Shown: positions 1-64,000 of the stretch, one piece after another
How positions within the stretch are numbered: position 1 is the first letter of the stretch
Layout of the letters: each line of letters starts with the position of its first letter
Assembly (NCBI RefSeq): GCF_001513675.1
Contig: NZ_CP013859.1
Location: 187,081 to 251,080 of the forward strand
Length of the DNA stretch: 64,000 nt
DNA from: Microbacterium sp. XT11
Lineage (GTDB): Bacteria; Actinomycetota; Actinomycetes; Actinomycetales; Microbacteriaceae
Reading direction: 5' to 3'
Made by a program: the position numbers and the translations under genes
The notes under the pieces: generated by a model
What the model saw: only the letters and a program-made list of their open reading frames with translations
What the model was told of the DNA's origin: nothing
Database searches by the model: none

Positions 1-244
1 TGCGCAGGAACTCGGGGTCGTCGTCGGGGGCACGAAGGCGTTCGCCCTCTCCGTCGGCGCGGCGCCGACGGCCCAGCGCGAACCAGAGCACTCCGCCGAT
101 CACCGGGATGAGGATGACGATGGCGATCCAGGCGGACTTCGACACACCTCGGTGCCGCGTCGCCGGCTGCGCGGCGCAGTCGACGATGCTGAACACCCAG
201 AACACGACGGCCAGGAAGCCGCCGATGATCAACAGTCTCGCCAC
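1..244 (-). CDS. PLDc_N-domain small membrane protein (3' end outside window)
   Basis: Reading from a GTG at 244, 81 codons are visible before the window edge. There are two membrane segments: a first helix at about residues 4-20 (LLIIGGFLAVVFWVF) and a second at about 42-58 (AWIAIVILIPVIGGVLWF), followed by an arginine-rich turn and an acidic tail. The I-P-V-I-G-G-V-L-W-F-x-x-G-R-R pattern is typical of the PLD-nuclease N-terminal (PLDc_N) family, small actinobacterial membrane proteins of unknown role. AAAGAG lies just upstream of the GTG as a weak ribosome site. The C-terminus lies beyond base 1. Confidence 0.72.
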   Translation of the reverse strand, partial: MARLLIIGGFLAVVFWVFSIVDCAAQPATRHRGVSKSAWIAIVILIPVIGGVLWFALGRRRRADGEGERLRAPDDDPEFLR

Positions 245-302
245 TCTTTCAGTGTAGGCGCGTTCGGCGCGTGCGGCTCCGCGAGCGTCAACACGACCTC
301 TT

Positions 303-328
303 GACACATTCGTCTAGACGAATGTGTC
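303..328. promoter_or_regulatory. perfect 26-bp palindrome, candidate TetR operator
   Basis: Both 13-base arms match without mismatch around a central CTAG (core ATTCGTCTAGACGAAT). It overlaps a TTGACA -35 hexamer at 301-306 and ends directly against the GTG at 329. The length and symmetry fit an autoregulatory TetR-family operator. The TetR reading frame that follows lacks its own DNA-binding domain, so a regulator elsewhere would have to use this site, or it is a relic. Confidence 0.6.
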
Positions 329-766
329 GTGGCGAAGGCGCTCGTCTTCGACGAAGACGACGAGCAGCGCGAGCGGCTCCTCTCCCCCGTGCGCGACCGT
401 GCGGACGGCGTCGGGATCAGCCGCGCGATCCGCGACCTGTACGCCGCCGAGGTGAACGCGAACGTCGACGAGCACGGCGAGGACGTGGCGCGGGTGTTCA
501 TGCGCTTCCTCAACGCCACGCCCGCACTGCGGGACTACGCCGCGAAGATGTGGCTACGGCACGAAGACGCCCTCGCCGCGGCGATCGCCGACGAGCTCGG
601 CCTGCCCGCACCCACGCGCGAGATCCGCGTCTACTCGCGATTCGTGCTGCAGCTGCAGCTGCTGGTGACCGACAGCGACGACCCGCTCGCGACGCTCGAC
701 GCCGGGTTCGCGGTGCTCGAGAACGGATGGGGCGAGACGGAGGGGCAGCTGCGCGGCCGCGCGTAG
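329..766 (+). CDS. TetR-family regulator fragment, ligand-binding domain only
   Basis: The 145-residue product starts at a GTG with no ribosome site and matches the effector half of TetR regulators: an FDEDDEQRERL stretch, which in full-length relatives follows the HTH, then helices with RDLYAAEVNANV and RDYAAKMWLRHEDALAAAI and the late FAVLENGW segment. The N-terminal helix-turn-helix of about 45-55 residues is missing, and the operator-like palindrome abuts the truncated start. The simplest reading is an internal deletion that fused promoter and operator to the C-terminal domain. A leaderless translated effector domain is possible; a pseudogene is equally likely. Confidence 0.55.
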   Translation: MAKALVFDEDDEQRERLLSPVRDRADGVGISRAIRDLYAAEVNANVDEHGEDVARVFMRFLNATPALRDYAAKMWLRHEDALAAAIADELGLPAPTREIRVYSRFVLQLQLLVTDSDDPLATLDAGFAVLENGWGETEGQLRGRA

Positions 767-782
767 CCGGAGGCCCTTCTCG

Positions 783-855
783 ACGCGACGGCGGGAGTCG
801 AACCCGCAGCGCTGCCGGGTATGAGCCGGAGCCCGGGACCACCCGGATCGCCGCG
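783..855 (-). tRNA. tRNA-Met-like (anticodon CAT) with a non-canonical core
   Basis: On the minus strand the acceptor strands CGCGGCG and CGTCGCG pair over seven positions (one G-U). The T arm is perfect (GCGGG / TTCGACT / CCCGC) and the anticodon loop is CTCATAC with T33 and A37 in place. The D arm is odd: CCGG pairs around a short GTGGTC-type loop, and U8 and A14 are not where expected. No CCA is encoded. It may be an active unusual tRNA-Met or a decayed copy; a covariance-model scan would decide. Confidence 0.5.
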
Positions 856-949
856 ATGACCCCGACGCTACCGGCCACGGGTGGCGAAGGCCAGGGGCGT
901 TGCCTGGGATAACGCTCCGAGTCGGCGGATGACGCCGGCCCGGAGCGCC

Positions 950-2344
950 TCATCGGCGGATCGAGTCGTGGAACGGGTTCGGCTCGAGCGTGAAGTCGGT
1001 CGTGGCGTCGGCCCAGGTGCCTCCACCCGCCGCCGTGCGGCGGCGTTTCACCGCGGCGAGCGCCCGCGCCGCCGGGACACCGGCGAGAAGCGCCGTGCGC
1101 CCGGCGGCGCTGCGGTCTTCACGGCCCAGCACGCTCGCACGGTGCCATGCCTCGTGCAGCGCTCCTCCGCGGGCGGCGGGCACCCGGCGCGCAGGCAGGG
1201 CACCGGCCCTGCGCATCGCGACGAGGGCCTCGACTCGCTCCCACCACGTCGACTCCGCCTCCGGGTGGAAGTAGTTGTCACGCAGCCACCCGGGATGCGG
1301 ATGCCGGAACCGCCCGCCGACCACCTCATTGCGTCCGCCCAGCAGGCCGCTGCCGACGAACACCGTGTTGAGCAGCGACTTGCTGACGCCGAACGTGTCG
1401 AGCGCGATGACGGGAACGCCCTGAGCGACGGCCTCGATCGCCGCCGTCGAGCTCACGGTCACCAGGCCTGCGGCGGTCTGCAGCGCTCGCGACATGGGCT
1501 CGTACGAGAACACGAGGTTCTCGGGGCGGCGCCCGTCGAGCAGCTCCGCATAGCTGTCGCGCTCGAGGTGCGTCTCGGTCTCACCCGGGCGCGACCGCAG
1601 CTTCACGACGACACGGCGGTCGGGATCGGCGTATGCCGTGCGCAGCAGCAGTGTCGCGATCTCTGCCCGCTGCGAGCGCACCGCCGGTACGAGCGCTTGC
1701 GCCGCGAACACGATGTCGGTCGCGGGAGTCCGCCGTACGTGTCCGCCCGGAGAGACGGGGGAATCGATAGGCGCCGGCCGTTCGTCCACGAGAAGCCCGC
1801 CGACCGCGTGCGTGCCGGCGCGCTGCGGGCTCAGCATCCGCTCGCGCGGCCTCGCGAATGGCAGCGTCGCGAGCGCCGTCGGCACGTGCACGCCGATGCG
1901 CCGCCCGAGCTCGTCGAAGGCCCGCACCTCACGGTGGGAGTGCACGACGAGGAGATCGACGTGCCTGCGGTAGTCGAGCGCGCCGCGCTGCGCGGGGATC
2001 GCCATGCCCGGCAGGCCCGCGACCGTCACCGGCCGCTGGTCGAGCGCGTCGATCACGCGGCCCAGCAGCCGCACGAACGGTCCCCGTCCGGCGAGCAGCA
2101 CCACGTCGGGGCGCTGCGCCTCGAGCCAGGCCCGGGTGTCGGCGAACGCGAGCCGCGTGACGTCATGCGGCTCGACCCCCGTGTCCGACAGCGCCGCCCG
2201 CTCCTGCGCCGCGCTGGCCGACAGCGGGGTCTTCACGAGCAGGAGATGCCGACGGATGCCGGCGACGGAGCCCAGCAGCGACGCCGACCACTTCACGAAC
2301 GAGTCGGCGTCGGCGATCGCGACGACGCGCAGCGAGTCGCTCAT
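950..2344 (-). CDS. DUF6716 putative glycosyltransferase
   Basis: A 464-residue protein starting with MSDSLRVVAIADADSFVKW. The N-terminal half looks like a nucleotide-sugar transferase Rossmann domain, and the C-terminal half carries a KLRSRPGE loop and a TVSSTAAIEAVAQGVPVIALD segment resembling the SS/ST motif of polysialyltransferase-like enzymes. I place it in DUF6716. Its ATG overlaps the stop of neuB by four bases (ATGA), so it is the last gene of the nonulosonate operon and translationally coupled to it. Probable role: a cytoplasmic transferase adding a nonulosonic acid or neighbouring sugar to a surface glycan. Acceptor and linkage cannot be told from the sequence. Confidence 0.75.
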   Translation of the reverse strand: MSDSLRVVAIADADSFVKWSASLLGSVAGIRRHLLLVKTPLSASAAQERAALSDTGVEPHDVTRLAFADTRAWLEAQRPDVVLLAGRGPFVRLLGRVIDALDQRPVTVAGLPGMAIPAQRGALDYRRHVDLLVVHSHREVRAFDELGRRIGVHVPTALATLPFARPRERMLSPQRAGTHAVGGLLVDERPAPIDSPVSPGGHVRRTPATDIVFAAQALVPAVRSQRAEIATLLLRTAYADPDRRVVVKLRSRPGETETHLERDSYAELLDGRRPENLVFSYEPMSRALQTAAGLVTVSSTAAIEAVAQGVPVIALDTFGVSKSLLNTVFVGSGLLGGRNEVVGGRFRHPHPGWLRDNYFHPEAESTWWERVEALVAMRRAGALPARRVPAARGGALHEAWHRASVLGREDRSAAGRTALLAGVPAARALAAVKRRRTAAGGGTWADATTDFTLEPNPFHDSIRR

Positions 2345-3213
2345 GCCGGGACGCGCCGCAGCTTCGCCATCGGGGCGCGCTCGCTCTCGAACACGCGCTT
2401 CACACCGTCGCCGAGGGCCGTCTCGATGACGCGGATGTCGCGCACGAGGTGCTCCAGGCCCGCGGGCTCGAGCGACGCCGCGTGATCGGAGCCCCACATG
2501 GTGCGGTCGAGCGTGATGTGCCGTTCGACCGCGACGGCCCCGAGGGCGACCGCGGCCAGCGAGATCTGCAGCCCGCGCTCGTGCCCCGAGTAGCCGACGG
2601 GGATGCCGGGGTAGCGGTCGCGCAACGTGGCGATGACGCGGAGGTTGGCTTCTTCCGGCTCGAGCGGATAGGTCGACGTGGCGTGCATGAGCACCACGCG
2701 GTCGGTGCCGAGCGTGTCGAGCGCGCGATCGATCTGCTCGATGGTCGACATCCCGGTGGAGAGGATGACGGGCTTGCCCGTGTCGCGCAGAGCCTGCAGC
2801 AGCTCGGTGTCGGTGAGGCTCGCGGGGGCGGCCTTGTGCGCGACCACGCCGAGATCTTCCAGGAACGCGACGCTGGGCACGTCCCACGGCGAAGCGAACC
2901 AGTCGAGGCCCATCATGGTGGCGTGGTCGCCGATCTCGATGTACTCGTCGCGGCCGAACTCGACGCGGCGGCGGTACTCCAGATAGGTCATGGTGCCCCA
3001 CGGCGTCTCGCGCGGCACGTCGCGCATGTGCTCGGGGGTGGAGATCTCCGGCGTGCGCTTCTGGAACTTCACGGCATCCGCGCCCGCGCGCGCTGCCACG
3101 TCGATGAGGCGCTTGGCGATTTCGACGTCGCCGTTGTGGTTGAGGCCGATCTCGGCGATCACATACGCGGGGCGACCGCCGCCGATCACGCGCGAGCCGA
3201 TGCTGACAGTCAT
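2341..3213 (-). CDS. neuB: N-acetylneuraminate synthase family protein, lacking the SAF domain
   Basis: The protein carries the NeuB TIM barrel: AYVIAEIGLNHNGD at residues 15-29, AVKFQKR, VILSTGMS, and YPGIPVGYSGHE. NeuB condenses phosphoenolpyruvate with an N-acetyl-hexosamine to give a nonulosonic acid. At 290 residues it is about 50-60 shorter than usual and ends right after the barrel (GDGVKR then AKLRRVPA), so the C-terminal antifreeze-like SAF domain is absent. The stop overlaps the next ATG, so this is not an obvious frameshift. GGAGGA lies six bases before the ATG. Substrate (ManNAc or a 2,4-diamino sugar) is undetermined, and no NeuC-type epimerase is visible in the window. Confidence 0.88.
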   Translation of the reverse strand: MTVSIGSRVIGGGRPAYVIAEIGLNHNGDVEIAKRLIDVAARAGADAVKFQKRTPEISTPEHMRDVPRETPWGTMTYLEYRRRVEFGRDEYIEIGDHATMMGLDWFASPWDVPSVAFLEDLGVVAHKAAPASLTDTELLQALRDTGKPVILSTGMSTIEQIDRALDTLGTDRVVLMHATSTYPLEPEEANLRVIATLRDRYPGIPVGYSGHERGLQISLAAVALGAVAVERHITLDRTMWGSDHAASLEPAGLEHLVRDIRVIETALGDGVKRVFESERAPMAKLRRVPA

Positions 3214-3296
3214 GGTTCCTCCGGTCGTCGAGTGCCTTCTCCCCTGACTACGCGCGCAGTGTGAACGGCGCGCGACGGCCGGGTTACCGGCGGCGG

Positions 3297-4442
3297 TCAG
3301 CCCGGCAACACGCGTTCGACGAGCTCGCGGACGGCGCCGTCGCCTCCGGAGCGCGTGAGCACCACGCGCGCGGCGGCGATCACGCGGGGGTGGGCGTCGG
3401 CCACAGCGACGGGCCACCCGACGATGCGCATCGCGGGGAGGTCGTTCACGTCGTTGCCGAGGTACGCGATGTCTGCCAGGTCGAGACCGTTCTCGGCCGC
3501 CCACCCGCGCAGCGCCTGCTCCTTGTCCTCGATGCCGTGCAGCACGGGCACGCGCAGCTTGTCGGCGCGAGCCCGCACGACGGGGTTGACCTCGGTCGAC
3601 AGGATCAGCATGGGCACTCCGGCCCTGCGCAGCAGCGACACGCCCATGCCGTCCTCGCGGCTGACCCGCACCCGCTCGCGCCCGTCGGCGTCGATGAGGG
3701 CCGTGTCGTCGGTGTGCACGCCGTCGAAGTCGGTCACGACCGCCCTCGCGGGAATCGGATGCCGCGGCTGATGCAGCGCGGCGAGCGCTCGGGCGATGGC
3801 GAGCTGCTGCTCGTCGTCGATCTCGATCGCACTCCACTCCGGCACCTCGGCGATCGCCACGCGTCCGAAGAAGCGGTGCCCGCTGCGACGGAAGCCGGCG
3901 GCGGTGAAGACGTAGAACGCCCCCGTCTCGAGGTAGTGCGGTTCGCGGTCCTGCCGCCGCGGCCGGTGGTCTGCGTCGTGGTTGATCGCCGCGGCCTGTC
4001 CGTCTCGTGCGCGGCGCCAGAGGAACCCGTACGTCTCGTGCGCGGAGAAGACGCTGTCGGCGGCTCCGGCCCGCACCAGGGCCACGGCGTCGGCGAGGGC
4101 ATCCGAGGGGATGAACGGCGACGTGGCCTGCAGGAACGCCACGACCTCGACGTCGACTCCGCTGCGGCCGAGCTCGTCGAGCGCGTGAAGGATCGCGCTC
4201 TCCGACGATGCGGTGTCGCCGGAGAGCTCGGCGGGGCGACGCACGATCGTCGCGCCCGCCGCGCGCGCGACCTCGGCGATCTCGTCGTCGTCGGTCGACA
4301 CCACGACGAGGTCGATGCCGCCCGCCGCCGCGGCCGCCTGCACGGCGCGCGCGACCAGCGGCACCCCGCCGACCCGGCGCAGGTTCTTGCGCGGCACCTG
4401 CTTCGACCCGCCGCGCGCAGGGATGATCGCCACCGTCGTCAT
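3297..4442 (-). CDS. neuA: bifunctional CMP-nonulosonate cytidylyltransferase / HAD phosphatase
   Basis: A 381-residue fusion. Residues 1-225 form a cytidylyltransferase with the signature AIIPARGGSKQVPRKNL near the start and FLQATSPF in the middle; this activates a nonulosonic acid with CTP. Residues about 228-381 form a KdsC-like HAD phosphatase with VVTDFDGVHTDD (nucleophile Asp and acid/base Asp), and GNDVNDLPAM as the Mg-binding motif. I chose the ATG at 4442 because AGAGGA precedes it by eight bases and homology begins at residue 4. It starts two bases after the polysialyltransferase-like stop. The phosphatase half may remove the phosphate from a nonulosonate-9-phosphate before activation, which would imply a phosphorylated precursor. 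Confidence 0.88.
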   Translation of the reverse strand: MTTVAIIPARGGSKQVPRKNLRRVGGVPLVARAVQAAAAAGGIDLVVVSTDDDEIAEVARAAGATIVRRPAELSGDTASSESAILHALDELGRSGVDVEVVAFLQATSPFIPSDALADAVALVRAGAADSVFSAHETYGFLWRRARDGQAAAINHDADHRPRRQDREPHYLETGAFYVFTAAGFRRSGHRFFGRVAIAEVPEWSAIEIDDEQQLAIARALAALHQPRHPIPARAVVTDFDGVHTDDTALIDADGRERVRVSREDGMGVSLLRRAGVPMLILSTEVNPVVRARADKLRVPVLHGIEDKEQALRGWAAENGLDLADIAYLGNDVNDLPAMRIVGWPVAVADAHPRVIAAARVVLTRSGGDGAVRELVERVLPG

Positions 4443-4444
4443 CG

Positions 4445-5788
4445 TCACCGTCCTCTGATCGCCTTCCATGCCCGTCCGACCCGGCGCCGGGCGCCGAGCG
4501 CCGTGAGGCGCCACTCCTCGACACGCCCCACTCCCCCTGCCGGACGCAGGAGGCGCTGGAGCGCGGTGCCCGCCGGCGCGCCGGGCAGGCCGAGCTCGGC
4601 CAGGCGCCGCGCGTCGAAGTAGCGGGCGCGGTCGGCGGGAGTGATCGTCGCGAGCAGCTGCTCCGCTCTGTCGCGCAGGTGCGCGGCGACGACGGGCTGC
4701 ATCGCATAGCCGACGGCGTCGACGAGCAGTTGCAGCTCCTCGGCATCCGGTGCGGACTCGCTCCGCGTGAGGGCGTCGACGATGGTGGCCGGGATCCGGT
4801 TGCTGTTCTCGAACGGCGCCAGTCGCGCGAGTACGTCACGCGTGCCGGCCGACGCGATGGGGATGCCGTACAGCGCCCGCACGGTCGGCAGCGCCGTCGA
4901 GAAGCCGGCGACGACGACGCGCGCGTCGAGGCGCCGCGCCAGCAGCTCGGCGGGCACAGCCCCCGTGTGCTCGGCGAACGCCACGCCCCTCGCCTCCGCT
5001 CTCGCACGCAGCGCGCGCGTCAGCTGCGGCGGGGCCGACGGATGCGGTCGGAACACGATGCGCCGCGGAGACCACTCCAGCGCGCGGTCGATGAGACGCT
5101 CCTGCAACGCGAGCTCCTCGTCGGCGGTCATGAGCCCGAGCGCGGCGAGGTACTGCCCGAGCACGAGCGCGGTCGGGGCGTCCCGATCGAGCACTGCGTC
5201 GTGCGGGCTTCCGTCGTCCGTCTCCTCCAGTGCCGTCCGGAACGCCGCCGGCGGCACCGGCACGCAGGCGGCCGCAGGCGACCCGGCGAGCGGGCGCACG
5301 CCGGGCACGACGTCGGCGTACACCACCCGCACGATCCGCGCCGCCACCGGATGCGGCATCCGCACGCGCAGCGGCGAGTACGTCATGAGCCCGTCGCCGA
5401 CGATCGTCACAGGGGCGCCGGGGAAGAGCTCGAGCAGAGTGCGGGCGGGCGCCACCTGCGGGCTCTGCACGAAGAGCTCCACCGTGCGCGGATCGACCCG
5501 CCATGCGCGGGCGAACAGGCGGGAGAGCAGGGGCAGCTCCGCCTCGTCCGGCGTCCAGCCGCTCGGATGCAGCGGACCGAGCAGCGCGTCGAGGTCCTCC
5601 ACCCGGTCGAAGCGCGCCCGCAGCGAGGCCAGGGCGGGGTTGCGGGCGATACCGGTGCTCGTCTCCGGCACCCGCGCGGAGTGGAACGGAACGAGCACGC
5701 GCTCCCCCGGCGGCAGCAGACCGGCGTCGATCGCGGCGCTCGCCGTCGCGAGACCGTAGGCGCTGTGCAGCGCGAACACCTGCGTCAT
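4445..5788 (-). CDS. polysialyltransferase-family glycosyltransferase
   Basis: A 447-residue protein beginning MTQVFALHSAYGLATASAAID. It has three landmarks of the GT52/polysialyltransferase superfamily: an acidic-glycine motif (VTIVGDGLMTYS), the HP motif (IVFRPHPSAPPQ) and an SS/ST motif (VVVAGFSTALPTV). Such enzymes move sialic-type residues from CMP donors onto a growing polymer at the cytoplasmic face. The start overlaps the stop of the preceding GT2 gene by four bases. Together with NeuB and NeuA this indicates synthesis of a nonulosonate-containing surface polymer. Whether the product is a homopolymer or a decorated teichoic or capsular chain cannot be read here. Confidence 0.78.
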   Translation of the reverse strand: MTQVFALHSAYGLATASAAIDAGLLPPGERVLVPFHSARVPETSTGIARNPALASLRARFDRVEDLDALLGPLHPSGWTPDEAELPLLSRLFARAWRVDPRTVELFVQSPQVAPARTLLELFPGAPVTIVGDGLMTYSPLRVRMPHPVAARIVRVVYADVVPGVRPLAGSPAAACVPVPPAAFRTALEETDDGSPHDAVLDRDAPTALVLGQYLAALGLMTADEELALQERLIDRALEWSPRRIVFRPHPSAPPQLTRALRARAEARGVAFAEHTGAVPAELLARRLDARVVVAGFSTALPTVRALYGIPIASAGTRDVLARLAPFENSNRIPATIVDALTRSESAPDAEELQLLVDAVGYAMQPVVAAHLRDRAEQLLATITPADRARYFDARRLAELGLPGAPAGTALQRLLRPAGGVGRVEEWRLTALGARRRVGRAWKAIRGR

Positions 5789-6762
5789 GCGCGGCCGGCC
5801 TTCCGGAGGCTGCGGGCCAGCACGCGGCGACGGGGGCCGTCGAGCCTCGTGAGCGCACTCGCGACCTCCGATTCGGGCAGTCGCGCGAGGAGTTCGCGGA
5901 TGCTCTTCCGCATCTCCCGGCGCAGCGCCGGAGCCATGCGCCGCGAGCGCACGAGATGGTGCGAGCTGAGCGCGAGCGCCGTCCAGACCGCCTTGGGGAG
6001 GAACCGCTCGCCCTCGGCATCCGCCTCCACCACATCGAGCACCTGCGTCATCGCGCGCGCGAAGTCGAGCTGACGTCGATCGTGCACCTGGGTGAGTGAG
6101 GTCGAGACGCCCCGCCGGTAGAGCAGGGCCGGCGCGTCGACGACGGCGAACGACCGGGCCCCGAGGTGCAGCCGCCAGATCCACGGGCGGTCCTCGGCCG
6201 TGAAGAGCCCGTCGGGGAACTCCGCCAGCCCCTCGTCGAGCATCCGGCGATGGAACAGGCCGGCCCACGCGAAGGGATAGTCGACCATCGACGGCTCGTC
6301 CACGGGCAGGATCGCGTCGCGCGGCGGCAGCGCCCGCTCGCGCCACGGGTGAGGCGCCCGCACCAGCATCCGCTCTCCGTCGCGCACCGTGACGTGATCG
6401 GTGCGGACGAAGTCGCACGCCAGCTCGGTCAGGCGGTTCGCCAGCGCCTGCAGGCGCAGCGGCTGCATCCAGTCGTCCCCGTCGATGAAGCCGAACGCCT
6501 CGCCCTCCACGTGCGCGAGGCCCTGGTTGCGAGCGCTCGCGAGGCCACGCGGTCCGTCGTTCGAGAGCACCACCGCGTGCGGGAACCGCTCGGCGTAGTG
6601 CCGCATGGTGTCTCCCGTGCCGTCGCGCGAGCCGTCGTCGACCGCGACGAGCTTCAGCGCCGTTGGATCGTCGAACTGACGGGTGAGGGTCTCCAGCGTC
6701 GTCCCGATGAAGGGCGCCGCGTCCTTCGCGGGCAGGATCACGGTGACGAGGGGCGAGCGCAT
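5785..6762 (-). CDS. GT2-family glycosyltransferase
   Basis: A 325-residue inverting GT-A transferase: LVTVILPAKDAAPFIG at the start, LKLVAVDDGSRDGT as the nucleotide-binding loop and GFIDGDDWMQPLR as the DxD-type metal site, then an arginine-rich C-terminal region without clear membrane helices. First gene of the nonulosonate operon and coupled to the next gene by an ATGA overlap. It probably adds a primer or backbone sugar for the polymer. No good ribosome site precedes the ATG; instead a short inverted repeat (6764-6782) lies immediately upstream. Confidence 0.85.
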   Translation of the reverse strand: MRSPLVTVILPAKDAAPFIGTTLETLTRQFDDPTALKLVAVDDGSRDGTGDTMRHYAERFPHAVVLSNDGPRGLASARNQGLAHVEGEAFGFIDGDDWMQPLRLQALANRLTELACDFVRTDHVTVRDGERMLVRAPHPWRERALPPRDAILPVDEPSMVDYPFAWAGLFHRRMLDEGLAEFPDGLFTAEDRPWIWRLHLGARSFAVVDAPALLYRRGVSTSLTQVHDRRQLDFARAMTQVLDVVEADAEGERFLPKAVWTALALSSHHLVRSRRMAPALRREMRKSIRELLARLPESEVASALTRLDGPRRRVLARSLRKAGRA

Positions 6763-6763
6763 G

Positions 6764-6782
6764 GTGCCACGGATGCTGGCAC
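6764..6782 (-). promoter_or_regulatory. inverted repeat at the head of the glycan operon
   Basis: GTGCCA and TGGCAC form a six-base dyad separated by seven bases, ending one base before the ATG of the GT2 gene. As RNA it would be a small hairpin occupying the ribosome-binding region; as DNA it could be an operator. The divergent gene at 6867 starts about 85 bases away. Confidence 0.35.
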
Positions 6783-6866
6783 GAGCGGCTGTCCGCCCGG
6801 CGACGGGAAGGTGAACGCGGAGTGTCCTCCCCCACGTCTCCCAGGCGGATCCGCCACCATGGACGG

Positions 6867-7778
6867 ATGCTGTGGCCCTTCCGCCCGACGTGGCGCCCGA
6901 TGCGCCGGAGCTCGCACGACACCGTCGATCTGCGCTGGCTCACCGCGAGGTCGTGGTCGCAGCGGTGGTACCCGCAGGGCATCGACCTCGGCATCCTCGA
7001 CGGGCGGCGGATGCTCGCGGTCGGCTGGTTCCGGCAGGACAAGGAGCGGCGCCATCTGGCCTCGCGCGTCTCCTTCGTCGACCTCGACCGTCCGCGTCAC
7101 CGCGACGTGTTCCTCGCGGTGCCCGACGCGGACGGACGCCTCGCTCCCGCCCGCATCCACGTCGGCGGCCTCGCGTGGTTCGGCGACCGGCTGTTCGCGG
7201 CGGCGACGCGGGAGGGCGTGTGGGAGTTCGACCTCGGGCGCCTGCGCCGGGTGCGCGGCGAGGCTGCGCGGCAGGTGACCGCGTCGACGCGCCGCGATGC
7301 GGTCGTGGCCGTGCGGTCGGCCGTGCATGACATCGACCTGCGGTGCTCCTTCCTCGGCCGGGTGCTGGATGAGCGGGGAGAGACGGAGCAGCGGGTCCTC
7401 ATCGGCGAGTACCGCCCCGACGACGCGGGGCGCATCGGCGAGTTCGTCGTGCCGCAGGGGCCGCGCGACCGCTTCGTCCCTCAGCGCATCGTCTCCCCCG
7501 GCATCCCGCGCCTGCAGGGCGCCGTGCGGTGGGGCGACCGGCACTTCGTGTCGCAGTCGAACGGCATGCGCCCCGGCGTGCTCTGGAGCGGACCGCTCGA
7601 CGCGCTCCGCCCGCACGCCGTGCCCCTGCCGACGGGCTGCGAAGACCTGGCTCTCGACCCTGAGCGCGGCCTGCTGTGGTCGCTCGGGGAGCATCCGTGG
7701 CGGCGCGTCGTGCGCGGCATCCCGCTCGCCCGTCTCGGCGTCGAGCACCCCCGAGGCGAACGTAGACTGGACGGGTGA
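6867..7778 (+). CDS. conserved hypothetical protein, probable beta-propeller-like fold
   Basis: About 303 residues from the ATG at 6867 (a GTG at 6822 is an alternative that adds 15 unlikely residues). No signal peptide or membrane segment. The sequence alternates short strand-like blocks with Trp, Gly and Asp turns (TARSWSQRWYPQGIDLG, IHVGGLAWFGDRLFAAAT, QGAVRWGDRHFVSQSNG, GCEDLALDPERGLLWSLGEHP), a pattern common in WD-like or NHL-like propellers. I do not recognise a named family. It is divergent from the glycan operon and overlaps the DUF4229 gene at its end. Confidence 0.7.
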   Translation: MLWPFRPTWRPMRRSSHDTVDLRWLTARSWSQRWYPQGIDLGILDGRRMLAVGWFRQDKERRHLASRVSFVDLDRPRHRDVFLAVPDADGRLAPARIHVGGLAWFGDRLFAAATREGVWEFDLGRLRRVRGEAARQVTASTRRDAVVAVRSAVHDIDLRCSFLGRVLDERGETEQRVLIGEYRPDDAGRIGEFVVPQGPRDRFVPQRIVSPGIPRLQGAVRWGDRHFVSQSNGMRPGVLWSGPLDALRPHAVPLPTGCEDLALDPERGLLWSLGEHPWRRVVRGIPLARLGVEHPRGERRLDG

Positions 7779-8050
7779 AGCCCGCACCGATTCTCGTCTA
7801 CACCGTGCTGCGGTTGCTGGCGTTCCTCGTCCCGCTCGCGATCCTCTGGTTCTTCTTCCCGATCTTCCGCGAGTTCTGGTGGCTGGCGGCGATCTTCGCG
7901 GCCCTCATCGGAGCCAGCATCTCGCTGCTCTTCCTGCGCGCGCCGCTCGCCGACGCCTCGACGCGCCTCTACGAGCGCCGCCAGGAGAGGTCGGGCAAGG
8001 CCGACGCGGATGCCGAGGACGACGCCCTCGACGGCGACCGCGACGCCTGA
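7775..8050 (+). CDS. DUF4229 small membrane protein
   Basis: A 91-residue protein with two adjacent hydrophobic helices (about residues 8-28 and 35-54, FWWLAAIFAALIGASISLLF) and a charged, acidic cytoplasmic tail. This is the DUF4229 layout, a family usually found beside menaquinone genes in actinobacteria, as here beside menA. The GTG start sits inside the previous stop codon, and a TAGACT hexamer six bases before it (7763-7768) suggests its own leaderless promoter within the upstream gene. Function unknown. Confidence 0.8.
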   Translation: MKPAPILVYTVLRLLAFLVPLAILWFFFPIFREFWWLAAIFAALIGASISLLFLRAPLADASTRLYERRQERSGKADADAEDDALDGDRDA

Positions 8051-8155
8051 CCCGCACCGGGTCTCACCGAGGGTGGCCGCCGCGAGGCACCCGGCGCACG
8101 GCAGCCGATGCGCGGCACCCGCGGCGTCACGGCCGCCGCAGGGCAACCGGTCGGC

Positions 8156-9160
8156 TCAGCCGACGAACGCCCAGAACAGCGCGCCGGCGTAGAGCAGCGC
8201 CGTGAGCGAGGTGAGCGCCAGCGCGATGACCAGCTCGGCGGGCTTGCGATAGGTCCACACGATCAGCAGGGCGGGCAGTCCTGCCAGCAGCGCCAGCAGC
8301 GCCAGCCAGGCGATCGGGAACAGCAGCGCCAGCAGCACGGCGATCGCGAACGGCACGAGCAGGAAGAGCGAGTACAGCACCTGGGTCGCCCGCTTGCCGA
8401 TCAGCACCGTGAGCGTGCGCTTGCCGACGAGACGGTCCTGGTCGATGTCGCGCAGGTTGTTGGCGAGCAGCACCGCGCACGCGAACAGGCCTGCCGCGAC
8501 CGCCCCCAGCCACGCCTGCTGCGGGAGCGCGAAGATCTGCACCCAGGTCGTCCCGAGGGTCGCCACCAGGCCGAAGAACACGAAGACGAAGACCTCCCCC
8601 AGCCCGAAGTAGCCGTAGGGGCGCTTGCCGCCGGTGTAGAACCACGCGGCCACGATGCAGGCGGCGCCGACCGCGATCATCCACCACTCCTGCGTGCGGA
8701 TCACGATCGCGAGCCCGACGACCGCGGCGAGCGCGAAGAAGGCGAGCCCCACGATGAGCACGGTCTTGGCCTTCACTCGGCCAGAGGCGGTGAGCCGGGC
8801 CGGTCCGACGCGGTGGGCGTCGGTGCCGCGGATGCCGTCGCTGTAGTCGTTCGTGAAGTTCACGCCGATCTGCAAGAACACCGCCACGGCGAGGCAGGCG
8901 AGCGCGATCACCCAGTGGAACTCGGGCCCGGTGCTGCGCGCGGCGCCCGTCCCGATGACGACGGGTGCGACCGCGAGCGGCAGCGTACGCAGGCGGGCCG
9001 CGCCGATCCAGTCGCCGATCGTCACCGGTGCGAGCTCGACGACGGGCTTCTTGGCCGGGTTCCCGCTGACGCGCTTCGGGGTGCGCGCGGACTTCTTCTT
9101 GCGCTGGTTCTTGCGTTGGGAGGATGCTGCCACGGAGGGAATCCTAGTGGCAGCATCCAT
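8156..9160 (-). CDS. menA: 1,4-dihydroxy-2-naphthoate polyprenyltransferase
   Basis: UbiA-superfamily membrane enzyme of about 334 residues that joins a polyprenyl chain to DHNA in menaquinone synthesis. The two Asp-rich prenyl-diphosphate sites are visible: NFTNDYSDGIRGTD in the first third and NNLRDIDQDRLVGKRTL in the second half, separated by eight to nine transmembrane helices. The N-terminus has a basic, lysine-rich cytoplasmic stretch. The start is uncertain: ATG at 9160 is listed, with a GTG at 9133 as alternative; neither has a strong ribosome site. Convergent with DUF4229. Confidence 0.92.
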   Translation of the reverse strand: MDAATRIPSVAASSQRKNQRKKKSARTPKRVSGNPAKKPVVELAPVTIGDWIGAARLRTLPLAVAPVVIGTGAARSTGPEFHWVIALACLAVAVFLQIGVNFTNDYSDGIRGTDAHRVGPARLTASGRVKAKTVLIVGLAFFALAAVVGLAIVIRTQEWWMIAVGAACIVAAWFYTGGKRPYGYFGLGEVFVFVFFGLVATLGTTWVQIFALPQQAWLGAVAAGLFACAVLLANNLRDIDQDRLVGKRTLTVLIGKRATQVLYSLFLLVPFAIAVLLALLFPIAWLALLALLAGLPALLIVWTYRKPAELVIALALTSLTALLYAGALFWAFVG

Positions 9161-9196
9161 GCGGGCCCTGGCGTCGGTCACGCCGTCGCGGCCGCG

Positions 9197-9487
9197 TCAG
9201 GAGACGGGCTTGGTGTCTTTGCCGTCGAGCCACAGCGTGTCGGACTCGTCGGCGTGAGTGCCGTCGGTTCCGACGTGCTTCGCGCTGATCTGCGGCCCCT
9301 TCGTGATCACGTGCACGAGGGCCATGCCGTACCCGCGCGACAGGTCGTAGTCGGCCTTGAGCCACTCGAGGATCGGGGTGGCCTTGGTACCGGGGCCGAA
9401 CCCGCGCTCCGCCGCGAGCTCGATGAACTGCCGAGGGGTGAGGCCGGTCTTGGTCTCGATGTTGTCGAGGTACGCCTGGAAGGACAT
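9197..9487 (-). CDS. DUF4287 domain-containing protein
   Basis: A 96-residue protein with the DUF4287 pattern: MSFQAYLDNIETKTG, TPRQFIELAAERGF and the LSRGYGMALVHVI segment. Some members of this family are fused to a DUF5655-type domain; this copy is stand-alone with an acidic tail. It sits between menA and a cupin gene in the same orientation, with short gaps, so the two small genes could be cotranscribed. Function unknown. Confidence 0.82.
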   Translation of the reverse strand: MSFQAYLDNIETKTGLTPRQFIELAAERGFGPGTKATPILEWLKADYDLSRGYGMALVHVITKGPQISAKHVGTDGTHADESDTLWLDGKDTKPVS

Positions 9488-9498
9488 GGTGCTCCTGG

Positions 9499-9861
9499 TC
9501 AGTCTTCGTCGAGGAACGTCTGGATGATGGTGGCGGAGGCGTGGATGCCGATGAGGCGCAGGACCCCGTCTCCGATGTTGACGAACCGGTGCGGCACGTA
9601 GGCCGGGCCGGTCGCGGTGTCGCCGGCCGTGACGACGATGCTCTCGTCGCCGACGGTGATGCGAGCCGTGCCCTCGAGCACGACCCAGGTCTCGGAGTAC
9701 GGATGCCAGTGCAGGCCCGGGCCCTCGCCCGGCTGGTTCTCGACGTAGAAGTACGAGATGTCGGCGCCGTGCTCACCGCCCTCGAAGCGGCGGCTGCGGC
9801 GCGTGCCGATGCGGATGTCGGCATCCGCGACGACGTCGATGCGATCGGATGGAGTGTTCAT
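9499..9861 (-). CDS. cupin domain-containing protein
   Basis: A 120-residue single-domain cupin. Motif 1 is visible as GLHWHPYSETWVVLEG, giving two His and one Glu metal ligands, and motif 2 as GPAYVPHRFVNIG with the remaining His. Such proteins bind a metal and act as small dioxygenases, isomerases or binding proteins. It is divergent from the DUF5937 regulator at 9907 with 45 bases between the start codons, so it is the likeliest target of that regulator. Substrate unknown. Confidence 0.85.
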   Translation of the reverse strand: MNTPSDRIDVVADADIRIGTRRSRRFEGGEHGADISYFYVENQPGEGPGLHWHPYSETWVVLEGTARITVGDESIVVTAGDTATGPAYVPHRFVNIGDGVLRLIGIHASATIIQTFLDED

Positions 9862-9871
9862 GCGTCCAGTG

Positions 9872-9918
9872 TCGACAGACGTCTTCGCGCACCCTAGAGT
9901 TTCGACGTGGATCGAAAC
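9872..9918 (+). promoter_or_regulatory. leaderless promoter with operator over the start codon
   Basis: TCGACA (9872-9877) and TAGAGT (9895-9900) form a -35/-10 pair with a 17-base spacer, and the GTG at 9907 lies six bases after the -10, as in leaderless messages. A perfect seven-base inverted repeat (GTTTCGA at 9899-9905, TCGAAAC at 9912-9918) straddles the start codon and transcription start, an ideal place for self-repression by the encoded HTH protein. Confidence 0.6.
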
Positions 9919-10929
9919 GTGCCGGTGGAGGGCGCGGAGCACCCGGACCACCGCGTCGAGTTCCACCTCGGACCCGGCGACATCCAGGCCGTGCGGTTCG
10001 GCGTCTCGCCCGGGCACGAGCTCGCGCACGCCGTGCGAGTGCTGCTGCGCCCGGCACAGCATCCGCTGCAGTGGGGCTGGCTGAGGTCGGTGCGCGAGCG
10101 CCTCCCCCGCGAGCCGTTCGCGCTGCTGGCCCGGGTGATCGGCGACGACGGCTACATGCCCGACTTCGTCACGGCCGATCCCCGGTGGGACATGACGCCG
10201 GACGACGAGCTGGAGTCGCTGCGCTCGGCCGACCTCGACGCGATGCGCGTGGACCTCGGCAAGATGATCGTGCGGTCCACGGGTGCGCGGCAGCGGATGC
10301 TGCGCGAGATGAGGGACGACCCCCGCCGGGCCCGCGCGGACATCGCCGTTGCCTGGTCGGCGGTGTGGGACGCCGCCCTCGCCCCCGTGTGGCCGCAACT
10401 CGACCGGCTGCTGCGGGCGGACATCGCCGTGCGCGCGCGGGTCATGGCGAGTGCGGGCATCGCCGGGATGGCAGGAGGCCTGCATCCGAACGTCAGCTGG
10501 GGCGAGGGCGCCGTGCGCGTGCGGCTGCGCCGGCACAGCGAGCGGGTGGACTGCCACGGGAGCGGCCTCGTGCTCGTGCCGTCGGTGATGTCGTCGTGGG
10601 GATGCATGGTCATCACCGAGCCGCCGGCCCAGCCGACGCTCTTCTATCCGGCGCGCGGGGTCACGGCCGGGTGGGCGAGGGCCGAGGCCGAGATCGGCAG
10701 CGCGCTCGGTGCGCTGCTCGGCCCTGCGCGCGCCGGCATCCTGCTGTCCGCCGGCACCGCCCGCACGACGTCGCAGGTGGCGGCGGACGCCGGGATAGCG
10801 GTGTCGACCGCCTCGCATCACCTCACCGTGCTGCGTGAGGCAGGACTCGTGGCGAGCGAGCGCGACGGTGCGCGGATGCTGCACCAGCGCACTCCGCTCG
10901 GCGAAGCCCTGGTCGGCGCCGTGCTCTGA
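9907..10929 (+). CDS. ArsR-like HTH regulator with DUF5937 domain
   Basis: A 340-residue protein. The first two thirds form a DUF5937-type domain (VEFHLGPGDIQAVRFGVSPGHELAHAVR near the start). The C-terminal 75 residues form a winged helix: LLSAGTARTTSQVAADAGIAVSTASHHLTVLREAGLV, with the recognition helix STASHHLTVL typical of ArsR regulators. No metal-binding cysteine pair is evident, so it probably senses something through the long N-terminal domain. The inverted repeat over its own start supports autoregulation and control of the divergent cupin gene. Confidence 0.82.
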   Translation: MDRNVPVEGAEHPDHRVEFHLGPGDIQAVRFGVSPGHELAHAVRVLLRPAQHPLQWGWLRSVRERLPREPFALLARVIGDDGYMPDFVTADPRWDMTPDDELESLRSADLDAMRVDLGKMIVRSTGARQRMLREMRDDPRRARADIAVAWSAVWDAALAPVWPQLDRLLRADIAVRARVMASAGIAGMAGGLHPNVSWGEGAVRVRLRRHSERVDCHGSGLVLVPSVMSSWGCMVITEPPAQPTLFYPARGVTAGWARAEAEIGSALGALLGPARAGILLSAGTARTTSQVAADAGIAVSTASHHLTVLREAGLVASERDGARMLHQRTPLGEALVGAVL

Positions 10930-10959
10930 CGAACCAGCGGAGCGGGCGCTGGCGCGCCG

Positions 10960-11412
10960 TCAGCGCTCGACGGGGATGATCGGCCGGTGCTCGTAGTAGG
11001 TCTGGAGGACCACCGTGGTGCGCGTGCTGACGTTGGCGGCCAGGCGGATGTCGCGCACGAGATCTTCGAGGGCGCGCGGTGACGGGACTCGCACGAACAG
11101 GATGTAACTGGCGTCTCCTGCAATCGAGTGACACGCTTCGATCGCGCTGAGGTGCTCGAGCAGCTCCGGTGCGTTGTCGGGCTGCGCCGGGTCGATCGGA
11201 GTGATCTCGATGAACGCCGACAGCGGCATTCCCGCCTGCTCGGGGTCGAGGATCGCCCGGTACCCGGTGATCACGCCGCGGGTCTCGAGCCGCTTCAGCC
11301 GGGACTGGACGGCCGAGACCGAGAGGCCGACGGCCTCGGACAGCTGAGCCAGCGTCACCCGTCCGTCACGAGACACCTCAGCCAGGATCGCACGGTCGAC
11401 AGAATCATCCAT
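10960..11412 (-). CDS. Lrp/AsnC-family transcriptional regulator
   Basis: A 150-residue regulator. The N-terminal HTH covers MDDSVDRAILAEVS through TLAQLSEAVGLSVSAVQSRLKRLETRGVI; the C-terminal RAM domain includes AFIEITP, HSIAGDASYILFVRV and a closing TYYEHRPIIP. These proteins form dimers and octamers and respond to amino acids or related small molecules. It is divergent from the DUF6421 gene across a 70-base AT-enriched spacer, so DUF6421 and the following SDR are its probable targets. Confidence 0.9.
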   Translation of the reverse strand: MDDSVDRAILAEVSRDGRVTLAQLSEAVGLSVSAVQSRLKRLETRGVITGYRAILDPEQAGMPLSAFIEITPIDPAQPDNAPELLEHLSAIEACHSIAGDASYILFVRVPSPRALEDLVRDIRLAANVSTRTTVVLQTYYEHRPIIPVER

Positions 11413-11482
11413 GCGTGGAATAATATCGTGCGCAAGCGGCATTCGCCGGAAAATTTCCATTACCACGCGATCGGAGGGTCCG
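11413..11482. promoter_or_regulatory. Lrp/DUF6421 divergent promoter region
   Basis: This spacer is richer in A and T than its surroundings. It contains a GGAATAATATC stretch near 11417 that could hold the regulator's -10 and a near-palindrome GGAAA-A-TTTCC at 11448-11458 that is a candidate Lrp-family site. GGAGGG at 11473-11478 is the ribosome site for the gene at 11483. Confidence 0.45.
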
Positions 11483-12910
11483 ATGTCCATCATCAACAAC
11501 GCACAGGCCATCATCGGCGAGCCCGAGGTCGTCGAGGACGCGTCCGTCGCCGAGAAGAGCGCGGCGTGGGCGCAGCTGAAGGCGGCAGCCATCGCCATCC
11601 GCGAGCTCCAGGTCAAGGACGGCTCGATTCCGGATGCCGCGCATCACACCGCCGCGCGTGAGCACGTCGCCGCGATCACGGCGGGCATCCGCGCACTCGC
11701 CCCCGCGTTCCCGCACGATGCCGAGTACCTCGCGGCATCCGTCGCCGACTTCGAACGCTGGGCCGCCGCGGACTTCGATGTTCCGGACTTCCTCGACTCG
11801 CTCGTGGCGTTCCAGCCGCAGCAGCACCGGATCGACGGCATCCGCCACCTCGTGGTATTCCCGATGTACACGCAGAACGGTTCGAGCGACCGGCTCATCG
11901 AGGCGCTCATCGTCGAGACCATCTGGCCGGAGTTCATCGCGGCGCTCGAGGCCGGCGACTACAGCAACAAGCTGTTCGTCTCGCTCCGCCTCGTCGACTT
12001 CACGCCCGGGTACGACACGAACTCCGCCGTGCTCTTCCCCGAGACCGTCGCGATGCGTGAGATCCCGTCGTTCACGTGGGGCGCGATCTTCCAGGACCGC
12101 GAGGCCGCCCGGTACCGTCGCGTGGTTCGCGCGGCTGCAGAGATCACCAACCTCGAGCTGCCCGAGCGCGCGGCTGCGATGCTCGACGACCAGGCTCTGG
12201 CCGAGCGGGCCTTCGTGATGTGGGACATCATCCACGACCGCACGCACATGCGCGGCGACCTGCCGTTCGACCCGTTCATGATCAAGCAGCGGATGCCGTA
12301 CTTCCTCTACTCCCTCGAGGAGATGCGCTGCGACATGACCGCGTTCCGCGAGTCGGTGAAGATCCAGCGCGCACTCACCGCGCGCGTCGAGGCCGGCGAA
12401 GAGCTCACCGCCGCCGAGCAGGAGATGCTCGAGCACGCGCCGCTCGTACAGTACGCCGTGATCTTCGACCGGATCTTCCGGTTCGCGATCACCGGCAACC
12501 GCGTGCGCAACTACGACGCCGTCGGCGGACAGCTGCTGTTCGCCTGGCTGCACCAGCGCGGCGTGCTGCACTGGACCGACACGGCGCTCGCCTTCGACTG
12601 GGAGAACGTGCCGGATGCCGTCGTGGCTCTCGGCGACGCGATCGACGACCTGTACTGGCGCTCGATCGACCGCCCGAAGGTCGCGCACTGGCTGGCCGCG
12701 TACGAGCTCGTGCGCAGCACGCTCACTCCGCACCCCGCGTCGAAGTGGGCGCGCGGCCTCTCCGACGAGATCCTCGCGGGAGCCCCCAAGGGGTACACGG
12801 ATGCCGTGCTCGACGACGAGTTCCCCCTGTCGATGTTCTTCGAGACGCTCGACAAGAAGATGAAGCCGGTCATCGAGTCGACGGTCGGCATCCGCGGCAC
12901 CGACGACTGA
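11483..12910 (+). CDS. DUF6421 family protein
   Basis: A 475-residue soluble protein I assign to DUF6421 from its overall sequence, including HLVVFPMYTQNGSSDRLIEALIVE, FTWGAIFQDREAARYRRVVRAA, MWDIIHDRTHMRGDLPFDPFMIKQ and a late WEN-VPDAVVALGDAIDDLYWRSID segment. The HD/H-rich DIIHDRTHMRGDLP patch could bind a metal, but no enzymatic family is obvious. GGAGGG five bases before the ATG fixes the start. Adjacent SDR and divergent Lrp regulator suggest a small amino-acid- or ketone-related metabolic unit; the function is unknown. Confidence 0.85.
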   Translation: MSIINNAQAIIGEPEVVEDASVAEKSAAWAQLKAAAIAIRELQVKDGSIPDAAHHTAAREHVAAITAGIRALAPAFPHDAEYLAASVADFERWAAADFDVPDFLDSLVAFQPQQHRIDGIRHLVVFPMYTQNGSSDRLIEALIVETIWPEFIAALEAGDYSNKLFVSLRLVDFTPGYDTNSAVLFPETVAMREIPSFTWGAIFQDREAARYRRVVRAAAEITNLELPERAAAMLDDQALAERAFVMWDIIHDRTHMRGDLPFDPFMIKQRMPYFLYSLEEMRCDMTAFRESVKIQRALTARVEAGEELTAAEQEMLEHAPLVQYAVIFDRIFRFAITGNRVRNYDAVGGQLLFAWLHQRGVLHWTDTALAFDWENVPDAVVALGDAIDDLYWRSIDRPKVAHWLAAYELVRSTLTPHPASKWARGLSDEILAGAPKGYTDAVLDDEFPLSMFFETLDKKMKPVIESTVGIRGTDD

Positions 12911-12915
12911 GATGG

Positions 12916-12944
12916 GAGGCCGGGGCCCTGGGGGTCCCGGCCTC
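12916..12944 (+). terminator. strong GC hairpin between DUF6421 and SDR genes
   Basis: GAGGCCGGG pairs with CCCGGCCTC, and the inner bases extend the stem to about 13 pairs with a three-base loop. No run of T follows, so it may act as partial attenuator or mRNA stabiliser within the two-gene unit rather than as a full terminator. Confidence 0.45.
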
Positions 12945-12965
12945 TGTCGCAGAGAGGAACCTTCC

Positions 12966-13607
12966 ATGAGCGTGAACGGCCGCACCATCGTGATCGCGGG
13001 AGCGACGAGCGAGGCGGGTCTCACCGTCGCCCGCGCACTGATGGACGAGGGAGCCCGCGTGGTCGCCACCGGACGGGATGCCGGCCGCCTCGTCCCGCTG
13101 GCCGATGCCGGGGCGCACGTCGAGGTCACGGACGCGACCTCGTTCGAGGAGATGACACAGCTCGCCTCTCGGCTCGGCGCCGTCGACGGCGTGCTTCCGC
13201 TCGTCGGCGGATGGCGGGGCGGCGGCGGCCTGGCCGGGCAGACGGATGCGGATCTCGACGCGCTGCTTCCGGCGCTGCAGGCCGTGCGTGCGGCGAGCCG
13301 TGCGTTCGACGCAGCGCTGCGTGCGTCCGACGCGGGCCGTTTCGCCGTCGTGTCGTCGACCGCGGTGGCGCGTCCTCTCGCCGGCGGTGCGAACTACGCC
13401 GCGATGAAGGCGGCGAGCGAGGCATGGGCCCGCGCCGTCGCACAGGGCTTCGCCAAGGCTGCGCGCGATGCCGAGACGCCGTTGCGGGCGGCATCGGTCG
13501 TGTTCCGCGCGAAGGGCGCCTTGGACGCCCCGGCTCTCGCCGCGGCAGTACTGCGGCTCTGGGACGGTGACGCGGCCGACCTCAACGACCGGATCATCGA
13601 CCTCTGA
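12966..13607 (+). CDS. SDR-family NAD(P)-dependent oxidoreductase
   Basis: A 213-residue short-chain dehydrogenase/reductase: cofactor loop TIVIAGATSEAGLTVARAL at the N-terminus, the VSSTAVA segment supplying the catalytic Ser, and YAAMK as the YxxxK catalytic pair. It is shorter than the usual 250 residues. AGAGAGGAA lies seven bases before the ATG. It follows DUF6421 by 55 bases and likely shares its promoter and Lrp control. Confidence 0.85.
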   Translation: MSVNGRTIVIAGATSEAGLTVARALMDEGARVVATGRDAGRLVPLADAGAHVEVTDATSFEEMTQLASRLGAVDGVLPLVGGWRGGGGLAGQTDADLDALLPALQAVRAASRAFDAALRASDAGRFAVVSSTAVARPLAGGANYAAMKAASEAWARAVAQGFAKAARDAETPLRAASVVFRAKGALDAPALAAAVLRLWDGDAADLNDRIIDL

Positions 13608-13609
13608 GC

Positions 13610-13689
13610 CTCACTGCGTGCTCGCGTCCCGGGCCCTGAGCCTCAGGGCGCTCGCGTCACGGGTCGTGGGCTCACTGCGTGCTCGCGTC
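13610..13689. repeat. duplicated 3' end of the MFS gene with a small hairpin
   Basis: A 19-base sequence (CTCACTGCGTGCTCGCGTC) occurs at 13610-13628 and again, 61 bases on, at 13671-13689, where it is the last coding part of the MFS gene. A diverged copy lies between them. Inside is a perfect eight-base dyad, GCCCTGAG / CTCAGGGC (13633-13649), that could serve as terminator for the convergent SDR and MFS genes. Confidence 0.55.
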
Positions 13690-15183
13690 GTCGTTGCTCG
13701 GCGGCGCGAGCCCGTCACGACCGGCCCGTCCGCCCCGCGCCGTCACAGGGTCGATGCTCGGAACCAGAGGGTCGGCATCCGGTCCACCCGCGGAGGCGTG
13801 GCGGGATTCGGCACCGTCACCGTCCGCAGGCGCCGCAGCGGCCTCGTCACCCGCCCCGTCGATCTGCTGTGCGGGCGCGTTCGCGTACAGCTCGGTCAGC
13901 TTCCGGTACGAACGGGTGAGGAAGGCCAGAGATCCGGCCACCACCATGATGAGCCCCGCGAACAGGCAGATCAGGGCGATGCCCCGAGCCTGCCCTTCGC
14001 CGAGCAGCCAGCCCCATCGCGCCGCACCCTCGGGACTCTTCATGTACGGGATGACGAGGAACTCCGCGATCGGCGCGATGAGGAACGCCGTGATGGGCGC
14101 GGCGGCCGCCTCCATGGCGGCGGCGACGCCGAACACGCGGCCTTGACGCTCGTACGGGACGACCTTCTGGATGACGGTCTGCTCGGCCGCTTCGGCCGGA
14201 GGCACGAGCGCCATGTACAGCCACATGCCGATCACGTACAGCGGCCACCACTCCCGCAGCATGAAGACTGCGCCGAGGAGGCCCATCGCCATCACGATCA
14301 GCAGCAGCGTGCGCATGGGCTTCGGCCCGAGTCCGAACTTCGCCACGAGGCCGCCGCCGATGAGGAAGCCCGTCGAGGCGAAGGCGAGAGCGAACCCCCA
14401 CGTCTGCGCGTCGAAGAGCGTGAGGCCGTACGGATCCATCAGGGCCATGTAGACCCCGCCGATGAGGTTGTTGAAGGTCGAGAAGACGATGAGCGCGAAC
14501 AGGCCGGGCGCGAGACGGATGGCCTTCACGCTGCCCCGGAAGTCGAGGGCACTGGACGCTCCGGGATCGGGCTGCGGCGTGCCCTCGGGGATGCGGATGA
14601 AGAGCAGGTGCACGAACGTGAGCGCCATCGCCGCGATGGCGATCGCCAGCGTCCATCCCATGCCGAGGAAGCCGATCGACAGGCCGGAGAACACGCTGGT
14701 GACGAGGAACGCGAGCCCCTGCACCGTGCCGACGAGGCCGTTCGCCCTGTCGCGCTTGTCTTCGTCGACGAGCAGCGTCACCGTCGTGGACAGGGCGATG
14801 TTGCGCAGCTGCTCGATCACGCCGCCGCACAGGATGATGAGCGCGAAGAGCCAGAACCACGGTCCGCCCAGGTCGAGCAGCGCCGACTCCGGCTGCCAGA
14901 CGTAGAGGAGACCCGCGACGAGGAAGGCCACGGCCGACACCACGCTCGACACGAGCATGACGGCGTGCTTGCGATGCCGGTCGACCAGGGTGCCGAACAC
15001 CATCGCGAAGAACGCGATGAGCAGCATGTACGCCCCGCCGATCACGCCCGTGGCGAGCACCGACTGCGTCTCGATGTACACCCAGAAGGTCAGCGCGAAC
15101 CAGAGGAAGCTCGTAGTCACGTTGGCGATGAGCGTGTTGACGAGCACGTTGGCGAAGGCGGTCTTGGCTGCGGTGCGCTGCAT
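13672..15183 (-). CDS. MFS transporter
   Basis: A 503-residue major facilitator protein starting MQRTAAKTAFANVLVNTLIA. About 12 membrane helices are visible, with the conserved loop 2-3 motif read as GTLVDRHRKHAVML (canonical GxxxDRxGRR-type). A second cytoplasmic loop contains KVVPYERQGRVFGV. The C-terminal 90 residues are hydrophilic and low in complexity, rich in Ala, Gly, Asp and Pro. This looks like an actinobacterial drug/solute exporter of the MFS_3 kind; substrate unknown. Divergent from the threonine aldolase gene. Confidence 0.88.
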   Translation of the reverse strand: MQRTAAKTAFANVLVNTLIANVTTSFLWFALTFWVYIETQSVLATGVIGGAYMLLIAFFAMVFGTLVDRHRKHAVMLVSSVVSAVAFLVAGLLYVWQPESALLDLGGPWFWLFALIILCGGVIEQLRNIALSTTVTLLVDEDKRDRANGLVGTVQGLAFLVTSVFSGLSIGFLGMGWTLAIAIAAMALTFVHLLFIRIPEGTPQPDPGASSALDFRGSVKAIRLAPGLFALIVFSTFNNLIGGVYMALMDPYGLTLFDAQTWGFALAFASTGFLIGGGLVAKFGLGPKPMRTLLLIVMAMGLLGAVFMLREWWPLYVIGMWLYMALVPPAEAAEQTVIQKVVPYERQGRVFGVAAAMEAAAAPITAFLIAPIAEFLVIPYMKSPEGAARWGWLLGEGQARGIALICLFAGLIMVVAGSLAFLTRSYRKLTELYANAPAQQIDGAGDEAAAAPADGDGAESRHASAGGPDADPLVPSIDPVTARGGRAGRDGLAPPSNDDASTQ

Positions 15184-15243
15184 GGTTCGAGGGTAGGGCG
15201 GGCCTCCGACATCCGGTAGGGCAGGGGTGAATAGACTTGCTCG

Positions 15244-16311
15244 GTGAGCATTCAGCATGACCCCGCGATCCGGGGATTCGCCAGCGACAACTACTCCGGC
15301 ATCCACCCCGAAGTGCTCGAGGCCATCGCCGCGGCCAACGGCGGCCACCAGGTCGCATACGGCGAGGACGCCTACACGGCCCGCCTGCAGGAGGTCTTCC
15401 GCGCGCACTTCGGCGAGCAGGCCGAGGCCTTCCCCGTCTTCAACGGGACCGGCGCCAACGTCACGGGGCTGCAGTCGATGCTGCCGCGGTGGGGCGCCGT
15501 GATCGCCGCCACCACCGCGCACATCAACGTCGACGAGGGGGGCGCGCCCGAGAAGATCGGCGGCTTCAAGCTGCTCACGGTGCCGACCGACGACGGAAAG
15601 CTCACGCCCGAACTCGTCGATCGCGAAGCGTGGGGATGGGGCGACGAGCACCGTGCCCAGCCGCTGGTGGTCTCGATCACCCAGTCGACCGAGCTCGGCA
15701 CGCTCTACACGGCCGACGAGATCAAGGCCCTCGCCGACCACGCGCACGAGCGCGGCATGAAGCTGCACGTCGACGGCGCCCGCCTCTCCAACGCCGCGGC
15801 AGCGCTCGACCTGCCGCTGCGCGCCTTCACGACGGATGCCGGCGTCGACGTGCTCAGCTTCGGCGGCACCAAGAACGGCGCGATGCTGGGCGAGGCGATC
15901 GTCGTGCTCAACCCCGAGGCCTCCGATGGTCTCGCGTACTCGCGCAAGTTCAACATGCAGCTGTCGTCGAAGATGCGCTTCGTGTCGGCCCAGCTCATCG
16001 CGCTGCTCGAGGGCGATCTGTGGCTGCGCAACGCGCGGCACGCCAACGCCATGGCGCAGCGTCTGCGCTCGGAGATCGAGTCGGGCATAGCCGACGGCTC
16101 CATCCGCGGCGTGGCGTTCACCCAGCCCACGCAGGCCAACGGCGTGTTCGCCACTCTGCCCGACGGCGTCGCCGACCGGCTGCGCGAGTCGTTCCGCTTC
16201 TACGACTGGGATGCCGCGCGCAACGAGGTCCGCTGGATGTGCGGGTTCGACACCCAGGAGGACGACGTCGACGCGTTCGTCGCCGAGCTCTCGCGGCTGA
16301 CCCGGGGCTGA
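15244..16311 (+). CDS. threonine aldolase family protein (PLP-dependent)
   Basis: A 355-residue fold-type I PLP enzyme. FASDNYSGIHPEV at the N-terminus matches threonine aldolases; HVDGARLSNAAAAL contains the PLP-contacting Asp, and LSFGGTKNGAMLGEA carries the Schiff-base lysine. Expected reaction: cleavage of L-threonine or beta-hydroxy amino acids to glycine and an aldehyde. A TAGACT box at 15232-15237, six bases before the GTG start, indicates a leaderless message. The end of the gene touches the convergent FadR gene. Confidence 0.88.
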   Translation: MSIQHDPAIRGFASDNYSGIHPEVLEAIAAANGGHQVAYGEDAYTARLQEVFRAHFGEQAEAFPVFNGTGANVTGLQSMLPRWGAVIAATTAHINVDEGGAPEKIGGFKLLTVPTDDGKLTPELVDREAWGWGDEHRAQPLVVSITQSTELGTLYTADEIKALADHAHERGMKLHVDGARLSNAAAALDLPLRAFTTDAGVDVLSFGGTKNGAMLGEAIVVLNPEASDGLAYSRKFNMQLSSKMRFVSAQLIALLEGDLWLRNARHANAMAQRLRSEIESGIADGSIRGVAFTQPTQANGVFATLPDGVADRLRESFRFYDWDAARNEVRWMCGFDTQEDDVDAFVAELSRLTRG

Positions 16312-17034
16312 TCAGGGGCCGACGATCCGCGCGAACTCCTCGCGGGTCGTCCGCAGATGCGCGCGCATCGCGGCATCCGCAGCCTCCGCGTCGCCGCGGC
16401 GCACGGCATCGAGGATCCGCTCGTGCGCATGCCAGCTCGACTCCTTCACGAAGTCGAAGCTCATCAGGTCGACCGGCTCGAACATCCGCACCCGCGCCTC
16501 CTCGACCGCGTCGCGCACGAACGAGTTACCCGAGGCCTCCGCGAGCGCGAGGTGGAAGTCGGTGTCGGCGATGCGCGACTGCGCCTTCGTGACCGCGGCG
16601 GCGAGGTCGTCCTGCGCGAGCTCCATCGCCGCCAGGTCGGCGTCGCTGCGGCGCACGGCGGCGAGCGCCGCTCCCCCCGACTCGACGATCTCGCGGAACT
16701 CGGTGAGCTCTCCGATCTCCGCAGACCGCGTGCGCACCTCCTCGCGGATCAGCCTCGGATCGAGGGCGGCATCCTGAGCGATCGCGCCGCCGGACGCCCC
16801 GCGGGTGATGACGATCTGCCCGCTGCCCTCGAGGATCCGCAGGGCCTGACGCAGCGTCTCACGCGAGACGCCGAGCTGCTCGGCCAGCCGGCGCTCCGGG
16901 GGCAGCCGGTCACCGGGACGGATGCGCCCAAGCGCCATCTCCCTGCGGAGGAAGCCGGCGACGGCCTGGTACCCCGAGACAGGCTGGAGCACGGCGCCGG
17001 AGAAGTCGCGTGCCGCGTCGTCACGCTCGCCCAT
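16312..17034 (-). CDS. FadR/GntR-family regulator of the gamma-glutamylation operon
   Basis: A 240-residue regulator. The winged helix at residues about 20-85 reads IRPGDRLPPERRLAEQLGVSRETLRQALRILEGSGQI, classic GntR. The C-terminal all-helical FCD domain includes LTEFREIVESGGAALAAVR and the metal/ligand histidines in DTDFHLALAEASGN and WHAHERILDAV. It is the last gene of the APC-PuuD-SDR-GS-ALDH operon, 14 bases after the dehydrogenase, and is the natural candidate to bind the dyad upstream of the permease at 23029-23053. Confidence 0.88.
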   Translation of the reverse strand: MGERDDAARDFSGAVLQPVSGYQAVAGFLRREMALGRIRPGDRLPPERRLAEQLGVSRETLRQALRILEGSGQIVITRGASGGAIAQDAALDPRLIREEVRTRSAEIGELTEFREIVESGGAALAAVRRSDADLAAMELAQDDLAAAVTKAQSRIADTDFHLALAEASGNSFVRDAVEEARVRMFEPVDLMSFDFVKESSWHAHERILDAVRRGDAEAADAAMRAHLRTTREEFARIVGP

Positions 17035-17048
17035 CGTCGCTCCTCCGG

Positions 17049-18491
17049 TCAGAGGGGAAGGCCGGGGCGGTCCCGCCCGACGACCCGCTTCCCCACGAAG
17101 AAGTCAAGCACATCGTCGTCGCCGTGCCCGCCCAGTCCGCTGGCGCCGAAGAAGCTCTGCGCCGACTCGGGCGACATGTCGAGCACGCTCGTGCCGTTGA
17201 CCTTGACCTCTCCCGCCACGAGCCTCGTGCCCAGCGCGGCCGCCGCGTCGGCATCCTCCCCGAAGACGTACCCGGCGAGTCCGACCTGGCCCGTGTTGGC
17301 GAGGCGCACCGCCTCCTCCTCGTCGTCGTACCCGCCTACCGTGAGCATGGGCCCGAAGACCTCGTCCGCCAGGCCTGGACCGTCGAGCACGGCCACCGTC
17401 GGAGCGAAGAACCAGCCGTCCGCCGGCACCTGGGAGACGCGGAGGATCTCCGCGCCGTCCGACGCCAGGCGTCCGCGCTGCTCGTCGAGCTCGTCGCGAC
17501 GGGCGGCGAACGCGACCGGCCCGACCTCGGTGGCGTCGTCGAGGCTCGATCCGATGCGCCTGCGTCCGAACTCCTCGATCAGCAGCCGGGCGAACTCGTC
17601 GCGCCGTGCACGGTCGACGAGCACGCGTCGCGGCGCCTCGCACCACTGACCCGACAGCTTCAGCACGCCGTCGGCGAGCGCAGCGGCAGCCTGATCGAGG
17701 TCGGCGTCGTGGCGCACGATCGCCGGATTGTTCGAGCCGAGCTCGAGCTGCAGCCGCGCGAACCTGGCAGCGGCGGCGGTCGCGATCGCCCGCCCCGTCG
17801 GGGTCGAACCGGTCATCGAGATCGCCGCGATGCGCTTGTCGGAGACCAGCGCGCGACCGACGTCGCCACCGCCCTGCACGAGCCCCACGACGCCGTCGGG
17901 GATGTCGGCCTCGCGCACGCCCTCCAGCAGCACCTGCGCGCTCCACGGCGAGAACGACGACGGCTTGAGCACCACGGTCGCCCCCGCCGCCAGCGCGAAC
18001 GCCGTCTTCTTCACGGCCATGGCGCTGGGGGCGTTCCAGGGCAGGATGAGCGCCGTCGGGCCCCACGGCACGCGGTGCAGCCGCACTCCGCCCTGTTCCG
18101 ACGCCAGTTCGCGCACATCGCCGACCGCCACCGCGCGCCGCGCGGCATCCCGTATCGTCGCACCGTTCGACCCGCCGAACAGACGGGTCACCGAGATCGG
18201 CACGCCGCTGTTGAGCGCGTCGAGCAGAGCGACCTCCTCGGCGCGGTCGTCGAGCCAGGCGGCGAGGACCTCGAGACGCTCGGCGCGCTCCTCCGGGGCG
18301 AGCCCGCGCCATCGCGCATCGTCATGCGCTCTGCGGGCGGCCTCGATCGCACGGTCGACCTGCTCGGGAGAGCTGGATGCCGACGGCGCGAGCGCCTCTC
18401 CGGTGTTCGGGTCGTGCAGCCAGGGGCCGTCACCGCCGGCGCTGGCCTCGGGGGCGCCGCCGATCCAGGTGCGCAGGGCAGGGTAGGTCAC
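17049..18491 (-). CDS. aldehyde dehydrogenase (gamma-glutamyl-aminoaldehyde type, inferred)
   Basis: A 480-residue NAD(P)-dependent aldehyde dehydrogenase. Key parts: LILPWNAPSAMAVKKTAFALAAG with the cofactor-contacting Asn, ISMTGSTPTGRAI, the catalytic Glu in LELGSNNPAIV, and the nucleophile Cys in LSGQWCEAPRR. It begins at a GTG one base after the glutamine-synthetase-like gene. In this operon it would oxidise a gamma-glutamylated amino aldehyde to the acid, the PuuC step. The Gly-Gly of the usual ELGGK is Gly-Ser here, and the usual Arg-x-Val after the Cys is kept. Confidence 0.9.
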   Translation of the reverse strand: MTYPALRTWIGGAPEASAGGDGPWLHDPNTGEALAPSASSSPEQVDRAIEAARRAHDDARWRGLAPEERAERLEVLAAWLDDRAEEVALLDALNSGVPISVTRLFGGSNGATIRDAARRAVAVGDVRELASEQGGVRLHRVPWGPTALILPWNAPSAMAVKKTAFALAAGATVVLKPSSFSPWSAQVLLEGVREADIPDGVVGLVQGGGDVGRALVSDKRIAAISMTGSTPTGRAIATAAAARFARLQLELGSNNPAIVRHDADLDQAAAALADGVLKLSGQWCEAPRRVLVDRARRDEFARLLIEEFGRRRIGSSLDDATEVGPVAFAARRDELDEQRGRLASDGAEILRVSQVPADGWFFAPTVAVLDGPGLADEVFGPMLTVGGYDDEEEAVRLANTGQVGLAGYVFGEDADAAAALGTRLVAGEVKVNGTSVLDMSPESAQSFFGASGLGGHGDDDVLDFFVGKRVVGRDRPGLPL

Positions 18492-18492
18492 G

Positions 18493-19866
18493 TCAGATCC
18501 GATCGAAGTAGCGGTTCAGATCCCAGTCCGTGACGCGGGACATGAACGTCGTCCATTCGTGCTCGAGAAGGATGCGCTGGTGAGAGATGAGCTCCGCATC
18601 CAGCAGCTCCCGCACGAGCGCGCTCTCCGCGAACAGCCCCGCGGCTTCCGAGGGGTTCGACGGCATCGCGCCGTCGCCGGGAAGGTCGTAGGCGCTGCCG
18701 GTCACCGGGTCGCCGAGCGCCGTCCGCCTCTGCATGCCGTCACGGGCCGACGCGAGGATGCCGGTGAGCGCGAAGTACGGGTTCGTGTCGGCTCCCGGCA
18801 GGCGGAACTCGAAGCGGAGCGCCGACGGCGAGTGTCCGACGACGCGCACCGTCGCCGTGCGGTTGTCGAAGCCCCACGTGCGGCCGCTGCCCGCGACGTC
18901 GGTGGAGTTGCTCCGGCGGTAGGAGTTCACGGTCGGCGCGTACCAGGCCATGAGCGCCGGCGCGTGCTCGAGCGCGCCGGCGATCGCCGAGCGCATGGTG
19001 TCGCTCAGATGATCCGACGCGGCGTCGTCCCAGAACAGCGCACTCCCCGCATCGTCGACGAACGACACGTGCACATGACAGGACGACCCGGGCTGGTCGT
19101 TCAGCGGCCTCGCCATGAACGTCGCGGACATGCCGGCACGCGCCGCCGTGTCGCGCACGGCCAGCTTGTAGAGGGCGTGGCGGTCGGCCATCTCGAGCGG
19201 ATCACCGTACTCGAAGGTCATCTCCCACTGGCCGAGGCCCCATTCGCTCTGCGCGGCTTCGACCAGGATGCCGCTGGCGCGCAGATCGGAGCGCAGCTTC
19301 TGGAAGAACGGCTCGTAGAGGTTGCCCTCATGGATCATGAAGTCCGACGGGGTGAGCGTCGTGGGGTCGAGGTCGCGGAAGCCCGACCGGCGCAGCTCCC
19401 GCGGCTCGTTGCGGAACAGGTAGAACTCGAGCTCCGTGCCGGCGAGCGGCGCGAGACCGAGGTCGCGGAGGCGGGCGAGCTCCTGCTTCAGGATCACCCG
19501 GGGCGAGAGCGGCATCGGCTCGTGCGTGCGCACGTCGACGGGGTCGGCGAGGCAGATCGCGACGCCGTCGAGCCACGCCGCCGGCCGCAGGGTGTCGAGG
19601 TCGGGGATGAGCGTCACATCGGGGACTCCGTTGTGCATGCCGCAGAGCGCGAACCTGTTCGCGTCGATGAGGTCGAGGCCCTGCTCGATGTCCCACGCCC
19701 ACGCGCACGTGCAGATGTCGACGCCGTTCTCGACGACCCGGCCGAAGCCTTCGACGGGGATCCGGCGGCCGACGAGACGACCCTGCAGGTCGGGAGTCGC
19801 CACGATGACGGTGCGGATGCCCGCGGCATCCAGGTCGTCCGGCGCCAGGCGTACGTCGTCGATCAT
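18493..19866 (-). CDS. glutamine synthetase-like gamma-glutamyl-amine ligase
   Basis: A 457-residue member of the glutamine synthetase family. ATP and metal sites are recognisable: LAGTELEFYLFRNEP, EAAQSEWGLGQWEMTF, FMARPLNDQPGSSCHVHVS, SYRRSNSTDVAGSG and LRFEFRLPGADTNPYFALTGIL. There is no adenylylation-type NLYDLPPEE tail, as expected for GlnA-like ligases that act on amines (PuuA, IpuC, actinobacterial GlnA3/GlnA4) and not on ammonia. The ATG overlaps the SDR stop. Likely first reaction of the pathway: ATP-dependent joining of glutamate to a primary amine or amino alcohol. Confidence 0.88.
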   Translation of the reverse strand: MIDDVRLAPDDLDAAGIRTVIVATPDLQGRLVGRRIPVEGFGRVVENGVDICTCAWAWDIEQGLDLIDANRFALCGMHNGVPDVTLIPDLDTLRPAAWLDGVAICLADPVDVRTHEPMPLSPRVILKQELARLRDLGLAPLAGTELEFYLFRNEPRELRRSGFRDLDPTTLTPSDFMIHEGNLYEPFFQKLRSDLRASGILVEAAQSEWGLGQWEMTFEYGDPLEMADRHALYKLAVRDTAARAGMSATFMARPLNDQPGSSCHVHVSFVDDAGSALFWDDAASDHLSDTMRSAIAGALEHAPALMAWYAPTVNSYRRSNSTDVAGSGRTWGFDNRTATVRVVGHSPSALRFEFRLPGADTNPYFALTGILASARDGMQRRTALGDPVTGSAYDLPGDGAMPSNPSEAAGLFAESALVRELLDAELISHQRILLEHEWTTFMSRVTDWDLNRYFDRI

Positions 19867-20627
19867 CGCGTCAGCCACCCTCCGTCGACAGGGAGCTGGA
19901 TGCCGTCGATCCACGAGGCCTCGTCGCTGAGCAGCCAGGAGACGGCCGACGCGATGTCCGCCGGCTGCCCCACCCGCTGCACGAGCAGCCGCTGCTTCAT
20001 GAACTCCAGGGCCTCGGGACTCGTCACGCTCTCGTAGTCGAAGAAGTCTGTCGCGATCGGTCCGGGAGCCACGCAGTTCACCCGGATGTTCTTCCCTGCC
20101 AGCTCGACGGCGAGCGCCTTCGTGAGCATCGGCACTCCGCCCTTGCTGGCGTTGTAGTGCGGCTGTGCCGTGCCGGTGCTCGTCACGACGACGAGCGCCT
20201 CCACCGTGGAGAGGTTCACGATGGCGCCGCCGCCCGACTCGGCGATGAGCGGGGCGACCTCCTGCGCCACGAGGAACTGGCCCTTGAGGTTGATGTCGAA
20301 GACGAAGTCCCAGGCATCCTCGGTGAGGGTCTCGAACGAGTGCTCGGTGACCACGCCTGCGTTGTTCACCAGCAGGTGCAGCGCTCCCCATTCCTTCCTC
20401 GCCGTGTCGACCGCGGCGCGGATGTCGTCGCGCGAGCGCACATCCACCACCGCGGCGAGCGCGGTGCCGCCGCGTTCCTCGATGAGACGCACGGTCTCGG
20501 CCGCGCCGTCGGCCGAGATGTCGGTCACGAGGACGCGCGCGCCCTCTCCGGCGAGGCGGAGCGCCGTCTCGCGTCCGATGCCCGAACCGGCTCCGGTGAT
20601 CAGGGCGTTCTTGTCTGCGTGTCGCAT
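19863..20627 (-). CDS. SDR-family oxidoreductase of the gamma-glutamyl pathway
   Basis: A 254-residue classical SDR: NALITGAGSGIGRETALRL cofactor loop, LLVNNAGV, NLSTVEA with the catalytic region, YNASK as YxxxK, and the typical closing WIDGIQLPVDGGWL. AAGGAGA lies upstream of the ATG. Its place between ligase and hydrolase suggests it oxidises the alcohol group of a gamma-glutamyl-amino alcohol to the aldehyde used by the neighbouring dehydrogenase. It stands where putrescine pathways have the FAD oxidase PuuB, which is not present. Confidence 0.88.
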   Translation of the reverse strand: MRHADKNALITGAGSGIGRETALRLAGEGARVLVTDISADGAAETVRLIEERGGTALAAVVDVRSRDDIRAAVDTARKEWGALHLLVNNAGVVTEHSFETLTEDAWDFVFDINLKGQFLVAQEVAPLIAESGGGAIVNLSTVEALVVVTSTGTAQPHYNASKGGVPMLTKALAVELAGKNIRVNCVAPGPIATDFFDYESVTSPEALEFMKQRLLVQRVGQPADIASAVSWLLSDEASWIDGIQLPVDGGWLTR

Positions 20628-20659
20628 GTCTTCTCCTTGTCGGGTCTTCGCCGCCGCCG

Positions 20660-21496
20660 TCAGGCGATCTCCTGCGTCGCGGCTGTGGTCTGCTGCGGTA
20701 CCGGTGCGGTCTGCGGGGTGGCGGATGCCGTCCGCTGTGTCGCGGCTGCGGCGCCGTGCGCCGCGAAGGCAGCCGCCCTGTCGACCAGCCAGCCGAAGAT
20801 CGGGTCGGCGTCGAAGGTCTCCGGATGCCACTGCACCCCGACCACCGGCAGGCCCTCCAGCTCGATCGCCTCGACGACGCCGTCCGGCGCCCAGCCGGTG
20901 ACGACGATCCCGTCGCCCGGCACGTCGACCGCCTGGTGGTGGAAAGAGTTCACGTGCACGACCTCGCCGTAGAGCATCCCGGCCACGCTGTCGGCGACGG
21001 TGCGCACCGGATGCACCCGGTGGGCGCGCGGGTATGCGTAGGAGCCGTGCGACTCCCCCTCGCCGGGTGCGAGATGCTGGTGGAGCGTTCCGCCGCGGAC
21101 GACGTTCAGCAGCTGGGCGCCGCGGCAGATGCCGAGAAGGGGCACGCCGCGCTCGATCGCCGAGGTGATAAGACCCGACTCGAACGCGTCGCGCTGCGGA
21201 TCGATCAGCGGCGTGTACGGTCCAGGCACCTGCCCGTAGAGCCGGGGGTCGACGTCGTCGCCGCCGGCGATGACGACGCCGTCCAGGCGCGAGACGAGCT
21301 CGTCCGGCGCGGCATCCATCGGGAGGTGCACGGGGAGGCCGCCTGCTGCGACCACGGACGTCGCGTACTCGCTGAGGTACGCCTCCAGCGGGGCGTCGGC
21401 GAAGCCGTGCGGCGCGCCGATCGCGGAGCCGCGCAGGCGGCGTCCGGAGATGCCGATGAGGGGCCGGGGAACGGTGGGGATGCTGATGATGTCCAT
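20660..21496 (-). CDS. gamma-glutamyl-gamma-aminobutyrate hydrolase family protein (PuuD-like)
   Basis: A 278-residue class-I glutamine-amidotransferase-like hydrolase. The triad is visible: Cys in VPLLGICRGAQLLNV, His and Glu in VVGVQWHPETF. The N-terminal PLIGISGR and the GGDDVDPRLYG turn match the peptidase C26 (PuuD) family. It would split a gamma-glutamyl amide acid to glutamate and an amino acid, the last pathway step. The last 30 residues are a low-complexity Ala/Thr/Gln tail not needed for the fold. It lies 20 bases after the permease. Confidence 0.88.
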   Translation of the reverse strand: MDIISIPTVPRPLIGISGRRLRGSAIGAPHGFADAPLEAYLSEYATSVVAAGGLPVHLPMDAAPDELVSRLDGVVIAGGDDVDPRLYGQVPGPYTPLIDPQRDAFESGLITSAIERGVPLLGICRGAQLLNVVRGGTLHQHLAPGEGESHGSYAYPRAHRVHPVRTVADSVAGMLYGEVVHVNSFHHQAVDVPGDGIVVTGWAPDGVVEAIELEGLPVVGVQWHPETFDADPIFGWLVDRAAAFAAHGAAAATQRTASATPQTAPVPQQTTAATQEIA

Positions 21497-21516
21497 CCTT
21501 CGTGTGCGGGGCGGTG

Positions 21517-23001
21517 TCAGACGTTCTCGTCGAAGCGACGCGTGATCTGCGCGTACGCCTCCGGTGATCTGCTCTTCATGATGGCCGCCTGGATCAGGCC
21601 GATCACCGGAGCGATCACGACGACGGCGAGCAGGGTGATGCTGATGGGGCCCCACGCGGGGTCTCCTGCTGCGTCGACGTCGCTCACCAGCAACGGGAAG
21701 TTCCCCGCGATGAGCACAGCCGACACGGCGAGCCCGATGAAGCCCAGCCCGGGTGCGATCGTGGTGTGCCAGGGGCTGCGCAGCACCCTGGTGCGCGCGA
21801 AGTAGACGATCACGGCGAGGCAGGTGACCGCCATGAGGATCACGATCGCCAGCGTGCCGATGCCGGCGAACCACGAGAAGATGTTCTCCGGGGCGAAGCC
21901 GAGCAGCGCGAACAGGATGATCGCGAGCCCCGACGTCGAGACCTGCACGATCGACGCGACGTGCGGCGACCCGTGGCGGGAGTGCACGGTGCCGACCCGG
22001 TCGGGCAGCACCCGCGCGTTCGCCATGGCGTGGTGGTAGCGGGTGAGCACGTTGTGCAGCGAGAGCACGGCGGCGAACATGCTGCCCAGGAACAGCAGCG
22101 CCACGGCGACCGAGCCGACCGGACCGAGGTACCGCTCGGTGACCCGGGTGATGAGGGTGGTCGGGTCGGCTGCGGCCTCGTCGATGATCGCGCCCTCGCC
22201 GACGCCCACGACGATGGTCCAGGCGGCGAAGGCGTAGAAGACGCCGATGACGACGGCCGAGGCGTAGGTCGCCCGCGGGATCGTGCGCTCGGGCGTGCGG
22301 ACCTCGTCGCGGTAGACCACGGTGGACTCGAAGCCGATGAAGCTCGCGATGGCGAACATGAGGCCGAGGGCCGGTGCACCCGAGAGGATGTTCTGCAGCA
22401 CGAAGGTGCCGAAGGTCACGCCGTCCGCGCCTCCGGTGATGAGGATCACGACGCCGAGCAGCACGACGATGCCGATCTCGGCGAGCAGCACCACGACCAG
22501 CACGCGCGAGCTGAGCTCGATCTGGCGGTAGCCGAGCGCGCCCACGAGCACGACGGAGGCGAGTGTGAGCAGCCACCACGGGATCTCGGGACCGCCGAGC
22601 AGCGCAACGCTCGAGCTGATGGTGGCGCCGAGGTACGAGAAGACCGCGATCTGCACCGTGGTGTAGCAGACGAGGGCCAGGTAGGCCGTGGCCAGGCCCG
22701 GCGTGCGTCCGAGGCCGTGCGTGGCGAACACGAAGAACGACCCGGCCCGGGGAAGGAAACGGCTCATCGCGGTGAGGCCGACGGAGAACAGCAGCAGGAT
22801 CACCGTCGCCAGCAGGAACATCACCGGGAAGCCGATGCCGTTCCCGACGAGGTACCCGATCGGCACGAGACCGCCGACCACCGTGAGGGGCGCCGCGGCG
22901 GCGATCACCATGAAGGTGACCGCCACCGCGCCGAGGTTGCCGCGCAGGGTGCGCTCGGGCGGTTGTTGCGCGGACGGCGACGTCGTTGTCGAAGCATCCA
23001 T
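21517..23001 (-). CDS. APC-family amino acid/amine permease
   Basis: A 494-residue secondary transporter with about 12 membrane helices. The unwound helix 1 region AVTFMVIAAAAPLTVVGG and the helix 6 FIGFESTVVYRDEVRTPERTIPRA segment are typical of the APC superfamily. It is the first gene of the operon, so the imported compound is probably the pathway substrate (an amine or amino alcohol). AAAGGA precedes the ATG by about seven bases. Confidence 0.9.
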   Translation of the reverse strand: MDASTTTSPSAQQPPERTLRGNLGAVAVTFMVIAAAAPLTVVGGLVPIGYLVGNGIGFPVMFLLATVILLLFSVGLTAMSRFLPRAGSFFVFATHGLGRTPGLATAYLALVCYTTVQIAVFSYLGATISSSVALLGGPEIPWWLLTLASVVLVGALGYRQIELSSRVLVVVLLAEIGIVVLLGVVILITGGADGVTFGTFVLQNILSGAPALGLMFAIASFIGFESTVVYRDEVRTPERTIPRATYASAVVIGVFYAFAAWTIVVGVGEGAIIDEAAADPTTLITRVTERYLGPVGSVAVALLFLGSMFAAVLSLHNVLTRYHHAMANARVLPDRVGTVHSRHGSPHVASIVQVSTSGLAIILFALLGFAPENIFSWFAGIGTLAIVILMAVTCLAVIVYFARTRVLRSPWHTTIAPGLGFIGLAVSAVLIAGNFPLLVSDVDAAGDPAWGPISITLLAVVVIAPVIGLIQAAIMKSRSPEAYAQITRRFDENV

Positions 23002-23028
23002 GTCAAAGCATCCTTTTGCCGATTGGAC

Positions 23029-23053
23029 TAATGGTCTAAGTTCTAGCCCATTA
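23029..23053 (-). promoter_or_regulatory. dyad upstream of the amine operon, candidate FadR-type operator
   Basis: TAATGG (23029-23034) and CCATTA (23048-23053) form a six-base inverted repeat separated by 13 bases in a local AT-rich patch, 28-52 bases upstream of the permease ATG. It overlaps probable promoter sequence (TAGAAC on the minus strand). The operon-encoded GntR protein is the likely ligand. Confidence 0.5.
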
Positions 23054-23190
23054 ATACATGCGGCACAAGAGGGAATCGTGCGACGGTCTGGAGCTACGGC
23101 GCGACGCGGTGATGCGGGGCAGTCGCGCGACCGTCTGAGCGGCCTCAGCGCACGATCACGCCGGATGCGGGTTCGGTGGCGCCGTCCCGC

Positions 23191-23793
23191 TCAGCGCAGG
23201 AGACCGAGGCTGGCGAGGGCGTGGCGGATGAGCGTGCCGCGGCCGCCCTCCATCTCCGCCGCGACGGCGTCGGAGGCCGCGGCCTCCGGCGTGAACCACG
23301 TCACCTCGAGGGCGTCCTGCCTCGGCTCGCAGGTGCCGGTGACCGGCACGACGTACGCGAGCGACACGGCGTGCTGACGGTCGTCGTGGTACGCGCTCAC
23401 GCCGGGGATCGGGAAGTACTCGGCCACCGTGAAGGGCAGGGGCTGAGGCGGCAGCAGCGGGAACGCCATCGGCCCGAGGTCGTTCTCGACGTGACGGAAC
23501 AGGGCGTCGCGGATGGTCTCACCGAACCGCACCCGGCCCGACACGATGGTGCGCGTGATCTCGCCGAGCGGGGTCGAACGCAGGAGGATGCCGATCTCGG
23601 TCACCTGCCCCGATCCGTCGGTGCGCACGGGGATCGCCTCGACGTAGAGCATCGGCAACCGGCGCCGCGCCTCTTCGAGCTCGATGTCGCTCAGCCACCC
23701 GGGGTTGGCAGCAGGCGCGGGGCCCGATCCCCCGAAAGCGCCGAGCCCTTCGTCGTCGGGTTCGGGATCGGGATCAGGTGTGCGCACCGCCAT
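23191..23793 (-). CDS. DUF4916 Nudix-like protein with a degenerate Nudix box
   Basis: A 200-residue protein with a disordered acidic N-terminus (PDPDPEPDDEG), GWLSDIELEEARRRLPMLYVEAIPVR and a Nudix-helix region GRVRFGETIRDALFRHVENDLG. Compared with the canonical GX5EX7REUXEEXGU, the RE pair is Arg-His and the EE pair is Asn-Asp, so several metal-binding glutamates are missing. DUF4916 is an actinobacterial branch of the Nudix fold. It may bind a nucleotide or nucleotide-sugar without hydrolysing it, or use other residues. AAAGGA supports the ATG. Confidence 0.82.
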   Translation of the reverse strand: MAVRTPDPDPEPDDEGLGAFGGSGPAPAANPGWLSDIELEEARRRLPMLYVEAIPVRTDGSGQVTEIGILLRSTPLGEITRTIVSGRVRFGETIRDALFRHVENDLGPMAFPLLPPQPLPFTVAEYFPIPGVSAYHDDRQHAVSLAYVVPVTGTCEPRQDALEVTWFTPEAAASDAVAAEMEGGRGTLIRHALASLGLLR

Positions 23794-23892
23794 GGTTCCT
23801 TTCTACCAGCCGTGCTCGTGAGGCGACACGGCACTACCGGCGACAGATCGCCGACACGCCCCGTTGTCGCAGGTGCCTGGCAGGATGAGGGG

Positions 23893-24540
23893 GTGATCGA
23901 CATCGACGACGCGGCGACCCGATGGTCGTCTCCCGAGCGGGGGCGGATGCCGCTCCTCGTGCTGCTGCACGGATACGGTGCCGACGAACACGACCTGTAC
24001 GGCCTCGTCCCCTTCCTCCCCGACGGTGTCGTGGTCGCATCGATCGCCGCGCCGCTGACGCCTCCGTGGCCGATGCCGGGACGCTCCTGGTATCCGATCG
24101 ACGCGCTCGACGGACGCGACCCGGCGCACGTCACCGCCGCGGCGGAGGCCGTGCTCAGATGGCTCGACGCTGCGGCATCCGAGTTCACGCACGTGGCGCT
24201 GCTGGGGTTCTCGCAAGGTGCGGCCGTGTCGCTGCAGGCGCTCCGGCTGGCTCCCGAGCGGATCGGCGCCGTGGTCGCCCTCAGCGGGTACGCCGCACCG
24301 GGCGACCTTCCGCTCGACGAGACGATGGCCGAACTGCGTCCTCCGGTGTTCTGGGGGCGCGGCACGCACGACGACGTCATCCCCCGGTCCCTGGTCGAGC
24401 ACACGGCCGACTGGCTCCCCGCGCACTCCGACCTCTCCGGTCGCGTGTACACGGGGCTGACGCACAGCATCTCCGAGCAGGAGCTCGGCGACGTCTCGAC
24501 CTTTCTGACGCGCTGGCTCGAGGGGCTCCCGACCGACTGA
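23893..24540 (+). CDS. alpha/beta hydrolase, phospholipase/carboxylesterase type
   Basis: A 215-residue serine hydrolase of the YpfH/carboxylesterase family: oxyanion-loop VLLHGYGADEHDLYGLVPFLP, nucleophile elbow ALLGFSQGAAVSLQAL, the acid GRGTHDDVIP, and the His in TGLTHSISEQEL. Cytoplasmic, no signal peptide. The GTG start lies six bases after CAGGAT, so the message may be leaderless. It acts on small acyl esters or lysophospholipids; physiological substrate unknown. Confidence 0.85.
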   Translation: MIDIDDAATRWSSPERGRMPLLVLLHGYGADEHDLYGLVPFLPDGVVVASIAAPLTPPWPMPGRSWYPIDALDGRDPAHVTAAAEAVLRWLDAAASEFTHVALLGFSQGAAVSLQALRLAPERIGAVVALSGYAAPGDLPLDETMAELRPPVFWGRGTHDDVIPRSLVEHTADWLPAHSDLSGRVYTGLTHSISEQELGDVSTFLTRWLEGLPTD

Positions 24541-24552
24541 TCAGCGGTCGGG
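24528..24552. terminator. hairpin across two convergent stop codons
   Basis: CCCGACCG and CGGTCGGG pair perfectly around a nine-base loop containing both stop codons of the convergent genes ending at 24540 and 24541. It is a candidate bidirectional terminator, though no T-run follows on either side. Confidence 0.55.
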
Positions 24553-24798
24553 CTCCCGCTCTTCACCGGGGTCGGCGTCTCCGGCCTCACGCGCCTCGTC
24601 TGCGGCGCGCAGCCTCGCTGCGGCCACCGCGAACCCCGCGATGACCGCTCCGCCCGCACCCGTCCCGAGTGCGACCCCCACCGCCATGTCGTCGAGCGCC
24701 ACGCCCAGGGCGACGCCGACGCCCATCCCGATCGCAAGGCCAGCGCCGAGTCCGGCGCGCTGCATGGTCTCGCCCAGTCGGGGGTCGCGGTCTGCCAT
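24541..24798 (-). CDS. small glycine-rich membrane protein
   Basis: An 85-residue protein with a Gly/Ala/Val-rich middle (about residues 14-60, GAGLAIGMGVGVALGVALDD and GVALGTGAGGAVIAGFAVAA) that can form two membrane helices, bounded by an N-terminal MADRDPRLGETMQ and an acidic C-terminal tail. The G-x-G-x repeats resemble the glycine-zipper class of small membrane proteins. No family name is certain and the function is unknown. Confidence 0.65.
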   Translation of the reverse strand: MADRDPRLGETMQRAGLGAGLAIGMGVGVALGVALDDMAVGVALGTGAGGAVIAGFAVAAARLRAADEAREAGDADPGEEREPDR

Positions 24799-24944
24799 GC
24801 GTCCACGCTAAGCCACCCGCTCTCGCTCCCTCCACACCCGACGGATATCACGGGCCGTCCACAGATCCCGGTGCTCTCCCGCTTGACCGCATCGCATATC
24901 GCAACGGACTGGAAGGCCGGCCGGACCGCACCGAGAATGAGGGG

Positions 24945-25262
24945 ATGCTGAACATGACCGAGCCGCAGATCTGGACGATGATGAGCGCGTTCATCGCGCT
25001 GATGTTCGGTCAGCTGACGATCGTGCCGACGCTCTTCGTCCGAGTGGCCAGATCGGAGATCGGGACGGTGCGTGAAGAGATCGGGACGGTGCGTGAAGAG
25101 ATCGGCACGGTACGCGCCGAGACCCGCGGGGGATTCGGTGTCGTTCGAGGTGAGATCGGAGTCCTGCGCGCCGAGACGCGTGCGGGCTTCGCACGCATCG
25201 ACGGCCTCGACCGCGACGTGCAGGCCTTGGTGAAGCACACGTTCGGCATCGACCGCGGATAG
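24945..25262 (+). CDS. membrane-anchored protein with heptad coiled-coil repeats
   Basis: A 105-residue protein: one N-terminal membrane helix (WTMMSAFIALMFGQLTIVPTLF), then tandem seven-residue repeats EIGTVRE, EIGTVRE, EIGTVRA, followed by degenerate copies (ETRGGFGVVRG, EIGVLRA, ETRAGFARIDG). The DNA is repeated too, in 21-base units near 25056-25118. It should form a short coiled coil outside or inside the membrane. GAGAAT six bases before the ATG could be a leaderless -10. I do not recognise the family; the repeats may vary between strains. Confidence 0.65.
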   Translation: MLNMTEPQIWTMMSAFIALMFGQLTIVPTLFVRVARSEIGTVREEIGTVREEIGTVRAETRGGFGVVRGEIGVLRAETRAGFARIDGLDRDVQALVKHTFGIDRG

Positions 25263-25492
25263 CGGCGACACGCCCGGGGTTGCGTTCCGCGACACGCCCG
25301 GGTATCGTCGTGGAGTCCTGTCCGCCGTGTCTGGAAGTCCATTGATCTGAATCGTCGCCTCCGCGCTCCTCTGACCGCGCGCTGACCCGACGATCGCCGA
25401 CTCCACGGCCGACACATCCCTCGCTTCGAGCACCCTTCTCGGTGTTCCAGGGGTCCGGTGTCAGTGCACCCTCGCACTCGACAGGAGATCTC
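25263..25492 (+). promoter_or_regulatory. long leader region of the ABC-F gene
   Basis: This gene-free stretch starts with two copies of GCGACACGCCCGGG (25265-25278 and 25289-25302). TTGCGT (25280-25285) and TATCGT (25303-25308) are spaced by 17 bases and could start a message near 25315, giving an untranslated leader of about 180 bases. Long leaders before ABC-F ribosome-protection genes often contain an antibiotic-sensing attenuator; here I see no convincing leader peptide with good initiation signals. Confidence 0.4.
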
Positions 25493-27148
25493 ATGTCAAC
25501 ACCCACTCTTCACGCATCCGTCGCCCTCGACCGGATCACCTTCACCTGGCCCGACGGCACGACGGCGCTGCACGAGGTCTCGGGCTCGTTCGGCACAGGC
25601 CGCACAGGCCTCGTCGGCCGCAACGGCGCAGGCAAGTCGACGCTCCTGCGCCTCATCGCCGGACTGCTCACGCCCACCTCGGGAGTGATCACGTCGTCCG
25701 GAGACATCGCCTACCTTCCGCAGCAGCTCACGCTCGACGTCGACCGACGCGTCGCCGACCTGCTCGGCGTCGCGACCGCTCTCGACGCCGTGCGCGCCAT
25801 CGAGTCGGGGGACGTCGACCCCGTCCATTTCGATGCCGTCGGCGACGACTGGGACATCGAGGCGCGCGCGGCGGCCTCGCTCGCCGAAGCCGGCCTGTCG
25901 CCGGACTTCCTCGACCGCAAGGTGGGCGAGCTCTCCGGCGGCGAGGCGGTGCTCGTCGCGATCTCCGGCATCCGCCTGCGCCGCGCACCCATCACCCTGC
26001 TCGACGAGCCGACCAACAACCTCGACCGCGATGCGCGGGCGGCGCTGGCGGCGATGATCCGCTCGTGGAAGGGAGCGCTCATCGTCGTCAGTCATGACCT
26101 CGCGTTGCTGGAGTTGATGGACGAGACGGCCGAACTCTACGACAACACGCTGAGCGTGTTCGGCGGGCCCTACTCCGAATGGCGGGCCTGGCTGGATGCC
26201 GAGCAGGAGGCCGCACGACAGGCGGAGGTCGCCGCCAAGCAGGTGCTGAGAAAGGAGAAGCGACAGCGTATCGAGGCCGAGGTCAAGCTCGCCCACCGGG
26301 CGCGCACGGCGAAGAAGGCCGAGATCGAGAAACGCGTCCCCAAGATCGTCGCCCACGGTCGCAAGATGGCCGCCGAGGTGTCAGCGGGCAGGCTGCGCAC
26401 CGAGGTCGGAGCCAAGGAGGACGCCGCGCGCTCTGCTCTCGACGAGGCCGGGCGCCGGGTGCGCTCGGACGCGACGATGAAGATCGAGCTGCCCGACCCG
26501 GAGGTCGCACGCAGCCGCCGCATCGCGATGCTCGGCGACGGCGAGCGCGAGTGGGTCGTGCAGGGTCCGGAGCGCGTCGCTCTCATCGGACGCAACGGCG
26601 CGGGCAAGACGACGCTGCTGGAGCGCCTGGTCGCGAGCGGCCGCTCGGGCACCGGAGATCCGCATGCGGGCGCCCCGCTCGGGGCCGGGCAGGCCGAGAC
26701 GGAGCGACCGGTCCTGCGGACCATCGCACACACCGACCGCATCGGATACCTGCCGCAACGCGTCGACGGTCTCGACGAGTCGCGGTCGGTGTTCGAGAAC
26801 GTGTCGGCCGCCGCACCCCACGTGCCGGAGAAGGAGCTGCGCAACCGCCTGGCGCGCTTCCTGATCCGCGGCGCTGCCGTCGACCGGCCCGTCTCGTCGC
26901 TCTCGGGCGGCGAGCGGTTCCGCGTGGCCCTCGCCACTCTGCTGCTCGCAGACCCGGCACCGCACCTCGTGGTTCTCGACGAGCCGACGAACAACCTCGA
27001 CCTCGACACGGTCGACCAGCTCGTCGAGGCGCTCAGGACCTACCGGGGCGCCGTGCTCGTGGTGAGCCACGACGACGCCTTCCTCACCAGGCTCGACCTC
27101 GACCTCACACTCGAGATCGACGCCCACGGCGCGCTGCACGAGGTCTGA
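25493..27148 (+). CDS. ABC-F family ATPase (ribosome-associated)
   Basis: A 551-residue protein with two ABC domains and no membrane segment. First domain: Walker A GLVGRNGAGKSTLL, signature LSGGE, Walker B ITLLDEPTNNLD. A basic linker of about 90 residues (KQVLRKEKRQRIEAEVKLAHR) sits between domains. Second domain: ALIGRNGAGKTTLL, SSLSGGERFR, LVVLDEPTNNLDLDTV. ABC-F proteins bind the ribosomal E site; some protect against antibiotics and others tune translation. CAGGAG lies before the ATG. Which subtype this is cannot be fixed from the linker alone. Confidence 0.9.
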   Translation: MSTPTLHASVALDRITFTWPDGTTALHEVSGSFGTGRTGLVGRNGAGKSTLLRLIAGLLTPTSGVITSSGDIAYLPQQLTLDVDRRVADLLGVATALDAVRAIESGDVDPVHFDAVGDDWDIEARAAASLAEAGLSPDFLDRKVGELSGGEAVLVAISGIRLRRAPITLLDEPTNNLDRDARAALAAMIRSWKGALIVVSHDLALLELMDETAELYDNTLSVFGGPYSEWRAWLDAEQEAARQAEVAAKQVLRKEKRQRIEAEVKLAHRARTAKKAEIEKRVPKIVAHGRKMAAEVSAGRLRTEVGAKEDAARSALDEAGRRVRSDATMKIELPDPEVARSRRIAMLGDGEREWVVQGPERVALIGRNGAGKTTLLERLVASGRSGTGDPHAGAPLGAGQAETERPVLRTIAHTDRIGYLPQRVDGLDESRSVFENVSAAAPHVPEKELRNRLARFLIRGAAVDRPVSSLSGGERFRVALATLLLADPAPHLVVLDEPTNNLDLDTVDQLVEALRTYRGAVLVVSHDDAFLTRLDLDLTLEIDAHGALHEV

Positions 27149-27152
27149 CCGC

Positions 27153-27184
27153 GGAGGGGGAGGGGACGACTCCCCTCCCCCTCC
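27153..27184. terminator. 14-bp perfect hairpin between convergent genes
   Basis: GGAGGGGGAGGGGA (27153-27166) pairs base for base with 27171-27184 around a CGAC loop, only four bases after the ABC-F stop and six before the stop of the convergent gene. The purine/pyrimidine-asymmetric stem is a strong candidate bidirectional terminator. Confidence 0.75.
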
Positions 27185-27190
27185 CCGTGG

Positions 27191-27934
27191 TCACTCGTCG
27201 GCGTCGCACTCCCCGTCGGCAGCGCCGTTCGGGAACAGTCCGACGACCGTCTCGCCATCGGACTCGTAGACGTTGATGCACCCCTCGACCGACCAGGTGT
27301 CGCTGTCCCGGATGTATCCGTCCTCGCCATTCGTCGCTCTCGCGGCGATGAGGTCGGGAACTCCCTTGTCATTGGGAACACCGTACGTCTCACCGCGCGC
27401 GTTCACGCCCCAGTCCGATGTCTCCGAGGTGCCGTATCGTGCCGTGACCGTCCACGTCGTCCGAGGATCGGCGGTGATCGTGATCGAGGTGCTGCCGGGC
27501 GACGGGAGCAGGGCGTCCGAGACGTGGATGGCCTTGCCTCCTCGCACCGCGTCGGAGCAGTCCCACGACGTCGTCGCCGACGTGCCTGCCTGGCCGGGAC
27601 GCACGGCGACTTCGACACTGCCTCCATTGCTGCACGTGAGGTCGAGGATCACGCGATCGGCTCCCTCCGGGATCGGTCCGAGTTCCACCGCCGCCGTTCC
27701 CGTGTAGGTTCCCGTCACGACCTGCTCGAAGGGTGTGACGGTGGTCGGCCCTGGCAGTGCGGCCACGGCCACCGCTGCTCCGGTGAGCGCCCCGGCGAGG
27801 GCCAGCGACCCGAACGCGATCGCAGCGGTGCGCGTGCGGCGCTGATGCTTCTGGAGGCGGCTGCGAGGAGTGCCGATCGCGGCGAGCTCCCGCTCGACAG
27901 CCTCCGCAAAAGCACGATCGATCGTGGGGCTCAT
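27191..27934 (-). CDS. single-pass membrane protein cotranscribed with a sigma factor gene
   Basis: A 247-residue protein. Residues 1-38 form a short cytoplasmic segment (MSPTIDRAFAEAVERELAAIG and a basic RRTRTA cluster), 39-60 a membrane helix (IAFGSLALAGALTGAAVAVAAL), and the rest an extracellular domain with Thr/Ser-rich beta-type sequence and three Cys, including WDCSD and EGCINVYES, that may form a disulfide. Its ATG overlaps the sigma-factor stop (ATGA), the usual arrangement for a sigma/anti-sigma pair. It lacks a recognisable zinc-finger anti-sigma motif, so the role as anti-sigma factor is inference. Confidence 0.72.
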   Translation of the reverse strand: MSPTIDRAFAEAVERELAAIGTPRSRLQKHQRRTRTAAIAFGSLALAGALTGAAVAVAALPGPTTVTPFEQVVTGTYTGTAAVELGPIPEGADRVILDLTCSNGGSVEVAVRPGQAGTSATTSWDCSDAVRGGKAIHVSDALLPSPGSTSITITADPRTTWTVTARYGTSETSDWGVNARGETYGVPNDKGVPDLIAARATNGEDGYIRDSDTWSVEGCINVYESDGETVVGLFPNGAADGECDADE

Positions 27935-28527
27935 GCTCGTTCTCCTTCCGTGAGGAACCAGGTCTTGTGCGCTGCGACCGGCCCGAGGTCGTTCTGCAGT
28001 CGGCGCCGCGCCCGCATGAGACGCGTGCGCGCGGCCCCGGGCGTGAGGTTGACGACGCACGCCGCGTCGGCGACCGTCAGCCCGTCGAGAGCCGTGAGAG
28101 TGAGCAAGGCCGCATCCTTCGCATCGAGCCGGCTCAGCGCGTGCCTCAGGTGGACGCCCAGCACTTCCGCCTCGATGACGGTCACCGCCTCGTCCGCTGC
28201 ATCCGGTGCCGTGCCCTCCCGGGGCATCGCGGCAAGCAGACGCCGGTACCGGAGTCCCGCCCGCTTCTGGTTGCGCGCTGTGTTGGCGACCGTGACGAGA
28301 AGTCAGGGCAGTACCGAGCCGTCGACGACTGTGACGCTCCGTCGGCGACGCCACAACTCGAAGAAGGCCATCGCGGTCGCGTCATCCGCGTCGTGGCTCC
28401 GCTCGACCAGCGCGGCGGCCCTGCGATGGACCCGATCTCGATGACGGCGGAAGAGATCGGCGAAGGCCTCGCCGCTGCCGTTGCGTGCGCTCAGCCAGAT
28501 CTCGGCCTCGTCGTTGTCTTCACTCAT
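27931..28527 (-). pseudogene. sigma-70 family (ECF-type) sigma factor interrupted by a stop codon
   Basis: The frame encodes region 2 from residue 1 (AEIWLSARNGSGEAFADLFRRHRDRVHRRA, then DDATAMAFFELWRRR) and region 4 (LRHALSRLDAKDAALLTLTALDGLTVADAACVVNLTPGAARTRLMRARRRL). Between them, a TGA at 28303-28305 stops translation after residue 74 at GSVLP; relatives have Trp here (SVLPWLL), so a single TGG to TGA change explains it. Both flanking halves remain in one frame and otherwise intact, so the mutation is probably recent. Region 4 alone could still be made from a downstream ATG at 28227. Confidence 0.82.
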
Positions 28528-28594
28528 ACTCGGGGATGTCCGGCATCCGCCGATGTGTCACACATCGGCGCCCGGCAATCCGCATCGCGTCGCC

Positions 28595-29002
28595 TCACCC
28601 CCTTCTGCTGCGCATCGCGCGCGTGTGCGCGATGCCCGGATCGGCGGCGAGCCTGGCGTACTCGTCGGACTCGCGCGGGACCAGTGCGACGCGCCCCTGA
28701 TCGTCGCTGACGATTCCCCATCCGTAGCGCTTGCCCAGCGGCGATGACCGCAGGCATGCCTGTCCCCGCGAGAAGAACTCCTCGCGGGCGCGCTGGTCAC
28801 CCGGATCCATCCCCTTCCGCCGCGCGTACGTCTCGAAGATCACGTCGTCGGACGTACGCGAGAACGGGTGCTCGGCGATCAGCTGGTAGTGCAGCGCCGC
28901 GATCGTCGGCGTAGCAGACGGAGGCTCCTGCGCGGCCTCGGCCGGGCAGTCCTCTGCCACCTCGATGAAGGTCGAGATGTAGTCGGTGGTGTGTGCGGCC
29001 AT
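28595..29002 (-). CDS. DUF6157 family protein
   Basis: A 135-residue soluble protein. Characteristic parts are HTTDYISTFIEVAEDCP at the N-terminus, TIAALHYQLIAEHPFSRTSDDVIFETY in the middle, and LGKRYGWGIVSDDQGRVALVPRES near the end, which together fit DUF6157. These occur widely in bacteria without known role. The upstream DNA contains a fourfold 16-bp repeat that starts 36 bases before the ATG. Confidence 0.82.
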   Translation of the reverse strand: MAAHTTDYISTFIEVAEDCPAEAAQEPPSATPTIAALHYQLIAEHPFSRTSDDVIFETYARRKGMDPGDQRAREEFFSRGQACLRSSPLGKRYGWGIVSDDQGRVALVPRESDEYARLAADPGIAHTRAMRSRRG

Positions 29003-29038
29003 GCCTCCAGGATGCACCCCGGCTCCGACGTCCGCCCG

Positions 29039-29102
29039 CGCCGGCATCCGCTCGCGCCGGCATCCGCTCGCGCCGGCATCCGCTCGCGCCGGCATCCGCT
29101 CG
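29039..29102. repeat. four perfect 16-bp tandem repeats
   Basis: The unit CGCCGGCATCCGCTCG is repeated four times without mismatch, then decays into CGCCCGCCTCCG. Each unit contains the octamer GGCATCCG that is common over the whole window. Likely a slippage-prone microsatellite in the DUF6157 promoter region. Confidence 0.9.
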
Positions 29103-29152
29103 CGCCCGCCTCCGCCGCGCCCGCATCCCCCGCGCCCGCGGCACGTACGTTT

Positions 29153-29223
29153 TGTCGGGAGAAATCCCAACTGTCGGGAGAATCAGGGCCGACACGCCGA
29201 CACCCGGGCCACGGCTCCCGACA
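29153..29223. promoter_or_regulatory. three TGTCGGGAG boxes upstream of lhr and DUF6157
   Basis: TGTCGGGAGAA occurs at 29153-29163 and 29172-29182, a 19-base step (about two helical turns), and the inverse CTCCCGACA at 29215-29223. The patch around them is the only AT-containing part of the spacer. It resembles an operator cluster; the regulator is unknown. Confidence 0.45.
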
Positions 29224-29250
29224 AAGTGAACACGAGCGGATGCCAGCACA

Positions 29251-29330
29251 ACCCCGGACACCGGCCCAACCCCGGGCACCAGCCCGACCCGGGCACCAGC
29301 ACAACCCGGGCACCGGCCCGACCCCGGATG
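29251..29330. repeat. imperfect 17-18 bp direct repeats before lhr
   Basis: Four units of the form ACCCCGGGCACCAGCCCG follow each other with small differences (29251-29268, 29269-29286, 29287-29303, 29304-29320) and a partial fifth. They end 27 bases before the lhr start codon. Confidence 0.75.
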
Positions 29331-29356
29331 TCGGAGGCAGGACGCATGATGGAGGC

Positions 29357-32300
29357 ATGAGCGACGCGTCCAGAGACACACCGCGCGACGTCCTCGACCG
29401 CTTCACCCCGGCGACGCAGGACTGGTTCCGCGGTGCGTTCAGCGCCCCGACTCCCGCGCAGGCGGGCGCGTGGGAGGCGGTCTCGGCGGGGAAGCACGCT
29501 CTCGTGGTCGCTCCGACCGGGTCGGGCAAGACGCTGTCGGCCTTCCTGTGGGCCATCGACAGCGTGTTCCGTGCCGGCCCGCTCGAGAAGGGCGCCGCCC
29601 GCACCCGCATCCTCTACATCTCGCCCCTGAAAGCCCTCGGAGTCGACGTCGAGCGCAACCTCCGTTCGCCGCTGGTGGGCATCGGGCAGTCCGCGCGGCG
29701 CCTCGGCATGCCGGCGCCGTCCGTCACCGTGGGCGTCCGCTCGGGCGACACGACGTCCAGCGACCGGCGCAAGCTCGTCGCCGATCCCCCCGACATCCTC
29801 ATCACGACCCCCGAGTCGCTGTACCTCATGCTAACCAGCCGCGCGGGCGAGACGCTGCGCGACGTGCACACCGTCATCATCGACGAGGTGCACGCGGTGG
29901 CCGCGACCAAGCGCGGCGCACACCTCGCCGTGAGCCTCGAGCGGCTCGACGCGCTCCGCCGCTCGCACGGCGCGGAGTCCCCGGCGCAGCGCATCGGGCT
30001 CTCGGCCACGGTGCGCCCGATCGACGAGGTCGCCCGCTTCCTCGGCGGCGCCGACCCTGTCGAGATCGTCGCGCCGCCGGCGTCGAAGACCTTCGAGCTG
30101 GACGTCGTCGTCCCCATGGACGACATGACCAATCCCCCGCCTCCACCGGGCGTCCCCGCTCCGGACGACGGTGAGCCCGCCGAGTACACCGAGGTCACCG
30201 GATCGATCTGGCCGCATGTCGAAGAAGCCATCGTCGACCGCATCCTGCAGAACAACTCGACGATCGTGTTCGCCAATTCACGACGTCTCGCCGAACGCCT
30301 CACCGGCCGCCTCAACGAGATCTACTCCGAGCGCATCGGCGTCGCGCTTCCCGACGCGACCGTGCCCGCCGCCATGATGGCGCAGGCCGGCGCCACAGCC
30401 GGCGCCGAGCCGGTGCTCGCGAAGGCCCACCACGGCTCGGTGTCGAAAGAACAGCGGGCCCAGGTCGAGGAGGAGCTGAAGTCGGGTGCGCTGCGGTGCG
30501 TCGTGGCGACCAGCAGCCTCGAGCTCGGCATCGACATGGGCGCGGTCGACCTGGTGATCCAGGTCGAGGCCCCGCCCTCCGCGGCATCCGGCCTGCAGCG
30601 CGTCGGCCGAGCAGGCCATCAGGTCGGCGAGATCAGCCGGGCGGCCCTCTTCCCGAAGCACCGCGGGGATGTGCTGCACACGGCCGTGGTGACGGAACGG
30701 ATGCTGGCGGGCAAGATCGAGGCGATCCAGGTCCCGCGCAATCCGCTCGACATCCTCGCCCAGCAGACGGTGGCGGCGAGCGCGCTCGGCGAGATCAGCG
30801 TGGAGGAGTGGTTCGAGACGGTCCGCCGCTCTGCGCCGTTCCACTCGCTCCCCCGGTCGGCGTACGAGGCCACGCTCGACCTCCTCGCCGGACGCTTCCC
30901 CTCCGACGAGTTCGCCGAGCTGCGGCCGCGGCTGGTGTGGGACCGCGACGCCGGTACGCTCACCGGCCGTCCGGGCGCGCAGCGCATCGCCGTCACCAGC
31001 GGCGGCACCATCCCCGACCGCGGTCTCTTCGGAGTCTTCGTCGCCGGAGAGACGACGGGCGCGCGTGTCGGCGAGCTCGACGAAGAGATGGTCTACGAGT
31101 CGCGTGTCGGCGACGTGTTCACGCTCGGCACCACGAGCTGGCGCATAGCCGAGATCACTCATGATCGTGTCAATGTGATTCCGGCATACGGTCAGCCCGG
31201 CAAGGTGCCGTTCTGGCACGGTGACGGCCTCGGCAGGCCCTTCGAACTCGGCGAGGCGCTCGGCCGCTTCTCGCGTGAGGTCTCGTCCGCTACCCCGGAC
31301 AAGGCAGAGCGACGCCTCATCGACGCGGGGCTCGACGAGCAGGCGCGCGCGAACCTCCTGGCGCACCTCCGCGAGCAGCGCGAGGCGACGGGCACCCTCC
31401 CCACCGACCGCACGCTGACCGTCGAACGCGGACATGACGAGGTCGGCGACTGGCGCGTGATCCTGCATTCCCCGTACGGCATGAAGGTGCATGCGCCCTG
31501 GGCGCTGGCCATCAACGCGCGGGTTCGCGAGCGACTGGGGGTTGAGGGCTCGGCGGTCGCGAGCGACGACGGCATCATCGTGCGCATCCCGGATGCCGAG
31601 GCGGAGCCCCCGGGTGCGGAGCTGTTCGTGTTCGACCCCGATGAACTGGAGCAGCTCGTGACCCAGGAGGTCGGCGGCTCGGCGCTTTTCGCCTCGCGAT
31701 TCCGCGAGTGCGCAGCTCGCGCGCTGCTGATGCCGCGCACGAACCCGAACCGCCGCACGCCGCTCTGGCAGCAGCGTCAGCGCTCGGCGCAGCTCCTCGA
31801 GGTCGCACGCCGGCATCCGACGTTCCCCGTCATCCTTGAGACCCTGCGTGAGGTGCTGCAAGACGTCTACGACCTCCCCTCGCTGCGACGCCTCGCGACG
31901 GAGATCGCCGACCGCCGCATCCGACTCGTCGAGACGCAGCCGTCTCAGCCGTCGCCTTTCGCGCGTGATCTGCTCTTCGGATACGTGGGCGCCTTCATGT
32001 ACGAGGGCGACTCGCCCCTCGCGGAACGCCGGGCGGCAGCGCTGTCGGTCGACCCCGCGCTGCTCGGGGAGCTGCTGGGCACGGTCGAGCTCCGCGAACT
32101 CCTCGACCCCGAGGTCATCGCCCAGTTCGAGCGCGAGGCGCAGCGCCTCGATCCCGAGCGCAAGGCGCGCGGACTGGAGGGGGTCGCCGACCTGCTGCGG
32201 ATGCTGGGCCCGCTCGACGCCACGGAGGTCGCCGACCGGCTGGAGGCGCCCGGTGAGGCCGCGGCTCACCTCGACGCCCTCGTCACGGCGCGGCGGGCCA

Positions 32301-33937
32301 TCCCCGTCACGATCGCCGGCGTCTCGCGCGTCGCGGCGATCGAAGACGCCGGCCGGCTGCGCGACGCACTGGGTGCCGCTCTCCCCACCGGCATCCCCGT
32401 CGCGTTCCTCGAACCGCTCGCGGATCCTCTCGGCGACCTCCTCGCGCGGTACGCCCGCACCCACGGACCGTTCACGACGGATGCCGTTGCGTCGCGGTTC
32501 GGGATCGGAGCCGCCGTCGCCCGGCACGCGCTGCAGCGCCTGGAGCACGCGGGGCGGCTCGCGAGCGGCTACTTCCTGCCGACGGCGGCGGGCTCCGGCG
32601 ACGACCTCGAGTGGTGCGACGCCGAGGTGCTGCGGCGGCTGCGGATGCGCTCGCTCGCCGCGATCCGCGGCAGCGTCGAGCCCGTGCCGCCCGAGGCGTA
32701 CGCGCGGTTCCTCCCCGACTGGCAGCATCTGACTCGGCCGCTCGAAGGGCTCGACGGCGTCATGACCGTCGTCGAGCAGTTCGCAGGGGTGCCGATTCCG
32801 GCGAGCGCATGGGAGTCGCTGGTCCTGCCGTCGCGCGTCCGCGACTACTCCCCCGCGCTGCTCGACGAGCTCACGGCGTCGGGCGAGGTGATCTGGTCAG
32901 GGCACGGCACGCTCCCCGGCCGCGATGGGTGGGTGTCGCTGCACCCCGCCGATCTCGCCCCGTTCACGCTCCCCGAGCCGGAGGACGAGGTCGCCCCCGA
33001 GTCGCTGGACGCGCGCATCCTCGCGGCGCTCGGAGCCGGAGGCGCGTACTTCGCCGCGCAGCTGAAGGAGATGACCGGCGCGGAGAACGAGCAGTCGGTG
33101 CGGGAAGCGCTGTGGAACCTGACGTGGGCGGGCCGGGTCACGAACGACACCTTCGCTCCCATCCGCGGGCTGCTCGCCGGCGGTTCCCAGGCGCACAAGG
33201 TCACCCGACGCGCACCCCGCGCCCGCACCTACCACGGCATGTCACTCACGCGCACCGCTCCGCGACCCACGTCCCTCGGCGGGCGCTGGTCGCTTCTCCC
33301 GCCAGCCGAGTCCGACCCCTCACGCCGCGCGACCGTGACCGCGGGGCTGCTGCTCGACCGCTACGGCGTGGTAACCCGCGGCGCGGTGCAGGCCGAAGGC
33401 GTCCCCGGCGGCTTCGCGCAGGCGTATCGCGTGCTCGCCGGGTTCGAAGAGGCCGGACATTGCCGGCGCGGCTACGTGATCGAGAAGCTCGGGGCCGCGC
33501 AGTTCGCGGCATCCGCCACCGTCGATCGCCTGCGGACGTTCGCCGGACTCGCCGACCCTCCGCCGCGCACGGCGATCACGCTCGCGGCGACAGACCCCGC
33601 CAACCCCTACGGTGCCGCGCTCGCGTGGCCGCGACTCGACGGCGTGTCGGCGCGGCCAGGACGCAAGGCGGGCGCCCTCGTGGTGCTCGTCGACGGATCG
33701 CTCGTGCTCTCCCTCGAGCGCGGAGGACGCTCCGTGCTGGCCTTCACCGACGACGCCGACGTGCTGGGCGCCGCCGCTGCCGACCTCGCCGGCACCGCGC
33801 GTGCGCGCCGCCTCGACACCCTCACGGTCGAGAAGGTCAACGGCGAAGGCATATACGGAACCGATCTCGCGCGCGCGCTGCAGGAGGCGGGATTCGTGGC
33901 CACCCCCCGCGGATACACGCTCAGGAAGGTCGTCTGA
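29357..33937 (+). CDS. lhr: Lhr-type large superfamily 2 ATP-dependent helicase
   Basis: A 1526-residue helicase. N-terminal RecA domains: Q-motif-like PTPAQAGAWEAV, Walker A ALVVAPTGSGKTLSAFLW, DEVH box TVIIDEVHAVAATKRG, motif III GLSATVRP and the C-terminal helicase motif LQRVGRAGHQVGE. After these come the winged helix and beta-barrel Lhr core, then a long Lhr C-terminal (DUF4-like helical/HTH) region typical of actinobacterial Lhr. Lhr unwinds DNA-RNA and branched DNA and is linked to the DNA-damage response in mycobacteria. GGAGG is almost adjacent to the ATG. Followed by EI24 and nei, a plausible repair neighbourhood. Confidence 0.94.
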   Translation: MSDASRDTPRDVLDRFTPATQDWFRGAFSAPTPAQAGAWEAVSAGKHALVVAPTGSGKTLSAFLWAIDSVFRAGPLEKGAARTRILYISPLKALGVDVERNLRSPLVGIGQSARRLGMPAPSVTVGVRSGDTTSSDRRKLVADPPDILITTPESLYLMLTSRAGETLRDVHTVIIDEVHAVAATKRGAHLAVSLERLDALRRSHGAESPAQRIGLSATVRPIDEVARFLGGADPVEIVAPPASKTFELDVVVPMDDMTNPPPPPGVPAPDDGEPAEYTEVTGSIWPHVEEAIVDRILQNNSTIVFANSRRLAERLTGRLNEIYSERIGVALPDATVPAAMMAQAGATAGAEPVLAKAHHGSVSKEQRAQVEEELKSGALRCVVATSSLELGIDMGAVDLVIQVEAPPSAASGLQRVGRAGHQVGEISRAALFPKHRGDVLHTAVVTERMLAGKIEAIQVPRNPLDILAQQTVAASALGEISVEEWFETVRRSAPFHSLPRSAYEATLDLLAGRFPSDEFAELRPRLVWDRDAGTLTGRPGAQRIAVTSGGTIPDRGLFGVFVAGETTGARVGELDEEMVYESRVGDVFTLGTTSWRIAEITHDRVNVIPAYGQPGKVPFWHGDGLGRPFELGEALGRFSREVSSATPDKAERRLIDAGLDEQARANLLAHLREQREATGTLPTDRTLTVERGHDEVGDWRVILHSPYGMKVHAPWALAINARVRERLGVEGSAVASDDGIIVRIPDAEAEPPGAELFVFDPDELEQLVTQEVGGSALFASRFRECAARALLMPRTNPNRRTPLWQQRQRSAQLLEVARRHPTFPVILETLREVLQDVYDLPSLRRLATEIADRRIRLVETQPSQPSPFARDLLFGYVGAFMYEGDSPLAERRAAALSVDPALLGELLGTVELRELLDPEVIAQFEREAQRLDPERKARGLEGVADLLRMLGPLDATEVADRLEAPGEAAAHLDALVTARRAIPVTIAGVSRVAAIEDAGRLRDALGAALPTGIPVAFLEPLADPLGDLLARYARTHGPFTTDAVASRFGIGAAVARHALQRLEHAGRLASGYFLPTAAGSGDDLEWCDAEVLRRLRMRSLAAIRGSVEPVPPEAYARFLPDWQHLTRPLEGLDGVMTVVEQFAGVPIPASAWESLVLPSRVRDYSPALLDELTASGEVIWSGHGTLPGRDGWVSLHPADLAPFTLPEPEDEVAPESLDARILAALGAGGAYFAAQLKEMTGAENEQSVREALWNLTWAGRVTNDTFAPIRGLLAGGSQAHKVTRRAPRARTYHGMSLTRTAPRPTSLGGRWSLLPPAESDPSRRATVTAGLLLDRYGVVTRGAVQAEGVPGGFAQAYRVLAGFEEAGHCRRGYVIEKLGAAQFAASATVDRLRTFAGLADPPPRTAITLAATDPANPYGAALAWPRLDGVSARPGRKAGALVVLVDGSLVLSLERGGRSVLAFTDDADVLGAAAADLAGTARARRLDTLTVEKVNGEGIYGTDLARALQEAGFVATPRGYTLRKVV

Positions 33938-33974
33938 CCGCGCGGCGCGGAGGGACTGGCATAGGGTGTCGACC

Positions 33975-34949
33975 ATGATCTCGGAGTTCAGCGCGGGCGT
34001 CCGCACGCTCGTGCGCGGCTTCGCGTTCTTCCGCACGCGGCCCGGCCTCATGACGCTGGGCCTTCTGCCTGCGGTCATCGCGATCCTCGCGCTGGGTGCC
34101 CTGCTCGTACCACTCGTGCTCGGCATGCCCGCCATCTCCGCGTGGCTGACGCCGTTCGCCGAGAACTGGCCCGCACCGTGGCAGGGGCTGCTGCGGGCCG
34201 CGGTCGGCTTCGTCGTCGCTGCCGCCGCGATCGCGCTGGCGAGCGCAACCTTCACGGCGCTGACGCTCACGATCGGCGATCCGTTCTATCAGCGCATCTG
34301 GCGCGCGATGGAGGTCGACCTCGGCGACCCGCCGCCGGCCGACGGCGGACGCTTCTGGACAACGGTCGCCGAGGCGCTGCGCCTTCTCGTGCTCGGCGTG
34401 CTGATCGCGCTGTTCGTCCTGCTCATCGGTTTCATCCCCGTCGTGGGCGGGGTTCTCGGCCCCGTCACGGGCGTGATCCTCTCCGGCCGCCTGCTCGCCA
34501 GGGAACTGACGGGACGCTCCTTCGACGCGCGCGACCTCACGCCCGGGCAACGATCGGCGTTGTTCTCCCGCAGCAGATCGCGCGTCCTCGGATTCGGCGT
34601 CGCGACGCAGCTGTGCTTCCTGATCCCGGGCGGCGCCATCGTCGTGATGCCGGTGGCGGTCGCCGCCTCGGCCGTTCTGGCACGGGACGTCCTCGCACGT
34701 GCCGGAGCCGCGGATGCCGGTGCCGCAGGAGCGGGAGCCACGGATGCCGCAAAGACCGGAGTACGTGGCGCGCGTGCCCATGCGCCCGGGCAGGGCGGAG
34801 CGGATGCCAGTGCCGGAACGGCGGGGGCCGGAAGCGCTCCGGTGCGGCCGCTCGATCGCCCGCACCCTTCACCCCCGGCACCCCCACCCCCGCCACCGCC
34901 TCCGCCGCCGCCTCCTCCGCCGCCACCCCCACCGCCGGGGGTGGGCTGA
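33975..34949 (+). CDS. EI24-domain membrane protein with a poly-proline tail
   Basis: A 324-residue protein. Residues 1-225 match the EI24 (CysZ-like) membrane family with four to five helices (GLMTLGLLPAVIAILALGALL, LVLGVLILFVLLIGFIPVVGG-type, TQLCFLIPGGAIVVMPVAVAA). The last 95 residues are Ala/Gly-rich and end in an uninterrupted run of 19 prolines before GVG. Proline codons are mixed, so the run is not simple slippage of one codon. TAGGGT lies seven bases before the ATG, consistent with a leaderless message. The stop overlaps the nei start by one base. Confidence 0.82.
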   Translation: MISEFSAGVRTLVRGFAFFRTRPGLMTLGLLPAVIAILALGALLVPLVLGMPAISAWLTPFAENWPAPWQGLLRAAVGFVVAAAAIALASATFTALTLTIGDPFYQRIWRAMEVDLGDPPPADGGRFWTTVAEALRLLVLGVLIALFVLLIGFIPVVGGVLGPVTGVILSGRLLARELTGRSFDARDLTPGQRSALFSRSRSRVLGFGVATQLCFLIPGGAIVVMPVAVAASAVLARDVLARAGAADAGAAGAGATDAAKTGVRGARAHAPGQGGADASAGTAGAGSAPVRPLDRPHPSPPAPPPPPPPPPPPPPPPPPPPGVG

Positions 34950-35722
34950 TGCCCGAGGGCGACACCGTCTTCCGCACCGCGAAGCGCCTCGATCAGGCCC
35001 TGGCCGGCGTCGAGGTCACCCGATTCGACATCCGCGTGCCGCGCGCCGCCACGGCCGACCTCACCGGCCAGACCGTGCACGGGGCGGTGTCCCGCGGCAA
35101 GCACCTCCTGCTGCGCATCGGCGACAGCACGCTCCATTCTCACCTGCGTATGGAGGGAGCGTGGTTCGTCTACCGGCCGGGCGAACGGTGGCGGCATCCG
35201 GCGTTCCGGGTGCGGGCGATCGTGGGCACGGCCGAGCGCGAGGCCGTCGGCGTCGACCTCGCCGAGGTCGAGCTGGTCCCCACCCGTGATGAGGCGTCGC
35301 TCGTCGGCTACCTCGGCCCCGACCCGCTCGCCCCCGACTGGGACGCGGCCGAAGCAGTGAGGCGGATGCAGGCCGACCACCGCAGCATCCACGTCGTTCT
35401 GCTCGACCAGCGCAACGTCGCGGGGTTCGGCAACGAATACGCCGCCGAACTGCTCTTCCTCCGCGGAGTGCTGCCGACGACTCCGACCACGGAGGTTGAC
35501 GTCGCGGCCCTCCTCGATCTGGGCGTCCGCACGATCCGCGCGAACCGCGACCGGGCCGATCGCACCTTCACCGGAGTGAACCGCCCGGGCCAGACGACGT
35601 GGGTGTACGGACGCGCCGGCCGCCCCTGCCGCCGGTGCGGCACCCTGATCCGCCGCGGCGCACAGGGAGCCGATCCGACCAAGGAGCGCATCACGTTCTG
35701 GTGCCCGAACTGCCAGCGGTGA
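34949..35722 (+). CDS. nei: Fpg/Nei-family DNA glycosylase
   Basis: A 257-residue bifunctional glycosylase/AP lyase. The N-terminal MPEGDTVFRTAKRLD has the catalytic Pro2 and Glu3 and is closer to endonuclease VIII (Nei) than to Fpg (MPELPEV). The H2TH region contains LLDQRNVAGFGNEYAAELLF, and the C-terminal zinc finger is C-x2-C (CRRC) and C-x2-C (CPNC). It removes oxidised bases, mainly pyrimidines. Translation is coupled to the preceding EI24 gene through TGATG. Confidence 0.92.
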   Translation: MPEGDTVFRTAKRLDQALAGVEVTRFDIRVPRAATADLTGQTVHGAVSRGKHLLLRIGDSTLHSHLRMEGAWFVYRPGERWRHPAFRVRAIVGTAEREAVGVDLAEVELVPTRDEASLVGYLGPDPLAPDWDAAEAVRRMQADHRSIHVVLLDQRNVAGFGNEYAAELLFLRGVLPTTPTTEVDVAALLDLGVRTIRANRDRADRTFTGVNRPGQTTWVYGRAGRPCRRCGTLIRRGAQGADPTKERITFWCPNCQR

Positions 35723-35817
35723 CCGGCATCCGAGCGAGAGCGTGGCCTCGTGCCACGCCACCGCGCCCCGCATCCCCGTGAGGGAATGAATCGGGGTCCT
35801 CCGTGGTTGTTGATATA

Positions 35818-35853
35818 TCCGGAAGAACTCCGGAGCACGGGGTTCGTCCCGTG
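35818..35853 (+). promoter_or_regulatory. promoter-proximal repeats upstream of the beta-helix gene
   Basis: TCCGGA occurs at 35818-35823 and 35829-35834 (11-base step), next to GATATATCC, and a perfect inverted repeat CACGGG / CCCGTG (35836-35841, 35848-35853) follows. These lie 30-65 bases before the start codon at 35883, so they may be operator and 5' leader hairpin. Confidence 0.4.
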
Positions 35854-35882
35854 AACAGATCCGGTCCGAATACGGAGGAACG

Positions 35883-36290
35883 GTGGGCAAGAACTACGTC
35901 GACATCGACAACGACGAAGGCGGCACGCTGCGTTACCGCAAGCATGTCAACGGTCGCGGTCTCGTCGCGCATGGCGCGAAAGTGCACCCCAAGGCGCATG
36001 TCGAAGCGGGTGCCTACATCGAACCCGGTGCACGCGTCGGCGCCGGCGCGACCATCGCGCGGGGCGCGTGGATCGACACGGACGCCGTCATCGGCGAGAA
36101 CGCGCACATCGAGGCGCACGCACACATCGGTCAGGGTGCCGCGGTAGGCCCCGGGGCCACGGTCGGCGTCCGTACCGAGGTGGGCCCGGGGGCCCGCATC
36201 GTGCGGGGCGCCCGCATCGGCGACGACGAGACCGTCGCGCCCGGACTCACGGTCGCCACCGACCGCAAGGGCCTCTGGCTCGCCGCCTGA
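35883..36290 (+). CDS. left-handed beta-helix (hexapeptide repeat) protein
   Basis: A 135-residue protein with at least ten hexapeptide turns of the [LIV]-G-x4 kind from residue 30 to 125 (AKVHPKAHVEAGAYIEPGARVGAGATIARGA, given in part: VGAGAT, IGENAH, IGQGAA, VGPGAT). The fold is that of gamma-carbonic anhydrases and acyltransferases, but the conserved carbonic-anhydrase histidines are not obvious, and there is no acyl-CoA-type C-terminal extension. GGAGGAAC precedes the GTG start. Function uncertain: a stand-alone scaffold, a metal-binding protein or an acyltransferase fragment. Confidence 0.75.
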   Translation: MGKNYVDIDNDEGGTLRYRKHVNGRGLVAHGAKVHPKAHVEAGAYIEPGARVGAGATIARGAWIDTDAVIGENAHIEAHAHIGQGAAVGPGATVGVRTEVGPGARIVRGARIGDDETVAPGLTVATDRKGLWLAA

Positions 36291-36562
36291 GACCCTACCG
36301 AGATCATCATGATTGCGCTCGCGCATCGTGAGATCTTCCACTGACACACGGCACTGACCGCGGCCGCCGGACGACCGCATGGTCGACCGGCGGCTTTCGT
36401 CGTCTCCCCGCAGATGACGGCATGCCGGCATGCGGCGTTGTGCCCATCGGCGGGGCGGGCATCACCGCCCAGGGATCGTAGTGGGGCGGAGTGGTCGGCG
36501 GGCTCTTCAGCGACCGGGCCACCCCCTTCGGCTTCTCCTTTGGACGCCCGTAGACTGACGCC
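36291..36562. other. spacer with a palindromic repeat and promoter-like box
   Basis: No clear gene. It contains the first copy of a 20-base repeat with a CATGCCGGCATG palindrome at 36413-36432, and a TAGACT box at 36551-36556 placed exactly where a leaderless -10 for the next frame would be. A Pro-rich minus-strand frame at 36307-36522 was not accepted as a gene. Confidence 0.4.
36413..36432. repeat. palindromic repeat, copy 1
   Basis: GATGACGGCATGCCGGCATG includes the perfect 12-base palindrome CATGCCGGCATG. A copy identical at 19 of 20 bases lies at 37548-37567, so the pair brackets the decayed secretion-associated genes between them. Confidence 0.6.
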
Positions 36563-36625
36563 GCGCCCGTCTCGCTGCTGCCCAGCTTCGGGCTGAACCG
36601 GAACTGGCTGCCGCTCCGGCTCGGC

Positions 36626-37117
36626 GTGCTGCGCCTGATCGCCGTGCTCGCGACCCTGGCGACTTTCGCTCAGTGGATCGTGCCCGTCGTCGCCAGGGGC
36701 ATCTTCAACGGCGGCCGCATCTACTACTCCAACGAGCCGTCCTCACTGTACGAATCGCTCCTGCCGTGGCCGGTGCTCAGCGTTCCCGCCTGGCTCACGA
36801 TCACGACCGGGCTGCTCGCCATCGGATGCGCCTCCGCGTATCTGCTCACGGGAGGCCTGGAGATCTCCTCCGACATCTCGTTCATGTTCTTCTCCACGTC
36901 GCTCGCCGGGGTGTTCGCGTTCTTCATCGCCGCGTTCGAGAAGGATCCGACCGGGGTGATCCGGACTCCGGGCGACGACGGATACCCGATCGGGTGGCAC
37001 TGGGTGGTGACGCCCTTCCTCCTCGTGCTCCTGGTCTCGACGCTCATCGCCGCGACGCGCATGCGGCGTCTTCGCGCTGAACGTCGCCGCAGAAGGGCTC
37101 AGCGTGTCGCTGCGTGA
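36626..37117 (+). CDS. membrane protein of a T7SS-linked patch, start codon possibly lost
   Basis: From the GTG at 36626 the product has 163 residues and four membrane helices (LIAVLATLATFAQWIVPVVA, then segments near residues 48-70, 78-100 and 125-145) with an arginine-rich C-terminus. The open frame extends upstream to 36554 with plausible protein (PVSLLPSFGLNRNWLPLRLG). Six bases after TAGACT the in-frame codon at 36563 is GCG, not GTG, which hints at a mutated leaderless start. It overlaps the next frame by 14 bases. A 26-base piece of its N-terminal coding region recurs at 38028-38053. Confidence 0.6.
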   Translation: MLRLIAVLATLATFAQWIVPVVARGIFNGGRIYYSNEPSSLYESLLPWPVLSVPAWLTITTGLLAIGCASAYLLTGGLEISSDISFMFFSTSLAGVFAFFIAAFEKDPTGVIRTPGDDGYPIGWHWVVTPFLLVLLVSTLIAATRMRRLRAERRRRRAQRVAA

Positions 37118-37552
37118 TGAGCTCCTCGGAACGGCGGAGCCGACGCCGCGCGGCTGCATGCTCTTGGTGCCGCCGGACTGGGGTCGCTTCGTGGCCGATG
37201 ACGCCGGCCGGGACCAGCTCGTCGAGCTGATGCGGCAGCGCTTCCTGATGGTGCACCGTCCCGACCTCTTCGGCGAGGCCCGTGCGGCCGTGCATCGGCA
37301 GTGGGAGCAGCTGCGCGAGCGCGGGACGATCCAGGTCTATCTGCCCATCGCCGCGCCCGTCGAGGGCGGGACGCCGATGAGCGTCGTGACGGTGCCGTGG
37401 ATCGCCCAGGGCGAGTTCGCCGAGGATGTACGTCGCCGCCCAGGGGCGTGCTCGTCATGGCATCGATCGTGCACCCCGGCGTCGCCGAGGCCGGCCCGGC
37501 TCTGGAGGGGTTCACCGCGCTCGCGTCGACCTTTCTTCCTTTCCACGGATGA
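37104..37552 (+). pseudogene. frameshifted T7SS-associated hypothetical gene
   Basis: GTG start at 37104 with AGAAGG seven bases upstream. The first 110 residues look like a normal protein (RGCMLLVPPDWGRFVADDAG, VYLPIAAPVEGGTPMSVVTVPW). After AEDV the frame turns to Arg/Ser/Pro-rich nonsense, while a shifted frame gives a sensible end, RGVLVMASIVHPGVAEAG and ALASTFLPFHG, with a stop at 37550-37552. A one-base deletion near 37430-37440 restores the sense. It lies between a membrane protein and WXG100, so I infer a role around type VII secretion; the protein family is not known to me. Confidence 0.65.
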
Positions 37553-37567
37553 CAGCATGCCGGCATG
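37548..37567. repeat. palindromic repeat, copy 2
   Basis: GATGACAGCATGCCGGCATG differs at one base from the copy at 36413-36432. It begins inside the stop of the broken gene and precedes the WXG100 promoter region. Confidence 0.6.
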
Positions 37568-37663
37568 GGGAGTTGCGAACATCGAATGACGGGGGTCGGC
37601 CTCCGTAGTGTTGTATTCCGGGGGCGGGGTGGTCCCGTCCGATTCTTACCGGAGGTGTGGACG

Positions 37664-37951
37664 ATGGCCGATTTCGGTGCGTCTTATGCGGAGATGGAGC
37701 AGGTGGCGTCGTCGCTGTCGCAGGCTCGTGATGACATTCAGGGTCAGTTGGACACCCTGAAGTCGCAGGTGGACACCCTGCTGGGTGAGGACTTCAAGAC
37801 GCAGCACGCGTCGGGGAAGTTCGGTGAGGGTTACGGGGAGCTGACCACGGGTCTGAAGACCGCGGTGGACGGCATCAACGACATGTCCGAGTCGCTGCTG
37901 GGCATGATGCGGGCGATCCAGGACCTCGACCAGCAGCTCGCCGGCAACTGA
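37664..37951 (+). CDS. WXG100/ESAT-6-like type VII secretion target
   Basis: A 95-residue helical-hairpin protein: MADFGASYAEMEQVASSLSQA as helix 1, the turn region LLGEDFKTQHASGKFGEGY, and helix 2 GLKTAVDGINDMSESLLGMM ending in DLDQQLAGN. Size and hydrophobic pattern fit WXG100, but the Trp-x-Gly turn itself is absent and replaced by ED-F. Its codon use shows extra T at third positions (GGT, GTT, TCT) in the first half compared with neighbours, suggesting high expression or different origin. No EccC-type ATPase is present in the window. GGAGGTG precedes the ATG. Confidence 0.85.
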   Translation: MADFGASYAEMEQVASSLSQARDDIQGQLDTLKSQVDTLLGEDFKTQHASGKFGEGYGELTTGLKTAVDGINDMSESLLGMMRAIQDLDQQLAGN

Positions 37952-37969
37952 GCGGCAGGCGTCTCCAGG

Positions 37970-38003
37970 AGGGGGATCCGCGACGGAAGCCGCCGATCCC
38001 TCT
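37970..38003 (+). terminator. terminator after the WXG100 gene
   Basis: AGGGGGATC and GATCCCTCT form a nine-pair stem (one G-T) around a 16-base loop, followed by a pyrimidine-rich CTTCGTCCTCTCTC stretch. This starts 18 bases after the WXG100 stop. Confidence 0.6.
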
Positions 38004-38027
38004 TCGTCCTCTCTCCCAGGCACACTC

Positions 38028-38053
38028 CTTCGGGCTGAGCCGGAACTGCCTGC
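38028..38053 (+). repeat. 26-base remnant of the T7SS-linked membrane protein gene
   Basis: This segment matches 36586-36611 at 24 of 26 bases. In the matching frame both encode SFGL-x-RN-x-L. It is not part of a gene here, so it looks like the leftover 5' end of a second copy of the membrane-protein gene. Confidence 0.55.
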
Positions 38054-38075
38054 ACCCCCGCGTCTCCCCGGCCCC

Positions 38076-38109
38076 TTGATTCTAAAAACAAACGGATTAT
38101 CGTTTAGAC
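38076..38109 (+). promoter_or_regulatory. leaderless promoter with overlapping dyad
   Basis: TTGATT (38076-38081) and TATCGT (38098-38103) form a promoter with a 16-base spacer; the GTG follows after six bases. AAACG (38090-38094) and CGTTT (38101-38105) make an inverted repeat over the -10, a plausible autoregulatory site. The patch is AT-rich against its surroundings. Confidence 0.55.
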
Positions 38110-38802
38110 GTGGACAACGTCACGACGGATGCCGGGAGGATCGGCACCCTCGCCGACCCGACGAGGGCCGCGCTGTACGAGCACGTGTGCGCGCAGCGCG
38201 ATGCGGTCGGCCGTGATGCTACGGCATCCGCCGTCGGAGTGCCTGCGCACGTGGCGAAGTTCCAGCTCGACCGGCTCGTCGAGGCGGGGCTGCTCGAGGT
38301 CGAGTTCCGCCGGCTGAGCGGACGCACGGGGCCCGGCGCAGGGCGCCCGTCCAAGCTGTATCGCCGCGCGTCGGGGACGGTGGCGGTGTCGCTCCCCGCG
38401 CGCCGTTACGATCTCGCCGGCCACCTGCTCGCGCAGGCGATCGAGAAGTCGGTCTCGGGCGTTCCCCTCTCCGAGTCCGTCGCCGCTGCCGCCAGGGAAG
38501 AGGGCGCGCGAACGGGCGCGACGGTCGTCGGCGACGACGGCCCTGAGCTCGACCGCCTCGGGACCGTGCTCGCGGCGCATGGATACGAGCCGCGTATCGA
38601 CGACGACCGGATGCTCCTCGCGAACTGCCCCTTCGACACGCTCGCCCGCGACCACACCGCCCTCGTGTGCTCGATGAACCACTCGTACGTCCAGGGCGTG
38701 GCCGACGGCCTGGGCTGCGTGCACCTGCGCGCCGCGCTCGACCCGGCTCCCGGACGATGCTGCGTCACCGTGGCGCACACCGACCCGGCATCCGCCGCTT
38801 AG
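38110..38802 (+). CDS. HTH regulator with C-terminal cysteine cluster (SufR-like)
   Basis: A 230-residue protein. Residues 5-75 are a winged helix (IGTLADPTRAALYEHV, VPAHVAKFQLDRLVEAGLLEVE, and the wing GPGAGRPSKLYRRA). The C-terminal domain carries Cys in LLANCPFDTLA, TALVCSMNHSYVQGVADGL and GRCCVTV, spaced as in regulators of the COG2345/SufR type that can hold an Fe-S cluster. It may sense iron-sulfur or redox status. The dyad over its own promoter suggests autoregulation. The next genes start from their own leaderless promoters. Confidence 0.8.
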   Translation: MDNVTTDAGRIGTLADPTRAALYEHVCAQRDAVGRDATASAVGVPAHVAKFQLDRLVEAGLLEVEFRRLSGRTGPGAGRPSKLYRRASGTVAVSLPARRYDLAGHLLAQAIEKSVSGVPLSESVAAAAREEGARTGATVVGDDGPELDRLGTVLAAHGYEPRIDDDRMLLANCPFDTLARDHTALVCSMNHSYVQGVADGLGCVHLRAALDPAPGRCCVTVAHTDPASAA

Positions 38803-38822
38803 GTCGCGACTACCCTGGTCCC

Positions 38823-39560
38823 ATGGCGAAACAGACGCGGCGACCGGGGAGACCGAGCGGTCCCGCGCCGTCCGGACGACGCAACAAGGCCGCGCCGGCC
38901 GAGCGCTTCCCGCCCCGCACGCCGCCGAAGAAGACCACCGCCGCCCCCGGCGCCGACGCGAGCGCACCGGAGCAGCCGCGCACCTTCCGCCTCGGGGCGG
39001 TCGAAGGCGCGACCCCTGGCCGGTGGATCGACACCTGGAAGACGCGGATGCCGCACGTCGCGATCGAGCTCGTGCCGATCCCGCTGTCGTCGCAACGCGC
39101 AGCGATCGACGAGGTCGATGCGGCGCTCGTGCGGCTCCCTCTCGACGATGGGTCACTCCACGTGATCCGGCTGTACGACGAAGTACCGGTCGTCGTCGCT
39201 CCTGTCGACTCGCACCTGCTCGCGGCCGACGAGCTGACCGCCGACGACCTCGCCGGCGAGACGGTGATCCCGGTCGTCGACCACCCGCTCGGCGAACTGC
39301 GGCTCGATGGCACAGAGCCCGCGAGGTTTCCGCCGCTCACGGCATCCGACGCCGTCGCCACCAGCGCCTCAGGTGTCGGCATCGTCATCGTGCCCATGTC
39401 GATCGCCCGCCTGCACCACCGCAAAGACGTCGACTACCGACCCCTCGCCGACGGCCCGACCTCGACCGTGGGTCTCGCGTGGCGCCGGGACCGCACGACC
39501 TCCGACGTCGAGACGTTCATCGGCATCGTCCGCGGCCGCACAGCCAACTCGTCGCGCTGA
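38823..39560 (+). CDS. LysR-type substrate-binding domain protein without HTH
   Basis: A 245-residue protein. Residues 1-50 are a basic, Pro/Ala-rich tail (KQTRRPGRPSGPAPSGRRNK). The rest matches the periplasmic-binding-protein-like effector domain of LysR regulators: FRLGAVEGATPGRWIDTWK, AALVRLPLDDGSLHVIRLYDEVPVVVAPVDSHLLAADEL in part, and the closing GLAWRRDRTTSDVETFIGIVRG. The DNA-binding helix-turn-helix is absent. Basic tail plus effector domain could still bind nucleic acid unspecifically. TACCCT six bases before the ATG indicates a leaderless message. Confidence 0.8.
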   Translation: MAKQTRRPGRPSGPAPSGRRNKAAPAERFPPRTPPKKTTAAPGADASAPEQPRTFRLGAVEGATPGRWIDTWKTRMPHVAIELVPIPLSSQRAAIDEVDAALVRLPLDDGSLHVIRLYDEVPVVVAPVDSHLLAADELTADDLAGETVIPVVDHPLGELRLDGTEPARFPPLTASDAVATSASGVGIVIVPMSIARLHHRKDVDYRPLADGPTSTVGLAWRRDRTTSDVETFIGIVRGRTANSSR

Positions 39561-39584
39561 CGACGCTCTCGTTAGAATCGCCGG

Positions 39585-40301
39585 ATGGCCTCGCTTCTCT
39601 ACGTCTGCGTGCGCCCCGAGGTGGGCGCGGCGGATGCCGAGCATGCGTCGTTCCGCCGTGCGCTCGGCGTCGATGTGGTCGATCGCCTGAACCTGCTGGA
39701 TGAGCCGCTCGACGACGCGAGCCTCGGGCGCTACCGCGGCGTGGTGGTCGGCGGGTCGCCGTTCAACGTGACCGATCCGGCCAAGTCGCCCGTGCAGCGG
39801 CGGGTCGAGCGCGACCTCAAACGCCTGGCCCGGCACGCCATCGACGGCAGGATCGCCGCGTTCTTCACGTGCTTCAGCATCGGTGTCGTCACTCGGATGC
39901 TCGGCGGCGAGATCACGCTCGACACCCCGGAACCCGCGAGCGCGACGGTCATCGAGACCACGTCCGCGGGGGCGTCCGACCCGATCTTCGGGCCGAGCGC
40001 GCCCGCCCTCACGGTCTTCACCGCCCACAAGGAGAGCGCCGTCGCACTGCCGGAGGGCGCCGTGCTGCTGGCGACCAACGCGATCTGCCCCGTGCAGGCG
40101 TATCGCGTCGGCTCGCATCTCTACGCGGCGCAGTTCCACCCCGAGCCGACCCCGCGCGACTTCGCGGATCGCATGACGTTCTACCGCACGACCGGATACT
40201 TCGACCCCGAGCAGTTCGACCTCGTCCAGGGCCAGGTGCTCGCGGCATCCGTCACCGAGGGCGCCGCTCTGCTGCGGCGCTTCGCCGAGCGCTTCGCCTG
40301 A
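39585..40301 (+). CDS. class-I glutamine amidotransferase-like protein
   Basis: A 238-residue GATase-1 fold protein. The nucleophile loop is FFTCFSIGVVTRML, where the usual GICxGHQ is altered but Cys is kept; the His-Glu pair appears in AAQFHPEPTPRD. Related to the GMP-synthase glutaminase-like group that acts alone, often on gamma-glutamyl compounds. A perfect TAGAAT box lies six bases before the ATG. Substrate unknown; the loop change may reduce classical glutaminase activity. Confidence 0.82.
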   Translation: MASLLYVCVRPEVGAADAEHASFRRALGVDVVDRLNLLDEPLDDASLGRYRGVVVGGSPFNVTDPAKSPVQRRVERDLKRLARHAIDGRIAAFFTCFSIGVVTRMLGGEITLDTPEPASATVIETTSAGASDPIFGPSAPALTVFTAHKESAVALPEGAVLLATNAICPVQAYRVGSHLYAAQFHPEPTPRDFADRMTFYRTTGYFDPEQFDLVQGQVLAASVTEGAALLRRFAERFA

Positions 40302-40433
40302 GCCGCGCCGTCCGCGCTCCCGCGCCCGCGCTCCTGCACCCGAAGCCGCCGCCCTCATCCTCCCCACCCGCTCCGAACTCGGACGGATGGCGAAGGGGGC
40401 AGGGGCCGGAGCAGCTGGCAGGATGCGGCGGGG

Positions 40434-40892
40434 TCACCGACCGAGCAGCTCGAGCCTCTCCCGCAGGTACGCCTCGAGGGGCATGAAGCCTCCGGCGCTG
40501 CTCCATCGCACAGAAGGCACCCCGTCGATCAGGGCGAGCGGCCCCGATGCGCCTCCGGCATCCACCGCGGAGACGTCGATCTCACTCCACCCGACGTGCA
40601 CCACGTCGCCCTCGGCGAAGCCGCCGCGCAGCGCCAGCGCACGCCGCTCCGCGCGGTGCCGCGCCGACTCGGCCGTGTATCCGCGGCGCCCCGGCTCGGC
40701 CGCGCGCAGCACTTCGGCGGTGGCCAGAGTGCGCCCGTCGGTGAGCAGCAGCACGCCGAGATGCCATGCCTCTCCCACGCGCACGATGCGGTGTCCGCGC
40801 CAGCGGGTCTCTCGCTCTTCTCCGAGCCCTTCCTTCGGCACGCCGTCGAGCCGCCGCACGGCGTCGTCGAGCAATTCGGCCGCGGTCGTCAC
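40434..40892 (-). CDS. conserved hypothetical protein
   Basis: A 152-residue soluble protein, GTG start. It has a WRGHRIVRVGEAWHLGVLLLTDGRTLATAEVLRA core of alternating strands, then a helical YTAESARHRAERRALALRGG and a VVHVGWSEIDVS strand. The pattern is conserved-looking but I do not assign a family. It is divergent from purU with 123 bases between the start codons. Confidence 0.7.
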   Translation of the reverse strand: MTTAAELLDDAVRRLDGVPKEGLGEERETRWRGHRIVRVGEAWHLGVLLLTDGRTLATAEVLRAAEPGRRGYTAESARHRAERRALALRGGFAEGDVVHVGWSEIDVSAVDAGGASGPLALIDGVPSVRWSSAGGFMPLEAYLRERLELLGR

Positions 40893-41015
40893 GGCTCCTC
40901 CTGCAGAAGCAGGTCCAGATCACCGACGGTCACCTCTTCAGGGTATCCAGTCCCGCCGGATTCGCCGGTGGGCGCGCTTCCACGGCAGAATCGTTGAACA
41001 CCCCGAGGAGTCTCC

Positions 41016-41867
41016 ATGTCCCAACCCGACACCGCCCGCCTGCTCATCGCCTGCGACGACCAGCCCGGCATCGTCGCCGCCGTGGCCGGCGTGCTCGCCC
41101 AGCACGGAGCGAACATCATCTCGCTCGACCAGCACTCGACGGACTCCGAGGGTGGACGCTTCTTCCAGCGCACCGTCATCCACCTCCCCGGTCTCTCCGC
41201 CGCGCGCCCGGCGCTCGAGGCCTCGATCGACGAGGTCGCGCAGCGGTTCGGCATGGAGTGGTCGCTGCACGACACGTCACGCCGCAAGCGGGTCGCGATC
41301 TTCGTGTCGAAGTACGACCACTGCCTCATGGAGCTGCTGTGGCGCACGCAGCGCGGACAGCTCGACATCGACATCACGATGGTCGTCTCCAACCACCCCG
41401 ACCTCGCCGAGGCCGTCCGCTCGTTCGGCGTGCCGTTCGTGCACATCCCCTCGGGCGACAAGCAGGCCATGGAGGCGCGGCAGCTGGAGCTGCTGCAGGG
41501 CAACGTCGACCTCGTCGTCCTCGCGCGGTACATGCAGATCCTCACCGACGACTTCATCGAGCGGCTCGGTGCCCCGGTGATCAACATCCACCACTCGTTC
41601 CTTCCGGCGTTCATCGGCGCGAACCCGTATGCGCGCGCCAAGGAGCGGGGGGTCAAGCTCATCGGCGCGACCGCGCACTACGCCACGGCCGACCTCGACG
41701 AGGGGCCCATCATCGAGCAGGACGTCACGCGCGTCACGCACGCCGAGTCCGCCGCCGAGCTGCAGCGCCGCGGCGCCGACGTCGAGCGCCTGGTGCTCGC
41801 ACGCGCCGTGCAGTGGCACGCCGAGGACCGCGTCATCGTGCACGGGCGGTCGACCGTCATCCTGTAG
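41016..41867 (+). CDS. purU: formyltetrahydrofolate deformylase
   Basis: A 283-residue enzyme that releases formate from 10-formyl-THF, balancing one-carbon units and feeding purine synthesis. N-terminal ACT domain: LLIACDDQPGIVAAVAGVLAQHGANII. C-terminal formyl-transferase-like domain: VAIFVSKYDHCLMELLW, VVLARYMQILTDDF, and the catalytic set NIHHSFLPAFIGANPY with the later Asp in TADLDEGPIIEQDV. GAGGAG precedes the ATG. Its stop codon is followed at once by a large hairpin. Confidence 0.95.
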   Translation: MSQPDTARLLIACDDQPGIVAAVAGVLAQHGANIISLDQHSTDSEGGRFFQRTVIHLPGLSAARPALEASIDEVAQRFGMEWSLHDTSRRKRVAIFVSKYDHCLMELLWRTQRGQLDIDITMVVSNHPDLAEAVRSFGVPFVHIPSGDKQAMEARQLELLQGNVDLVVLARYMQILTDDFIERLGAPVINIHHSFLPAFIGANPYARAKERGVKLIGATAHYATADLDEGPIIEQDVTRVTHAESAAELQRRGADVERLVLARAVQWHAEDRVIVHGRSTVIL

Positions 41868-41952
41868 CCACCCGGCAGGCGCGTTCGAGTCGCACGAATC
41901 GCCCTCATTCCGGCCGAAACCGGGCAATTCATGCGACTCGAACGCCGGGTGG
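41868..41952. repeat. large intergenic hairpin, family copy 1
   Basis: This 85-base element exactly fills the space between the stops of the convergent purU and nitronate monooxygenase genes. A 14-base perfect stem (GCGTTCGAGTCGCA, 41881-41894, with 41932-41945) is extended by a seven-base outer stem (CCACCCG / CGGGTGG). The stem sequence TTCGAGTCGCA and the inner GCCCTC recur in the element at 44158-44216. It probably acts as a bidirectional terminator and may be a mobile palindromic repeat. Confidence 0.8.
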
Positions 41953-42984
41953 TCACCCCGGCAGGCCGGCGGCGAGCTCGGCGAACGCCTCGGATGCCGT
42001 GGCGTACCGCGCGAGCGGAGCGGACTGGCCCATCCACAGCGACTGCAGCTCCCCGAGGTTCCGCTCGCCCGCGGCCGCGCGGAACCGCCCGGTGAGCCAG
42101 TTCTGCATGGGGAACGGCGCGATCGTGCCGCTCGCCTCGATCGCCCGCACGACGCGGTTGCGCGCGCCGCGTGCCAGCCGCCCGCTCATGGCGCGCGTCA
42201 GCACGGTCTCCTCGGCAGCTGTCGCGCGGACGGCGTCGCGGTGCGCCTCGGTCGCCGCCGACTCCGCCGTCGCCAGGAACGCCGTGCCCACCTGCACGCC
42301 GGACGCGCCGAGCGCGAAGGCCGCAGCGACACCGCGTCGATCGGAGATCCCGCCCGCGGCGATCACCGGCACGTCGACCGCGTCGACGACCTGCGGCAGG
42401 AGCGAGAAGAGTCCGACGAGCGAGTCCTCGGCCGCGCGAAGGAACGAGACGCGGTGGCCGGCCGACTCGGCGCCCGAGGCCACGACGGCATCCACGCCGC
42501 CCTCGGCGAGCGCCACCGCCTCCGCCACGGTCGTCGCGGTGCCCATCACCCGGATGCCGCGGCGATGCGCCTCCTCGACGACCTGCGGCGACGGCACGCC
42601 GAACACCACGCTGAGCACCGCGGGCGCGGCATCCCAGATGGCGTCGAGCTGCTCCTCCAGGCTGGGCAGATAGCGCTCGGGTCGGGCAGGCACATCGACC
42701 CCGACGGCCTCGTAGAACGGCTGCAGCGCCTGGGCGAACACCGCGTGCTGCGCGGCATCCGGCTCCGCCTCGTCACCCGTCGGCAGCCACACGTTCACGG
42801 CGAACGGTTTCGACGTCGCCGCGCGCAGCTCCGCGATCGTCGAGCGGATGCGGGGACCGTCGTAGCCGTACAGGCCATAGGAACCCAGCCCTCCCGCCTC
42901 GCTCACGGACGCGGTCAGCGCCACGGAGGACAGGCCCCCGAAGGGGCCGAGGACGATCCGATGCTCGAGATCGAAGAGGCTCAT
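41953..42984 (-). CDS. nitronate monooxygenase family protein
   Basis: A 343-residue FMN-dependent TIM-barrel enzyme of the NMO / 2-nitropropane dioxygenase family: IVLGPFGGLSSVALTASVSEAGGLGSYG, VLSVVFGVPSPQVVEEAHRRG, VVASGAESAGHRVSF (His and Gly of the FMN site), VIAAGGISDRRGVAAAFALGASGVQVGTAFL. It oxidises alkyl nitronates such as propionate-3-nitronate. I chose the ATG at 42984, where the family N-terminus begins; an upstream start would add nine unlikely residues. Confidence 0.9.
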   Translation of the reverse strand: MSLFDLEHRIVLGPFGGLSSVALTASVSEAGGLGSYGLYGYDGPRIRSTIAELRAATSKPFAVNVWLPTGDEAEPDAAQHAVFAQALQPFYEAVGVDVPARPERYLPSLEEQLDAIWDAAPAVLSVVFGVPSPQVVEEAHRRGIRVMGTATTVAEAVALAEGGVDAVVASGAESAGHRVSFLRAAEDSLVGLFSLLPQVVDAVDVPVIAAGGISDRRGVAAAFALGASGVQVGTAFLATAESAATEAHRDAVRATAAEETVLTRAMSGRLARGARNRVVRAIEASGTIAPFPMQNWLTGRFRAAAGERNLGELQSLWMGQSAPLARYATASEAFAELAAGLPG

Positions 42985-43073
42985 GCACCCGACGTTACGC
43001 CTGCAGCGCACGAGGCCGGTCCCGTGTGACGCCGCTCAGCCGCCGGTGGTAGCCTCGGGCCGAGGGAGGACGC

Positions 43074-43346
43074 ATGATCCAGTGGCTCGGGCAGATGCTG
43101 AGCGTCGTGGCGATGACGCTCGGGCTCACGCCCGCACCGGATGCCGCTGCCATCGGCGTCGCGATCGCGCTCGTCGCCCTCACGACCCTCGCCATCACCC
43201 TCGCTCTCACACTGACGCCGTCGGCCGACGCCGATGCGCCGCATCCGCTGCGTGCGATCGACGTGGGAGCCCTCCTCACCCAGAGCGATCCGGATGCCGC
43301 AGGGCATCCGCGTCCGCGTGCGCCGGGAGTCGCCGTTCCCGCGTAG
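43074..43346 (+). CDS. DUF6412 small membrane protein
   Basis: A 90-residue protein with two hydrophobic segments (LGQMLSVVAMTLGL and a longer one, AAIGVAIALVALTTLAITLALTL) and a hydrophilic tail with DVGALLTQSDPDAAGHPRPRAPG. This fits DUF6412. GAGGGAGGA is a strong ribosome site. It precedes the YidC-like insertase gene by 66 bases and the two are likely cotranscribed, as often seen in actinobacteria. Confidence 0.75.
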   Translation: MIQWLGQMLSVVAMTLGLTPAPDAAAIGVAIALVALTTLAITLALTLTPSADADAPHPLRAIDVGALLTQSDPDAAGHPRPRAPGVAVPA

Positions 43347-43412
43347 TCCCCACCGTCGTCCGGGACTGCGCGGCCTTCGCCGACCCTTCCCGACTCCGAA
43401 CGGACTTCACGC

Positions 43413-44171
43413 ATGGACATCTTCGCCTTCCCTCCTCTCGCCTGGCTGCTCGACGCGGCCTACCGCGCCCTCGCCGGGCTCGCCGACCTGCTCGCACCCA
43501 TCGCCGGGGCGTCAGCGGCGGCTCTCGCCGTCGTGCTCGTGACGCTCCTCGTGCGGGCGCTGCTCATCCCCGTCGGCATCTCGCAGGCGCGCGCCGAGCA
43601 GACGCGGGCGCGCCTTGCTCCCCGGCTGCGCGAGCTGCAGCGCCGCCACGCCAAGAACCCCGAACGTCTGCAGCGCGAGATGCTCGAGCTGTACCGCAGC
43701 GAGAACACCTCGCCGTTCGCGGGGCTGCTGCCGGTGCTCGCGCAGGCTCCCGTCGTCGGCATCCTGTACACCCTGTTCCTGCGGTCGGACATCGCCGGCC
43801 ACCCGAACACGCTGCTGACGCACGACCTGTTCGGCGCGCCGCTGGGCACGAGCCTCGTGCACATGCTCACGGCCGGGCCGTTCTCACCGGCGACGCTGCT
43901 CGTCTCGGGCGTGCTGCTGCTCATCATGATCGTGGTGGCCGACCTCACGCGTCGGGTGTTCCGGTCTCAGCAGGCATCGGCCGACGACTCGCCGCTGTCG
44001 TCGCCGGCGATGCTGCGGGTGATGAACGCGCTGCACTACCTCACCGCCGTGTTCGCGGTGTTCGTGCCGCTGGCCGCCGCCATCTACCTCACGGTCACGG
44101 TGGTGTGGACGCTGGTGCAGCGCGTGCTGCTGCGACGGCGGTACCCGGTCCCCGGCGTTCGAGTCGCATGA
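43413..44171 (+). CDS. YidC/Oxa1 family membrane protein insertase (accessory copy)
   Basis: A 252-residue insertase with the short actinobacterial YidC2 layout: a first helix, TLLVRALLIPVGISQARAEQTRARLAPRLRELQRRHAKNPERLQREM in part (the basic cytoplasmic loop with the groove Arg), FAGLLPVLAQAPVVGILYTLF, then three more helices. There is no large periplasmic domain. It inserts small membrane proteins with or without Sec. The last four codons and the stop lie in the 5' arm of the intergenic hairpin at 44158-44216. Confidence 0.88.
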   Translation: MDIFAFPPLAWLLDAAYRALAGLADLLAPIAGASAAALAVVLVTLLVRALLIPVGISQARAEQTRARLAPRLRELQRRHAKNPERLQREMLELYRSENTSPFAGLLPVLAQAPVVGILYTLFLRSDIAGHPNTLLTHDLFGAPLGTSLVHMLTAGPFSPATLLVSGVLLLIMIVVADLTRRVFRSQQASADDSPLSSPAMLRVMNALHYLTAVFAVFVPLAAAIYLTVTVVWTLVQRVLLRRRYPVPGVRVA

Positions 44172-44216
44172 TCTGCCCTCTCCGGGCCGATTCGAGGGCA
44201 AATCATGCGACTCGAA
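44158..44216. repeat. large intergenic hairpin, family copy 2
   Basis: TTCGAGTCGCATGAT (44158-44172) pairs perfectly with 44202-44216, a 15-base stem; an inner stem TGCCCTC / GAGGGCA adds seven more pairs. Stem and inner stem resemble the element at 41868-41952. The 5' arm overlaps the end of the YidC-like gene and the element lies before the convergent EamA stop. Confidence 0.8.
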
Positions 44217-44237
44217 AGTGGGGGAGGGGGAGGGAGG

Positions 44238-45146
44238 TCAGTCGGGCAGCGGGATCGAGCCGGTGAAGGGGCCGGGGTCGCGGCGCTCGCGCCGGACGCC
44301 GAGCGTGGTGCCGACGCTCGCGGCGATGACGAGTGCGATCGCCAGCATCCGCAACGGCGTCGCGTCCTGCCCCAGGATCAGCCATCCCGCCAGCGTCGCG
44401 AACGCCGGCTCCAGGCTCAGCAGCACCCCGAACACCCGCTGCGGGAGCCGCCGCAGCGCCGACAGCTCGAACGTGTACGGGATCACCGACGACAGCACGG
44501 CCGTGAGCGCGGCGAGGAGCAGCAGTTCCGGGTCCGCCGCGACCGTCACGGATGCCGGGATGCCGACGGGCAGCAGCAGCACGGCGCCCACCACGAGCCC
44601 GACCGCGAGGCCGCCCGCACCGGGGATCAGGGCGCCGACACGGGCGCTCATGCGGATGTACATCACCCAGAACGCGGCGGCGACGAGGATGAACACGAGT
44701 CCGAGCGGATCGAGCGGGTCGGCCCCGATCATGCCGTCGAGGCCGAGGAGCCCCATGCCGACCAGGGCGACGCCGACCCACACCGCGTCGGCCAGCCGGC
44801 GGGTGAGCACGGCTGCAAGCACGAGCGGCCCGAGGAACTCGATGGCGACGGCCGGACCGAGCGGGATGCGGTCGATGGCGGCGTAGAAGAAGCCGTTCAT
44901 CGCCGCGAGCGAGACGCCGAACAGCGCAGCCGCCGTCCACTGCGCGCGGTTCCATCCGAAGGGCCGCGGCCGCACGAGCGCGAGCAGCAGCAGCGCCGCG
45001 ATCGCGACCCGCAGCGACGTCACGCCCCACGAGCCGAGAACGGGGAACAGGTGCGCCGCCACGGCCGCCCCGAACGGCAGAGAGGCGCAGGAGCCGACGA
45101 CGAGCGCGACGCCCACGAGGGGACGCGACGACGCCGGCTGCTGCAC
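44238..45146 (-). CDS. EamA/RhtA-type exporter
   Basis: A 302-residue drug/metabolite transporter with ten membrane helices in two EamA repeats: GSWGVTSLRVAIAALLLLALVRPRP, FFYAAIDRIPLGPAVAIEFLGPL in the first, and VIPYTFELSALRRLPQRVFGVLLSLEPAFATLAGW in part in the second. This arrangement matches RhtA-like threonine/homoserine exporters. TAGGCT six bases before the GTG indicates a leaderless message. Confidence 0.88.
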   Translation of the reverse strand: MQQPASSRPLVGVALVVGSCASLPFGAAVAAHLFPVLGSWGVTSLRVAIAALLLLALVRPRPFGWNRAQWTAAALFGVSLAAMNGFFYAAIDRIPLGPAVAIEFLGPLVLAAVLTRRLADAVWVGVALVGMGLLGLDGMIGADPLDPLGLVFILVAAAFWVMYIRMSARVGALIPGAGGLAVGLVVGAVLLLPVGIPASVTVAADPELLLLAALTAVLSSVIPYTFELSALRRLPQRVFGVLLSLEPAFATLAGWLILGQDATPLRMLAIALVIAASVGTTLGVRRERRDPGPFTGSIPLPD

Positions 45147-45217
45147 CTCTTCAGCCTAGGCGGTGGCGGTGCGACGCATCGCGCCACGCGACCTGCGACG
45201 CACCGTGCTCACGCGGC

Positions 45218-46102
45218 TCAGAGCGGCTTGCCTCCGGTCACCGGCAGTACGGCGCCGGACACGTATGACGACTCCCCTGCCGCCAGGTACACGTACGCAC
45301 CGGCGAGCTCCGCCGGCTGTCCCGCACGCCCGAGCGGCGTATCGGAGCCGAAGCTCTCGAGCTTCTCGGCGTCCCAGCCCGTCGCCGGGATCAGCGGCGT
45401 CCAGATCGGCCCCGGTGCGACGGCGTTCACGCGGATGCCGCGAGAGCCGGCCTCCGCCGCCAGCGCCTTCACGAAGGCGACCTGCGCTGCCTTGGTCATG
45501 GCGTAGTCGATGAGCCCCGGCGAGGGGTTGAAGGCCTGGATCGAGGCGGTGACGATGATGCTCGACCCCGGCTTCAGGTCGGGGTACGCCGCGCGCGCGG
45601 AGAACAGCATGCCGGCGAGGTTCGTGTCGAAGACGCGGCGCATGTCCTCGGTGCGCAGGCTTTCGAAGCCCTCGATGTCGTGCTGGTATCCGGCGTTGAG
45701 CACGAGGATGTCGAGGCCGCCCAGCGTACGGCGGGCCTCCGCCACGGCATCCGTCGCGAAGGTCTCGTCGCGCACGTCGCCGGCGAGGCTGAGGCCCTTC
45801 CGCCCGGCGTCGCGCACGTGCTCGAGGGTCTTGTCGGCATCCTCCTGCTCCTCCGGCAGATGCACGATGGCGACGTCGGCTCCTTCGCGCGCGAACGCGA
45901 TCGCGACGGCTCGGCCGATACCCGAGTCGCCGCCGGTGATGAGGGCCTTCCGGCCTTCGAGCCGGCCGTGTCCGACGTAGCTCTCCTCGCCGTGGTCGGG
46001 GGTGGGGGCCGTCTCGTCGGTGTGGCCGGGCTGATCCTGCTGCTGCTCGGGGAAGCCCTCCTCGCGGTGGGCGTCCCGGGGGTCTGTGGTGCTTTCGGTC
46101 AT
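45218..46102 (-). CDS. general-stress SDR oxidoreductase
   Basis: A 294-residue SDR of the YdaD/GSP39 type, recognised by its hydrophilic 45-residue N-terminal extension (EEGFPEQQQDQPGHTDET, YVGHGRLEGRKALITGGDSGIGRAVAIAFAREGADV in part). Catalytic residues are in VTASIQAFNPS and YAMTK; the end is YVSGAVLPVTGGKPL. Members are induced by general stress in Bacillus and relatives. GAGGAGGAG lies before the ATG. The GTCAACCCCC motif at 46169-46180 precedes it. Confidence 0.9.
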   Translation of the reverse strand: MTESTTDPRDAHREEGFPEQQQDQPGHTDETAPTPDHGEESYVGHGRLEGRKALITGGDSGIGRAVAIAFAREGADVAIVHLPEEQEDADKTLEHVRDAGRKGLSLAGDVRDETFATDAVAEARRTLGGLDILVLNAGYQHDIEGFESLRTEDMRRVFDTNLAGMLFSARAAYPDLKPGSSIIVTASIQAFNPSPGLIDYAMTKAAQVAFVKALAAEAGSRGIRVNAVAPGPIWTPLIPATGWDAEKLESFGSDTPLGRAGQPAELAGAYVYLAAGESSYVSGAVLPVTGGKPL

Positions 46103-46146
46103 CGGGGATCTCTCCTCCTCGGTCGTCTGCAGTCCATCCAGCCTGC

Positions 46147-46180
46147 GAGGTCGCACGAGATGCCCCCAGGGGGTTGACAA
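46147..46180 (-). promoter_or_regulatory. shared stress motif, SDR unit
   Basis: On the minus strand TTGTCAACCCCC (46180-46169) is followed, 27 bases after the GTCAAC hexamer, by CAGGCT, a -10-like box. The same layout occurs upstream of four other units between 48847 and 51350. The promoter drives the SDR gene whose ATG is at 46102. Confidence 0.5.
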
Positions 46181-46193
46181 TCCCGACGGACGC

Positions 46194-47834
46194 TCAGTGC
46201 TCCGCGCCCGCACGGAACCAGCGGAACCCCCAGCCGTCGAGCGCGACCCGGAACACGCCGTCTTCGGCTTCGACAGGGCCGACGGGTTCGAGGAGATCGA
46301 TGAGGCGATCGGGCCCGACCGCATCCTCGTCGATCCGGACCTGCCGCGCGTCGTCGCCGACGTTGTGCACGGCGAGGAACGTCGCCTCATCTGTGCGCAG
46401 GGAGTGCACGAGCACCTGAGGGTCTCCGACGTCGTGCAGCACGAGCTCGCCCCACGCGATCTCCGGCGCGGACCGGTACCGCGCGATGAGCGTCTTGATG
46501 AAGCTGAGCAGCGAGTCGGGCGAGCGCAGCTGGTCGTGCACGTTGACGTGCTCCGGCCCGTAGCCGCCGCCGGGCAGCTCGCGGACGAGCCGCGAGGGGC
46601 GGGCCGTCGAGAACCCGGCGGTGGGGCCGCGCCGCCACTGCATCGGCGAACGCACCGCCCTGCGGTCGCCCATGCCCTCGAGCTCGCCCATGCCGATCTC
46701 CTCGCCGTAGAAGAGCAGAGGAGCGCCGGGCAGCGAGAACAGCAGGCTGTACGCGAGCCGGAGGCGCCGCGGCTCGCCCCGCAGCATCGGGGCGAGCCGC
46801 CGCACGATGCCGCGTCCGTACACGCGTTGGCGCTCATCGGGCGCCAGGGCCTCGAACACCTCCTCGCGCTCCTCGGCGGAGAGCATCTGTAGCGACAGCT
46901 CGTCGTGGTTGCGCAAGAAGGTCACCCACCCTTGCCGCACGTCGACGGTGGGCCGCCGCTTCAGCGACTCGGCGATCGGCCTCGCGTCGCCCCGCACGAG
47001 GGCGAGGAAGATCGCCTGCGCCGTCTCGAAGTCGAACTGCAGATCGAGCTCCGTCTCATGAAGGCCGAAGTACTCCCTCTGCTCCTGCTGCGGCAATCCC
47101 ACCTCGCCGAGGAGCACGGCGTCACCGCGGCGACGCCCGACGAAGCGATGCAGCTCGCGGAGGAATCCGTGCGGATCGGTCTCATCGGCCGCGCCCGGCG
47201 GGTTGATGAGGAACGGCACGGCGTCGACACGGAAGCCGTCGACGCCGAGCTGCGCCCAGAACCCGATGATGCGTGCGATCTCCTCGCGGACGCGGGGGTT
47301 GGCGAGGTTGAGGTCCGGCTGGTGCCGGTAGAAGCTGTGCAGGTAGTACTGCCCCGAGCGCTCGTCCTTCTCCCAGCTGCTCGCCTCCTCGCCGGGGAAG
47401 ACGGTGGGCTGCGCATTGCGAGGAGGCTTGTCACGCCACACGTAGTAGTCGCGGTACTCCGAGTCCCGCGAGCGGCGAGCCTCTACGAACCACGGATGCC
47501 GGTCCGACGTGTGGTTGAGCACGAGGTCGATGATCACGCGGATGCCGCGACCGTGCGCGATCCGCAACAGCTCGACGAAGTGGCCCAGGTCCCCCGCTCG
47601 CCGGTCGACGTTGTAGAAGTCGCTGATGTCATAGCCGTCGTCGCGATCGGGCGTCGGCTGGAAGGGCATGAGCCACAGGCATGTGACGCCGAGATCGGCG
47701 AGGTAGTCGACGCGGCTCGCGAGACCCTCGAGATCGCCGGCGCCGTCGCCGTTCGAATCCTGGAACGTCTCGATGTCGAGGCAGTAGTACACGGCAGTGC
47801 GCCACCACAGGTCGCTGATGTCCGCAGCTCTCAC
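46194..47834 (-). CDS. GH13 alpha-amylase / trehalose synthase-like enzyme
   Basis: A 546-residue glycoside hydrolase family 13 enzyme. The conserved regions are visible: VIIDLVLNHTSDRHPW (I), GVDGFRVDAVPFL with the catalytic Asp (II), AVLLGEVGLPQQ with the acid Glu (III), VTFLRNHDELSL with the third Asp (IV). DSNGDGAGDLEGLASRVDYLADLGV and the absence of a secretion signal match cytoplasmic trehalose-synthase-like members. It lies 46 bases after the LLM gene, so the two form an operon for osmotic or desiccation stress. GGAG six to nine bases before the GTG. Confidence 0.9.
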   Translation of the reverse strand: MRAADISDLWWRTAVYYCLDIETFQDSNGDGAGDLEGLASRVDYLADLGVTCLWLMPFQPTPDRDDGYDISDFYNVDRRAGDLGHFVELLRIAHGRGIRVIIDLVLNHTSDRHPWFVEARRSRDSEYRDYYVWRDKPPRNAQPTVFPGEEASSWEKDERSGQYYLHSFYRHQPDLNLANPRVREEIARIIGFWAQLGVDGFRVDAVPFLINPPGAADETDPHGFLRELHRFVGRRRGDAVLLGEVGLPQQEQREYFGLHETELDLQFDFETAQAIFLALVRGDARPIAESLKRRPTVDVRQGWVTFLRNHDELSLQMLSAEEREEVFEALAPDERQRVYGRGIVRRLAPMLRGEPRRLRLAYSLLFSLPGAPLLFYGEEIGMGELEGMGDRRAVRSPMQWRRGPTAGFSTARPSRLVRELPGGGYGPEHVNVHDQLRSPDSLLSFIKTLIARYRSAPEIAWGELVLHDVGDPQVLVHSLRTDEATFLAVHNVGDDARQVRIDEDAVGPDRLIDLLEPVGPVEAEDGVFRVALDGWGFRWFRAGAEH

Positions 47835-47880
47835 AGGGTCTCCTCTCGTCGACCGGACGTCTTCTCCTGGCGGGCTGCCG

Positions 47881-48840
47881 TCAGAGCACCTCGCGCAGCG
47901 CCGGAAGGAGCTCGGTGCCGCACCGTCGCAGGAAGCCTGCCTGATCGGTGCCGACGTGATGCAGGTACACGTGATCGAAACCGCGGGCCGCGTGGGCGAT
48001 GCGCTCGGCCAGGGCCTCGGCCGACCCGGAGATCAGCACCGCCTGGCGGAGCTTCTCGTCGGTCGGATCGGCCAGGGCCTCGAAGTCCTCCGGCTGCTGG
48101 AGGTCCCACATCACCTCGGCCGGTGCCGTCGCGTGCGACCACTGCTCACGAGCCACCTCCAACGCCCGGGACAGGGTGTCCTCGAGGCTGATGTGGATCT
48201 GCAGCACCGCGTCGCCGCGGCCGCCCGCACCGCGGTACGCCTCCCGCGTGCGCTGCGTCGCTGCGGCATCCGATCCGACCGTGATGAGGCCGTCGGCCCA
48301 GCCGGCCACCCAGGTCGCGGTGTCGTCGCTCACGGCCGCACCCAGCAGCGGCGGCGGCGATGCCGGAAGACTCCAGATCCGAGCGTCGTGCACGCGGATC
48401 TCTCCGTCGACCGTGACGCGCTCTCCGGCGAGCAGCCGCCGGATCGCCGTCACGCTCTCGAGCAGGCGCCGCTCGCGCGCGGGCTTCTCCGGCCACGGAT
48501 CGCCTGTGACGTGCTCGTTGAGGGCTTCACCGCTGCCCAGGGCCGCCCAGAACCGTCCGGGGAACATCTCCTCCACCGTCGCGAGCGCCTGAGCCGTGAT
48601 GACGGGGTGGTATCGCTGGCCCGGTGCGGTGACCAGGCCGATCGGGAAGTCCGTGCGGGCGAGGGCAGCTCCGATCCACGACCACGCGAATCCGGACTCC
48701 CCCTGCGCCGTGCTCCACGGCGCGAGGTGGTCGGAGCACATCGCCGCGTCGAAGCCCACCGTCTCTGCGAGCCGCACGGCTGCGAGGAGCATGCCCGGCG
48801 GTATCTGCTCGTGGGACGCGTGATATCCGATGACCGTCAT
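47881..48840 (-). CDS. LLM-class flavin-dependent oxidoreductase (TIGR03885 type)
   Basis: A 319-residue F420/FMN TIM-barrel oxidoreductase: MTVIGYHASHEQIPPGMLL, FDAAMCSDHLAPWS, GESGFAWSWIGAALA, TAPGQRYHPVITAQALATVEEMFPGRFWAALGSGEALNEH in part. This string of motifs fits the TIGR03885 subgroup. The ATG at 48840 was chosen because the family begins there and CAAGAT lies six bases upstream as a leaderless -10. First gene of the LLM-GH13 operon, under the GTCAACCCC motif. Confidence 0.88.
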   Translation of the reverse strand: MTVIGYHASHEQIPPGMLLAAVRLAETVGFDAAMCSDHLAPWSTAQGESGFAWSWIGAALARTDFPIGLVTAPGQRYHPVITAQALATVEEMFPGRFWAALGSGEALNEHVTGDPWPEKPARERRLLESVTAIRRLLAGERVTVDGEIRVHDARIWSLPASPPPLLGAAVSDDTATWVAGWADGLITVGSDAAATQRTREAYRGAGGRGDAVLQIHISLEDTLSRALEVAREQWSHATAPAEVMWDLQQPEDFEALADPTDEKLRQAVLISGSAEALAERIAHAARGFDHVYLHHVGTDQAGFLRRCGTELLPALREVL

Positions 48841-48846
48841 GCCGCG

Positions 48847-48887
48847 ATCTTGACTCGTCTTCCCGTTCCCGGACACGGGGTTGACAA
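48847..48887 (-). promoter_or_regulatory. shared stress motif and leaderless -10, LLM-GH13 unit
   Basis: TTGTCAACCCC (48887-48877, minus strand) precedes CAAGAT (48852-48847) with 27 bases between GTCAAC and the box; the LLM ATG follows after six bases. The leaderless distance independently supports this -10 assignment. Confidence 0.55.
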
Positions 48888-48970
48888 GCCGAACGCGTCA
48901 CGGCGACACGTATACGGACGCACCGGTCGCTGAGCCGGCGCAGCCGCCGACACACCGGGTCGGTTCAGAG

Positions 48971-49318
48971 TCAGTCGGCGGGGCCGCCCGCGATCTCGCC
49001 GCCGCTCGATCCTTCGTGGACCTCGGCGGGCTCCGGAACCAGGTACAGGCCTCCGGGGGAGTTCGCCGTGAACGCGAGCGCTTCGACCCAGGCCCTGTTG
49101 ATCGAGGGCTGCCGGCTGCCGTAGTACTTGAAGACGAGCGAGCTGGCCGGCTGCATCCAGACCGTGACGCGCCCGCCGCCCACACTGGCGTCCTCACGCC
49201 AGCTGAACGGGAACGGCTCTCCCCGCCGCAGCTTCGTGGTGATGACCAGCTGCAGGTGCGTGAGCGCGCGGTCCTCGATCTCCGTCTTCACTCCGCCTTC
49301 GTAGATGAACTTACCCAT
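48971..49318 (-). CDS. DUF7882 family protein, copy A
   Basis: A 115-residue protein: MGKFIYEGGVKTEIEDRALTH, LQLVITTKLRRGEPFPFSWRED, VTVWMQPASSLVFKYYGSR and AWVEALAFTANSPGGLYLVPEP. This is an actinobacterial family, now DUF7882, sometimes mislabelled as DNA ligase. It is divergent from a paralogue at 49400; the shared core (THLQLVI / AHLKVVI, TKLRR-x-E-x-F-x-x-SW, WM/L-x-P) shows ancient duplication. Role unknown; its setting suggests stress. Confidence 0.8.
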   Translation of the reverse strand: MGKFIYEGGVKTEIEDRALTHLQLVITTKLRRGEPFPFSWREDASVGGGRVTVWMQPASSLVFKYYGSRQPSINRAWVEALAFTANSPGGLYLVPEPAEVHEGSSGGEIAGGPAD

Positions 49319-49399
49319 TGAGACTGCTCCTCGCATCGATCCGTCGCCCCACCGACATGGTCTGTCGGAAACATCCCCACCTCGGTAGCGTAGAGCCTC

Positions 49400-49825
49400 A
49401 TGGGGGCACTCTTTTACGACGATCATGAGGAGCCGATCCTCATCGACGACACGACCTTGGCCCACCTCAAGGTCGTGATCGCGACGAAGCTCCGGCGCAA
49501 CGAGAGCTTCACCGTGTCGTGGAAGCATGGCGACGACGACCCGAGCGGCCGCTCGACGATCTGGCTGCACCCGGCCATCCCCTTGCGCTTCGTCTTCGAC
49601 GATCCCGTCGCCCCGCCCCTGAACCCCGAGTTCATCACGTCGCTCGCGAACGCGGCGAACAGCAGCGGGGGCCTGACGGTGCCGGCGGGCGACGTCATCT
49701 CGAGCGGGCTGCCGTCCGGCGCCGCCGGCGGCAGGTCCGAGAACACGCGTCCGCAGGCCGCGAAGGCGGATGCCGTGCCGGAGGCGGCCTCCGGCGACAC
49801 CGCGGCTGGCAGCGCCCGAAGCTGA
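49400..49825 (+). CDS. DUF7882 family protein, copy B
   Basis: A 141-residue paralogue of the divergent gene at 48971-49318: MGALFYDDHEEPILIDDTTLA, HLKVVIATKLRRNESFTVSWKHG, IWLHPAIPLRFVFDD and ITSLANAANSSGGL. Its C-terminal 45 residues are a Gly/Ala/Ser-rich flexible tail not found in copy A. A TAGCGT box lies nine bases before the ATG, with GGAAAC further upstream, so its promoter may differ from those of the GTCAA-motif units. Confidence 0.78.
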   Translation: MGALFYDDHEEPILIDDTTLAHLKVVIATKLRRNESFTVSWKHGDDDPSGRSTIWLHPAIPLRFVFDDPVAPPLNPEFITSLANAANSSGGLTVPAGDVISSGLPSGAAGGRSENTRPQAAKADAVPEAASGDTAAGSARS

Positions 49826-49826
49826 A

Positions 49827-49865
49827 GTCAACCCCCTGATGGGACGGCTCGCGGTCGCCTAGCGT
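49827..49865 (+). promoter_or_regulatory. shared stress motif, FHA unit
   Basis: GTCAACCCCCTG starts at 49827 and TAGCGT occupies 49860-49865, 27 bases after the first hexamer. The FHA gene begins at 49898 behind GGAGGAGG. Motif and spacing match those of the neighbouring units. Confidence 0.55.
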
Positions 49866-49897
49866 CGAAGCTCCGAGACCGGAGGAGGCTGCGGCTG

Positions 49898-50395
49898 ATG
49901 AACGCGCGACACATCGACGAACGACCGGAGAACGCCGAGGCGCCCGAGACGACCCACGCCGAGTACGGCGCAGGCAACCCGCGGCTGCGCATCACGCGCG
50001 ACGGCGAGCGGACCGAGTTCCCCCTGGTGGCGGATGAGGTGCGCATCGGTTCGGCCGAGGGCAACGAGCTGAGACTCGCCGACACCGACCCGCTGCACGC
50101 CACGGTCACGCACGACGACAGGGACGAGTACGTCCTCGCCCTGCACGGCGAGGGCGAGATGAACTCGAACCCCGGCGCCGACGCCACGCACCCCGGGGAG
50201 GCGACGGAGACGCTCCGCACCGGCTCGCGCTTCACGGTCGGACGCTGGACGCTCGTGTTCGCGCGAGACGAGTTCGCCGATCACGGCCGTCCCGCCGGCG
50301 GGCGGCTGGGCGGCGAGTACTCCGACCAGCCGCTCCAGCCGCCGCGCCCCGACTACAGCGCCGACGCTCACTCCGACTCCGCCGCCGACACGTGA
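49898..50395 (+). CDS. FHA domain-containing protein
   Basis: A 165-residue protein. Residues 28-125 resemble a forkhead-associated phosphothreonine-binding domain: PRLRITRDGERTEFPL, DEVRIGSAEGNELRLADTDPLHATVTHDD (Arg-Ile-Gly and Ser loops), and TGSRFTVGRWTLVF. Tails on both sides are hydrophilic. It may read a Ser/Thr kinase signal. Its last 28 bases overlap the convergent DUF6766 gene. Confidence 0.75.
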   Translation: MNARHIDERPENAEAPETTHAEYGAGNPRLRITRDGERTEFPLVADEVRIGSAEGNELRLADTDPLHATVTHDDRDEYVLALHGEGEMNSNPGADATHPGEATETLRTGSRFTVGRWTLVFARDEFADHGRPAGGRLGGEYSDQPLQPPRPDYSADAHSDSAADT

Positions 50396-51045
50396 TGCGG
50401 GATCCCGACGGGCTTCGACTCGGCTGATCCGCGCTGCCGCAGGTAGATCGAGAACGCCACCATGGTGCCGACGGCGAGGAACTCGGATTGCCAGTTCTGC
50501 AGGGTGCGATCCCAGAAGTCCGGCGAACCGACGTAGTCGAGCCATGTGAGCGGAGCCGCGCCGTGCATCGCGTTCTCCTCGTTCATCACGACGAGGCCGG
50601 CGAGCGACTGGGCGAGCCAGGAGAGCACGAAGATCGCCCCCATCGTGAGCAGCAGCGAGTTGCCGAACACCATGGTGCGCCAGCCGCCGGCCGCCGCCCA
50701 CGGCGGCGAGTCCGGTCGCACATGGGCGCCGACGAGCTGATCGGCGTCGCTTCCCGGACCCTGATCACCGGGCTTCTTCGATTCGGGCGAGCCGCGCTGC
50801 ACGAGCCACACGGTGGCCGCGATGAAGAGGAAGAACTGCAGGAACTCCGACTGCCAGTTCTCCGCGACGTCCACGAGGAAGTCGGACGACGTGACGAACT
50901 CGCCGAAGCCGATCGTCGGCAAGCCGTGGTCGGCGAGCTCCGCGTTGTTGCGGAAGAATCCGGCGACCGACTGCCCGGCGAGGGCGAGCACGAACAGCGC
51001 GAGGAAGAACAGGCTCAGCCCGTTGTCGCGGATGGCGCGGCGCAT
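50368..51045 (-). CDS. DUF6766 membrane protein with internal duplication
   Basis: A 225-residue protein with four membrane helices. It consists of two homologous halves: half 1 SLFFLALFVLALAGQSVAGF to NWQSEFLQFFLFIAATVWLVQRGSPESK, half 2 MGAIFVLSWLAQSLAGLVVM to NWQSEFLAVGTMVAFSIYLRQRGSAESK (both quoted in part). The repeated NWQSEFL and QRGS-x-ESK strings show an ancient tandem duplication. Family DUF6766, unknown function, common in stress gene sets. It follows a 37-residue membrane protein by one base. Confidence 0.82.
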   Translation of the reverse strand: MRRAIRDNGLSLFFLALFVLALAGQSVAGFFRNNAELADHGLPTIGFGEFVTSSDFLVDVAENWQSEFLQFFLFIAATVWLVQRGSPESKKPGDQGPGSDADQLVGAHVRPDSPPWAAAGGWRTMVFGNSLLLTMGAIFVLSWLAQSLAGLVVMNEENAMHGAAPLTWLDYVGSPDFWDRTLQNWQSEFLAVGTMVAFSIYLRQRGSAESKPVGIPHHVSAAESE

Positions 51046-51046
51046 G

Positions 51047-51160
51047 TCAGCGGCCCGCCAGCGGAAGGACGATCATCACGGCGAGGCCCACGGCGATGAT
51101 GGCCGCCCACGTCCAGAACATGGCTCTCATGCCGACGGTCTCGGTCTCCGGTTCACCCAT
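51047..51160 (-). CDS. 37-residue single-helix membrane protein
   Basis: A small gene starting MGEPETETVGMRAMF with one membrane helix (WTWAAIIAVGLAVMIVLPL) and ending AGR. AAAGGA lies eight bases upstream of the ATG and the stop is followed after one base by the DUF6766 ATG, so the two are cotranscribed and coupled. Probably a small partner of DUF6766 in the membrane. Confidence 0.75.
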   Translation of the reverse strand: MGEPETETVGMRAMFWTWAAIIAVGLAVMIVLPLAGR

Positions 51161-51251
51161 GCGGTCATTCCTTTCTCTGCGTCACCCCGTGCGGACGGAA
51201 CCCGTCGCCGACGCGGTCGTGCGGTCGGACGGCGCGCTGCACGAGGCGGCC

Positions 51252-51350
51252 TGAGATCAGGGTCGTGCAGAAGGCGGCCCGCCGCCAGAGGCTTGACGGG
51301 CGTGCCCGGCCCTGTCAATCCCCTCGGGCGGCGTCGACGCGCGGCGATAC
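51252..51350. promoter_or_regulatory. back-to-back stress motifs, DUF6766 and CBS units
   Basis: On the minus strand GTCAAGCCTCTGG (51297-51285) leads to GACCCT 27 bases after the hexamer, towards the DUF6766 unit. On the plus strand TGTCAATCCCCTC (51313-51325) leads to TACCGT (51349-51354) towards the CBS gene, one base further. The two motifs face apart, 17 bases between their GTC triplets, like a divergent promoter with a shared activator. Confidence 0.5.
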
Positions 51351-51402
51351 CGTCACGACAGGGGAACCGACCGACACGCACCGACATGTGAGGACGAGCA
51401 CG

Positions 51403-51816
51403 ATGACCACGACACGAGAGATCATGACGCCCAACCCGCGCTGCATCGGCGAGAACGATTCGCTGCGGATCGCGGCATCCGTGATGGCCGACCTGGATGT
51501 CGGCGCCCTCCCGATCTGCGGGGAGGACGGCAAGCTCAAGGGGATGCTCACCGACAGGGACATCGTCGTGAAGGGCATCGCGATGGGGAGGGATCCGGAG
51601 AGCACTCCGGCGGGAGCGCTGGCGAACGGCAGGCCCGTGACGGTGTCGTCCGACGACGACGTGCGCGTCGCCCTCGACCTCATGCGCGAGCACCAGGTCC
51701 GGCGCCTGCCGGTGATCGAGGACCGTCTTCTCGTCGGCATCGTGAGCCAGGCCGACGTAGCGTTGACGCTGTCGGCTGCCGCGACGGGCAAGACGGTCGA
51801 AGGCATCTCGCGCTGA
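51403..51816 (+). CDS. CBS-domain pair protein
   Basis: A 137-residue protein made of two CBS motifs: REIMTPNPRCIGENDSLRIAASVMADLDVGALPICGEDGKLKGMLTDRDI in part, and GRPVTVSSDDDVRVALDLMREHQVRRLPVIEDRLLVGIVSQADV in part. Such stand-alone Bateman modules bind adenine nucleotides and are typical of stress and dormancy regulons in actinobacteria. GAGGACGAG precedes the ATG. It is followed after 34 bases by the CinA-like gene, likely the same transcript. Confidence 0.88.
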   Translation: MTTTREIMTPNPRCIGENDSLRIAASVMADLDVGALPICGEDGKLKGMLTDRDIVVKGIAMGRDPESTPAGALANGRPVTVSSDDDVRVALDLMREHQVRRLPVIEDRLLVGIVSQADVALTLSAAATGKTVEGISR

Positions 51817-51850
51817 CGCGCGCGGCCGGCACCACGACGAGAGGGAGAGC

Positions 51851-52420
51851 ATGGAAGAGGTCGACAGGCTGAGCGCCGTCGCGAGGGACCGAGGTCTGCG
51901 CGTGTGCGTGGTGGAGTCGCTCACATCGGGCAAGCTGGCCAGCGTGGTCGGCGCGGGCGAGGGAGCATCCGAGTGGTTCGCCGGCGGCATGGTCGCCTAC
52001 CTCACGGATGTGAAGGAGAGGGTGCTCGGGCTCACGCCGGGGACCGATCCGTGCTCCGCGGCGTGCGCGGAGCAGCTTGCGACGGGCGCTCTCTCCCTGT
52101 TCGACGCCGACGTGTGCGTGTCGACCACGGGCGTGGGCGGCCCGGGCCCCGAGGGTGGGCACCCTGCCGGCACCGTGTATCTCGGCTGGGCCACCCGGTC
52201 GGCGACCGGCCATCGCGGCCTGTCGTTCGCGGGCGGACCGGAGGAGGTCATGGATGCCGCGGTGGAGGCGGCCGCGCGGCTGCTGGCGTTCCACGCCGAG
52301 AGCGTGCAGCCGGCCGGACCCCTGCGCAGCGGCGCAGGTCAGCCCGGCACCACGCCGATGCGCAGCGGAGCCCCGGACGCGGACGCCGCCTCCATCGCCG
52401 CATCCAGCTCGGCCAGCTGA
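51851..52420 (+). CDS. CinA-family (PncC-like) protein
   Basis: A 189-residue single-domain CinA C-terminal protein, expected to be a nicotinamide-nucleotide amidohydrolase: CVVESLTSGKLASVVGAGEGASEWFAGGMVAYLTDVKERVLGL in part, CAEQLATGALSLFDADVCVSTTGVGGPGPEGGHPAGTV in part. The usual ESCTGG is ESLTSG here, a change near the active serine that may alter activity. The last 30 residues are a low-complexity Ala/Ser tail whose DNA overlaps the convergent dehydrogenase by 82 bases. Confidence 0.85.
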   Translation: MEEVDRLSAVARDRGLRVCVVESLTSGKLASVVGAGEGASEWFAGGMVAYLTDVKERVLGLTPGTDPCSAACAEQLATGALSLFDADVCVSTTGVGGPGPEGGHPAGTVYLGWATRSATGHRGLSFAGGPEEVMDAAVEAAARLLAFHAESVQPAGPLRSGAGQPGTTPMRSGAPDADAASIAASSSAS

Positions 52421-53421
52421 CGCACCTGCCCGACGGCTTCGGCGAACGGATAGGCCCTGCCACGGCCGGCCAGGAACGCGACGGCATCCGCCAGGTCGTG
52501 AGGAGAGCCGTCCTGCACGGCCGTCACCGTGACGAGCGTCCGTACGATCCGCTCGGCGTCGAACAGCACGGGGCCGGTGCCGACCTCCTGCCCGATGAGC
52601 ACGACCGCTCCCCCGACGGCGACGCCGTCGACGGCCTCGGCGGCCGCATGCCCTGAGGCGTCGATGACGACCTCGGGGTCGCGTTCGACGCAAGAGCTCC
52701 CCAGCCAGCGTGCCGCCATCGCGGCGCGCTGCGGGTCGGGGTCGCAGACCTCCACCGCCGCGCCGAGCTCCGCCGCGATCGCTGCCGCGGTGAGTCCGAC
52801 GAGTCCGGCGCCGTGCACGCGCACGGGCGCACCGTCGAGGTCACGCCGCGCCGCCGCCACGGCCGCCCACGCGGTCGCGGTCGCGCAGGATGCCGGCGCC
52901 AGCACCGCTGCGGGAAGCGATTCCGGCGCCCTCACGATCGCGGTGCCGGAGCGCAGCTGCACGTGGCTGCCGAATGCGCCGGTCAGGTCTCCGTGGGCTC
53001 CGATGCGATCGTGACCGTATCGGCCGAGCGTGCGGCACCTCTGCGGGAGACCGGATCGGCAGCGGTCGCACGCGCCGCACGAGATCGTCGGCGACCACAC
53101 GACGCGGTCGCCGACGCGCAGCGGCGTGCCGTCGACCGCGACGACGCCCGCGTCGCCGATGTCGATGATCCTTCCCACGCTCTCGTGCCCCAGGACCACC
53201 GGCGCGGGAGCGGAGCGACGCCCCTGCACCGCGCACACGTCGGTCTCGCAGACGGTCGACAGCTCGACTGCGACGAGCGCGTCGGCGTCGGCCAGCGCGA
53301 CGCCTGGCACGGCGATCATCTCGTGCGGATGGCCTTCGCCCAGCCACACCATCGCCGTCGCGGCCGGACGCAGCGCGACGTCTCGGCGATGCCCCGGCGG
53401 ACGGAGGAGCAGCGTGCCCAC
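52339..53421 (-). CDS. zinc-binding medium-chain alcohol dehydrogenase
   Basis: A 360-residue MDR enzyme. Catalytic zinc ligands are in STVCETDVCAVQG and VVLGHESVGRI; the structural zinc cluster is ISCGACDRCRSGLPQRC; the Rossmann fold is VRVHGAGLVGLTAAAIAAELGAAVEVCD in part. The layout resembles the phosphonate-associated dehydrogenase subgroup (TIGR03366), but no phosphonate genes are nearby. GTG start. A 37-residue reading frame lies eight bases upstream in the same direction. Confidence 0.85.
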   Translation of the reverse strand: MGTLLLRPPGHRRDVALRPAATAMVWLGEGHPHEMIAVPGVALADADALVAVELSTVCETDVCAVQGRRSAPAPVVLGHESVGRIIDIGDAGVVAVDGTPLRVGDRVVWSPTISCGACDRCRSGLPQRCRTLGRYGHDRIGAHGDLTGAFGSHVQLRSGTAIVRAPESLPAAVLAPASCATATAWAAVAAARRDLDGAPVRVHGAGLVGLTAAAIAAELGAAVEVCDPDPQRAAMAARWLGSSCVERDPEVVIDASGHAAAEAVDGVAVGGAVVLIGQEVGTGPVLFDAERIVRTLVTVTAVQDGSPHDLADAVAFLAGRGRAYPFAEAVGQVRQLAELDAAMEAASASGAPLRIGVVPG

Positions 53422-53429
53422 GTGAGTCC

Positions 53430-53543
53430 TCAGCGGCCGAGGACCGTCTGGTCCAGCGCGGGCTCCGCGGGCGCGGCCGGGACAGCGGTCATGCCGTCGC
53501 GCGCGCCATCCGTGCGGGCGGACACGACAGTGCGGAGCTTCAT
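53430..53543 (-). CDS. possible 37-residue peptide upstream of the dehydrogenase
   Basis: From the ATG at 53543: MKLRTVVSARTDGARDGMTA, then a Pro/Ala-rich part and DQTVLGR. AAAGG lies six to seven bases before the ATG, and the stop is eight bases from the dehydrogenase GTG, so translational coupling is plausible. No Cys, and no known peptide-precursor motif. It may be a leader peptide or a small partner protein. Confidence 0.45.
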   Translation of the reverse strand: MKLRTVVSARTDGARDGMTAVPAAPAEPALDQTVLGR

Positions 53544-53849
53544 GGAGGGCCTTTCACGCGGGGACAGTGATCCAGAGAAGACTCTGACAGGCCATCCGCC
53601 CGGAAGGACAGGCATCGACGAAGAGTTCAACGCCCGTTCACCCTCCGGCGCGTCCCCCGCATCCGTGCCCGGACACAGAAACGCGATCGCGAGCGCAGTG
53701 GTTCAGAAGCCTTAGAAGATCACGCTCGCGATCGCAGCGCTGGGGACGCTTATCTGGGGAGATTCCAGAATAGGTCGCGCACTATCACTGCCAATAGGTT
53801 CGAACGTAGAGACCTGATGTGGACTTTCGTCTATATTTTGCGCTTGCAC
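53544..53849. other. AT-enriched spacer between dehydrogenase and histidine kinase
   Basis: No gene seen in 306 bases. It includes a 13-base-arm inverted repeat (53683-53735) and an unusually AT-rich part from about 53745 to 53850 (CTATATTTTGC, CCAGAATAGG). The region should hold the terminator of the histidine kinase transcript and the promoter of the peptide/dehydrogenase unit. Confidence 0.5.
53683..53735. terminator. inverted repeat with GCGATCGC arms
   Basis: GCGATCGCGAGCG (53683-53695) and its exact inverse (53723-53735) flank a 27-base loop. It could fold into a strong stem and end transcription from the histidine kinase side, about 115 bases after that gene's stop. No T-run follows. 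Confidence 0.5.
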
Positions 53850-54992
53850 TCAGGACATCGGCAACCGCGCGAACACCTGCCACTCGTCGCCCGAGGGCCC
53901 CGCGCTGAACTCTCCGCTCGCTCCGATGACCCGCTCCGCCATGCGGTTCAGTCCGGTCCCGCTCGAGGGCAGGTCGTGCCGGGGAGTGTCGGGAAGGGGG
54001 CTGCGGATGGTCAGCGTAGCAGCGTCGTCATCGGTGCGCAGACGGATGGTCACGGGACCCGGCCCCGCGTACTTGAGGATGTTCGTGGCCGACTCGCGCA
54101 CGATGCGGGCGAGCACGATCTCGGCGACCCGAGGGATCCGGTCGTCCTGCGGATCGCCTTCACACTCGACGGGATGGCCGGCGGCCTCGAACTCGGCGCG
54201 CGCCTCGTCGATGGCGGCACCGAGGTCGCCGGTCTGAGGGCCGGCCGCGCGCGGCCCGTCGTCGGCGAGCTCGATGACGAAGCGGAGGTCGGCCATCGCC
54301 TTGCGCGCGGCGACGCGGATGGCCTCCTGGGACTCGGCGCTCACCGCGGGGTCGTCGAGCATCTGCACGTGCAGGGCCACCACCGTGAGATGGTGCGCGA
54401 TGCTGTCATGCAGTTCGCCTGCGATCCAACGCCTCTCGGCGAGGACGGCCTGGCGCTCCTGCTCGGCACTGGCAGCCAGGCGCTGCTCGAGGCGGCGTCC
54501 ACGAGCGGACGCCAGCCGGAGCGCGTACCCGATCGCGCCGGAGACGGCGGCGAGGATGAGGTGGATGCCCACGTTGACGGGCACCCGGGTGTCCCCGTAG
54601 GCGATGATCGCCGAGGAGACGAGGAACACCCCGATATACGAGAAGATCAGTGACGCCCAGCCCAGCCGCATGACCATCCCCGCCGCGAAGGCGGCGGCGG
54701 TGAGCACCTGGGTCTCCGTTCCGGTGAGGAAGGAGAGGGCGAAGACGACGGCGAGTGCGATCGTCGCCACGACGGGCGACCAGAGATACAGCGCGAACAC
54801 GACCGTCGACGCGACGCTGACCAGCAGCGCCCCCAACTCGACGCCCGGCGGCAGGAAGCTGCCGATGATGTCGAGCGCAACGACGATGCCGATGATCCCC
54901 AGGACCACGATCCGCTCGATGACACCGAGCTTCTCTCCGCGGCTCAGCCTGAGGATGTCCGCGTCATCTCGAATCGACTGGTCGAAGGGCAC
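53850..54992 (-). CDS. HisKA_3-type sensor histidine kinase
   Basis: A 380-residue membrane kinase. Residues 25-150 hold about five or six membrane helices (IVVLGIIGIVVALDIIGSFL and following), then RRWIAGELHDSIAHHLTVVALHVQML with the phosphoacceptor His, and an HATPase domain with ARIVRESATNILKYAGPG (N box) and PSSGTGLNRMAERV (G box). HisKA_3 kinases pair with NarL/LuxR regulators such as the divergent gene at 55224. The membrane part has no large outside loop, suggesting sensing within the membrane. GTG start. Confidence 0.9.
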   Translation of the reverse strand: MPFDQSIRDDADILRLSRGEKLGVIERIVVLGIIGIVVALDIIGSFLPPGVELGALLVSVASTVVFALYLWSPVVATIALAVVFALSFLTGTETQVLTAAAFAAGMVMRLGWASLIFSYIGVFLVSSAIIAYGDTRVPVNVGIHLILAAVSGAIGYALRLASARGRRLEQRLAASAEQERQAVLAERRWIAGELHDSIAHHLTVVALHVQMLDDPAVSAESQEAIRVAARKAMADLRFVIELADDGPRAAGPQTGDLGAAIDEARAEFEAAGHPVECEGDPQDDRIPRVAEIVLARIVRESATNILKYAGPGPVTIRLRTDDDAATLTIRSPLPDTPRHDLPSSGTGLNRMAERVIGASGEFSAGPSGDEWQVFARLPMS

Positions 54993-55223
54993 GGTTCAGT
55001 ATCTCCTTTTCGCCAGCTATTCTTAGCGGTAGACACCGAAGAAGTAGCCAACCTGCTGCCAAAAAGTCATAGTAATTCACCCCCTAATCTGGGTCTTTCG
55101 TTCAGGAACTCTTATATCCTCGCGGCATCGCCCGCGTTGCACATCTGCCTTTAGACCAGACTTGGTTAGACGAAGGTCTATACGCGCTCGGGGGCGATCC
55201 GGGGGCGCCGTTAGGCTTCTCTC
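54993..55223. promoter_or_regulatory. AT-rich divergent promoter region of the two-component pair
   Basis: A 231-base spacer, markedly richer in A and T than the genes around it, with no gene of its own. It has a TAGGCT box (55212-55217) six bases before the regulator ATG and a TTAGACC ... GGTCTA inverted repeat around 55151-55182 that could be the response-regulator site. AGGAG-like sequence for the kinase lies near 55010. Confidence 0.45.
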
Positions 55224-55877
55224 ATGCCCGAGATCCGCGTTCTCATCGTCGACGACGACCCCCTCGTGCGCTCCGCCCTGTCGCACTTCGTCTCGCGCGA
55301 TCCGGAGATCGAGGTTGTCGGCGAGGCGGACAACGGCCACGAGGCGCTGGCGTTCCTCGAGAAGGATCGGCCGGACGTCGTCATGATGGACGTGCAGATG
55401 CCCGGGATGAACGGCATCGAAGCCACCGCGGCCATCGCCGAGCGCTGGCCGGACGTACGGGTGCTCGCCGTCACCACCCTCGACGGCAGCGACACCGTGC
55501 TGCCCATGCTGAGCGCCGGCGCGTCGGGTTACCTGCTCAAGGACTCCAGCGCCGAGAGCATCGTCGCCGGCGTGCGCGAAGTGCACAGCGGCGCGAGCTC
55601 GCTCTCGCCGCGCATCGCGTCCCTCCTCGTCAAGCACGTGCGCACCACCGAGCCGCTCGGCGCGGCCGACGCCCTCGAACCGCTCACCGAGCGTGAGTCG
55701 GAGGTGCTGGATCGGCTCGCGCAGGGCATGTCGAACGCGGAGATCGCGCAATCCCTCATCGTGTCGGAGGGCACGGTCAAGGCGCACCTCGGCCGGATCA
55801 TGGCCAAGTGGAACGTGCGCGACCGCGTGCAGATCCTCGTCACCGCGGCGCACGCCGGCCTCGTCGACTTCCGCTGA
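55224..55877 (+). CDS. NarL/LuxR-family response regulator
   Basis: A 217-residue regulator. Receiver domain: VLIVDDDPLVRSAL with the acidic pocket, VVMMDVQMPGMNG with the phosphoacceptor Asp, LAVTTLDGSD, GYLLKDSS with the conserved Lys. C-terminal GerE HTH: LTERESEVLDRLAQGMSNAEIAQSLIVSEGTVKAHLGRIM in part. Leaderless start (TAGGCT, six bases, ATG). Divergent from its probable kinase, where most such pairs are in one operon. Confidence 0.92.
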   Translation: MPEIRVLIVDDDPLVRSALSHFVSRDPEIEVVGEADNGHEALAFLEKDRPDVVMMDVQMPGMNGIEATAAIAERWPDVRVLAVTTLDGSDTVLPMLSAGASGYLLKDSSAESIVAGVREVHSGASSLSPRIASLLVKHVRTTEPLGAADALEPLTERESEVLDRLAQGMSNAEIAQSLIVSEGTVKAHLGRIMAKWNVRDRVQILVTAAHAGLVDFR

Positions 55878-55974
55878 TCCGATCGCGCGACCCTCGCGAC
55901 CGCACCGGCCATGCCGACGGGGGCGAAGTCCGGGCGATTACGATCGAAGGTGCCAGCCCGCAGGAAGGTCCGCC

Positions 55975-57264
55975 ATGCCCGACTCCACCTCCGCCATCGC
56001 CCACGCCGAGGACCTCGCCGACTTCGTGGCCTCCTCACCGTCGAGCTATCACGCCTCGGCGGAGGCCGCGCGCCGCCTCGAAGACGCGGGGTTCACGCGC
56101 CTCGACGAACACGAGGAGTGGCCGGAGCAGCGCGGCGGACGGTTCGTCGTGGTGCGTGACGGAGCAGCGATCGCGTGGACGGTTCCCGCGCGCGCGGCCG
56201 CGACGACGCCCGCGCACATCCTCGGCGCGCACACCGACTCCCCCGGATTCAAGCTCAAGCCGCAGCCCAGCACCGGCACGAAGGGGTGGCTGCAGGCCGC
56301 GGTGGAGGTCTACGGCGGCCCTCTGCTGAACTCCTGGCTCGACCGTGAGCTGCGGCTCGCCGGCCGCCTCGCGCTCGCCGACGGACGCGTCGTGCTGGCC
56401 GACACGGGTGCGCTGCTGCGGCTCCCCCAGCTCGCGGTGCACCTCGACCGCGAAGCCAACACCGGCCTGGCGCTCGACAAGCAGTTCCAGACGCAGCCGG
56501 TATGGGGGCTCGGCGACGCCGACCAGGCCGACATCCTCGCCGAGCTCGCGGCGTCGGCGGGCGTCTCGGCGACCGAGATCCGCGGGTACGACGTCGTCGT
56601 CGCGGATGCCGCGCGCGGTTCGATCTTCGGCAAGGACGACGCCTTCTTCGCCTCCGGCCGCCTCGACGACCTCGCCTCCGCGCACGCGGGCGTCGTCGCG
56701 CTGCAGGCGCACGCGGACGCAGCGGGCGACGACGGCCCGGTCGCCGTGCTCGCGGCGTTCGACCACGAGGAGCTCGGTTCGGCGTCACGCTCCGGTGCCG
56801 CCGGCCCCTTCCTCGAGGACGTGCTCGAGCGCGTGTACGCCGGCCTTGGCGCCGACTCCTCCGAGCGGCGGCGCGCCGCCGCGGCATCCTGGTGCCTGTC
56901 GAGCGACGTCGGCCACTCCGTCCATCCGAACTACGTGCACAAGCACGACCCGGTCGTACAGCCCGTGCTCGGCTCCGGTCCGATCCTCAAGCTCAACGCC
57001 AACCAGCGCTATGCGACGGATGCCGTCGGCTCCGCGGCGTGGCGCTCGTGGTGCGACCGGGCAGAGGTGCGCACGCAGGAGTTCGTCTCGAACAACAACG
57101 TGCCGTGCGGGTCGACCATCGGCCCGATCACGGCGACCCGGCTGGGCATCCGCACCGTCGACGTCGGCATCCCGATCCTGTCGATGCACTCGGCGCGCGA
57201 ACTCGCCGGCGTCTCCGATCTGCACGACCTGAGCCGAGTGGCCGGAGCGTTCTTCGCCGGCTGA
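55975..57264 (+). CDS. M18-family aminopeptidase
   Basis: A 429-residue zinc aminopeptidase of the aspartyl aminopeptidase (M18) family: FVASSPSSYHASAEAARRL, ILGAHTDSPGFKLKP with a metal-ligand His, SGRLDDLASAHAGVVAL with Asp, AAFDHEELGSASRSGAAGPF with catalytic Glu and ligand Glu, and the C-terminal VDVGIPILSMHSARELAG with the last His. Cytoplasmic. It probably releases N-terminal acidic or other residues in peptide recycling. AGGAAGG precedes the ATG. Confidence 0.93.
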   Translation: MPDSTSAIAHAEDLADFVASSPSSYHASAEAARRLEDAGFTRLDEHEEWPEQRGGRFVVVRDGAAIAWTVPARAAATTPAHILGAHTDSPGFKLKPQPSTGTKGWLQAAVEVYGGPLLNSWLDRELRLAGRLALADGRVVLADTGALLRLPQLAVHLDREANTGLALDKQFQTQPVWGLGDADQADILAELAASAGVSATEIRGYDVVVADAARGSIFGKDDAFFASGRLDDLASAHAGVVALQAHADAAGDDGPVAVLAAFDHEELGSASRSGAAGPFLEDVLERVYAGLGADSSERRRAAAASWCLSSDVGHSVHPNYVHKHDPVVQPVLGSGPILKLNANQRYATDAVGSAAWRSWCDRAEVRTQEFVSNNNVPCGSTIGPITATRLGIRTVDVGIPILSMHSARELAGVSDLHDLSRVAGAFFAG

Positions 57265-57384
57265 GCCCGCGCGCCGTTCCGTGCCGCGGTGTCAGCGCTT
57301 GCGCGCCTTCGGGGTGGACGCTTCCGCGGGAAAAGCCATTCCGCATTTCCCCCGGCGCGACCGCTGCGGTGCCATCATGAGCAC

Positions 57385-58827
57385 ATGAGCGAAAGCAAGA
57401 GCGCCCTCGTCGAGCGCACCGGCATCGAGATCGTTCCCGAGTCCGAGCGCACGGCGTCTCCGCGCCACCTCTTCTGGCCCTGGTTCGCCGCGAACGTGTC
57501 GGTGTTCGGGATGTCGTACGGATCGTTCATCCTGGGCTTCGGCGTCTCGCTGTGGCAGGCCACCGTGGTCTCGGTGATCGGCATCGTCGTGTCGTTCCTG
57601 CTGTGCGGCCTCATCGCCATCGCGGGCAAGCGCGGCTCGGCGCCGACCATGGTGCTGTCGCGCGCGGCGTTCGGCGTGCAGGGGCAGAAGCTTCCAGGCA
57701 TCGTGTCGTGGCTCACGTCGATCGGCTGGGAGACGTCGCTCGCGATCACGGCCGTGCTGGCGACCGGCACGATCCTCCGCGCGCTCGGCTGGGTCGACGG
57801 CGACGACACCGCCGTGAAGATCATCGCGACCGTCGCCGTCGCTGCGCTCATCGTGGCTGCCTCCGTGCTCGGCTACCACACGATCATGCGGCTGCAGTCG
57901 GTGCTGACCTGGCTCACGGGGATCATGACCGTGCTGTTCCTCGTGCTCACGCTCGGCTCCATCCGCTGGGACGTCGCCTTCTCCCGCCCCGACGGCACGT
58001 TCGCCCAGACGATCGGCGCGCTGGTCATGGTGATGACCGGATTCGGTCTCGGCTGGATCAACATCGCAGCCGACTGGTCGCGCTACCAGAAGCGCACGGC
58101 ATCCGACGGCCAGATCGTGGCGTGGAACACGATCGGCGGCTCGGTCGCCCCGATCATCCTCGTGTTCTTCGGACTGCTGCTGGCCGGCTCCGACCAGGCG
58201 CTCATGGACGCCGTCGGCGCAGACCCCATCGGGGCGCTCGCCACGCTGCTGCCCACCTGGGCGCTGTTCCCCTTCCTCGTCGTCGCGATCCTCACCCTCG
58301 TGTCGGGCGCGGTGCTGGGGATCTACTCCTCCGGCCTCACGCTGCTGAGCCTCGGCATCCGCATCCCCCGCCCTGCCGCAGCCGGCATCGACGGCGTCAT
58401 CCTCACCGCGGGCACGATCTTCGTGGTGTTCTTCGCGACGAGCTTCATCGGCCCCTTCCAGTCGTTCCTCATCACGCTCGGCGTGCCCATGGCATCGTGG
58501 GCCGGCATCCTCATCGCCGACGTGCTGCGACGCCGGAAGGACTACGACGAGGCGGCGCTCTTCGACGCGCGCGGACGCTACGGCGCCTTCGACTGGACCT
58601 CGATCGTCACGATGCTCGTGGCCACCGTCATCGGCTGGGGCTTCGTCATGAACCAGATCCCGGACACGCCGTGGAACGACTGGCAGGGGTACTTCCTCGA
58701 CCTGTTCGGCTGGCGCGACGACTGGGGCTACGCGAACCTCGGCGTTCTCTTCGCGCTCGTGCTGTCGTTCATCGTGACGTGGTTCGCGAGGGCGGCGACC
58801 ATCAGGCGCCAGGAGCAGGAGGCGTGA
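57385..58827 (+). CDS. NCS1-family purine/cytosine permease
   Basis: A 480-residue transporter with 12 membrane helices of the nucleobase:cation symporter-1 (cytosine/purine/allantoin) family: FWPWFAANVSVFGMSYGSFILGFGVSLW in part, GKRGSAPTMVLSRAAFGVQG, INIAADWSRYQKRTASDGQIVAW and MASWAGILIADVLRRRKDYD. Its stop overlaps the GTG of the cysteine hydrolase (GTGA), so imported substrate and hydrolase are probably linked, e.g. a cyclic amide, pyrimidine or related nitrogen source. Confidence 0.92.
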   Translation: MSESKSALVERTGIEIVPESERTASPRHLFWPWFAANVSVFGMSYGSFILGFGVSLWQATVVSVIGIVVSFLLCGLIAIAGKRGSAPTMVLSRAAFGVQGQKLPGIVSWLTSIGWETSLAITAVLATGTILRALGWVDGDDTAVKIIATVAVAALIVAASVLGYHTIMRLQSVLTWLTGIMTVLFLVLTLGSIRWDVAFSRPDGTFAQTIGALVMVMTGFGLGWINIAADWSRYQKRTASDGQIVAWNTIGGSVAPIILVFFGLLLAGSDQALMDAVGADPIGALATLLPTWALFPFLVVAILTLVSGAVLGIYSSGLTLLSLGIRIPRPAAAGIDGVILTAGTIFVVFFATSFIGPFQSFLITLGVPMASWAGILIADVLRRRKDYDEAALFDARGRYGAFDWTSIVTMLVATVIGWGFVMNQIPDTPWNDWQGYFLDLFGWRDDWGYANLGVLFALVLSFIVTWFARAATIRRQEQEA

Positions 58828-59417
58828 GCGAGGCTCCTCACCAGGCCGCGGAGCAGCCGGAGCGAGAAGACGCCTGGCTGGTCGTCATCGACCCGCAGCA
58901 CATCTTCGCGTCCCCCGACTCGGCCTGGGGCTCGCCGTTCTTCGCCGAGACGATGCCGCGCATCCGCTCCCTCGCCGACGCGTTCGGTGACCGCGTGATC
59001 GTGACGCGGTGGATGCCGACGGCCGACCGCTCGACCTCGTGGGGCGACTACTTCGCCGCCTGGCCCTTCGCCGACCGGCCGGCGACCGACCCGCTGTACG
59101 ACCTCGTGCCCGAAGCCGCTGCGCTGTCTCCGCTGCCGACGCTCGACCTGCCGACCTTCGGCAAGTGGGGGCCGGCGCTGGAGGAGATCGTCGGGCGCGG
59201 TGCGCGCGTCGTGCTGGCGGGGGTGTCGACGGACTGCTGCGTGCTGTCTACCGCGCTGGCTGCGGCGGACGCCGGTGCGCGCGTGACCCTCGCCGCCGAC
59301 GCGTGCGCGGGCTCGACGGCCGAGAACCACGCGGCCGCCCTGCACGTGATGGGACTGTACCCGCCGCAGATCACCGTGTCCGATACGGCGACCGTTGCCG
59401 GAATGCTGGCACACTGA
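58824..59417 (+). CDS. cysteine hydrolase (isochorismatase-like)
   Basis: A 197-residue isochorismatase-fold hydrolase. The catalytic triad is visible: Asp in WLVVIDPQHIF, Lys in LPTFGKWGPAL, Cys in LAGVSTDCCVLSTALAA. Such enzymes hydrolyse amides, for example N-carbamoylsarcosine, ureidoacrylate, biuret or nicotinamide. Translation is coupled to the upstream NCS1 permease, which suggests that the permease brings in the amide or its precursor. Confidence 0.88.
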   Translation: MSEAPHQAAEQPEREDAWLVVIDPQHIFASPDSAWGSPFFAETMPRIRSLADAFGDRVIVTRWMPTADRSTSWGDYFAAWPFADRPATDPLYDLVPEAAALSPLPTLDLPTFGKWGPALEEIVGRGARVVLAGVSTDCCVLSTALAAADAGARVTLAADACAGSTAENHAAALHVMGLYPPQITVSDTATVAGMLAH

Positions 59418-59439
59418 TGCCGGAGGGGGTTCCATCACC

Positions 59440-60489
59440 ATGAGCGCACACGCCGACGACGCCGCAGCCGACCGCCAGCGCAGGAAGCGCCATCGAGGCC
59501 GCACAGCACTCCTGGTCATCGTGATCGTGGTCGTGCTGGCGGTGCTCGTCGGCATGATCACGCCGTGGCCGTCGGCGATGCTCATCCGCGCGGTCTTCAC
59601 GAAGGGCGGCGACGAGACCGTCGCCGAGATGAAGAAGCACGTGCCCGACACGAAGCTCACCGAGAAGCTCGACGTGTCGTACGGAGACGACGGCGCGGAC
59701 ACCACGATGGACGTCTTCTCACCGGCATCCGCCACCGGCCCGCTGCCCACGGTCGTGTGGATCCACGGGGGCGCCTGGATCTCGGGTTCCAAGGAGAACG
59801 TCGCCCCGTACCTGCGCATCCTCGCGGGTGAGGGCTACACGACCATCGGCGTCAATTACACGCTCGGCCCCGAGGGCGTGTACCCGCTCGCGGTGAACCA
59901 GCTCAACGAAGCTCTGGCATACATCGACGAGCACGCCGATGCGCTGGGCGTCGACCCCGCGCAGATCGTCATCGCCGGCGACTCCGCGGGCGGGCAGCTC
60001 GCGAGCCAGATGGCGACCCTCATCACGAGCCCCGACTACGCCGAGATCATGGGCATCGAGCCGGCACTGAAGGCCGAGCAGCTCGTCGGCACCGTGCTCA
60101 ACTGCGGCGTCTACGACCTCGCCGCGCTCGCCCGCCTCGACGGCATCCTCGGCTGGGGCTTCAAGTCGTCCATGTGGGCGTACTCCGGCACGCGCACGTG
60201 GGCCGAGGACGCGACGGGGGCGACCATGTCGACGATCGACTGGGTCACCGCCGACTTCCCGCCCACCTACATCTCCGGGGGCAACGGCGACGGGCTGACG
60301 TGGCTGCAGTCGATCCCGCTGTCGCAGCGGCTGGACGAGCTCGGCGTCGAGGTCACGACGCTCTTCTGGCCGGCCCCGCACGAGCCGAAGCTGCCGCACG
60401 AGTACCAGTTCCACCTCGACCTCCCCGAGGCCAAGACGGCGCTGGAGAAGACGCTCGACTTCCTCGCGGCGCACACGACGCGTCCCTGA
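59440..60489 (+). CDS. membrane-anchored alpha/beta hydrolase (BD-FAE/HSL type)
   Basis: A 349-residue protein. Residues 22-46 form an N-terminal membrane anchor (ALLVIVIVVVLAVLVGMITP). The hydrolase domain has the HGGAW oxyanion loop, the nucleophile elbow IAGDSAGGQLASQ, and a C-terminal His in HEYQFHLDLP. Esterases of this group act on small esters or amides outside the membrane. Start set at 59440 with GGAGGGGG upstream. It follows the cysteine hydrolase by 22 bases, so the three genes may form one unit. Confidence 0.85.
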   Translation: MSAHADDAAADRQRRKRHRGRTALLVIVIVVVLAVLVGMITPWPSAMLIRAVFTKGGDETVAEMKKHVPDTKLTEKLDVSYGDDGADTTMDVFSPASATGPLPTVVWIHGGAWISGSKENVAPYLRILAGEGYTTIGVNYTLGPEGVYPLAVNQLNEALAYIDEHADALGVDPAQIVIAGDSAGGQLASQMATLITSPDYAEIMGIEPALKAEQLVGTVLNCGVYDLAALARLDGILGWGFKSSMWAYSGTRTWAEDATGATMSTIDWVTADFPPTYISGGNGDGLTWLQSIPLSQRLDELGVEVTTLFWPAPHEPKLPHEYQFHLDLPEAKTALEKTLDFLAAHTTRP

Positions 60490-60532
60490 CGACGGACGCG
60501 CCGGATGCCGACGGCCGACGCCCGGCCGCCGG

Positions 60533-61909
60533 CTACTTCATGGTGTCGAGGATGCCGACGAGGTCGTCGAAGGTGGTGAGCGGATTGAGGATCGCGAACC
60601 GGGTGTTCGGGCGTCCCGCGTGCGAGCTGGGCACCACGAACGCGCGCTGCGAGTCGAGCAGCTCGTCGGACCAGCGGTCGTAGTCGGCGCGCTCCCATCC
60701 GTTGCGCTCGAACACGACGACCGACAGCTGCGGGTCGCGCACGAGAGTGAGCTCGGGCCGGCGGGCGATCTCCTCCGCGATGCGCGCGGCGAGCGCGATG
60801 GTCGCGCTCACGGCTTCGCGATACGCCGTGACGCCGTAGGTGGCGAGCGAGAACCACAGCGGCAGGCCGCGCGGACGCCGGGTGAGCTGGATCGAGTAGT
60901 CCGACGGGTTGAAGTCGTCGGCATCCGTCAGCGTGTCGAGGTACTCGGCGTGCTGTGTGTGGGCTCGTCGCGCGCCGTCGGGGTCGCGGTACAGCAGCGC
61001 GCAGCAGTCGAACGGAGCGAACAGCCACTTGTGCGGGTCGACGATGAGCGAGTCCGCACGCTCGACACCCGCGAAGAGGTGGCGCGCCTCGGGGGCGAGC
61101 ATGGCGGTGAGCCCGTAGGCGCCGTCGATGTGCAGCCAGAAGTCGAACTCGTCCTTGAGCGCCGCGATGCCGGCGATGTCGTCGACGATGCCGAAGTTCG
61201 TCGATCCGGCGGTGGCCACCACCGCGCAGATCTCGTCTCCGTGCGCTGCCAGGACCTCGCGCACCCCGTCGGCACGCAGCCTGCCGTCCGCGCCGGCCGG
61301 CACCAGCAGGATGTCGGCATCCATCACCTTGGCCGCCGATCTGTTCGACGAGTGCGCCTCGGTGCTGCACACGATCTTCCAGCGCTTCGGGAGCTCGCGC
61401 CCCGCCGCCGTCAGGCGCTCCTTCGCGGCCTCCCGCGCGGCGACGAGCGCCGACAGGTTGCCGATCGTGCCGCCCTGCACGAACACGCCGCCCGCGGTCT
61501 CGGGCAGCCCGAACTCACGCGCGAGGAAGGCCAGCACCTCGTTCTCAGCGTGCACGGCACCCGCGCCCTCGACCCAGCTGCCGCCGTAGAGGCCGGATGC
61601 CGACACCACGAGGTCGAACGCGATCGCCGCCATGGTCGGGGCGGTGGGGATGAACGACAGGTACTGCGGGTGGCTCGTGGTCAGGCACGCCGGTGCGAGC
61701 ACGTGCTCGAAGGTCGCGAGGGCGCGGGAGGCGCCGAGCCCCTCGTCGGTGATCGTGCCGCCGCCGGTGAGCCGCTTCAGCTCGGCGGGCGTCTGCGGTT
61801 TGTCGAGCGGCACGTCGGTGGCCAGCATCCGCCGCCGGGAGTAGTCGAGCACCGCGTCGACGATGGCCGTCGACTCAGCCGATGCGGCGTGCATGCGATC
61901 AGCGGCCAT
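60533..61909 (-). CDS. PLP-dependent group II decarboxylase family protein
   Basis: A 458-residue member of the pyridoxal-dependent decarboxylase (DDC/GAD) family: TSHPQYLSFIPTAPTMAAIAFDLV, GVFVQGGTIGNLSALVAARE, STEAHSSNRSAAKVM, WLHIDGAYGL with the PLP-contacting Asp, and SLIVDPHKWLFAPFDCCALLY with the Schiff-base Lys. Possible substrates are aromatic amino acids, glutamate or 2,4-diaminobutyrate; its position beside TetR and agmatine deiminase favours an amine-related role. GAGAGGAA precedes the ATG. Confidence 0.88.
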   Translation of the reverse strand: MAADRMHAASAESTAIVDAVLDYSRRRMLATDVPLDKPQTPAELKRLTGGGTITDEGLGASRALATFEHVLAPACLTTSHPQYLSFIPTAPTMAAIAFDLVVSASGLYGGSWVEGAGAVHAENEVLAFLAREFGLPETAGGVFVQGGTIGNLSALVAAREAAKERLTAAGRELPKRWKIVCSTEAHSSNRSAAKVMDADILLVPAGADGRLRADGVREVLAAHGDEICAVVATAGSTNFGIVDDIAGIAALKDEFDFWLHIDGAYGLTAMLAPEARHLFAGVERADSLIVDPHKWLFAPFDCCALLYRDPDGARRAHTQHAEYLDTLTDADDFNPSDYSIQLTRRPRGLPLWFSLATYGVTAYREAVSATIALAARIAEEIARRPELTLVRDPQLSVVVFERNGWERADYDRWSDELLDSQRAFVVPSSHAGRPNTRFAILNPLTTFDDLVGILDTMK

Positions 61910-61957
61910 GCGCTGTTCCTCTCGTGTTGTTCGGGTGGGGGTCACGGGTGCGAGGCA

Positions 61958-62545
61958 TCAGGCGAGCACCGCGCTGAGGGTGCGCCTTGCCAGTTCCGAC
62001 CGGTCGCGCGGCGCCCACTTCACGAGCGAGTGCGCGCTCATGCCGTCGACGAGGGCGAGCAGCAGCCAGGCTGCGGGCTCCGGGTCGACGGTGCCGTGGC
62101 TGGCGCGACGGATGACGTCTTCGAGGCCGCTTTGCCACAGGTCCATCTCGGCGCGCACGCGCCGGCCGAGGGCCTCGTTGCGTGCGCCGAGAGACCACGA
62201 CTGCGCCCAGACGATCGCGGCGTCGTCGCGGCTGTCGTCGAGCAGGGTCTCGATGAGGCGCTGCAGGTTCTCGCGCAGATCGCCCGTCACCTCGACATCG
62301 CCGAGCACCTCATCACGCTCCGCGGCCACGATCTCGCCGAAGACGTCGGCGACGAACTCGTCCATGACCGGGCGGTAGTGGGCGACCAGCGCGGGCGTGA
62401 CCCCCACGCGTGCGGCCACGGCGCGCACCGTGAGCGCTTCGAGCCCCTGCTCCCGGGCGAGCGCCACCGCGCCCTCGACGATGGTGCGCTCGCGCTCCTC
62501 CGGCGGGAGGCGTCGCGGGCGCTGCGCTCTTGACGTCGTGTTCAT
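61958..62545 (-). CDS. TetR-family regulator
   Basis: A 195-residue regulator. The N-terminal HTH reads ERERTIVEGAVALAREQGLEALTVRAVAARVGVTPALVAHYRP (quoted in part); the effector domain resembles BetI-type TetR_C_6 (MDLWQSGLEDVIRRA, AAWLLLALVDGMSAHSLVKW). Because it is transcribed with the decarboxylase and divergent from agmatine deiminase, it probably represses both units in response to an amine. ATG at 62545 listed; a GTG one codon upstream is possible. Confidence 0.88.
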   Translation of the reverse strand: MNTTSRAQRPRRLPPEERERTIVEGAVALAREQGLEALTVRAVAARVGVTPALVAHYRPVMDEFVADVFGEIVAAERDEVLGDVEVTGDLRENLQRLIETLLDDSRDDAAIVWAQSWSLGARNEALGRRVRAEMDLWQSGLEDVIRRASHGTVDPEPAAWLLLALVDGMSAHSLVKWAPRDRSELARRTLSAVLA

Positions 62546-62553
62546 CACGGGAT

Positions 62554-62588
62554 ACCGTAACACTTGTTGGCCACCTGTTCAATAGTGT
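62554..62588 (-). promoter_or_regulatory. TetR promoter and candidate operator
   Basis: On the minus strand TTGAAC (62582-62577) and TACGGT (62559-62554) are separated by 17 bases, giving a near-leaderless message for the TetR gene. ACACT (62560-62564) and AGTGT (62584-62588) frame the spacer as a five-base dyad and may be the outer part of the operator that also covers the aguA promoter. Confidence 0.5.
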
Positions 62589-62635
62589 GGATCGGAATCG
62601 CGGTCCGCCGCTTGGCCGGCAGCGAGGAGAACCCC

Positions 62636-63667
62636 ATGACGTGGCGAATGCCCGCCGAGACCGCACGGCACGACCGCACCTGGATGGCCTTCCCCGTCGA
62701 GGGCCAGACCCTCGGCGACAGCGCCGCCGAGCGCGAGGAGGGCTACGCCACCTGGACGGCCGTCGCCCACGCGGTCGCCGAGTTCGAGCCCGTGTCGATG
62801 CTCGTCGACCCGAGCGAGCTCGACCACGCCCGCCGCATGCTCAGCGGCGACATCGAGATCATCGAGGCGCCCGTCGACGAGTTCTGGATGCGCGACTCCG
62901 GCCCCACGTTCGTGCTCGGCGACGACGGCAGGCTCGGAGCGGTCGACTGGATCTTCAACGGCTGGGGCTCACCCGCCTGGGCGGAGTGGACCAAGGCCGC
63001 ACAGCACGCGCGCCTCATCGCCGAGGCCACCGGCGCGGAGCTCGTCAGCTCGGCCCTCGTCAACGAGGGCGGCGGCATCCACGTCGACGGCGAGGGAACC
63101 GTGCTGCTCACCGAGACCGTGCAGCTCGACCCCCGCCGCAACCCCTACGCCGACAGGCAGCGCGTCGAGGCCGAGATGGCGCGCACGATCGGCGCGACCA
63201 CCGCCGTCTGGCTGCCGCGCGGCCTCACCCGCGACTACGACGACTTCGGCACGAACGGCCACGTCGACATCGTCGCCACGATCCCCTCCCCCGGACGCCT
63301 CCTGCTGCACGCGCAGCAGAACCCCGAGCACCCCGATCACGCCGTGATCCGCGAGCTGCGCGCCCACCTGGCGCAGCAGACGGATGCCGCCGGCCGCCGC
63401 TTCGAGATCGTCGACCTCCCCGCGCCCTCCACGCTGCGCGACGACGAGGGCTTCGTGGACTGGAGCTACGTCAACCACCTCGTCACGAACGACGGCGTCG
63501 TCGCGTGCGGCTTCGGCGACGAGCAGGCGGATGCCGCTGCGCGCTCGATCCTCTCCGACGTCTACCCCGGACGCCGGGTGGTCACGGTCGACGCCCGTCC
63601 GCTGTTCGACCGCGGCGGCGGCATCCACTGCATCACGCAGCAGCAGCCCTCTGCGGAGGTGGCGTGA
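62636..63667 (+). CDS. aguA: agmatine deiminase
   Basis: A 343-residue enzyme of the PAD_porph/agmatine deiminase family: MPAETARHDRTWMAFPVEG, DEFWMRDSGPTFV, LVNEGGGIHVDGEGTVLLTE, GHVDIVATI with the catalytic His/Asp, and the catalytic Cys in RGGGIHCITQQQP. It converts agmatine to N-carbamoylputrescine and ammonia. GAGGAGA precedes the ATG. Its stop overlaps the start of the amidase gene (TGATG). Confidence 0.93.
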   Translation: MTWRMPAETARHDRTWMAFPVEGQTLGDSAAEREEGYATWTAVAHAVAEFEPVSMLVDPSELDHARRMLSGDIEIIEAPVDEFWMRDSGPTFVLGDDGRLGAVDWIFNGWGSPAWAEWTKAAQHARLIAEATGAELVSSALVNEGGGIHVDGEGTVLLTETVQLDPRRNPYADRQRVEAEMARTIGATTAVWLPRGLTRDYDDFGTNGHVDIVATIPSPGRLLLHAQQNPEHPDHAVIRELRAHLAQQTDAAGRRFEIVDLPAPSTLRDDEGFVDWSYVNHLVTNDGVVACGFGDEQADAAARSILSDVYPGRRVVTVDARPLFDRGGGIHCITQQQPSAEVA

Positions 63668-64000
63668 TGATCGAGGTGTACGAGGCCTCCATCGCCGACC
63701 TCCGCGCCGCACTCGAGTCGGGCGCCACGACCGCGGTCGAGCTCGTCGACGCGTACCTCGCCCGCATCGCGGCCTACGACGGCCCCGGCACCGCGACCGC
63801 GCTCAACGCCGTCGTGGTGCCGAATCCCGCCGCCCGCGACGAGGCCGCAGCCTCCGACGCACGCCGCGCGGCCGGCGAGACGCTCGGCCCGCTCGACGGC
63901 ATCCCCTACACCGCCAAGGACAGCTACCTCGTGAAGGGGCTCACGGCGGCATCCGGCAGCCCCGCGTTCGCCGATCTCGTCGCGCAGCGCGACGCCTTCA
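63667..64000 (+). CDS. amidase signature family protein (3' end outside window)
   Basis: The first 111 residues are visible: SIADLRAALESGATTAVELVDAYLARIAAYD, LNAVVV, and GPLDGIPYTAKDSYLVKGLTAASGSPAF, the amidase-signature N-terminus with the catalytic Lys in AKD. The Ser-cis-Ser part lies beyond the window. Coupled to aguA, it could hydrolyse N-carbamoylputrescine in place of the usual nitrilase AguB, or act on another amide. Start ATG at 63667; a GTG at 63664 is an alternative. Confidence 0.85.
   Translation, partial: MIEVYEASIADLRAALESGATTAVELVDAYLARIAAYDGPGTATALNAVVVPNPAARDEAAASDARRAAGETLGPLDGIPYTAKDSYLVKGLTAASGSPAFADLVAQRDAF

Follow-up and report, generated by a model that had tools for sequence, protein, structure and literature searches.

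Five gene units in a 64,000-nucleotide stretch of Microbacterium sp. XT11 (contig NZ_CP013859.1; the whole stretch is referred to here as the window) are each preceded by the word GTCAAnCC, which raises the question of whether these units share a promoter code and, if so, what reads it. A sequence-only reading had reported the five sites, with a -10 box (nAnnnT) beginning 33 bases after the G of the motif in four units and one base further before the CBS gene. Re-reading of the sequence recovered all five sites and both spacings. The features are listed below; motifs were located by pattern search (for the FHA-like gene also by orthologous promoters), and box offsets are counted from the G.

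46168..46178, minus strand: motif GTCAACCCCCT before the SDR gene
46140..46145, minus strand: predicted -10 box CAGGCT of the SDR promoter, at +33
45218..46102, minus strand: SDR-family oxidoreductase gene (Pfam adh_short_C2)
48875..48885, minus strand: motif GTCAACCCCGT before the LLM gene
48847..48852, minus strand: predicted -10 box CAAGAT of the LLM promoter, at +33
47881..48840, minus strand: LLM (Bac_luciferase) gene (Pfam)
46194..47834, minus strand: GH13 alpha-amylase-type gene behind the LLM gene (Pfam)
49827..49837, plus strand: motif GTCAACCCCCT before the FHA-like gene
49860..49865, plus strand: predicted -10 box TAGCGT of the FHA-like promoter, at +33
49898..50395, plus strand: FHA-like gene (sub-threshold Pfam match to Yop-YscD_cpl only)
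51287..51297, minus strand: motif GTCAAGCCTCT before the DUF6766 unit
51259..51264, minus strand: predicted -10 box GACCCT (weak) of the DUF6766 unit, at +33
51047..51160, minus strand: small membrane-protein ORF of 37 aa, between motif and DUF6766
50368..51045, minus strand: DUF6766 gene (Pfam)
51314..51324, plus strand: motif GTCAATCCCCT before the CBS gene
51348..51353, plus strand: predicted -10 box TACCGT of the CBS promoter, at +34
51403..51816, plus strand: CBS-domain gene (Pfam)
51851..52420, plus strand: CinA-type gene behind the CBS gene (Pfam)

Placement of the motif in the window

The ATG of the LLM gene lies six bases past CAAGAT, as had been noted earlier, a position from which a leaderless transcript is predicted. 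The GH13 and LLM genes are likely one transcription unit, as are the CinA-type and CBS genes. In relatives, a similar small membrane-protein ORF also bears the motif.

By the gene calls of this analysis the window is 9.8% non-coding, and 5/6 of its GTCAAnCC occurrences are intergenic, all five followed by nAnnnT (at +33 or, before the CBS gene, +34). The remaining one, at 3590 on the minus strand, is boxless and lies within coding sequence. As a bare word GTCAAnCC shows no enrichment in the window (6 occurrences versus 4.21 expected, sd 2.29; 26/100 shuffles reach 6). What exceeds chance is the placement and spacing of GTCAAnCC and not the frequency of the word.

Conservation among related loci

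The comparison covered 57 named loci (1.11 Mb, 90% coding) fetched by the FHA-like gene and not by the motif. These comprised 54 Microbacterium, one Microbacteriaceae bacterium, one Homoserinibacter and one Nocardioides MAG, and are largely orthologous. Among them GTCAAnCC occurred at 136 intergenic and 38 coding sites, and nAnnnT followed at +32 to +34 in 135/136 of the former versus 17/38 of the latter. Several of the 17 boxed coding sites look like promoters within over-long ORF calls. The stricter TAnnnT stood at +32, +33 and +34 in 1, 40 and 24 intergenic sites, respectively (65/136), and was absent at all other offsets between 8 and 54, while 150 permuted words in the same loci gave a mean of 11.8 intergenic matches and 0.23 TAnnnT boxes. 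One high permuted word, AGTCAnCC (25 boxes), overlaps the motif itself. When sites at least 70% identical over 65 bases were removed, 111 intergenic sites were left, of which every one carried nAnnnT (77 at +33, 32 at +34 and 2 at +32) and 51 carried TAnnnT.

Dozens of related species show the same arrangement of motif and box upstream of similar genes. Gene clusters with at least eight members numbered 32 in these loci, and motif plus box stood upstream of no member in 25 and of some member in 7: FHA-like (39/53 members), SDR (34/41), DUF6766 (15/19), CBS (12/24), CinA (6/36), LLM (4/8) and a transferase-like cluster (3/12). Smaller clusters with the motif held SRPBCC, DUF7218/Rho_N, DUF4383, CorA, PfkB and FAD-oxidoreductase genes. 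In an alignment of 30 non-redundant FHA-like promoters selected for GTCAAnCC, columns 5, 8, 9 and 10, which are free of that selection, were 90–100% identical, compared with 30–70% for most flanking columns.

Distribution across the genome

The own-genome survey covered one contig of 3,475,315 bases, with genes called by a purpose-written simple codon-usage caller whose intergenic and coding flags err both ways. The pattern GTCAAnCCCnnG occurred 33 times versus 15 for its reversed control, and the looser GTCAABCCY 104 times versus 87; GTCAABCCCB was discarded as too loose a search pattern. Box statistics were calculated for 101 of the 104 GTCAABCCY sites (40 intergenic and 61 coding). A nAnnnT box at 32–34 was found in 21/40 intergenic versus 6/61 coding sites (Fisher p = 5e-6) and TAnnnT in 11/40 versus 1/61 (Fisher p = 1.2e-4), leaving 19/40 intergenic sites boxless. 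The own genome and the 57 loci, as independent sets, agree in this.

A called gene lay at most 300 bases away for 18/21 boxed intergenic sites. By Pfam, the genes at boxed sites outside the five units encode a Dps-like ferritin, BrkB, an iron-containing redox enzyme, a Ser/Thr kinase, DUF6458 and DUF4383, the last with a divergent DUF6098 gene; others, named from their letters, encode small acidic proteins, an acyltransferase-like membrane protein and an M20-like peptidase. A further site, flagged as coding, marks the promoter region of a gene for CsbD ~7 kb past the window.

Shared ancestry or base composition could produce such a pattern as an artefact with no regulatory role, in agreement with the orthology of the congener loci and with the ordinary count of the word in the window. 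However, the box persists where sites share less than 70% identity over 65 bases, motif and box occur together at unlinked genes of one genome, and permuted words behave differently, so that we regard an artefact as extremely improbable. The comparisons confirm the arrangement as real and wider than first described, and at the level of sequence both the cis-element and the regulon are very well supported.

Promoter architecture and a probable activator

The consensus of 50 boxed sites reads tGTCAA(C/G)CCC(C)T, followed by 21–22 unconserved bases and most commonly the box TAGCGT-CG. This consensus presupposed the A and T of the box, whereas the counts in the 57 loci and the non-redundant set did not. 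In its full form, tGTCAASCCCCT, the motif is asymmetric and 11–12 bp long, and it points towards the genes. The columns between motif and box carry ~0.1 bit or less, and the 50 aligned sites contain no dyad, direct repeat or -35 signal. In the five window promoters no hexamer at 15–19 bp spacing has more than 3/6 matches to TTGACA (best candidates 2–3/6), which bears out the earlier remark that a good -35 is absent.

Start codons in the 111 non-redundant sites lay at 44–47 bases past the G in 8 cases, at 35–43 in 3 and at 48–51 in none, and the cluster at 44–47 is as expected for leaderless starts at the predicted +1. If transcription starts 6–7 bases past the box, the motif would be centred at about -40.

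The fixed phase to the -10, the missing -35 and the weakness of the boxes suggest an activator that works with sigma-A RNA polymerase, and GTCAAnCC is probably the binding site of one such activator, which replaces the missing -35 of sigma-A-type promoters. Transcription would start ~45 bases past the G, so that the motif would cover about -45 to -35, a region used by class II activators. From this site a bound protein would contact or reposition sigma-A region 4 and recruit RNA polymerase, either by class II activation or by sigma adaptation. A stress or slow-growth signal is predicted to activate this protein and to switch on the redox-enzyme, Dps, CsbD, CBS, DUF4383, FHA-like and kinase genes jointly. 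Points against are that only 65/136 intergenic sites have TAnnnT and that the box letters are weak in many, together with the 19/40 boxless intergenic sites of the own genome, the few strict motifs in other genera and the orthology of most of the 57 loci. The earlier proposal of one regulator for a general-stress regulon holds in part: the shared cis-element, fixed geometry, absent -35 and stress-type targets throughout the genome and the genus favor it, and activation by one protein is likely, while "general stress" describes gene content and not expression.

The same position would suit an operator: a repressor at -45 to -35 would keep RNA polymerase off while conditions are good and dissociate under stress. 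The site does extend over the -35 region, from which repression can be exerted, and geometry alone does not give the sign of regulation. Yet promoters without a -35 should be weak unaided, and the motif-to-box spacing is held to 32–34, which an operator need not be; we consider repression unlikely.

Sigma factors and candidate regulators

Alternatively, an alternative sigma factor could read GTCAAnCCCC directly as its -35. CGTC is typical of ECF -10 boxes, and many of the 50 boxes read TAGCGTCG and end in CGTC; ECF-type genes also lie within ~2.5 kb of three own-genome sites. But CCCC and the box are separated by ~23 bases, more than one sigma factor can span, and 135/136 sites have both the A and the T of nAnnnT, the two bases that matter most in a sigma-A -10.

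Thirteen proteins of the own genome matched sigma region 2. For six of them NCBIfam placed RpoD and a SigH-type protein over cut-off, whereas a SigJ-like protein, a further ECF and two proteins of FliA/WhiG-like type fell short of it; the remaining matches, read from their letters, are ECF-type or remnants. TIGR02980 (SigB/F/G) was over cut-off in 0/80 genomes of the family, the own genome included, and in 27/99 genomes of the order, where many outside the family also lack it. Eight family genomes were near misses at 210–226 bits versus a cut-off of 234, and two of these (G215 and G224) bear the motif in strict or degenerate form. A stress sigma is an unlikely reader of these promoters, and direct reading by any alternative sigma factor seems to us very unlikely.

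We tentatively suggest, as a possibility somewhat short of probable, that Microbacteriaceae, mostly without a SigB-class sigma, may govern their response to general stress with a hitherto undescribed sigma-A adaptor that binds DNA and recognizes GTCAASCCCCT at -45 to -35, a master regulator thus taking the part of a stress sigma.

The local candidate is a LuxR-type response regulator (55224-55877) that, with its kinase (together 53850-55877), adjoins the island. This adjacency is kept in many congeners (kinase cluster in 33/57 loci, regulator in 17/57). Conserved adjacency is nevertheless common to unrelated neighbors too, the motif has no dyad, and eight genomes from other genera that bear the motif (G197, G215, G058, G239, G223, G217, G224 and G195; strict in six, degenerate in two) yielded no match to the regulator at E <= 1e-50, which rules against it as universal regulator. 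We give this pair a very small chance of being the reader.

A WhiB7-type Wbl partner sits on sigma region 4 and reads DNA just upstream of the -35. The four Whib genes of the own genome were dropped as motif-bearing candidates, with GTCAABCCY in 0/4 of the loci around them, although a missing motif near these genes says nothing about DNA binding. DUF7882, part of the island at many loci, was set aside as a DNA-binding candidate as well: its AlphaFold model (best mean pLDDT 81, the other four 49–54) has a mixed alpha/beta fold in which no helix-turn-helix was seen, and Foldseek returned no PDB match at E <= 0.001. Reading of the clusters and of six full loci found no transcription factor among the motif-bearing genes. 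Conserved neighbors without the motif include a gene of GntR type (31 loci) as well as the kinase/regulator pair.

Comparison with known systems

As in class II activator promoters, the site lies at or over the -35 position, at a fixed distance from the -10 and with a poor or absent -35; the sigma-A-type -10 with poor -35 of that class is found here (nAnnnT in 111/111). Class II CRP-type sigma-70 promoters have a site centred at -41.5 that is a 22-bp dyad, whereas the motif described here is an asymmetric word of 11–12 bp with a predicted centre near -40. SigB/SigF general stress regulons of Bacillus and Streptomyces include similar genes, for example Dps and CsbD, but their promoter letters differ from those of GTCAAnCC promoters, and the own genome has no SigB/F/G-class sigma over the TIGR02980 cut-off.

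PafBC of mycobacteria acts at sigma-A promoters with a special motif at -26 instead of a -35 (PMC11804915), and the SARP AfsR replaces the -35 contacts of sigma region 4 at promoters with poor -35 and -10, from a box of two 11-bp direct repeats centred at -29.5 (PMC10936776). GTCAAnCC promoters resemble those of PafBC as actinobacterial, housekeeping sigma-A promoters in which a special motif replaces the -35, and those of AfsR in their poor -35 and -10, with an activator that would take over the -35 contacts. They differ in that the motif lies at about -45 to -35, with columns before the box of ~0.1 bit or less, and that no conserved repeat occurs in columns 12–31, unlike the AfsR arrangement with its 3' 11-bp repeat 8 bp from the -10; both published motifs lie nearer to the -10 than GTCAAnCC. 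The ECF, PafBC and SARP geometries fail on spacing and a NarL-type dyad fails on symmetry. Overall, the sequences fit an activator-dependent class of promoters.

As judged from listings and abstract openings, with few subscription journals covered, we found no description of this promoter motif in the literature, and among the matches listed no published text containing the motif letters concerned bacterial promoters. The motif bears on the stress response of Microbacterium and relatives without a SigB-class sigma factor, and supplies ~20 candidate genes in the own genome and a bait for finding the regulator. It also assists in finding promoters in GC-rich genomes, whose -35 elements are difficult to recognize, and points to one more candidate among actinobacterial regulators able to retarget sigma-A.

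Range beyond the genus

Among loci listed from other families of the order, a small sample, 59 GTCAAnCCCCT sites (19 intergenic) included 0 with nAnnnT at 32–34. Within the family, strict motif and box (at 32–34) were found in 6/29 SDR loci of other genera (L166, L176, L177, L187, L190 and L192); upstream letters of several such loci were read by eye, and the motif of L191 and L194 looks degenerate on that basis. In L172 the motif precedes a gene other than SDR, and G239, from another genus, has two distinct boxed sites in 44 loci. Some other genera of the family thus have weaker versions of the motif.

The placement of the Ser/Thr kinase and the FHA-like protein under one promoter code hints at phospho-signalling, the FHA assignment being one sub-threshold Pfam match. 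Across 26 aligned sequences, the FHA-like protein has an invariant N-terminal TTH.

DUF7882 paralogues and the FHA-like protein

Two DUF7882 paralogues, transcribed divergently from each other, adjoin the stress genes in many loci, forming a conserved neighbourhood, and neither of the two in the window bears the GTCAAnCC motif:

48971-49318, minus strand, DUF7882 paralogue 1
49400-49825, plus strand, DUF7882 paralogue 2

The predicted structure of paralogue 1 has a mixed alpha/beta fold, for which comparison with the PDB gave no match at E <= 0.001. Across 26 aligned sequences of the FHA-like protein (window 49898-50395), an N-terminal TTH is invariant and a C-terminal ADHGRP.GGR stretch is conserved; we take this protein to be reminiscent of the GarA/OdhI phospho-switch proteins. 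The SDR/FHA-like/DUF7882 group, together with motif sites, is also carried on a plasmid of Microbacterium sp. NIBRBAC000506063 (L292).

Arrangement of motif sites in the window, in relatives and elsewhere in the genome

At window 51293-51318, the motifs of the DUF6766 and CBS genes lie back to back with a gap of 16 bases, and a divergent pair is also present in relatives, where the spacings differ from this value. In the SDR promoter of two loci from one other genus (L168 and L170), a CCCC...GGGG inverted repeat stands directly 5' of TAGCGT, in place of the motif.

Two further loci lie elsewhere in the XT11 genome (contig C1). Three copies of GTCAACCCT fall within 85 bases upstream of one gene (L082, C1:10632-10716, minus strand), and all three lack the predicted -10 box. 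At L108 (C1:529216, minus strand), GTCAACCCCCTC precedes a gene that we read as YtxH-like (no Pfam hit), but its TAnnnT is displaced by roughly one turn of the helix from the usual box position, at a distance of 43 bases downstream.

A possible sigma-type remnant in the window

A match to sigma region 2 at window 28261-28455 (minus strand) reads through a single in-frame TGA, around which the gene calls give two distinct ORFs; the stretch has the appearance of a disrupted ECF sigma gene.
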